Part shown: positions 1-32,422 of the stretch, piece after piece
How the letters are laid out: each line of letters begins with the position of its first letter
How positions within the stretch are numbered: position 1 is the stretch's first letter
Assembly: GCA_003139775.1 (NCBI GenBank)
Contig: PLGI01000011.1
Location: 6,161 to 38,582, forward strand
DNA from: Syntrophaceae bacterium
Lineage (GTDB): Bacteria > Desulfobacterota > Syntrophia > Syntrophales > Smithellaceae
Reading direction: 5' to 3'
Length of the DNA: 32,422 nucleotides
The notes under the pieces: generated by a model
Database searches by the model: none
What the model was told of the DNA's origin: nothing
What the model saw: only the letters and a program-made list of their open reading frames with translations
Translations under genes and position numbers: made by a program

Positions 1-98
1 GCGTTAGTCGAATTATCCCGCGAAGCGGAGGGTAATGAGTCCCAAGTTTCAGAAGCGAAGCGCGTTGAAACTTGCTGGACAAATTATACCCGTGATTT
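1..98 (-). repeat. Hairpin repeat family, copy R1 (truncated by window edge)
   Basis: Contains 32-nt hairpin 43-74 (CAAGTTTC...GAAACTTG), CCCGCGAAGCGGAGGGTAATGAG, and the AATCACGGGTATAA terminus on the minus strand. Confidence 0.85.
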
Positions 99-1592
99 TT
101 GGACACGATTGCACAGGAATTCAACGAGCAATCGAACAGCGACTCCCGATGCGCCTTTCGGAATATAGGTTTTTTCTTTATTTGTCCAAGCCGGGCCGGC
201 AATGTCCAGATGCACCCAGGGCGCATCTCCGGCAAATTTGCTTAAAAACGCGGCGGCAGTGATTGTGCCGGCAGACCGGCCGCTGCTGTTTTTATAATCG
301 GCAATATCGCTTTTGATAAGTTCGTGATAGCCCTCCCACAGGGGCAGTTCCCAGACAAGTTCTCCGGTAGTTTGGGCGGCTCTATCTATTTCACTTTTAA
401 GTTTATCATCAGTTCCCAGCATTCCAATGACATCATCCCCCAGCGCCACAATGCAAGCGCCGGTAAGAGTCGCCACGTCAATAACAGCTTCCGGCTTAAA
501 CTCTGACGCATAAGCAAGTGCATCAGCTAAAATTAAGCGGCCCTCGGCATCTGTATTAAGAACTTCAATTGTTTTTCCGGAATATGATTTTATAATATCG
601 CCCGGTTTATAGGCAGTACCGCCAGGCATATTTTCCGTAGCGGGAATGAGTCCGATGATATTCAGTGGAAGCTGCAAATCGGCAGCCGCCATAATCACAC
701 CCATAACTGCCGCTCCTCCGGACATATCCGTTTTCATTTCCTCCATTTTCTCCGCAGGCTTTATAGAAATTCCGCCGCTGTCGAAGGTTAATCCCTTGCC
801 CACCAACACAATTGGCGCCGCGCTTTTTTTGCCGCCAGCGTACTCCAGAATAATAAACTTCGGCTCTTCGTTGCTCCCGGAAGCGACGGCAAGAAGAGCA
901 TTCATCCCCATTTCCTTCATTTTTTCTTTATCCAGAACTTTGCAGGAGACATTTTTTTTTCGGGCGATTTCCCGCGCTTTTTGCGCCATGATCGAAGGTG
1001 TCATTTCGTTGGATGGAGCGGAAACAAGGTCCCGCGCAAAATAAACGGCTTGCGTGATTATCTGCGCCTTTTTTATCGCGGATTCAATCAAGGAAAAATC
1101 TTTTTCGTCAGTAATGATATTTAATTGTTCCATATCTTTTAAATCTTCGCGGCCAACGGTTTTGAATGGCGTATATTGATAAAGCCCCAATAGCGAGCCT
1201 TCCGCCATTGCCTGCGCCACTTGATCCTTTTTCCGGGGGATAAGATTTAAGTTAATGGAAGTTGCCGCTTCTTTGATATTCATATTCCGCAGATGCTGCA
1301 AAGCCTTAGCGAAAGCGGCGCGAAGCTTCTCCAGATTAAATTCACTATGTTTCCCCAAACCAACAAGGGTTATTCTTTTTGCCGCAAGCGTTCCTCTGGT
1401 GTAGATTACGGATATTTGAGAAGGTTTGGCTTCAAAATCGCCATTCTCGATCAATTCGCTGATTAATCCATTGCTTTTTTTATCAATTTCCAGCGCCACT
1501 CCCGTCAATTTTTTACTATCTTCAAACAAAGTTAAAATAATTGTTTGGCTTTTTGTGTCGGCAAGTTTTCCTTTTTTGACAAATATTTTCAC
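84..1592 (-). CDS. pepA: Leucyl aminopeptidase (M17 family)
   Basis: 502 aa; M17 active-site motif NTDAEGRLILADAL plus VGKGLTFDSGGISIKPAEKMEEMKTDMSGGAAV and ATLTGACIVALG. Last residues (SRV-stop) overlap a dispersed repeat. Confidence 0.96.
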   Translation of the reverse strand: MKIFVKKGKLADTKSQTIILTLFEDSKKLTGVALEIDKKSNGLISELIENGDFEAKPSQISVIYTRGTLAAKRITLVGLGKHSEFNLEKLRAAFAKALQHLRNMNIKEAATSINLNLIPRKKDQVAQAMAEGSLLGLYQYTPFKTVGREDLKDMEQLNIITDEKDFSLIESAIKKAQIITQAVYFARDLVSAPSNEMTPSIMAQKAREIARKKNVSCKVLDKEKMKEMGMNALLAVASGSNEEPKFIILEYAGGKKSAAPIVLVGKGLTFDSGGISIKPAEKMEEMKTDMSGGAAVMGVIMAAADLQLPLNIIGLIPATENMPGGTAYKPGDIIKSYSGKTIEVLNTDAEGRLILADALAYASEFKPEAVIDVATLTGACIVALGDDVIGMLGTDDKLKSEIDRAAQTTGELVWELPLWEGYHELIKSDIADYKNSSGRSAGTITAAAFLSKFAGDAPWVHLDIAGPAWTNKEKTYIPKGASGVAVRLLVEFLCNRVQKSRV

Positions 1593-1670
1593 CTCATCAT
1601 CCTCCTTTTTTTGATAACGCTTTTTTGCTCACCCGGCTTTGACGGATGATAACACATAGCCGAAAAAAGT

Positions 1671-1770
1671 CAATCCCGCGGCTTCAGACAGGGGATGAAT
1701 GCGGTGTAATCCGTGGGAAGTCGCGTCATCTTTGGGGAGCCTCCAGCTCCTACCGGAGGGGGTTCCACTT
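1671..1770 (+). repeat. IS200/IS605-end-like hairpin module (R10)
   Basis: TCAATCCCGCGGCTT start shared with 7705; GATGAATGCGGTGTAA shared with R2; GGGGAGCCTCCAGCTCCTACCGGAGGGGGTTCCACTT matches the reverse complement of 26709-26752. Confidence 0.65.
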
Positions 1771-1857
1771 ATTAAGGACTGATAAAATAGAGGACTTATC
1801 CGCTTATTGCAATGTAATTATATTGCTACGCAGGCAATCATGAAGATTTTTGTAATT

Positions 1858-1913
1858 ATACCAAGTAAGCTTTCAAAAATTTATATATTAATTTTTTGAA
1901 AGCAACTTGGTAT
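1858..1913. repeat. Long AT-rich near-perfect palindrome
   Basis: ATACCAAGTAAGCTTTCAAAAA ... TTTTTTGAAAGCAACTTGGTAT, about 22-nt arms around an AT-rich centre. Confidence 0.8.
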
Positions 1914-1958
1914 TACTTTTCAGGATATCTAAGACAAAGGATATTCTTTTCACTCCCA

Positions 1959-2097
1959 CGTTCATCCCCCGGCTTTAAGCCGGGGGATGAACGCGGTGTA
2001 ACACGCGAGAGGTCGCGTTATCCTCTGCTTCGCGGGATAATTCGACCTGCAAGCTTCAGTGCTCTTTGTTTCTGAAGCTTGGGTCTCATTATTGTGA
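1959..2097 (+). repeat. Composite hairpin repeat, copy R2
   Basis: Perfect 17-bp-arm palindrome 1959-1993 (CGTTCATCCCCCGGCTT-T-AAGCCGGGGGATGAACG), hairpin 2011-2047 (GGTCGcgTTATCC...GGATAAttCGACC) and 32-nt hairpin 2050-2081 (CAAGCTTCAG...CTGAAGCTTG). Confidence 0.85.
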
Positions 2098-2105
2098 AGT
2101 AAGGG

Positions 2106-4508
2106 TTACCAGTATAAAGTTGTATCGACGAATCCGCCAGAGGTAGTTCCCGGTGTTTTGAAGGCAAATTCAGCCCAACCGGCAGTTGCATAATCAGAAC
2201 TACCGTTGTTACGGATATTACCGCAGACGAGCATGCCCATTTCCGACTGTGAGTATGATCCTGAATCCGGTGTAGTCAACTCAGTCAGACGCAATGTGCC
2301 GTTCGGCGCGCTGGTACAGGCTGCCGAACCATCATCACATATCTTGAGAACAGTTATATCCGTCACGTTGGGATTAACGGCATCCCACTGAAACTGCGGC
2401 TGAGAACCCGTTGGAGTTCCGCTTTCGATATGGGAAAAGAAGTCCACTGTTTGGTCCCATTGACTGATATACTCGGGCGCCCAGACCGGCGTAAACGGCG
2501 AATTGCCGGCAACATAACGCAGCCTATTCGCATCTATATCCCAAGGTATTGTATCAGCAGTCCGCCCCGTTGTGTAACGCGAAGAATCGTCGCCGTAAAA
2601 CACATTGATATCGTTTAGCTTAACCGCCGCTCCAGCTCCAAGAACTACTCTCTTTTCCTGAATACGGATGTACATAGAAGCATCGTCGTCAACAATCAGT
2701 CCGTCACTTCCATCGCAGCTAGTAGTGCAACTTCCATTAGGTTGACTCCAGTCTTGATATCCCTTGGTATAGTCATCATAAGTAATATCTTTAAAGGCCA
2801 GCCAGCGGAGAGTGCCATCTGATTTCTTCTCCCACAAAACCAGCAGAAGTGGTCCGATATTATAACGGGCCGGGGAAAAATCCGAAGGCTTGGGTTTAAT
2901 TGTTTGGGGGATATAATCTGTCGGACTTGCTGCGGCGAAATAGTTTGCGCCGTTCAATATCGCTACGGTAGTCCCAAGAACTTTAAGCGATTCATTATTA
3001 GCAAATGTAAAATTACCGGTCACCGAAGCAAATCTGATTTTTCCTGTCGCGTTGCCGCCCGCCCATGATCCGGAGGTGATCTCCGGCGTTCCCTGGACAA
3101 TTCCGCTCCCATTCGTCCATACTACTGTATCACCGGGATTAATGGCTGTTGTTCCATTGGTAAAATATAAATTCGGCAGATCATACCTCATGAACGTTAA
3201 ACCCAAGTAAGACTCGGAAGTGGTACCGATATTTATAGCACGGAAAGCCAAACCTATTGCTCCAGCCTTTAATGCATTACCCGTGGCCGTTTTAACCTGT
3301 ACTTCATAAGTAAGCAAATATACACCTGTACCTACTGGAGGAGGAGCCCATAGCCCGTTGATCAAGGTGGTGTTACTGTACCAAAAAGCTCCACATTTAT
3401 AGGCGCTGGCGCCGGTGCCGGTTGTCGTAAGAGTGTCGATAATGGAAAACCATGCCGATCCTCCACCCGACGTTTGAAGGCTGGCAACCTCATAATTACT
3501 ACCTACCGAAGAACTGCTATTAAAACTGGCTATAAGTTCCGCATTCGTATTTAAACTATGAACTTCGGCTGCTGAGGCGAAACTGTCCAAGATCGCCTCG
3601 CTAAAACTCATGGTGCGCTGCTCCGTCCCTACATTACCGCGTGATTGAAGCATAAGATATTTTTTAAATGTTACATTTGTTGCCGCAGTGACGGGAGTAC
3701 TAAACGTAGAGTTGTCTGAATGCCGCAGGTTTGTCAGTGTCAGAACACTGCCAACAGCAGTAGCGGTGCTGTAACGGTATAGCATAGTTTCAGAGCCAAT
3801 TTGAATTAATCCATCTTTAGCAGGGAATGCAGTTGCGGAGAAAGTATTGAGATTAAGTTTTAAAGAACTGCCCGGTGTTAAAGTTTGAGTTGCGGGGGAA
3901 GTCGGCGGGTTCAGCACGAGATAAACAGCGTCTCCCTTATTTAGTGTCTGATTACTGGCTAAAGTACAGGTAAAGACACCTGAAGCCAAAGAGCCACCCG
4001 TATACCCTATGACGCCAGAACCCGCTGTGTCTCTCAGTTGAATAAGTCCGGAGACCGGCAAGGTAAAACCAGTTGGCGTAGTCCCCGGAAGATTCACAGT
4101 AATATTTTTTGTGTTTGTTACTGTCGCTCCAGCATTATAAAACCAATACGGTTGAGCTGTTAACGTAAATGAGCCAACGTTGGGGATAACATAAGTCTGG
4201 CCATTTATCTTACCGAGAAAGACAGCCTTGTCATAATCTGTAGTTGCACCTAAGCCACTATTAGGCGTCTTTAAATAATTTATGGACAGAAAACGGTAGC
4301 CTGCTTCCGCCATATTCCAGGCATTGGCGCTTTGATTGGATGATACTGCCTGACGCAGGCTCGATGAAGACATATAAATAACCGCGGAGATAATGGAGGA
4401 AAAAATAACTATAATTATAATAATGTTCAACATCATCGAACCACCGCTGTGCAGATATAATTTGCCTTGAGACCTTGTGAGACTGGATATTGAGTTATCT
4501 TGTTTCAT
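2106..4508 (-). CDS. Large GspK/PilX-like minor pilin or pseudopilin with a big C-terminal ectodomain
   Basis: 800 aa; N-terminal SGGSMMLNIIIIIVIFSSIISAVIYM with Asn at the +5 position (no Glu5) followed by NAWNMAEAGYRFL; last gene of a four-pilin set. Confidence 0.75.
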   Translation of the reverse strand: MKQDNSISSLTRSQGKLYLHSGGSMMLNIIIIIVIFSSIISAVIYMSSSSLRQAVSSNQSANAWNMAEAGYRFLSINYLKTPNSGLGATTDYDKAVFLGKINGQTYVIPNVGSFTLTAQPYWFYNAGATVTNTKNITVNLPGTTPTGFTLPVSGLIQLRDTAGSGVIGYTGGSLASGVFTCTLASNQTLNKGDAVYLVLNPPTSPATQTLTPGSSLKLNLNTFSATAFPAKDGLIQIGSETMLYRYSTATAVGSVLTLTNLRHSDNSTFSTPVTAATNVTFKKYLMLQSRGNVGTEQRTMSFSEAILDSFASAAEVHSLNTNAELIASFNSSSSVGSNYEVASLQTSGGGSAWFSIIDTLTTTGTGASAYKCGAFWYSNTTLINGLWAPPPVGTGVYLLTYEVQVKTATGNALKAGAIGLAFRAINIGTTSESYLGLTFMRYDLPNLYFTNGTTAINPGDTVVWTNGSGIVQGTPEITSGSWAGGNATGKIRFASVTGNFTFANNESLKVLGTTVAILNGANYFAAASPTDYIPQTIKPKPSDFSPARYNIGPLLLVLWEKKSDGTLRWLAFKDITYDDYTKGYQDWSQPNGSCTTSCDGSDGLIVDDDASMYIRIQEKRVVLGAGAAVKLNDINVFYGDDSSRYTTGRTADTIPWDIDANRLRYVAGNSPFTPVWAPEYISQWDQTVDFFSHIESGTPTGSQPQFQWDAVNPNVTDITVLKICDDGSAACTSAPNGTLRLTELTTPDSGSYSQSEMGMLVCGNIRNNGSSDYATAGWAEFAFKTPGTTSGGFVDTTLYW

Positions 4509-4562
4509 ATGGCAACCTCTCCACTTTCATAATTGTTTGTTCTCTCTGAATAACATATTATT

Positions 4563-5234
4563 TTATTGGGATCCCGCTGCCGCTTGCGGTCCGTCGGTAC
4601 ATTCATTATTCCGGGGATTAACGGATGTTGTAAAAGTAATGTCACCGCCACCGTCCGACCTGCTAATAATTAGATTAATCGTTATGGAATGGAGGGAACT
4701 GGAGCAACAAGTGGTAGTGGAGGGACACGTGGAGGCATACGTGTTGGGATACGTGACGGTAGGACCAAATCCATTAGTTGGCACCCATGCCACGCCTGCA
4801 TTGTTAAGATAAGTAAATAATCCTTTCCCAGGCCCATAAGTACCCAAACCGGTAATTAGTGGCACTGGTGTTCCGCCATTAACAGTTAAATCAATCTCAT
4901 TGCCGCTACGCGTAAATGTGTAATAAGTCCCCAGAACAGTCCCCTGGGGTCTGTTAGTTTTGTCAGAGTAAAAAGTAATAGTATCAGCACCGGAAGCGGT
5001 GGTTACAGAATCCATATTCATTAATTCCAACGAGAGACGGTTAAGAGCATATTGAGCCTGTTGTACTGTTTCGGAACTAGTCCGTGTGGCCACATACGCC
5101 TTTATGCCTTGCATAAGGCCCATTGCGGCAACAATACCCACAAAGCTCATTAAAACCAGACTGGCAATAATTTCGATCAGAGTAAATCCGGCGCTGCTTT
5201 TTTTCATAATTTTCATAATCCGCCCCTTCATCAA
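4563..5234 (-). CDS. Prepilin-type N-terminal cleavage/methylation protein (GspJ/PilW-like)
   Basis: SAGFTLIEIIASLVLMSFVGIVAAMGLMQG class III signal. Confidence 0.85.
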   Translation of the reverse strand: MMKGRIMKIMKKSSAGFTLIEIIASLVLMSFVGIVAAMGLMQGIKAYVATRTSSETVQQAQYALNRLSLELMNMDSVTTASGADTITFYSDKTNRPQGTVLGTYYTFTRSGNEIDLTVNGGTPVPLITGLGTYGPGKGLFTYLNNAGVAWVPTNGFGPTVTYPNTYASTCPSTTTCCSSSLHSITINLIISRSDGGGDITFTTSVNPRNNECTDGPQAAAGSQ

Positions 5235-5677
5235 GTAACAATCATCGAAAGAGTCATATTATTTCTATGGACCGTGATAATAAGCACCGGCGGTGCACTG
5301 CCGGATGGTGTACTGGCCTGTGGCGGCCATGCTGCTGTAAGGGTGGTTCCTGAGCCGCTGAAAGTAAGAAATCCAGTTCTGGTGGCATCAACAAATGGAT
5401 ATTTAGTAGGATTATTGATAACATATGTCCGGAATACACTGGGATCGAAGGGATTATAGGGATCATTTCTTTGACTTTTATAATCGCCCAGAATATTTTC
5501 CATGCTTTGCTCCACAAGAAGTTCGTCATTAAACCAGCTGAAGGCGCCAAGACTGCTATAAAGCGGCTGGCTAAAGGTTAAAACCATTACTGCCATTATG
5601 GAAACCAATACCAGCGTAATTATTGATTCAATAAGAGTAAACCCCTTCTGATTCCATCTTCGTTTACTTTTTTTCAT
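5231..5677 (-). CDS. Prepilin-type protein (GspI/PilV-like)
   Basis: QKGFTLIESIITLVLVSIMAVMVL class III signal; overlaps the next gene by 4 nt. Confidence 0.85.
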   Translation of the reverse strand: MKKSKRRWNQKGFTLIESIITLVLVSIMAVMVLTFSQPLYSSLGAFSWFNDELLVEQSMENILGDYKSQRNDPYNPFDPSVFRTYVINNPTKYPFVDATRTGFLTFSGSGTTLTAAWPPQASTPSGSAPPVLIITVHRNNMTLSMIVT

Positions 5678-5684
5678 GATGTTA

Positions 5685-6227
5685 TCATCCCTTTTTTATC
5701 ATCCCTGTTTGCGGTGTAATATTAATTGTCTTGGTGTTGCCGTTGTTATCTTTCAAGGTAATAGTTAATTGAGCGGCAAGAGGCGTTGCTAAAGCGGCAT
5801 CAGTATAGGGCGTACCGAAGCGGTCAAACGAAAGAATTAAAGGAATACCGTTTGTTATCTGCACTCCTTTTTTGGTAAGATCCATGCCGTATTGGCCATT
5901 AACGATACTGTCTTCACCGAGTGAAGAAACTTGATTGGCGGCAGGGGTACAACCGATAGCATTTGCACAATTAAAGAAATAATACTGAGTTGAGGAAGAA
6001 AAGCACACGCCCCAAACATTAAAGGTATTTACGATAGGTGCATCAGTGTTCATCGCTCTTGCCTGCGCCAACCGCAGATGAGAAGTTAGTGTATCCGTAG
6101 CGACAATAAGATTATTCTGGTTGGAGACAAGCCGCGTTAGGGCTAGTACTGTAATAATACCCATAATAACTAAAACCGCAACAACTTCCAAAAGAGTAAA
6201 ACCCTTCCTGTTACTATATATTTTCAT
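5685..6227 (-). CDS. Prepilin-type protein (GspH/FimT-like)
   Basis: RKGFTLLEVVAVLVIMGIITVLALTRL class III signal; SHLRLAQARAMNTDAPI segment typical of GspH/FimT. Confidence 0.85.
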   Translation of the reverse strand: MKIYSNRKGFTLLEVVAVLVIMGIITVLALTRLVSNQNNLIVATDTLTSHLRLAQARAMNTDAPIVNTFNVWGVCFSSSTQYYFFNCANAIGCTPAANQVSSLGEDSIVNGQYGMDLTKKGVQITNGIPLILSFDRFGTPYTDAALATPLAAQLTITLKDNNGNTKTINITPQTGMIKKG

Positions 6228-6231
6228 GTAT

Positions 6232-6801
6232 TTACCCTCTGCTCACATTGGACGCGCATCCATATTTTTCTACGGAAAAATTAAGCGATATTCCTGTGAG
6301 TACCGCACCTATTGATAAACCAGTTCCCAACAGTAATACAAAATTTCCACCCGACGACATCACCACCGTGCTAACAACAAATATTAAAATATATATAACT
6401 AATCCGTAGCGGGCAAACTGAACCGCCTTTCTTCCCATAAACCATACAGCGCTACCCAGAACAGTAAGCCATAAAGCAACGAGAATGAAAAACGGTGATT
6501 GTAATTTTAACCAGCTATTAATCTCTGAATTTGCCGGCACACTTTTTATGAAAAACAAAAGAATCAAACCAAAAATCAGATAAAAAACTCCCATCGATAT
6601 AAAGGAAATCGCACACTCCTCTTTTGTTGGCGATGTGGCAAATATGTCTTTAACCAGAAAAAATGCTCTTCTCCCTATCCGAGCATAACGTTGTTCATTG
6701 ATTAGACTAATTTTATGCATTATAGCCGGCGTCAAACCGGAACCAGGCTTTACTGTGTTTATCTCTTTGATTATGCTTATTATTTTATCATATTCTTCCA
6801 T
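6232..6801 (-). CDS. Small membrane protein, candidate anti-sigma/regulatory partner of the ECF sigma
   Basis: 189 aa with a soluble N-terminal region of about 65 aa and about four hydrophobic segments; lies between the sigma gene and pilin genes on the same strand. Function is inference. Confidence 0.5.
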   Translation of the reverse strand: MEEYDKIISIIKEINTVKPGSGLTPAIMHKISLINEQRYARIGRRAFFLVKDIFATSPTKEECAISFISMGVFYLIFGLILLFFIKSVPANSEINSWLKLQSPFFILVALWLTVLGSAVWFMGRKAVQFARYGLVIYILIFVVSTVVMSSGGNFVLLLGTGLSIGAVLTGISLNFSVEKYGCASNVSRG

Positions 6802-6869
6802 AAATACCTTTTCAAAATCTATTCTTTTATACTATATATAACTCCAACGGCCAAATAGTCACAAATTTT

Positions 6870-7054
6870 ATTGTTGAAACTCCAATTCCGAAAGCGAAAC
6901 CCGGCGTATGCAGGGTTTCGCTCATCTAAATTGGTAAGTTGAACAATCCCGCGCAGCGGAGGGTAATGAGACTCAATCTTCAAGAGTGAAGCGAATAGAA
7001 GTTTGTTAGTCGAATTATACCCCGCAGCTTGCTTTGGGGTTTATACCTGTGATT
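6870..7054 (-). repeat. Hairpin repeat family, copy R3 (two units)
   Basis: 32-nt hairpin 6974-7005; second hairpin 6882-6934 enlarged by a nested stem-loop; 6929-7031 is about 97% identical by eye to the inverted copy 9027-9129. Confidence 0.9.
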
Positions 7055-7589
7055 CTCTCAACAATTCTTTCAATTTTTCCAGTCCGCGATATATGCGCAT
7101 TTTAACGGCACTGAGTGATTTACCGGTTATCTGGGCAATTTCTTCAAACGTTAATCCCTGATGAAATTTCATAATTAGCAATGCCCTGGACTCATCCTCC
7201 AGCCGCAAGAGATAGATACTTATTTCTTGAGTTTCTATTAATTCTGTTTCCGGCGAAGGATTTTTATCGGCCAATAAATGTGCGCTTAATTCTTCAGTAG
7301 ATTTGTTGTATTTATTTTTTTTCCGCAGGTGGTTTCTGATTAAATTTAAAGCCACGGTGTAAAGCCAGGTAAAGAATTTCCTGCTTGTGTCATATCGCCA
7401 TAAGTATTTATATGCCCGAATAAATATCTCCTGCGTTAAATCATCGGCATCTTCTAAATTTCCGGTCATCCGGTAAGCTAAATTATAAATGGGTGATTTA
7501 TACTCGTCAACCAACAAAGCGTACGCTTGCCTGTCTCCCTTCAGAACCCTGGCAACAATTTCTGCTTCGTTTTTTTGATCCATTGTCAC
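7041..7589 (-). CDS. RNA polymerase sigma factor, sigma-70 family, ECF/RpoE-like
   Basis: YNLAYRMTGNLEDADDLTQEIFIRAYKYLWRY (region 2) and LLIMKFHQGLTFEEIAQITGKSLSAVKMRIYRGLEKLKELL (region 4). Confidence 0.95.
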   Translation of the reverse strand: MTMDQKNEAEIVARVLKGDRQAYALLVDEYKSPIYNLAYRMTGNLEDADDLTQEIFIRAYKYLWRYDTSRKFFTWLYTVALNLIRNHLRKKNKYNKSTEELSAHLLADKNPSPETELIETQEISIYLLRLEDESRALLIMKFHQGLTFEEIAQITGKSLSAVKMRIYRGLEKLKELLRESQV

Positions 7590-7704
7590 TCTACTCTTCG
7601 GGGATAATGTTTAACTGCCGCAACATACCGCACCCATAAATACCATGATTAATAATATTACCTCGACACTCTAATATCAAGTAAATTCGGCTTCTGCTTA
7701 ATAT

Positions 7705-7757
7705 CAATCCCACGGCTTGGAATCCCCCCGCTCCAGCCGTATGGGGCTCCACTTTTT
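7705..7757 (+). repeat. IS200/IS605-end-like / terminator-like hairpin module (R11)
   Basis: TCAATCCCACGGCTTGGAATCCCCCCGCTCCAGCCGTATGGGGCTCCACTTTTT, related to 1671-1770 and to the minus strand of 26709-26885. Confidence 0.55.
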
Positions 7758-7843
7758 AGAACTCAAAACAGATAATCAACAGATTCCAATATTATGATGA
7801 AATATTTTTGGACAAATCAGATTAAAAATAGTACGTTAAGCTT

Positions 7844-8965
7844 ATGAAACGTGGAGGCGCGTTTATGTTATTCGATAAGACTATTGCCGTTGTTGTTCCC
7901 GCATATAACGAAGAGAAGCAAATCAGGCAGGTTTTGGAAACCATGCCTGGTTTCGTTGATCGCATTATCGTTGTCAACGATTGTTCCACGGATAATACAG
8001 CCGCCATTGTTTTGGATTATATCAGCAAGCAAAAATCAGTTCGATCAATTATAAAAAATAACTTCATCGGTCCGCACGATGGCAAATATAACCGTGCTGA
8101 ATATTTGCTCAATGAAAAACAACAAACGGATATGGAACATTTTATCCCCTCGGAAATAGCCAATGCCCATTCTGAATCTGACCGTGTAATCCTAATCAAC
8201 AATTTAAAAAACGGCGGCGTGGGTGCGGCAATCGCCCGTGGTTATAAATGGTGTCTGGATAACAATATCGACTGTACCGCCGTCATGGCCGGTGACGGTC
8301 AAATGGACCCGGCGGAACTGGAAAGAATCTGTCTGCCTGTTCTTAATGAAGAGGTTGATTACATCAAGGGTAACCGCCTCATTCATGGCGGAGCCCGTCT
8401 AATCATGCCCCAAACCCGTTATTTTGGCAATTCCATTTTGTCAATATTAACCAAAATCGCCTCCGGGTATTGGCATGTCTCCGATACTCAAACAGGTTAT
8501 ACCGCTATTTCTCTTTCCGCTTTGGGCGCGATCAAGCTTTATGATATTTACAAAAGCTACGGGATGCCTAATGACATGCTGGTCAAACTGAATATTGCTT
8601 TTTGCACTGTAAAGGAAGTTAAAATTAAACCTGTTTACAATATAGGTGAGAACTCGAAAATGAAAGTGATGAAGGTTATCCCCCGCATTTCCTGGCTGCT
8701 TTTTAAGTCTTTTTTTAAGCGATTATGGATTAAGTATCTATTTCGTGATTTTCACCCGCTTTTCCTGCTTTATCATTTCTCTTTTTTAGTTGGCATTTTA
8801 TCTTTGCCTTACGCTTTTAAAATAATGTCCATCGTTATCTCCGGCGGCTCCGTTTCACCGGCAACCATGCTGGCTTTCTTCTTCCTCTTTACCAGTAGCT
8901 TCCAGTCTCTTTTATTCGCGATGTGGATGGATATTCAGGATAATGAAAGGCTTTATAAAACATGA
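7844..8965 (+). CDS. Glycosyltransferase family 2 with C-terminal transmembrane segments
   Basis: VVVPAYNEEKQIRQVLETMPGFVDRIIVVNDCSTDNT, VMAGDGQMDP, DTQTGYTAIS; an internal start at 7865 (MLFDKT) is possible. Confidence 0.9.
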   Translation: MKRGGAFMLFDKTIAVVVPAYNEEKQIRQVLETMPGFVDRIIVVNDCSTDNTAAIVLDYISKQKSVRSIIKNNFIGPHDGKYNRAEYLLNEKQQTDMEHFIPSEIANAHSESDRVILINNLKNGGVGAAIARGYKWCLDNNIDCTAVMAGDGQMDPAELERICLPVLNEEVDYIKGNRLIHGGARLIMPQTRYFGNSILSILTKIASGYWHVSDTQTGYTAISLSALGAIKLYDIYKSYGMPNDMLVKLNIAFCTVKEVKIKPVYNIGENSKMKVMKVIPRISWLLFKSFFKRLWIKYLFRDFHPLFLLYHFSFLVGILSLPYAFKIMSIVISGGSVSPATMLAFFFLFTSSFQSLLFAMWMDIQDNERLYKT

Positions 8966-9019
8966 TGGCTTTTGTGGAGAAATCACGGGGGTTAACCCCA
9001 ATGTAAACTTTTAAAACAT

Positions 9020-9167
9020 TTTGCAGCAAGCTGCGGGGTATAATTCGACTAACAAACTTCTATTCGCTTCACTCTTGAAGTTTGAATCTCATTACCCTCC
9101 GCTTCGCGGGATTGTTCAACTTACCAATTCCGCTGCGTTGCGCTTTAGGAATTGGAGTTTCAACAAT
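9020..9167 (+). repeat. Hairpin repeat family, copy R4 (two units)
   Basis: 32-nt hairpins 9053-9084 (CAAACTTC...GAAGTTTG) and 9124-9155 (CCAATTCC...GGAATTGG). Confidence 0.9.
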
Positions 9168-9172
9168 AAATT

Positions 9173-10768
9173 ATGATTAAAAAAAACAAATCTCTTTCTA
9201 TTGCCGTAATCGGGGCAGGAAATTGGGGGAAAAATTTAATTCGCAATTTTTTTGAATTAAACGCGCTGAAAGTTATCTGCGATAAAGATGAAGCGTCGCT
9301 AAAACAAATGCGGAAACTTTATCCGTCATGCGACTTTTATACTTCGCTTACAGATGCGCTTTTCCGTGAGGACATTTCCGGGGTTGTTATTGCCACACCG
9401 GCGGAAACTCATTTCACGCTGGCACGGAAGGTATTGCAATCCGGCAAGCACGTTTTTGTAGAAAAACCTCTCACTCTTTCGGGAAAAGACGCATCAGAGC
9501 TGATTGATTTGGCTAAAAAGAAAAAATTAATTTTAATGGTCGGCCATCTTTTGCAGTATCACCCTGCTTTTATTAAATTGAAACAACTGGCGCAGGAAGG
9601 CAAACTGGGCCGGATCAATTATATATATTCTCACCGCTTAAATCTGGGAAAGATCAGAAGGGAAGAAAATATTTTATGGTCTTTCGCCCCGCATGATATC
9701 TCTATGATTCTTGCTCTGGCCGGCGAAGAACCGGAAAGCGTCATTGCTACCGGTGGCAATTATCTGCATAAAAAAATCGCCGATGTCACGACAACTCATC
9801 TGGAATTTTCCTCCGGCCTGAAAGCTCATGTATTTGTTTCCTGGCTGCATCCGTTCAAAGATCAAAAACTGGTTGTTGTCGGTGATCAAAAAATGGCTGT
9901 GTTTGACGATACCCTGCCCTGGGAAGAAAAACTTCTTATCTATCCTCACCATGTGAATTGGGAAAATAACGTTCCCGTACCGGCTCGAGGAGTTCCGGAA
10001 CGCGTTTCTATTCCTTATGCCGAACCGCTGAAAGTCGAATGCGAACATTTTCTTGATTGCCTTGAAAAAAGAAAACCGGCGTTGACCAATGGTGAAGAAG
10101 GATTGCGTGTGCTCAAAGTTTTAAACGCTTCTGAACGTTCATTGAATGAAAATGGATTAAGAATCAATTTAAAAAGTGATTCCGGTTTAAGCCCGCAAGA
10201 TAAAAAAAACTACGATCTCCACTCCACATCACAAATTGATGAAGGTGTCAAAGTTGGAGCGGGAACAAAGATATGGCATTTTTCCCATATAATAGCCGGC
10301 TCTAAAATCGGTAAAAACTGTTCGATCGGCCAAAATGTTGTTATCGGCCCTGACGTTACTGTCGGCAATGGCTGCAAAATACAAAACAACGTGTCCGTTT
10401 ATAAAGGCGTGACCTTTGAAGATTATGTTTTTTGCGGTCCATCCGCTGTTTTTACGAATGTTATCAATCCCCGTTCTGAAATTATAAGAATGCCGGAAAT
10501 TAAACCGACACTGGTTAAAAAAGGAGCTTCGCTTGGAGCTAATTGCACAATTATCTGCGGGCACACCATAGGGCGTTACGCTTTTATCGCGGCGGGCGCT
10601 GTAGTTACCAAAGATATCCCTGATTATGCCCTGATGATCGGCAACCCGGCGCGACAAAAAGGCTGGATGTGCCAGTGCGGCAACAAACTCAATGAAAAAT
10701 ATAAATGTCCTCAATGCGGCAAAAAATATAAAATGAAAGCGAAACAGGGTTTGCAAAAATTAAAATGA
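9173..10768 (+). CDS. Fusion: Gfo/Idh/MocA oxidoreductase (WlbA/WbpB-like) + LbH N-acetyltransferase (WlbB/WbpD-like)
   Basis: N-terminus [16 protein letters not shown]...[17 protein letters not shown]-terminus hexapeptide repeats [38 protein letters not shown]...; terminal [16 protein letters not shown] zinc-ribbon-like motif. Confidence 0.9.
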
Positions 10769-10778
10769 ACTCTAAAAA

Positions 10779-10850
10779 GTATTGGTCACCGGCATCGACG
10801 ATTTTATCGGCAGCCAATACATGGTTTACCCGGCCTGCTCTTTGATCAAT
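10779..10850 (+). pseudogene. Possible decayed NAD-dependent epimerase/dehydratase N-terminus
   Basis: Frame reads VLVTGIDDFIGSQYMVYPACSLINPFGS then stop; resembles the Rossmann motif VLVTGxxGFIGS. Confidence 0.4.
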
Positions 10851-10965
10851 CCGTTCGGTTCATAGAATAATATTGCCAACTACCGGAAAAACGCCACACC
10901 TCAAACGCCCGATAAATAATGTATTAAAATAGTTCAACCCGCGTATTATCCAATATTAATATTTT

Positions 10966-11706
10966 CTATATATCTATTCTCAGTCCGTCATAAGCGGAAA
11001 AGGTTTCAGGAAATATCATTCGCGCGTGCTCCTGTGCCTTTTCCCTTTTTGTCATTGTTGTATATAATGCGGCATCAAAATGGGTAAGAGCAAGTTTTTT
11101 CGCTTTTGATTCAACCGCGAGTTTTGCGGCAAGCTGCGGATTCATGTGCGGCCAGAAATCGTATGTTTGTCCGCTGAGCAGAGCACATTCAGAGATAAGA
11201 AGATCGGCATTCATGGAAAGCTCTGCCGAGTTTTTGCAGTAACCGGTATCGGTGCAATAACTTATGACCTTACCGTAAATTTCAAACCGGTAGCCGAAAC
11301 ATTTTGACGCGTGAACAAGTTGAAGCGCCCGGAACTTAATAGGACTTCTATGCCAGCCTTCCTTAATGTCCGTTACTTTGCAGGGAAAGGGCAGTTTATG
11401 GACAGGAATAGAATATCTGGGAGCGAGAAATTCTTTGATTGTCGCTTTTGTCCCGGTTTGTCCTATTATCTCCAGCGATTTAAATTTGAATTTTGCCAGT
11501 GTGTGAAGCCCTTCAATATGGTCTATGTGGAAATGGCTGAGGAATAGATAAACCGGCAGATCTTTTTTTATATATTTATTCGCTTTGTGAATGCCATTTC
11601 CGGCATCAAGGATAATATAGGCCGTTTTTGTCTCTATCAGCGTGCAGATAGTATTGCCGCAATCCGTATCGTACCAGCCGTTAGTACCCAGAAACGTAAT
11701 CTTCAT
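10966..11706 (-). CDS. MBL-fold metallo-hydrolase (RNase Z-like family)
   Basis: LFLSHFHIDHIEGL (HxHxDH), CTDTG, LALTHFDAALY; start overlaps the rfbG stop (ATGA). Confidence 0.85.
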   Translation of the reverse strand: MKITFLGTNGWYDTDCGNTICTLIETKTAYIILDAGNGIHKANKYIKKDLPVYLFLSHFHIDHIEGLHTLAKFKFKSLEIIGQTGTKATIKEFLAPRYSIPVHKLPFPCKVTDIKEGWHRSPIKFRALQLVHASKCFGYRFEIYGKVISYCTDTGYCKNSAELSMNADLLISECALLSGQTYDFWPHMNPQLAAKLAVESKAKKLALTHFDAALYTTMTKREKAQEHARMIFPETFSAYDGLRIDI

Positions 11707-12764
11707 TTTGCCTTCATGTATTCTTTTATCTGACTAAGAGAAACTTTTTTCATATCGGCGCCGTTCTCATATTCTTTTGTCCATTCCACTACCTTATCAA
11801 GGGCGGTATCAAGCGGCCATTTTGGTTTCCAGCCAAGCAGTTTCCTAGCCTTATTTATATTCAAATATAGATACCTAGCTTCGTGCGGATGTACCCCGGC
11901 GTCTATTGAATAACTTGAACCTTCCCACTTTTCACATAGCACTTTTACGATATATCCAACCGGTTTGGCTTCTTTTCTTTCCGGGCCGAAGTTCCATGCC
12001 GAAGCGAATCTGGGGCCATATTTATATAGCTTTTTCGCAAGCAGAATGTATCCCGCGAGCGGCTCTAGCACATACTGCCATGGTCTTATGGCTTTCGGGT
12101 TTCGTATCTTTATTTCCTTTTTTGCAATGATAGCTCGGACAAAGTCGGGAACAAGTCTGTCGCCTCCCCAGTCGCCTCCGCCGATAACATTTCCGGCGCG
12201 CGCTGTTGCCACGGCGACATTATGAGACTTGTATTTCGCCGGATTAAAGTAAGAGTTTCTATACGCCTGTGTCACGATTTCTGAACAGGCCTTGGAACTG
12301 GAGTAGGGATCATAGCCACCCAGCGGTTCGTCTTCAGCGTAGCCTTTTTGTCTTTCTTCGTTCTCATAAACCTTGTCCGTGGTGACATTTATGAAAGAGC
12401 GGACGCAGTCGGTTGATCTCACCGCTTCCAGAATGTTCACGGTACCCATGACATTTGTTGAATAGGTTTCCAGCGGATACCTATAGGATTCTCTTACCAG
12501 CGGTTGTGCCGCCATATGTATCACTATTTCCGGTTTTGCTTTTTTGAGCGCCGCTTTCAACCTGCCCAAGTCGCGAATATCCGCGATTACGGAATTCATG
12601 CTCTTGCCGATATCGCATATCTCGAACATGCTGGGATTTGTCGGCGCTTCCAACGCGTAACCGGTCACATCGGCTCCCAGGTAATTGAGCCAGAGAGAAA
12701 GCCATGAGCCCTTGAATCCGGTGTGCCCGGTGATAAAGACTTTTCTGTTCCTCCAATATTTCAT
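11703..12764 (-). CDS. rfbG: CDP-glucose 4,6-dehydratase
   Basis: KYWRNRKVFITGHTGFKGSWLSLWLNYLGADVTGYAL, INVTTDKVYENEERQKGYAEDEPLGGYDPYSSSKACSE. Start set at 12764 (ATG overlapping the rfbF TGA) instead of ORF-track 12800. Confidence 0.95.
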   Translation of the reverse strand: MKYWRNRKVFITGHTGFKGSWLSLWLNYLGADVTGYALEAPTNPSMFEICDIGKSMNSVIADIRDLGRLKAALKKAKPEIVIHMAAQPLVRESYRYPLETYSTNVMGTVNILEAVRSTDCVRSFINVTTDKVYENEERQKGYAEDEPLGGYDPYSSSKACSEIVTQAYRNSYFNPAKYKSHNVAVATARAGNVIGGGDWGGDRLVPDFVRAIIAKKEIKIRNPKAIRPWQYVLEPLAGYILLAKKLYKYGPRFASAWNFGPERKEAKPVGYIVKVLCEKWEGSSYSIDAGVHPHEARYLYLNINKARKLLGWKPKWPLDTALDKVVEWTKEYENGADMKKVSLSQIKEYMKAK

Positions 12765-13558
12765 TTCCACACCTTCCAGGGAGCGTTGCCTTTTTCCCAA
12801 AGATCGTTAAGGTATTTAGCGTCCTTGACGGTGTCCATGCATTGCCAAAAACCTTCGTGTTTTAGAACCTTCAAACCTTTATCTCTTGTAAGTTCCCTCA
12901 TCGGCTCCTGTTCCAGAAAACAATCGCCGTGTTTTTTCAGATATTTGAAGAAAGATTTTTTAAAGATAAAAAAACCGCCGTTGATGAATCCATCCTTTAT
13001 CTGCTGTTTTTCGGAAAAATTTTCAACGGTATCTTTCTTTATATATAATTCGCCGAAACGGGAATCGGGATGCACTCCTGTTACTGTCCCTGTCTTTTTA
13101 TGCGCTTGGTGAAACTCATACAGCTTTTTTATATCTATATTGGAAACTCCGTCGCCGTAGGTGAGCATAAAATCATCTGAATCAATAAATTTTTCCACTT
13201 CCAATACGCGGCCTCCGGTCATTGTTTCCTGCCCCGTGTCGGCAAGAGTTACCGTAAAATTATCAAACGTGTTTTTTTTATGTATAAGCGTCGAACATTT
13301 TTTACCGAAAGTAATTGTCAGGTCGCTGTTAAAAGCTTCATAATTAAGAAAATATTCTTTTATCATTTCGCCCTTATATCCGAGGCAGATAATAAAATCA
13401 TTGAAGCCGTAATACATGTAAGACTTCATTATGTGCCAAAGGATGGGATGACTGCCCACAAGCACCATCGGCTTTGGCCGGTACTCGGTTTCTTCCCTCA
13501 TTCTCATTCCCATGCCGCCAGCTAATATGACCACCTTTGGTTTTTTTGTTTTCGCCAT
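12761..13558 (-). CDS. rfbF: Glucose-1-phosphate cytidylyltransferase
   Basis: KVVILAGGMGMRMREETEYRPKPMVLVGSHPILWHIMKSY, TYGDGVSNIDI, VTGVHPDSRFGEL; AGGAGG Shine-Dalgarno before ATG at 13558, so the ORF-track start 13636 is probably too early. Confidence 0.95.
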   Translation of the reverse strand: MAKTKKPKVVILAGGMGMRMREETEYRPKPMVLVGSHPILWHIMKSYMYYGFNDFIICLGYKGEMIKEYFLNYEAFNSDLTITFGKKCSTLIHKKNTFDNFTVTLADTGQETMTGGRVLEVEKFIDSDDFMLTYGDGVSNIDIKKLYEFHQAHKKTGTVTGVHPDSRFGELYIKKDTVENFSEKQQIKDGFINGGFFIFKKSFFKYLKKHGDCFLEQEPMRELTRDKGLKVLKHEGFWQCMDTVKDAKYLNDLWEKGNAPWKVWK

Positions 13559-13653
13559 AAGCGCCTCCTGTATTGACATTCTTACTTTCTCTGGGCTTTG
13601 CCTATCCGCAAATTGTACTGTTGTTTGATATGACATTGTTTATTTGTAACTTG

Positions 13654-13682
13654 ACTATAAGAATTTCGTTCTTGTATGTCAA
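13654..13682 (-). promoter_or_regulatory. Predicted sigma-70 promoter for rfbF-rfbG-MBL operon
   Basis: Minus strand TTGACA (13677-13682), 17-nt spacer, TATAGT (13654-13659), inside an inverted repeat 13650-13683. Confidence 0.65.
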
Positions 13683-13899
13683 GGCAATCTTGACCGCTAA
13701 ATACAGCGCAAGGCGCGGGTGGCTGCTCGCTAAAAATGCCGTTAAGAAAGTAATTGCAGTTTTATGAAAAGGATAATATAAAACATAAACATAGCAACAT
13801 ATTTAACGAAGCAATTTACAATATTTGCGAATAATGCAAAAAAATATGGCGATAAGAATTTAAATGCTTTTAACTTTGGCTTAAAGCGGATCAAATAGT

Positions 13900-15459
13900 A
13901 TGCAAATAAAACTTGGACATATCTATAATACTGACAAATTAAAATTGGTTCTGATAATTGATAAATTGAAAAATAACCGATTCAAGTTTGTTCCATTGAT
14001 CAAAAACTCTTCACAAGGTTTGCTGATTGAAGAATTGAAGGCATCTGCGATAATTAAAGAAGTTTCGGCGATAAATTCAGCGGAAATAAAAACGGAAGTT
14101 CTAAAGCTTGATTATGGCCGGCTGGATGCGATTTTACGGGAGCTGGTCAAGTACGATGCCGGAATTTATTTTCAAAACACAAAAGAAAAAGCCAAAAGCA
14201 GATATATTCCCGCCGCTGGTAAAATTATCGGGGAAAACGAATTGATGAACATGATCGATGCTTCGCTCGACATGTGGCTGACAACGGGAAGATTTAATGA
14301 TAAGTTTGAAAAGGAATTGGCGAAATTTCTGGGCGCGCGTCACGCTTTGACTGTGAATTCGGGATCTTCCGCGAATCTGCTTGCTTTATCCGCTTTAACT
14401 TCGCATAAATTAAAAAATAAAAGATTAAGGCCGGGAGACGAAGTAATAACCGTTGCCGCCGGTTTTCCCACAACAGTTAATCCGATAATTCAAAATGGTT
14501 TGATTCCGGTTTTTGTCGATGTTGATCTGAAGACATTCGGCGTTAAAACGGACCAGATTGAAGAATCAATCACAAAAAAAACAAAAGCGATTTTTGCCGC
14601 GCACACGCTAGGAAATCCTTTTGATATAGACAAGGTTCTTGACATCTGCAGGAGACACAACCTGTGGTTGATTGAAGATAACTGCGACGCGCTGGGCTCT
14701 GAATATAAAGGCAAATACACGGGAACCTTCGGGCACATTGGAACCATGAGTTTCTATCCTGCTCATCACATAACCATGGGCGAAGGCGGCGCTGTAGTCA
14801 CGGACGATATCGGACTATTCGACATTTTAGCTTCCATGCGCGACTGGGGAAGAGATTGCTATTGTCCTTCGGGCAAAGACAACACCTGCGGAGAAAGATT
14901 CGAACAGCAGCATGGCAAACTGCCTTTCGGATACGACCACAAATATGTTTATGCGCATACCGGATATAATTTTAAAATCACCGATTGGCAGGCGGCTATC
15001 GGATTATCACAATTAAAAAAGCTTCCTGATTTTATAAAAAAACGACAAAGTAATTTTGCGCTTTTAAAATCAGAGTTCAAAAAGTTTGCAGAATATTTTA
15101 TCCTGCCTGAAGCGGCGGAAAATTCCAGTCCCTCGTGGTTCGGATTCTGGCTGACATTAAAGGAAAACGTAAATTTTTCTAAAAAAGATTTGGTTGATTT
15201 TCTCGAACAAAGCGGAATAGGCACAAGAAATCTGTTCGCGGGAAATATACTTAGACAACCTGTTTTTGTTGATGACGACATTAAAATACGAATTCGAAAC
15301 TCCGGTATTTTAATTTCATCGGATTTGAAAGAAGAACATTACGCTCTGCTTCCAAATACGGACGCGATAATGGAAAGAAGTTTCTGGATTGGTTTGTGGC
15401 CCAGCATATCAGAGAATGAAATTAAATATATTTCCAGTAAAATAAATGAATTTATCTAA
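13900..15459 (+). CDS. rfbH: CDP-4-keto-6-deoxyglucose 3-dehydrase (RfbH, PLP/[2Fe-2S]) with extra N-terminal region
   Basis: GKIIGENELMNMIDASLDMWLTTGRFNDKFEKELAKFLGARHALTVNSGSSANLLALSAL; SFYPAHHITMGEGGAVV; MRDWGRDCYCPSGKDNTCGERF. About 70-80 aa N-terminal extension relative to enterobacterial RfbH as I recall it. Confidence 0.95.
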   Translation: MQIKLGHIYNTDKLKLVLIIDKLKNNRFKFVPLIKNSSQGLLIEELKASAIIKEVSAINSAEIKTEVLKLDYGRLDAILRELVKYDAGIYFQNTKEKAKSRYIPAAGKIIGENELMNMIDASLDMWLTTGRFNDKFEKELAKFLGARHALTVNSGSSANLLALSALTSHKLKNKRLRPGDEVITVAAGFPTTVNPIIQNGLIPVFVDVDLKTFGVKTDQIEESITKKTKAIFAAHTLGNPFDIDKVLDICRRHNLWLIEDNCDALGSEYKGKYTGTFGHIGTMSFYPAHHITMGEGGAVVTDDIGLFDILASMRDWGRDCYCPSGKDNTCGERFEQQHGKLPFGYDHKYVYAHTGYNFKITDWQAAIGLSQLKKLPDFIKKRQSNFALLKSEFKKFAEYFILPEAAENSSPSWFGFWLTLKENVNFSKKDLVDFLEQSGIGTRNLFAGNILRQPVFVDDDIKIRIRNSGILISSDLKEEHYALLPNTDAIMERSFWIGLWPSISENEIKYISSKINEFI

Positions 15460-16495
15460 AAAAACATCGGACATAAAAGACGATTTGGAGCATATTCTCC
15501 AATATGCCGGAGATGTCCTTGAAGAATTCAGGAACAAAAAAATATTTATTACCGGAGGCACTGGCTTTTTCGGAATATGGATTCTGGAGACGTTGGCCTG
15601 GGCGAATGCTAAACTGAATTTAAACATTGAGGCCGTCGCATTAACAAGAAACATAGCAAACTTTAAGAAGAAAGCGCTTCATATTGTGAACAGCAAATCG
15701 TTTTCTTTTATTGAAGATGATGTAAAGAACTTTAAATTCCCAAAACAGAAATTTAATTACATAATTCATGCTGCAACAGATTTTCATATGGAAAATAGTA
15801 AAAAAAGTTCTTTGATCATATTTGATACTATAGTTGAAGGAACGCGTCGAGTTTTGGATTTTTCCGTTCAATGCGGAGCCGATAAGATTTTATATATCAG
15901 TTCCGGGGCTGTTTACGGAAAACAACCAAGTGGCATATCACACATTTCTGAAGAATATACAGGGGCGCCGGATTTAACTTTGTCGGACTCTGCGTACGCC
16001 GAAGGAAAAAGAAGTGCTGAGATGTTATGTACATTGTATTCCAGCACATATGATTTGTCAATAAAGATTGCCAGATGTTTTGCTTTTGTCGGGCCACACT
16101 TGCAATTAGATGAAAATTTTGCGATAGGTAATTTTCTTTCCAGCTTATTAAAAAATCAGAAAATTGTTATACATGGCGACGGCACGCCTGTACGATCATA
16201 TATGTATGCTGCGGATTTAGTAATATGGCTTATTACTATTTTAATTAAAGGAAAGAATTGTTATCCGTATAATGTCGGCTCGGGAGAGGAAATTTCGATA
16301 GAAACCCTGGCAAAAACAATTGCCGGTTTTTCGAAGAAGCCTTTGGCCGTTAAAATAAAAATAAAAAAATCTAATTCTTATAAAATAGACAGATATGTTC
16401 CTTCAACACAAAGAGCTCGAAAGGAATTAGGTCTCAAACAGCATATTCGATTGAGTGACGGTATATTAAAAACGATAAAATTCCATTCAGGATAA
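15446..16495 (+). CDS. NAD-dependent epimerase/dehydratase (sugar-nucleotide reductase/epimerase)
   Basis: KIFITGGTGFFGIWILETLAWANAKL; SSGAVYG...YAEGKRSAEMLC (YxxxK). Overlaps rfbH by 14 nt. Confidence 0.88.
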   Translation: MNLSKKTSDIKDDLEHILQYAGDVLEEFRNKKIFITGGTGFFGIWILETLAWANAKLNLNIEAVALTRNIANFKKKALHIVNSKSFSFIEDDVKNFKFPKQKFNYIIHAATDFHMENSKKSSLIIFDTIVEGTRRVLDFSVQCGADKILYISSGAVYGKQPSGISHISEEYTGAPDLTLSDSAYAEGKRSAEMLCTLYSSTYDLSIKIARCFAFVGPHLQLDENFAIGNFLSSLLKNQKIVIHGDGTPVRSYMYAADLVIWLITILIKGKNCYPYNVGSGEEISIETLAKTIAGFSKKPLAVKIKIKKSNSYKIDRYVPSTQRARKELGLKQHIRLSDGILKTIKFHSG

Positions 16496-16503
16496 AAATA
16501 TTT

Positions 16504-17658
16504 TTGATGCAGAATAAAAATAATATAAAAAATTGCCGTGTTTGCGGCCATGATTTCTTCAGTAAGCCATTACTGCAATACGCCAATATGCCAAAAGCGG
16601 CGCAATTCTTTCCAGGAAAAGAATCGCTGAAAGATGAAAAAGGAATTAATCTAAAAATATATCAATGTTCCGGATGCGGACTTGTACAGTTGGACAGTAA
16701 ACCAGTCACTTATTATAAAGATGTAATCAGAGCTGTTTCCATTTCCCAAGAAATAAAAGAATTTAGAGCGAAGCAATTTAAAAAATTTGTAAATAAATAC
16801 TCCCTTAAAACGAGGAAAATCCTGGAAATAGGCTGCGGGCGCGGAGAGCATTTATTCATAATGCAAAAATTTGTTAAAAATACATACGGGATAGAACATG
16901 CGGAGGCATCCGTAAAATATTGCGTCAAACAAGGATTAAATGTTTCTAAAGAATTTCTGGCAAAGTCTTCACAAAAACTGTTAAATGCGCCGTTTGACAG
17001 TTTTTTTATAATGAATTTTCTGGAGCATCTTCCTTCACCGAACGCGACATTGACAGGCATGTATAATAATTTATCCGACGAAGGCATTGGTCTTGTTGAG
17101 GTTCCTAATTTTGACATGATATTGAGAAATAATTTGTTTTCGGAATTTATACCTGACCATCTGCTTTATTTTACACAAAACACATTAACAAAACTTTTAT
17201 CATTAAACGGTTTTGATGTAGTTGAATGTAATGAGGAAAGATATGACTACATAATTTCAGCTGTGGTCAGAAAAACAAAAAAACTTGATTTGTCCCGTTT
17301 CTATGCACATCAGGAAAAATTAAAAAAAGACTTGAATTCATATATAAACAGGTTTGAAAATAAAAAAGTGGCTATATGGGGCGCTGGTCATCAGGCTTTG
17401 GCGGTTATCGCAATGACCAACATCGCGAAAAAAATAAAATATGTTGTTGACTCCGCCCCATTCAAGCAAAATAAATATACGCCGGCAACTCATATTCCTA
17501 TTGTTGCTCCGGAAATGCTTCTTACTGATAAAGTTGACGCCCTAATTGTGATGGCGGCTGGTTATTCTGATGAAGTCGCCGGGATTATAAAACGAAAATA
17601 TGATAATATCCAAATCGCTGTGCTGAGAGATTTTGGATTGGAAATTATCCATAAATAG
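16504..17658 (+). CDS. Class I SAM methyltransferase with N-terminal Zn-binding and C-terminal Rossmann domains (sugar C-methyltransferase-like)
   Basis: NCRVCGHDFFSKPLLQYANMPKAAQFFPG...YQCSGCGLVQ; ILEIGCGRGEHLF; C-terminal KVAIWGAGHQALAVIAMTN. Confidence 0.85.
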   Translation: MMQNKNNIKNCRVCGHDFFSKPLLQYANMPKAAQFFPGKESLKDEKGINLKIYQCSGCGLVQLDSKPVTYYKDVIRAVSISQEIKEFRAKQFKKFVNKYSLKTRKILEIGCGRGEHLFIMQKFVKNTYGIEHAEASVKYCVKQGLNVSKEFLAKSSQKLLNAPFDSFFIMNFLEHLPSPNATLTGMYNNLSDEGIGLVEVPNFDMILRNNLFSEFIPDHLLYFTQNTLTKLLSLNGFDVVECNEERYDYIISAVVRKTKKLDLSRFYAHQEKLKKDLNSYINRFENKKVAIWGAGHQALAVIAMTNIAKKIKYVVDSAPFKQNKYTPATHIPIVAPEMLLTDKVDALIVMAAGYSDEVAGIIKRKYDNIQIAVLRDFGLEIIHK

Positions 17659-17708
17659 TTTTTTATAAAAATAAAATATATGGCGGTATTGAAAGGGAGA
17701 TTAAGTAT

Positions 17709-18578
17709 ATGGCAACAGTTAAAATTGGAAAGAAAAAAGTTGGAGACGGACAGCCATGTTTCATAATCGCGGAAATCGGCATCAATCATAATGGCGACAT
17801 TAATATTGCCAAGAAATTAATTGACCTTGCAGCATTTGCCGGTTGCGACGCGGTTAAATTTCAGAAACGCACAATTGACGTTGTTTATTCAGCAGAAGAA
17901 TTGGCTAAACCTCGTGAAAATCCCTTTGGAACAACAAACGGTGATTTAAAATATGGTTTAGAATTCGGACTTAAAGAATATAAAGAAATTGATAAATATT
18001 GCCGGGGGAAAAATATAAGCTGGTTCGCGTCTTGCTGGGACGAGGGTTCTGTTGATTTTATAGATAAGTTCAAAGTACCTTGTTACAAAATCGCGTCGGC
18101 CAGCTTGACTGATGATGAACTTCTTAAACACACAAGAGCAAAAGGAAGACCTATAATTCTTTCTGTCGGAATGAGCACTCTTAAACAGATTGACCACGCG
18201 ATAGAAGTTCTTGGTAAAAAAGATTTAATTATTCTACACACTTGTAGTGCTTATCCATCAGACTATAACGAACTCAATTTAAAAGTAATATCAGCCCTGA
18301 GGGAAAGATATAATTTACCGGTAGGATATTCCGGTCACGAAACAGGCATTCCTTCATCCAGCGCCGCTGTCGCGCTGGGAGCGTGCATTGTGGAAAGACA
18401 CATTACTCTTGAACGTTCGATGTGGGGTTCTGATCAAGCGGCATCATTAGGATCAAGCGGTATTATAAGATTAGTTAGAGATATCAGGTTGGTTGAGATG
18501 TCTTTGGGAGATGGAATAAAAAGAGTTACTGAAAAAGAGATTCCCATTATCAGTAAGCTTCGCAGAAAAGGCCAGTAA
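17709..18578 (+). CDS. N-acetylneuraminate synthase family (NeuB/SpsE-like), apparently lacking the C-terminal SAF/AFP domain
   Basis: CFIIAEIGINHNGDINIAKKLIDLAAFAGCDAVKFQKRTIDVVYS; VGYSGHETGIPSSSAAVALGACIVERHITLERSMWGSDQAASL; ends at 289 aa. Confidence 0.92.
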   Translation: MATVKIGKKKVGDGQPCFIIAEIGINHNGDINIAKKLIDLAAFAGCDAVKFQKRTIDVVYSAEELAKPRENPFGTTNGDLKYGLEFGLKEYKEIDKYCRGKNISWFASCWDEGSVDFIDKFKVPCYKIASASLTDDELLKHTRAKGRPIILSVGMSTLKQIDHAIEVLGKKDLIILHTCSAYPSDYNELNLKVISALRERYNLPVGYSGHETGIPSSSAAVALGACIVERHITLERSMWGSDQAASLGSSGIIRLVRDIRLVEMSLGDGIKRVTEKEIPIISKLRRKGQ

Positions 18579-18580
18579 TT

Positions 18581-19063
18581 ATGGAAGATATTAAAGCGGT
18601 GGCCCTGGATGTTGATGGCGTCTTGACGGATGGCACTTTTATTTGGGGACCTAATGGAGAAGAGTACAAGCAATTTTCATTTTCTGATGTTATGGGCATT
18701 TCACTGGCTTCAAAAGCGGGAATAATATTTGCTTTAATTTCGGGGGAAGATAATAGTCTTATTGACAGGTTTGCTGAAAAAATGAAAATTGCCGATACAT
18801 ACAAGGGAACAAAAGACAAAGCGGCGGCATTAACTTCGTTTGCGAAAAAAAATAAAATTGTGCTTAACCAAATTTGTTTCATGGGCGATGATGTGAATGA
18901 CATCGGCGCGCTGGAACTGGCCGGTTTATCCGCCGCGCCTGCAAATGCCCATGAAAGCGTGAAGCGAAAAGTAAAATTCGTGACAACAAAAGCCGGCGGC
19001 AATGGAGCCGTCAGAGAGCTTATAGATTTTATTTTAGCAAAAAAAGTGCTTGGCAAAAAATGA
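18581..19063 (+). CDS. KdsC-like HAD phosphatase
   Basis: ALDVDGVLTDGTFIWGPNGEEYKQFSFSDVMGI; CFMGDDVNDIGALELAGLSAAPANAHESVK. Confidence 0.93.
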   Translation: MEDIKAVALDVDGVLTDGTFIWGPNGEEYKQFSFSDVMGISLASKAGIIFALISGEDNSLIDRFAEKMKIADTYKGTKDKAAALTSFAKKNKIVLNQICFMGDDVNDIGALELAGLSAAPANAHESVKRKVKFVTTKAGGNGAVRELIDFILAKKVLGKK

Positions 19064-20865
19064 AACTTTCAGATTACGTAATGCAATTTATCGTTGAACA
19101 GAGAGTAGGGCAGGTTTTCTTTCTGCCCGGCGGCGGAGCTATGCATTTAGTTGATTCGCTGGGTAAACGCAAGGATTTGGAAATTGTGTGCTGCCTGCAC
19201 GAACAGGCGGTTGCTGTTGCCGCAGAATCATACGCCATGCATACTAACAATCTTGGCGTCGGTATTGTCACAACAGGTCCCGGCGGCACAAACGCAATCA
19301 CGGGCGTAAGCGCCGCGTGGATTGATTCTGTACCCTGTTTATTTATTTCCGGACAGGTTAAAAGATCGGATATCATGAAAGGCAAAGGGATACGACAGTT
19401 GGGCATACAGGAAGTGGATATAATTTCCATGGTGCAGTCAATAACAAAATACGCGGTTACAGTCATGGAGCCAGAATTAATTAAGTATCATTTGGAAAAA
19501 GCCTTGTATCTGGCGCAAAACGGCAGACCGGGGCCGGTATGGCTGGATATACCGCTTGATGTTCAGGGAAGCATAATTGATGAAGCTGTGGTGAAGGGTT
19601 TTAATCCGGCGGAGATGAAGGAAAAAAAACCGAATAAATCGTCGGTGAAGAACGCTGTTAAAAAAATAATCAAGTTATTGAATAACTCTGAACGGCCGGT
19701 AATAATAGCCGGTGATGGAATAAAGCTCTCCAAATCAAAGGAATTATTTCTGGATATTATTAAAAAGCTTGATATACCGGTAATTCCTACGTGGAAGGCC
19801 ATGGATATGATTCATGAAGAGCATGAATTATTCGCGGGAAGAGGCGGTATCCTGGGCGAGCGTTCCGCCAATTTTGCGGCGCAGAATTCCGATTTGTTGT
19901 TATGCATCGGTTCAAGAATGGATTTCACGCAGACAGGTTTCGATACCAAATCATTCGCCAGAGCCGCAAAAAAAATTGTCATTGATATAGATAAAAATGA
20001 AATAAATAAACTGGATTTCCTGATTGATTTAAAAATAATCGCAAACGCCAAAGCCGTCCTTGACGAAATCGCCGCTCAGTTGAATAATATTAAAATCAAA
20101 GACAGAAGTTTCTGGAAAGATAAAATAAAGGGATGGAGAAAAAAATATCCGGTAGTTTCAAAAGAGTATTATAATAAAACAGGGTTGGTTAATCCTTATG
20201 TGCTGGTTAACGTATTATCCAGGGAAGCGACAAACGAAGATATAATTAATCCCTGCTGTGCCGGCACTGCCGCTGAATATACGTTTCAGGCATTTAAGAT
20301 TAAAGAAAATCAGAAATTTATTACCAATCATGGCCTTGGACCGATGGGGTTTGAGTTGCCGAGCAGTATCGGAGCGTGTCTTGCCAATAATAGAAAACGA
20401 ACAATATGTATAGCCGGGGATGGCGGGTTTCAGTTAAACATTCAGGAATTGGAAACACTGCACAGGCTTGATTTGCCAGTAAAAATATTTATAATGAATA
20501 ATAACGGTTATTCGTCAATCAGAACAATGCAGGAAACACATTTTAACGGGAATTATGTCGGTAATGATCCATCGTCAGGATTAACATTACCTGATATAAT
20601 AAGTGTCGCGGAAGCATATAAAATAAAGGCAATCAGAATTAATGACGCGGGCGAACTGGAATTAAAAATCAGGGAAGCGCTTGATTTTCCGGGGCCGGTC
20701 ATCTGCGATGTTTTGGTTATACCTGGTTTCAAAGTTTCGCCGAAAGTCGCTTCCCAGCGAAGAGAAGACGGCACAATGGTTTCCAAACCGCTGGAAGATC
20801 AATGGCCGTTTTTAGAACGGGATGAATTGAAATCCAATATGATGATTCCTTTAGTCCATGAATAA
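19060..20865 (+). CDS. ThDP-dependent enzyme, acetolactate synthase-like (YerE-like candidate)
   Basis: FFLPGGGAMHLVDSL...CCLHEQAVAVAAESYA; ThDP motif AGDGGFQLNIQELETLHRLDLPVKIFIMNNNGYSSI; ATGA overlap with the HAD gene. Confidence 0.92.
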   Translation: MKLSDYVMQFIVEQRVGQVFFLPGGGAMHLVDSLGKRKDLEIVCCLHEQAVAVAAESYAMHTNNLGVGIVTTGPGGTNAITGVSAAWIDSVPCLFISGQVKRSDIMKGKGIRQLGIQEVDIISMVQSITKYAVTVMEPELIKYHLEKALYLAQNGRPGPVWLDIPLDVQGSIIDEAVVKGFNPAEMKEKKPNKSSVKNAVKKIIKLLNNSERPVIIAGDGIKLSKSKELFLDIIKKLDIPVIPTWKAMDMIHEEHELFAGRGGILGERSANFAAQNSDLLLCIGSRMDFTQTGFDTKSFARAAKKIVIDIDKNEINKLDFLIDLKIIANAKAVLDEIAAQLNNIKIKDRSFWKDKIKGWRKKYPVVSKEYYNKTGLVNPYVLVNVLSREATNEDIINPCCAGTAAEYTFQAFKIKENQKFITNHGLGPMGFELPSSIGACLANNRKRTICIAGDGGFQLNIQELETLHRLDLPVKIFIMNNNGYSSIRTMQETHFNGNYVGNDPSSGLTLPDIISVAEAYKIKAIRINDAGELELKIREALDFPGPVICDVLVIPGFKVSPKVASQRREDGTMVSKPLEDQWPFLERDELKSNMMIPLVHE

Positions 20866-20885
20866 CGAAATGGGATTGATAAACA

Positions 20886-21632
20886 ATGAATGATTTATTT
20901 TCAGTTAAAGATAAAGTCATTATCCTGACAGGTGGAAGCGGCTTTTTAGGTTCTCAATTTAATCAGCATTTGACTTCCTGCGGCGCAAAGATTGTCAATT
21001 TTGATAACCAAGCGGATAATCCGGTTGATATTACAAACCCTAAAGATGTGAAAAAAGCTGTGGATAAAACCATCAAAAAATATAACCGGATTGATGGTGT
21101 TGTAAATGTTGCCGCGATAAATGCGGTTCCCGGAAGCGAAATGTCTAAAGATTTCTGGAAACCTTATGAGGAATATCCGTTGGAGATCTGGAAAAAGGAG
21201 CTTGATGTCAATCTCACCGCCGCCCATATTGTTACTCAGGCGGTCGCTCCTGTTATGATGAATCAAAAAAGCGGTTCAATTATTTTTCTGGCGACAGATC
21301 TCGCGATTATAGCGCCCAATAACAGTATTTATCAGGGAGGATATTTTAAAGACATAGCGTATGTTACTTCCAAAACCGGATTGCTCGGACTTATGCGTTC
21401 ATGGGCGTCTTATCTTGGGAAATATAATATCAGGGTAAATGCCGCTGTTCCAGGCGGTATGTATAACGGCCAGCCGGAGGATTTTGTTGAAAAAAACAGC
21501 GCATTGAATATGTTGGGACGAATGGCTGATAACGGTGAATACAATGGGGTTATACAGTTTTTATTATCCGACGCGTCTTCATATATGACCGGCGCATCGC
21601 TTATAATTGATGGCGGCAGGACGGCTTGGTGA
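20886..21632 (+). CDS. SDR family oxidoreductase
   Basis: VIILTGGSGFLGSQFNQHL; VNVAAIN; YVTSKTGLLGLMRSWA; MTGASLIIDGGRTAW. Confidence 0.92.
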   Translation: MNDLFSVKDKVIILTGGSGFLGSQFNQHLTSCGAKIVNFDNQADNPVDITNPKDVKKAVDKTIKKYNRIDGVVNVAAINAVPGSEMSKDFWKPYEEYPLEIWKKELDVNLTAAHIVTQAVAPVMMNQKSGSIIFLATDLAIIAPNNSIYQGGYFKDIAYVTSKTGLLGLMRSWASYLGKYNIRVNAAVPGGMYNGQPEDFVEKNSALNMLGRMADNGEYNGVIQFLLSDASSYMTGASLIIDGGRTAW

Positions 21633-22633
21633 TGAGATTTTTAATTTGCGGCATAGGTTCCATCGGACAGCGTCATTACAGAAATCTAAAATCTTTAGGA
21701 CATGAAACGGCTTTGTTTCGCGCCGGCGGCGGAGCCAATGCTCCTTTTATCGATAAATTTTTATCCGAAGAACAATCATCAGGACAAAAGGTGAAAATTT
21801 ATTATAACTTTAATGAAGCGATTGACGATTTCAAACCCTCCGCGGTTTTTATAACAAATCCCAACAGCAAACATATGGAAACCGCTTTGCTGGCGGCAAG
21901 AGCAGGCCAAAATATTTTTATTGAAAAACCCCTGACACATAACATGGATGGACTGGAAGAATTAAAAGCGCTTGCTGAAAAAAAGAATCTTAAAATAATG
22001 ATCGGATACAATCTCCGCTGGCATCCTCTATTGAAAAAAATGAAGGCGATGGTTGCGAATGGGGATATCGGTCAGCCTATCTCTGCGCATATTGAGATGG
22101 GTGAAAATATAGAGGACTGGCATCCATGGGAAGATTATCGTCAGGCGTATGCCGCGTATAAAAATGGCGGCGGCGGAGCCGTACTGTGCTTCAGCCATGA
22201 TATTGATTATCTGTATTGGTTTTTCGGACTGCCTGAAACAATTCAGGCAATTGGCGGCAAAATAACTCCTCTGGGCGGCGACGCCGAGGATATGGTAAAA
22301 GCATTGCTGGAGTATAAAAATAAATTTATTGTTTCTCTGCATCTTGATTACTGGCAGAAGCCGCCGAAACGTTTTTTTGAGATTATCGGTACCACAGGCA
22401 AAATAACGTGGGATTATTACACTAAAAATTTAACATTGGTTTCGAGAGACAATAATATTGCTCCAATTGTGTATCCTCTTTCTGACACTTTTGATAGAAA
22501 TGATATGTTTATTGATGAAATAAAAGATTTTATCTTCGCTCTAAAGAATGAAAAAGAAGCGTCTGTGCCTCTTCAGGAAGGAATAGACGTTCTGGAAATA
22601 TCTCTTAAAATTAAAGAACAAATAGGATTTTAA
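21626..22633 (+). CDS. Gfo/Idh/MocA family oxidoreductase
   Basis: MRFLICGIGSIGQRHYRNLKSLGHETALF; NIFIEKPLTHNMDGLEEL; GYNLRWHPLL. Confidence 0.9.
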   Translation: MVMRFLICGIGSIGQRHYRNLKSLGHETALFRAGGGANAPFIDKFLSEEQSSGQKVKIYYNFNEAIDDFKPSAVFITNPNSKHMETALLAARAGQNIFIEKPLTHNMDGLEELKALAEKKNLKIMIGYNLRWHPLLKKMKAMVANGDIGQPISAHIEMGENIEDWHPWEDYRQAYAAYKNGGGGAVLCFSHDIDYLYWFFGLPETIQAIGGKITPLGGDAEDMVKALLEYKNKFIVSLHLDYWQKPPKRFFEIIGTTGKITWDYYTKNLTLVSRDNNIAPIVYPLSDTFDRNDMFIDEIKDFIFALKNEKEASVPLQEGIDVLEISLKIKEQIGF

Positions 22634-22657
22634 ATCAAAATAAAGGATTGATACTTT

Positions 22658-23800
22658 ATGATGGATTATAAAAAAGAAATTTCCAACTATTTGGATGAAG
22701 TACTGGAAAGAAAAGAATTCAGCATTGATAGCATAAAAAGGGGAATTAAAAGCTCAAAGTGTGTGTGTGTGTTCGGAATAGGTGCTATTTCTTTTCCGAT
22801 TATATCATCCATAAAGAATTTTACAGATATCAAGATTGATTTTTTATCGGACAATGATCAGGCAAAATGGGGGAAAACATATCACAATGATTTAAAATGT
22901 ATTTCTCCCGATGAACTGGAAAAATATAAAGATGATATCGCGATATTAATAACAACTCAGCATTATAAAAAAATATATCAGCAACTTTTAAAAAAGGGTT
23001 TCAAAAAGATATTCGCGGTTACAGAGTATCGGCTCCTTAATGATGTTTATTTCAAAAATAAACAAAATCTTCAGAAGATAAAAAAGAACGCATTAAAGGT
23101 AATGGATATTTTAGAAGATGAAAGATCCAAGGATATTATGCTTACTCTGATAAAAAACTGGTTTGATTTTGATGTTGATGAAATTGGTTATGAAGAAATA
23201 TTTACCAATGATCAATACTATCCAGCCGGTATCATTAAATTAAGCGATAATGAGTCATTTGTCGATGTCGGAGCATATAATGGCGATACTGTCTTTGATT
23301 TTCTCAAAAGGACAAATAATAATTTTGACTCCATTTTTGCTTTTGAATTAGATAATAAGAATTTTAAAGAAATGGAACTGTCGGTTGATAAACTGGAACC
23401 AAACTTAAAGCGGAAAATAAAATTATATAATTTAGGCCTGCTGGATGAAGAAAAAAATGTATATTATGAAACAGGCGGTTCAGGAATGCAGAGTACTTTT
23501 ATCAATGTTATTAACACCGCAAACGATTGCGGAAAAACAATCAGACTTTCAGATGTTTTAAAAAATGAAAAAGTTACATTCATTAAAATGGATATTGAAG
23601 GTTCGGAACCCCAAGCGCTATCGGGCGCTGAAGAAATAATAAAAAAACAGAAACCTAGACTTGCCATTTGTGTCTATCATAAACCGGAACATTTATGGGA
23701 GATTCCTTTATATCTTAAAAAAATTGTGCCGGAATATAAAATATATATAAGACATCATACTCCATTGGAATATGAAACAGTTTGCTATGCCGTAATTTAA
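22658..23800 (+). CDS. FkbM-family methyltransferase with N-terminal Rossmann-like domain
   Basis: ESFVDVGAYNGDTVFDFLKRT; VTFIKMDIEGSEPQALSGAEEIIKKQKPRLAICVYHKPEHL; N-terminal CVCVFGIGAISFPIISSI...IDFLSDND. Confidence 0.9.
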   Translation: MMDYKKEISNYLDEVLERKEFSIDSIKRGIKSSKCVCVFGIGAISFPIISSIKNFTDIKIDFLSDNDQAKWGKTYHNDLKCISPDELEKYKDDIAILITTQHYKKIYQQLLKKGFKKIFAVTEYRLLNDVYFKNKQNLQKIKKNALKVMDILEDERSKDIMLTLIKNWFDFDVDEIGYEEIFTNDQYYPAGIIKLSDNESFVDVGAYNGDTVFDFLKRTNNNFDSIFAFELDNKNFKEMELSVDKLEPNLKRKIKLYNLGLLDEEKNVYYETGGSGMQSTFINVINTANDCGKTIRLSDVLKNEKVTFIKMDIEGSEPQALSGAEEIIKKQKPRLAICVYHKPEHLWEIPLYLKKIVPEYKIYIRHHTPLEYETVCYAVI

Positions 23801-23828
23801 TAAAGTTATAAGCGAGAATGAAATCATT

Positions 23829-24881
23829 ATGACGACAGAAAAGGAAATAGAAAAACAAAAAAGAGAAAAACTCAAAAAAGAAAAGCCTCTGGTGTTTGAG
23901 AAAGTCATAAAAATCGAGGAACGATTTAAACAAGGCATACCGACTCCGATTATAGATATTGCTTATAGTTATGCCTGCAATCTTAAATGTCAGCATTGCA
24001 CAGCTTCGAGATTTAAAAAAGAAGGGCGAAAACTTACGCCGCAGGACTTGCTGAATATCAGCAGCCAGGCGCATGCGCTTGGTCTATGCCAGTTTTGTAT
24101 TTCTGGCGGTGAACCATTGATTTTAAAAGATATTGACGAGGTCATTATAGCGCTTCAGCCGAACAAGTTTCACTTAACCATGAGCACCAACGGGCACTTT
24201 ATGACACTGGAAAAGGCCAGACATTTAAAAGAACTGGGACTTGACAAGATAAAAATAAGCCTCGATGATTTTGATGAAAAAAAACATGACAGCAATCGCA
24301 ATAGTGAAGGCGCGTACCGGAAAGCGATTGATGCCATGATGAACGCCAAGGAAGCGGGACTAAGCGTGGTAATTCAAACTGTTGTGACAAGGCAGAATTG
24401 CCAGACTGACCGCTTGATTCAAATGGCTGAGTTTGCCAAAGAATACGACTTTACCATAGATGTTCTGATAGCGAGGTGTACGGGTGAATGGGAAGGAAAA
24501 CATGAGATGTTAATCAACGAAGATGACGCGGATTTTTTGCGCCGGGCACATAATAAATATCCTGTCTTGCATCGCGATACCTTTCCCTCCTACGGCATGG
24601 ATAAGGGATGCGGCTGCGTGAACGCATGTCTGCATATAACTCAGTATGGTGACGTTCTGCCCTGCGTTTATGTTCATATTGGAATCGGCAACATTTTTGA
24701 AGAAAGCCTGAAGAATATTATTGAAAGAGGTATGAATATAAAGCATTTTAAGAATTACAATCCCAAATGTTTGTCCGGAGAAGACAGAAACTTTATCGAA
24801 AATTACATGACTAAATTTTACGGCAAACCATTGCCTGTTCCCTATACGGAAGTGTTTGCCAAAGATGATTTCTGCGATTAA
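23829..24881 (+). CDS. Radical SAM protein with SPASM-like C-terminal region
   Basis: IAYSYACNLKCQHCTASRF (CxxxCxxC), CISGGEPLI, TMSTNG; C-terminal GCGCVNACLHITQYGDVLPCVYVHIGIGNIFEESLKNII. Confidence 0.92.
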   Translation: MTTEKEIEKQKREKLKKEKPLVFEKVIKIEERFKQGIPTPIIDIAYSYACNLKCQHCTASRFKKEGRKLTPQDLLNISSQAHALGLCQFCISGGEPLILKDIDEVIIALQPNKFHLTMSTNGHFMTLEKARHLKELGLDKIKISLDDFDEKKHDSNRNSEGAYRKAIDAMMNAKEAGLSVVIQTVVTRQNCQTDRLIQMAEFAKEYDFTIDVLIARCTGEWEGKHEMLINEDDADFLRRAHNKYPVLHRDTFPSYGMDKGCGCVNACLHITQYGDVLPCVYVHIGIGNIFEESLKNIIERGMNIKHFKNYNPKCLSGEDRNFIENYMTKFYGKPLPVPYTEVFAKDDFCD

Positions 24882-24909
24882 ATTTAATCTTTCATAAGGA
24901 TGACAATAA

Positions 24910-25845
24910 ATGCAAAAGATTATCAGTATCGTCACACCCTGTTTCAATGAAGAAGAAAATGTAATGGAAGTTTATCAGCAGGTAAAAGATATCTTCGCGC
25001 AAATCGCCGGTTACCGCTATGAACACATTTTTATTGATAATGCCTCGACGGATAAAACTGTTCAAATATTAAGGGAAATCGCGAAAAATGATTTTAATAT
25101 TAAGGTGATTATTAATTCCAGAAATTTTGGGGCGGCAAGGTCTCCCTATCATGCACTTTTACAATCCAGAGGCGATGCGACAATCGTTGTTATGGCGGAT
25201 CTTCAAGATCCCCCGCCCATAATAAAAAATTTGGTTAAAAAATGGGAAGAGGGTTATAAGCTTGTGCTTGCTGTAAAAGAAAAAAGTGAAGAGTCATCTA
25301 TTATGTTCGCAATCAGGCAACTCTATTATAACACCTATAATAAATTATCAAATATTCAAATAGTCACTAATTATTGTGGCTTCGGCCTTTATGACAAGGC
25401 AATAATTGATATATTAAGAAAATTGGATGATCCTTATCCTGATTTGCGAAGCCTTCTCGGTGAAATAGGTTTTGAAAGGGCAATTCTCACGTATGTTCAG
25501 CCAAAAAGAAAAAGAGGGAAAACAAAAAATAATTTTTATAATTTGTATGATCAGGCGATGCTGGGCATTACCAGGGATTCAATAATTCCTTTGCGGCTTG
25601 CCAGTTTTATAGGCTTTTTTGTTGCCGCTTTAAATCTATTGGTGGCTGCGGGGTATTTTATATATAAAATTATCTACTGGGATAATTTCCAGTTGGGTAT
25701 TGCTCCGCTAGTAATCGGTATCTTTTTCTTCGGCGGTGTGCAATTGTTTTTTTTGGGTATTATCGGGGAATACATTGGAGCAATTTTTACTCAGGTAAAA
25801 AAACGGCCATTGGTTATCGAAAAAGAACGAATTAATTTTGATTAA
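24910..25845 (+). CDS. GT2 glycosyltransferase, DPM1/GtrB-like with two C-terminal TM segments
   Basis: SIVTPCFNEEENVMEVYQQVKDIF; FIDNASTDKT; VVMADLQDPPPIIKNLVKKWEEGYKLVLAVK; C-terminal hydrophobic segments ending GIIGEYIGAIFTQVKKRPLV. Confidence 0.93.
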   Translation: MQKIISIVTPCFNEEENVMEVYQQVKDIFAQIAGYRYEHIFIDNASTDKTVQILREIAKNDFNIKVIINSRNFGAARSPYHALLQSRGDATIVVMADLQDPPPIIKNLVKKWEEGYKLVLAVKEKSEESSIMFAIRQLYYNTYNKLSNIQIVTNYCGFGLYDKAIIDILRKLDDPYPDLRSLLGEIGFERAILTYVQPKRKRGKTKNNFYNLYDQAMLGITRDSIIPLRLASFIGFFVAALNLLVAAGYFIYKIIYWDNFQLGIAPLVIGIFFFGGVQLFFLGIIGEYIGAIFTQVKKRPLVIEKERINFD

Positions 25846-25863
25846 TTTTAATGGAGCAAATCT

Positions 25864-26298
25864 TTGAGAATATCATGGGAACATCTATGGCTGAAGCATC
25901 AAATAAAAATTCGATTTTTCGTCATTGGTGTTTGGAACACAATCTTCGGTTACTTAGTTTACATCAGTCTTGATTACCTATTCACGTTCGTTTTTCAAAA
26001 ACGCTATTTAGCCTACATGACGGCTGCCGTTCTTGCAAATATCATAGCCACGATCAGCGCGTTTCTCCTTCACAAACATATCACCTTTAAATCAACTGTG
26101 AGGGGAAAAGGCGTTATCATTGAATTTTTTAAATTTTATTCTATGTATACAGTAACAAACATTCTCGGCTTTGCGTTACTTCCCTTTTTTGTCGAAGTTC
26201 TGAAGATAGACCCCAAAATCGCCGGCGCTTTGTTAATCCCTATCGTCGCGATCATCAGTTATTTCGGACACTCCAGGTTTTCATTTATAAAACGATGA
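25864..26298 (+). CDS. GtrA-family membrane protein (TTG start)
   Basis: IRFFVIGVWNTIFGYLVYISLDYLF ... NIIATISAFLLHKHITFKS...FFKFYSMYTVTNILGFALLPFFVE; follows a GtrB-like GT2. Confidence 0.88.
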   Translation: MRISWEHLWLKHQIKIRFFVIGVWNTIFGYLVYISLDYLFTFVFQKRYLAYMTAAVLANIIATISAFLLHKHITFKSTVRGKGVIIEFFKFYSMYTVTNILGFALLPFFVEVLKIDPKIAGALLIPIVAIISYFGHSRFSFIKR

Positions 26299-26489
26299 AC
26301 CGTCGGTATATCTTACATCTTTATTTTATTTTTAATAAAACAAAGACTTTAACATTCTGATGATACGGTCATAATTATATTGACCTTACTTTGTAATTTG
26401 GGTATTAACCCCAATGTGATTTATCAACAAAATAAATAATGTTACTCCGTAAAATAAATGTAAAGGATTTGAAAAGGAGATTCATAAAA

Positions 26490-26705
26490 ATGAGCATAGA
26501 AATAAAAGCACCCATGACCGGAAAAATCGTCAGTATCGTTGTTAATTTGGGCGACAAGGTCAATGCTGAAGACGAAGTCATCATCATGGACGCCATGAAA
26601 ATGGAAATTCCCATATATGCGCCCGCCGAGGGAACGGTGAAAGAAATAAATGTCAAAGAAGGCGACTCCGTAAAAACGGATCAAGTTCTGATGACCCTTG
26701 ATTAA
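26490..26705 (+). CDS. Stand-alone biotinyl/lipoyl carrier domain protein (71 aa)
   Basis: IEIKAPMTGKIVSIVVNLGDKVNAEDEVIIMDAMKMEIPIYAPAEGTVKEINVKEGDSVKTDQVLMTLD; biotinylation motif DAMKME; AAGGAG upstream of ATG at 26490. Confidence 0.92.
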   Translation: MSIEIKAPMTGKIVSIVVNLGDKVNAEDEVIIMDAMKMEIPIYAPAEGTVKEINVKEGDSVKTDQVLMTLD

Positions 26706-26885
26706 AAAAGTGGAGCCCCCTCCGGCAGGAGCCGGATGCTCCCTACAATAATGAGACCCAAGCTTCAGAAACGAAGTGCATTGAAGTTTGCAGGTCGAAT
26801 TATCCCACAAAGCAGAGGATAACGCGACCTCCCGCGAGTTACGGCGCATTCCTCCCACGGCTGGAGTTGGGGGATTCCAAGTTGC
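26706..26885 (-). repeat. Composite hairpin repeat, copy R5
   Basis: 32-nt hairpin 26759-26790; minus strand carries GGTCGCGTTATCCTCTGC...GGGATAATTCGACC as in R2; flanked by GGAGCCCCCTCCGGCAGGAGCCGGATGCTCC and a minus-strand GAATCCCCCAACTCCAGCCGTGGGAGGAATGCG module. Confidence 0.85.
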
Positions 26886-26990
26886 GGGATAGATACTCCT
26901 TCGGCGGCAGTGGACTTTGTAATAATTAGATAGGATGAATAGATCAACCATCAAAAAGCAATATTTTACCAATACAACAAGGATTGAACC

Positions 26991-28451
26991 ATGAAAGGTT
27001 TATTTGCGCACAAACCGCTGCATCTTATCATGCAGGATCCTGAGGTCGAGCAACATAAGCTGAAACGGGTCCTGGGACCATGGGGTCTTATAAGCCTTGG
27101 TATAGGCGTTATTATCGGCGCAGGAATTTTTGTATTGTCCGGCCAGGCTGCGGCAAATTACGCCGGCCCGGCAATCGTGCTTTCGTTCATCCTTTCGGCA
27201 ATCGGATGCGCGCTGGCAGGCCTCTGCTACGCAGAGTTCGCATCAATGATCCCGATTTCCGGCAGCGCCTACACATATGCCTATGCGACACTGGGAGAAT
27301 TTATTGCGTGGATCATCGGTTGGGACCTTGTGCTTGAATACCTTTTCGGCGCATCAACGGTCGCGGTTGGCTGGTCAGGATATGTGGTCAGTTTTCTAAA
27401 AGATTTTAATATCAATATTCCGGCTGTTTTCAGCCAGGCGCCACTGTCCTATTCCGTCACAGGCGGCTGGCATGCAACCGGCGCAATCTTGAATTGTCCG
27501 GCCATTTTTATCGTCGGACTCATGACCACACTTCTGGTCATCGGCATCCGCGAATCGACAAGGGTCAACAATGTCATCGTGATTATCAAGCTGATCGTCA
27601 TTGTTCTCTTTGTCGGCGTCGGCGTATTTTTTATCAAGTTAGCCAACTGGTCGCCCTTTCTACCCGACAATACCGGTCAGTTCGGGTCATTCGGCTGGAG
27701 CGGTGTTGTGCGCGGCGCAGGCGTGATCTTTTTTGCTTACATCGGTTTTGACGCGGTTTCAACCGCGGCGCAGGAAGCGCGCAACCCTCAGCGTGACATG
27801 CCGATCGGCATTCTGGGTTCGCTCGCCATCTGCACAATCATTTTTATCCTCATGACCGGTGTGCTAACCGGCATCATGAAGTATACGAACCTGTCTGTAC
27901 CTGATCCCATTGCGGTTGCCGTCAATGCCGCAGGCCCGGGCATTGCGTGGCTCCGGCCATTCATCAAATTAGGTGCCATTGCCGGCTTGAGTTCTGTGGT
28001 ACTCGTTCTGCTCATGGCTCAGCCGCGTGTTTTCTTTTCCATGGCGCGCGACGGTTTACTGCCGGCAGCGTTTGCCCGCGTGCATCCGCGTTTCAAGACA
28101 CCGTACATACCGACAATTCTCACCGGGTGTGTTGCGGTAATGGTGTCAGGTATCTTTCCCATCAATATCCTCGGCGAACTGGTTTCCATAGGCACGCTAT
28201 TGGCATTTGTCATCGTGTGCATCGGAGTGCTCGTGCTGCGCTACCGCCATCCGGAAATCCCGCGCGTGTTCCGCACGCCATGGGTCCCGTTCGTCCCCAT
28301 AGCCGGCGCCCTAGTGACCCTGCTCCAAATGGTGTTTTTACCGCTTGACACTTGGATACGCCTCTTTGTCTGGATGGCGATAGGCATCGTCATTTACTTC
28401 TTCTACAGCCGCAAACACAGCAGACTGAGGATTTTATCGCTGGAAGAGTGA
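26991..28451 (+). CDS. APC-family amino acid permease
   Basis: LGPWGLISLGIGVIIGAGIFVLSGQAAANYAGPAIVLSFILSAIGCALAGLCYAEFASMIPISGSAYTYAYATLGE; about 12 hydrophobic segments. Confidence 0.94.
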   Translation: MKGLFAHKPLHLIMQDPEVEQHKLKRVLGPWGLISLGIGVIIGAGIFVLSGQAAANYAGPAIVLSFILSAIGCALAGLCYAEFASMIPISGSAYTYAYATLGEFIAWIIGWDLVLEYLFGASTVAVGWSGYVVSFLKDFNINIPAVFSQAPLSYSVTGGWHATGAILNCPAIFIVGLMTTLLVIGIRESTRVNNVIVIIKLIVIVLFVGVGVFFIKLANWSPFLPDNTGQFGSFGWSGVVRGAGVIFFAYIGFDAVSTAAQEARNPQRDMPIGILGSLAICTIIFILMTGVLTGIMKYTNLSVPDPIAVAVNAAGPGIAWLRPFIKLGAIAGLSSVVLVLLMAQPRVFFSMARDGLLPAAFARVHPRFKTPYIPTILTGCVAVMVSGIFPINILGELVSIGTLLAFVIVCIGVLVLRYRHPEIPRVFRTPWVPFVPIAGALVTLLQMVFLPLDTWIRLFVWMAIGIVIYFFYSRKHSRLRILSLEE

Positions 28452-28461
28452 TCTTGGCAAT

Positions 28462-28498
28462 AAAAAGGGGTTAACAATTTTCTTGTTAACCCCTTTTT
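28462..28498. terminator. Bidirectional Rho-independent terminator
   Basis: AAAAAGGGGTTAACAA-TTTTC-TTGTTAACCCCTTTTT, perfect 16-bp arms between the permease and the tRNA cluster. Confidence 0.9.
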
Positions 28499-28504
28499 GG
28501 ATTT

Positions 28505-28580
28505 TGGTGAGCCCTGTCGGAATCGAACCGACAACCTAATGATTAAGAGTCATTTGCTCTGCCAGTTGAGCTAAGGGCCC
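28505..28580 (-). tRNA. tRNA-Lys (CTT), CCA encoded
   Basis: GGGCCCTTAGCTCAACTGGCAGAGCAAATGACTCTTAATCATTAGGTTGTCGGTTCGATTCCGACAGGGCTCACCA; anticodon loop CTCTTAA. Confidence 0.95.
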
Positions 28581-28627
28581 ACACACGGAACTTTTAAAAA
28601 AACATCCCTTTCTATTTATACTTTTTC

Positions 28628-28704
28628 TGGTACGCCCGGTAGGATTCGAACCTACGACCAACAGATTCGAAGTCTGCGACTCTATCCAGCTGAGCTACGG
28701 GCGC
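28628..28704 (-). tRNA. tRNA-Arg (TCG), CCA encoded
   Basis: GCGCCCGTAGCTCAGCTGGATAGAGTCGCAGACTTCGAATCTGTTGGTCGTAGGTTCGAATCCTACCGGGCGTACCA; loop CTTCGAA. Confidence 0.95.
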
Positions 28705-28718
28705 ACAATTTACGTATA

Positions 28719-28796
28719 TGGGGTGAGTGAAGGGATTTGAACCCTCGGCCTCCGGGGCCACAACCCGGCACTCTAACCAGCTGAGCTACACCCACC
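28719..28796 (-). tRNA. tRNA-His (GTG), CCA encoded
   Basis: GGTGGGTGTAGCTCAGCTGGTTAGAGTGCCGGGTTGTGGCCCCGGAGG...TTCAAATCCCTTCACTCACCCCA; loop TTGTGGC; G-1 present. Confidence 0.95.
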
Positions 28797-28881
28797 ATTT
28801 ATGCCAATTCGCTTTCTTTGGCTAACTTTGTTGGCATCGTCATCGCCGCGCTATCCTTTGAAAGCAAATGGCATTACACCT

Positions 28882-28958
28882 TGGTGCGCCTGGAGGGATT
28901 CGAACTCTCGGCCCACGGATTAGAAGTCCGTTGCTCTATCCAACTGAGCTACAGGCGC
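28882..28958 (-). tRNA. tRNA-Arg (TCT), CCA encoded
   Basis: GCGCCTGTAGCTCAGTTGGATAGAGCAACGGACTTCTAATCCGTGGGCCGAGAGTTCGAATCCCTCCAGGCGCACCA; loop CTTCTAA. Confidence 0.95.
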
Positions 28959-29075
28959 ATTTTTTAACCATGTGCCAAAAAGATTTAGCGTCTTATCGTC
29001 TCCGCCTTCTTTTGTCAAGACCTAATGCTGATGAAATTGTAAACAATCTTAAACTTGCACATACTAGATGACCAT

Positions 29076-29105
29076 ATCACGGGTATGAAACCCCAAAGCA
29101 AGCAC
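29076..29105 (+). repeat. Hairpin repeat family, terminal fragment R9
   Basis: ATCACGGGTATGAAACCCCAAAGCAAGCAC; same terminus as R3 on the minus strand (AATCACAGGTATAAACCCCAAAGCAAGC). Confidence 0.65.
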
Positions 29106-29119
29106 TGAAAAGTCATCTA

Positions 29120-30982
29120 TTACTTAACATAACCGGCAATACCTTCAAACCGGTATCTTTTTTTATTAATCTTTCCTCCCTGGAGATCTGTTGAATAAAA
29201 ATAATGTTCCGTTTTCGAATTATACCACCTGTAAAGCTCTCTGGTATTTGTCAATCTGGATGTCGCGATGTTGCCTATCGAACCTTCAAATATGTATCCC
29301 TGAAGATTCTTGCCGCCGCCCGTTATATTATAATGGTAAAAGTGATCTTTTTTTTGCGGACTATACCAACGATAGAAACTGGTCGTCCCCGGAGTTTCCG
29401 GCTTAAAAAGCCGAAAAGCAATGCCTTCCTTTACGTAATGATTTTGACTTAATCTCTTTGTTTCTGATTGAGGATTGGCCGTAAACAAATAATCAGTTCC
29501 ATTGTAATACCTGTAAATATCAATAACCTTAACTGTATTATCGGGAACTATTTCCGCGAAGACTTCGACAATTCCCTCACCGCCATTGGTATCAAATACA
29601 ATATAATCCGCATAACAACCTGGCGTCATTTGTCCCGTATTTAAGGTAACTCTAAGATAATTGGTTTGACTGGTTGTCGCGCCGGAATTAGGCACAATGT
29701 TTATACTGCCGGCAGGAAGATAAAAAATGTTTTCTCCTAATATTTTTACGCCTTCAAATACCAAACGGCTATCCTTACTGATAATAGTAAGAACATGGGG
29801 TCCGTCAGTAAGTCCTTCCGCAACCAGTAATTCCCCTTTTTTTTCTTTCAGGTCGGCAAACAATTCACTATCATCAATTATAGTTTTATCAAGATATGCG
29901 GTTAAATTGACTTCGTCAGGATAAGTCAATAAATACAGAATTATTCCTTTTCCGCGAAAGTTAATTTTAATAAAGTTCTCCCCTTCCGCGCCCGAAGGAT
30001 AACCATTACTTTCCGTCCAGTTGCCCGTTAATTCCACGGTTTCTTTCAAATATTTGGGCACGGTATAAACTCCGTTTCCCCGCGCATCTTCATTGACAAA
30101 CGATATATATCTACCTTTTTTAAAATTGGCCGGTTCCTCTTTAATTTCATGTTTTTGCGCCGCCACCGACCATGTCAACATTTCTTTACCACTGTTGGTC
30201 ACCATTATCTTTTTGGAAACAGTTTTCTCCGGTAAAATACTGCCCATATCCAATCTTAAAGGATTCAAATTGATCAAAGGAGATTTTCGAGTATAAACTA
30301 TTATAAACGTGACAAAGATTGTTCTTGACCCGCCTTCAAAGTTAATTTTAATTGCTTCTTTATGAGTACCTGCCGGAAATTCCTTATGGCAGATAAGCTT
30401 TTCACTACCAGCTTCTAGTGTCATCTCTACATTGTGAATTGCAATTTTAGAGCTACTGTCATTTAATAATGATTTAACGGGCAGTAACCGAATTTCAACA
30501 CGCAAAGAATCAGTGTTGTTTTCTAACACGCCCGATAACTTCTGTTCTTCTAATTTCTTCCACCCTTCCGGTCCATCTGTCGACCAATCAATGTTGCCTG
30601 AACCCATATTCTTTAATGTAAATATTCCTTCACCGGATTTGTCGGCATTGATTTTTCCTACATTAATCTCCCTCGGCGTTATTGTCAGCACCGGCCATAA
30701 ATGCTCCCCATCCTTGTTTACAGTGCTTTGAACTTTTTGCTTAATAATTTTATTTTGTTCTGGATTTATATTATTTTGAGCGACAGTTATAAATGGATAA
30801 ACAATCAGCGCGAAAATAATCACGGGTATGAATTTTAAAACAAGCTTTGGAAACAATTCCGCAGCAAACTGCAATGTATTAAACCCTCCGCTTCGCGGGA
30901 TTGTTCGACTTACAAATTTCAATGCACTTCGTTTTTGAAATTTGAGTCTCACAGTAAAGATAAAATTATTCTTTATCTTCAA
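29120..30982 (-). CDS. Exported/surface protein with ASH/DUF1573-like domains and C-terminal DUF5648-like repeats
   Basis: LTITPREINVGKINADKSGEGIFTLKNMGSGNIDWS and LNPLRLDMGSILPEKTVSKKIMVTNSGKEMLTWSV; C-terminal VIDIYRYYNGTDYLFTANPQSE...FYRWYSPQKKDHFYHYN...LYRWYNSKTEHYFYST. N-terminus includes repeat-derived sequence. Confidence 0.75.
   Translation of the reverse strand: MKIKNNFIFTVRLKFQKRSALKFVSRTIPRSGGFNTLQFAAELFPKLVLKFIPVIIFALIVYPFITVAQNNINPEQNKIIKQKVQSTVNKDGEHLWPVLTITPREINVGKINADKSGEGIFTLKNMGSGNIDWSTDGPEGWKKLEEQKLSGVLENNTDSLRVEIRLLPVKSLLNDSSSKIAIHNVEMTLEAGSEKLICHKEFPAGTHKEAIKINFEGGSRTIFVTFIIVYTRKSPLINLNPLRLDMGSILPEKTVSKKIMVTNSGKEMLTWSVAAQKHEIKEEPANFKKGRYISFVNEDARGNGVYTVPKYLKETVELTGNWTESNGYPSGAEGENFIKINFRGKGIILYLLTYPDEVNLTAYLDKTIIDDSELFADLKEKKGELLVAEGLTDGPHVLTIISKDSRLVFEGVKILGENIFYLPAGSINIVPNSGATTSQTNYLRVTLNTGQMTPGCYADYIVFDTNGGEGIVEVFAEIVPDNTVKVIDIYRYYNGTDYLFTANPQSETKRLSQNHYVKEGIAFRLFKPETPGTTSFYRWYSPQKKDHFYHYNITGGGKNLQGYIFEGSIGNIATSRLTNTRELYRWYNSKTEHYFYSTDLQGGKINKKRYRFEGIAGYVK
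30821..30952 (+). repeat. Hairpin repeat family, copy R6, inside the 5' end of CDS 29120-30982
   Basis: AATCACGGGTATGAA..., CCCTCCGCTTCGCGGGATTGTTCGACTTAC and 32-nt hairpin 30913-30944 (CAAATTTC...GAAATTTG). Confidence 0.88.
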
Positions 30983-31005
30983 TATAAATACCTCTTTTTA
31001 AAAAA

Positions 31006-31095
31006 TAATCACGGGTATTAAACCTCCGCTTCGCGGGATTGTTCAACTTACCAATCCGTTACGCTGCGCTTTCGGAATTGGAGTTTCATAATAAT
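31006..31095 (+). repeat. Hairpin repeat family, copy R7
   Basis: AATCACGGGTATTAAACCTCCGCTTCGCGGGATTGTTCAACTTACCAATCCG...CGGAATTGGAGTTTCA; 31-nt hairpin 31051-31081. Confidence 0.88.
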
Positions 31096-31266
31096 GAATC
31101 GTTTATTTCTAACTCAAAGATTAAATTTAAGCAACTAGTTTGAGTTATCGGCTCATTCAAAATACTTGACATATCCGGTAAACAAGATGTAGCTTTCATC
31201 CAATTTTTAGTGAAGAACACATCCACCAAGGCGGAGTTTGCTGATTGAGCTCCTGATCAAACAATT

Positions 31267-32409
31267 ATGAATTACGATATTTTTAAATACTGGATTGCGC
31301 TAAAATCTATCGCGGGCGTCGGAAATATTACTTTTCCGGCATTAGTGGATAAGTTTTGTTCTTTACCCGCTATTTTTGCCGCACCGGTTTCAAAATTAAG
31401 TGAAATCCCGGGAATTTCCAAGAATATCGCCACAGCAATCGCCAGTTTTAAGGACTGGGAGAAAGTTAAAGAAGAACTTGAACTTCTCGATAAAAATAAA
31501 ATTAATATAATTACTTATCGAGATGAAATTTATCCAGAAAAACTCATGAATATTTATGACCGCCCTCCTTTTCTTTATGTTCGGGGCAATCTGAATAAAG
31601 ATGATATAAATATTGCCGTAGTCGGCTCCCGTCAGGCCAGCACCTACGGCAAATACACGACGGAAAAGATTAGCCGCGAACTTGCCCTCAAAGGTTTAAC
31701 TATTGTCAGCGGCATGGCCCGGGGCATTGATTCCGTAGCACACCGCGGAGCACTGACCGCACATGGCAGGACGATCGCCGTTCTGGGCAGCGGACTAGAT
31801 GTTATTTATCCTCCGGAAAACAAAAAATTATTTACTGATATCATTCAAAATGGCGCTGTTATTTCTGAATTCCCGCCAGGCACACCACCGCGTTCAGCCA
31901 ATTTCCCGACACGCAATCGTATCATCAGCGGTATGTCCTATGGCGTTGTAATCGTAGAAGCTGGAGAAAAAAGCGGCTCTCTCATTACAGCCAGACTTGC
32001 GCTGGAACAAGGACGGGAAGTCTTTGCCGTGCCTGGAAGTATCGACTCCGCAGGTTCACGCGGAACAAATAAACTAATTAAGCAAGGCGCAAAATTAATT
32101 GAAAATACCGATGATATTCTGGAAGAAATTTTGCCCCAGTTCGAAAGAACAATTGTATTGAAACCGCATACTATTGACAACTCCGAAGCCATTGCCACTA
32201 AACCCGCCGAAATATTGAGCGCTGTTGATCAAAAAATAATCGGCTTTGTTTCCGGTGGCCGCGTTCATATTGATGATTTGATTTCTTCCACCGGTTTATC
32301 GTCTGCCGACATTTTAAGCGCATTGACGACATTGGAAATGAACTACCCCGCAGCAAGCTACGGGGTATCAAAAGCCTCTATAAGGAATAGGCCTTTCGTA
32401 GCAAGCTAA
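31267..32409 (+). CDS. dprA: DNA-processing protein DprA/Smf, C-terminus replaced by repeat-derived residues
   Basis: NIAVVGSRQASTYGKYTTEKISRELALKGLTIVSGMARGIDSVAHRGAL...IAVLGSGLDVIYPPEN...NFPTRNRIISGMSYGVVIVEAGEKSGSLITARLALEQGREVFAVPGSI. Confidence 0.95.
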   Translation: MNYDIFKYWIALKSIAGVGNITFPALVDKFCSLPAIFAAPVSKLSEIPGISKNIATAIASFKDWEKVKEELELLDKNKINIITYRDEIYPEKLMNIYDRPPFLYVRGNLNKDDINIAVVGSRQASTYGKYTTEKISRELALKGLTIVSGMARGIDSVAHRGALTAHGRTIAVLGSGLDVIYPPENKKLFTDIIQNGAVISEFPPGTPPRSANFPTRNRIISGMSYGVVIVEAGEKSGSLITARLALEQGREVFAVPGSIDSAGSRGTNKLIKQGAKLIENTDDILEEILPQFERTIVLKPHTIDNSEAIATKPAEILSAVDQKIIGFVSGGRVHIDDLISSTGLSSADILSALTTLEMNYPAASYGVSKASIRNRPFVAS

Positions 32410-32422
32410 GGGGAATTAACCC
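32344..32422 (+). repeat. Hairpin repeat module R8 at the dprA 3' end (truncated by window edge)
   Basis: TACCCCGcagcaagctaCGGGGTA hairpin 32344-32367, related to GCAGCAAGCTGCGGGGTATAA in R4 and minus-strand R3; a second GTAGCAAGCTAAGGGG follows. Confidence 0.7.

Follow-up and report, generated by a model that had tools for sequence, protein, structure and literature searches.

Palindromic repeats that lie in frame in coding sequence are known best from Rickettsia, where the inserts are in mature proteins. The palindromic elements of Rickettsia and Wolbachia are about 105-150 bp in length, have an open frame and are found in frame in unrelated genes (PMC2229807, PMC10969869), and for the Rickettsia element in gmk the fused product is made and is active (PMC2229807). 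The only case that our literature searches on repeats in signal peptides found is that of the Yersinia RU-2/YPAL element, which is part of one predicted signal peptide, that of YPO1552 (Delihas 2007, PMC2759123). REPs are reported to be mostly intergenic (PMC8266576), and some of the classical bacterial MITEs have open frames fused to genes (PMC2229807).

The element discussed here lies within the leader of a predicted secreted protein, in a 32,422-nt stretch of a Syntrophaceae genome that was analysed as a whole and is referred to as the window. It resembles the Rickettsia palindromic elements (RPE) in being a short palindromic repeat present in many copies, and in lying in frame in pre-existing protein genes that have element-free orthologs. 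It differs from the Rickettsia and Wolbachia elements in that its family is found in Syntrophaceae and Smithella relatives with sites that are mostly cleaved leaders, and from RPE in having internal hairpins with no terminal inverted repeat seen. NCBIfam includes RPE models, and the element peptides matched no NCBIfam model at E values up to 10, with none for RPE peptide families. We would regard RPE as the closest analogue in behaviour, and the parallel with Rickettsia drawn in the first-pass annotation holds for mode of action, the NCBIfam comparison giving no sign of a relation by descent.

The Yersinia case concerns one putative exported protein with a leader built by fusion, whereas in the present family pre-existing leaders are interrupted in frame, with empty sites, about 16 genes being affected and the element lying in either orientation. 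High copy number, hairpins and, in most of 46 copies, a fixed left motif are shared with REP/BIME and IS200/IS605-type (TnpA-REP) elements, and the present element may be compatible with there being no target duplication, as in those elements. However the GTAG motif typical of REPs is not evident, and a Y1 transposase of the source genome was rejected as the mobiliser, as neither of its two Y1 genes has element ends within 1.5 kb, which also sets the family apart from TnpA-REP systems. Like the MITEs (ERIC, NEMIS, RUP) the element is short and non-autonomous, but neither terminal inverted repeats nor a TA duplication were seen; its ends, GTGAGACTC and CATACCCGTG, are not complementary and the hairpin is internal.

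An insertion in the leader of a predicted secreted protein

The features of the locus are as follows.

29120-30982, minus strand: open reading frame of 620 aa (the window gene), a predicted conserved secreted protein with the element in its leader, from ORF reading, Pfam and orthologs
30991-30995, minus strand: AGAGG ribosome-binding site of the ancestral start, read directly and conserved in L033, L008 and others
30953-30982, minus strand: ancestral TTG start and native n-part MKIKNNFIFT, with the same ATA-TTG start in orthologs
30821-30952, minus strand: element copy of 132 nt that lies in frame within the signal peptide, assigned from the repeat family and the empty site in L033
30907-30948, minus strand: left hairpin with a 14-pair stem (30948-30935 with 30922-30907), from a fold z of -2.8 and covariation
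30872-30874, minus strand: rival internal TTG start, in frame, with GGAGG at 30885-30889, both supplied by the element
30818-30820, minus strand: ATT at the right end, either element end or target duplication, from the 3-nt excess over the empty site and flank conservation
30776-30832, minus strand: rebuilt hydrophobic core, FIPVI plus IFALIVYPFITVAQ, the first five residues being element-encoded
31010-31089, minus strand: second, short element copy of 80 nt in the 5' UTR, lineage-specific, with an empty site in L033

The product of the window gene has a C-terminal DUF5648 (Pfam E 5e-18) and an Ig-like/BACON-like region with weak matches only. There are matches to the protein in 57 of 60 related genomes, and no PDB homologs were found. 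Those relatives that have names are Syntrophaceae, Smithella and a deltaproteobacterial MAG, which places the host in this syntroph lineage. A search of the window with Rfam 15 at the gathering threshold gave four tRNAs and no other structured RNA family.

The N-terminus of the protein reads MKIKNNFIFT, then VRLKFQKRSALKFVSRTIPRSGGFNTLQFAAELFPKLVLKFIPVI, then IFALIVYPFITVAQ. The first-pass annotation had proposed that the repeat lies in frame between the start and the hydrophobic core, and the reading frame, with 45 codons of repeat, bears this out. The copy extends from GTGAGACTC at 30952 through CCCGTG at 30821, and together with the trailing ATT it accounts for the 45 codons, VRLKFQ...FIPVI, the encoded residues being strongly cationic (9 K+R and 1 D+E). 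The proposed 3' boundary had to be moved, as FIPVI, which had been taken as the first five residues of the signal-like segment, is also encoded by the repeat. Entry into the n-region with preservation of frame had also been proposed; the frame is indeed preserved, but the site is the n/h boundary, with the hydrophobic core split and then rebuilt. The strongest hydrophobic 12-mer of the leader is FIPVIIFALIVY, with a mean hydropathy of 2.89.

We read 29 other orthologous loci, including L025 which is interrupted by N close to its start, and none has the element in the leader. Typical element-free leaders are MLKIKNYFIFIIFALIVYPFATFAQ (L033) and MSKIKNYFIFTLIALIVCPFIAFAQ (L008), and the ATA-TTG start arrangement in the element-free orthologs L009 and L011 is identical to that of the window gene. 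The closest ortholog, L033, has clean empty sites for both the leader copy and the 5' UTR copy. Once the two elements are taken out, the alignment of the window with L033 crosses both junctions and spans 581 nt (81.6% identity, 13 gap columns), whereas with the elements kept the best local match is only 203 nt. There are three extra bases at the leader site relative to L033, making the net gain 135 nt or 45 codons, and it is because this is a multiple of three that the frame is kept. At this site a 3-nt target duplication and an element ending in ATT give the same sequence. The hypothesis that the segment is ancestral is ruled out by its absence from the leaders of the inspected orthologs, and on this comparison the window gene already had its predicted signal peptide when the repeat entered it in frame, the insertion being specific to the lineage.

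A remnant of the element right end, GCTTTGGGGTTTCATACCCGTGAT, is present at 29078-29103, directly past the stop codon of the window gene.

The element family and its recurrence in other genes

The 15-nt core CCCGCGAAGCGGAGG has 128 matches with 2 mismatches or fewer in the 3.4-Mb genome, as against 7 for a reversed-pattern control, so that the repeat is well beyond chance. Core matches inside the ordinary genes L054, L093 and L096 were attributed to chance and discarded. Among 46 copies of GTGAGACTCAAATTT type, TTTATT forms the left flank (T37 T42 T39 A36 T45 T41 of 46), and CCCGTG lies at the right end with ATT next to it (41/44/41 of 46). The TTTATT target encodes Phe-Ile when read on one strand and Asn-Lys when read on the opposite strand. 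The most frequent full form has 108 nt, or with the ATT 111 nt and 37 codons, and its consensus has one forward and one reverse frame free of stops. A stop-free forward frame and a length that is a multiple of three are combined in 19 of the 46 GTGAGACTCAAATTT-type copies but in only 2 of 46 in other subfamilies, although in GTGAAACTCCAATT copies it is another frame that is open, namely that of the OEP and GspD insertions. The left hairpin shows covariation, with 47 cells changed on both sides as against 14 in shuffles (0/500), and the signal is lost when the pairing partners are slid. One covarying pair, columns 5 and 46 (G-C or A-T), determines whether the main forward frame has CGA or the stop TGA.

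There is also a second, longer composite repeat, at 26705-26895, 1956-2100 and 7702-7757 of the window and on many other contigs. It is made up of GTGGAGCCCCCTCCGGCAGGAGCCGG ... CCTCCCGCGGG ... GGGGGATTCCAA..CGCGGGATT, and has the GTCGAATTAT-CCCGCGAAGCAGAGG core in common with the element while the ends are different. In L046, L052, L057, L060 and others a module lies inside the left hairpin of another, in the arrangement TGAAACTCCAATT[TAATGAGACTC...GTCGAATTAT...], and the nesting suggests repeated insertion of the family into itself.

The element peptide was searched against the source genome and 21 relatives, and the antisense-frame peptide against 13 genomes; the ORFs were read and their gene families assigned by Pfam. 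About 16 unrelated genes, 5 of them in the source genome, have a copy in frame in the predicted cleaved export leader. The copies in forward orientation are, in the source genome, in the window gene, LptE, OEP/TolC and GspD, and in the relatives in L105, a papain-RHS protein (L106 and L107, the insertion being common to the two species), TPR proteins L108 and L109, MlaA (L110), LptA (L111), L131, an NlpC/P60 lipoprotein (L148) and a periplasmic-binding lipoprotein (L149). Those in reverse orientation are in GspK (source genome), an M16 peptidase (L177) and a patatin lipoprotein (L121). The count includes L108 and L148, which are flagged as having no clear native start ahead of the element, while L144 and the LEA_2 lipoprotein L090 are outside the count, their native start being unclear. 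We set aside L127, L129, L132, L134, L143 and L150, with the element upstream of the native start, and L133, L076 and L096, with the element at the C-terminal end.

Leader anatomy is uniform, with the native start and a short n-part followed by the cationic element peptide and one hydrophobic core. The element peptide has 5-11 K+R and 0-3 D+E in each case, with no hydrophobic stretch before it, and the core 3' of the element includes the element-encoded FIPVI in most forward cases. LptE of the source genome has MRKQNRRLFI, the element and then KIGIICFFFAILFGC, whereas its relatives lack the element, as in the leader MKKQNWRLLKVGTICLFFTILFGC of L230. The GspK prepilin leader has an in-frame element in 5 species, while 8 others have an empty site, for example L265 with MKKLFHNNRG^IALI; across the 5 species the inserts vary in length and have nested modules, and frame is always kept. 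GspK leaders are cut by prepilin peptidase and not by signal peptidase, and the same tolerance would therefore apply in two processing systems. The empty-site comparison covered three leader genes and one case of internal insertion, and the remaining leader assignments rest on anatomy.

In GspK of L067 (6850-8097) and its orthologs L260, L262, L269 and L271, the inserts give leaders of roughly 30-85 residues.

Reverse-orientation copies are also found at the N-terminus of proteins with no cleaved leader: an OppC-like permease (L194), an Mrp-type ATPase (L174), RimO in four species, and PepP in the source genome and L216. For RimO of L206, L215, L122 and L152 the N-terminus is element-derived, directly after a TTG that overlaps the stop codon of the gene upstream. 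Mature proteins rarely contain an in-frame copy, with 3 seen. Two are independent insertions in a glycosyltransferase-DUF4922 protein, the empty ortholog for the site in L116 being L066, which has its own copy elsewhere in the gene. The third, in a YgiQ-like radical SAM protein, occupies one and the same position in two genera (L213 and L155), and we regard it as an old insertion in a mature protein.

The bias towards leaders

In-frame TTT-ATT occurs 8 times in leaders and 171 times elsewhere in the sampled ORFs of the source genome, making it about 3 times denser in leaders. With equal tolerance about 4.5% of forward insertions would be expected in leaders, whereas 13 of 14 were observed there (11 of 12 without two uncertain cases), for a nominal P of about 4e-17 that is indicative only, because the leader predictor is rough and open-frame searches are blind to disrupted genes. 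Target preference was rejected as the sole cause, as a threefold density is too small to give 13 of 14. Within the element, L106 and L107 differ by 4 nonsynonymous and no synonymous changes in 37 codons, and the YgiQ pair by 6 and 1 respectively, and this is consistent with survivorship, the element codons drifting without constraint and the frame alone being kept. Survivorship is apparently the simplest account of the bias, the insert being tolerated because the leader is cut off and discarded.

The following course of events is in our view probable. The mobile element, small, non-autonomous and with hairpins inside it, inserted 3' of a TTTATT-like site, which in the window gene was in the codons for Phe-Ile where the n- and h-regions of the signal peptide meet, and it added 135 nt in a frame that is one of its few without stops. 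Translation would begin at the old start and pass through the element to give a signal peptide with a 45-residue cationic insert, the last codons of the element (FIPVI) rebuilding the hydrophobic core. Export would be normal, and signal peptidase would remove the whole leader and leave the mature protein unchanged. With such tolerance in leaders, in-frame copies would survive mainly in cleaved export leaders. It is a point against this explanation that an n-region of 50 residues is long.

It is also possible, although we lean the other way, that target choice and coding frames jointly suit the element to cleavable leader peptides. TTTATT would provide Phe-Ile, as in a hydrophobic core, in one direction and Asn-Lys, as in an n-region, in the other, and the stop-free frames would encode a cationic spacer, with the forward one ending in the hydrophobic FIPVI, so that insertion into a leader might be near neutral at birth. 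If so, the element would have in leaders a safe harbour within coding sequence and would naturally give rise to extended signal peptides.

The survivorship account is of interest as, in a syntroph lineage, an element with no apparent relation to those of Rickettsia would survive mostly in the cleaved part of exported proteins, and the genes affected include some on which outer-membrane assembly (LptE, LptA) and type II secretion (GspD, GspK) normally depend. It offers a testable rule for where selfish DNA enters genes without killing them, and the affected genes are a natural series of long cationic leaders for probing the limits of the Sec and prepilin pathways.

Translation of the insert and other explanations

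In the window gene the element supplies GGAGG (30885-30889) and an in-frame TTG (30874-30872), and it is conceivable, if rather unlikely, that translation starts there to give MQFAAELFPKLVLKFIPVIIFALIVYPFITVAQ, a reasonable leader with a signal peptide of normal length, so that the repeat would replace the old start instead of extending the n-region. Internal starts with some ribosome-binding match are indeed present in LptE (an ATG at the junction), L148 (where the element supplies GGAGG plus ATG), GspD, OEP and L105. However the old start of the window gene (TTG 30982), its AGAGG and its frame are all intact, and L106, L109, L110, L111, L131 and L177 lack an internal start having a ribosome-binding match. 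In RimO of L152 there is no in-frame ATG, GTG or TTG from the beginning of the element up to the conserved KVRIISLGCPKN, and the TTG overlapping the upstream stop, with read-through, is therefore the only ordinary option there; the internal insertions in mature proteins require read-through as well. In the window gene we rank read-through from 30982 as more likely than a start at TTG 30874. In some leader genes the insert may be only partly translated, given the element-supplied starts in the window gene and L148 and the lack of a clear native start in L108. The leader insertions call for caution in the annotation of start sites and signal peptides in the genomes concerned.

An adaptive role, in which the insert usefully alters export or expression through a longer cationic n-region or mRNA hairpins and is positively selected, might be argued from the leader insertion in GspK of 5 species, and from the insertions in papain-RHS (2 species) and RimO (4 species), but we think it very improbable, as the element codons vary freely (4:0 and 6:1, nonsynonymous to synonymous, in the L106/L107 and YgiQ pairs) in the manner of a tolerated spacer. 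The genome is a 206-contig draft in which misjoins are possible at repeats, but an assembly or binning artefact, or a dying gene, is scarcely credible, as L033 has the two flanks in one contiguous stretch, which speaks against misassembly, the ORF is intact over 620 codons and the same pattern is present in independent genomes.

A 20-mer, GAGGTGCATTTTCGAGTGAAA, precedes both L108 (near 2450) and lptE at L237, both in genome G004, and is possibly a shared ribosome-binding and start module carried by another repeat.
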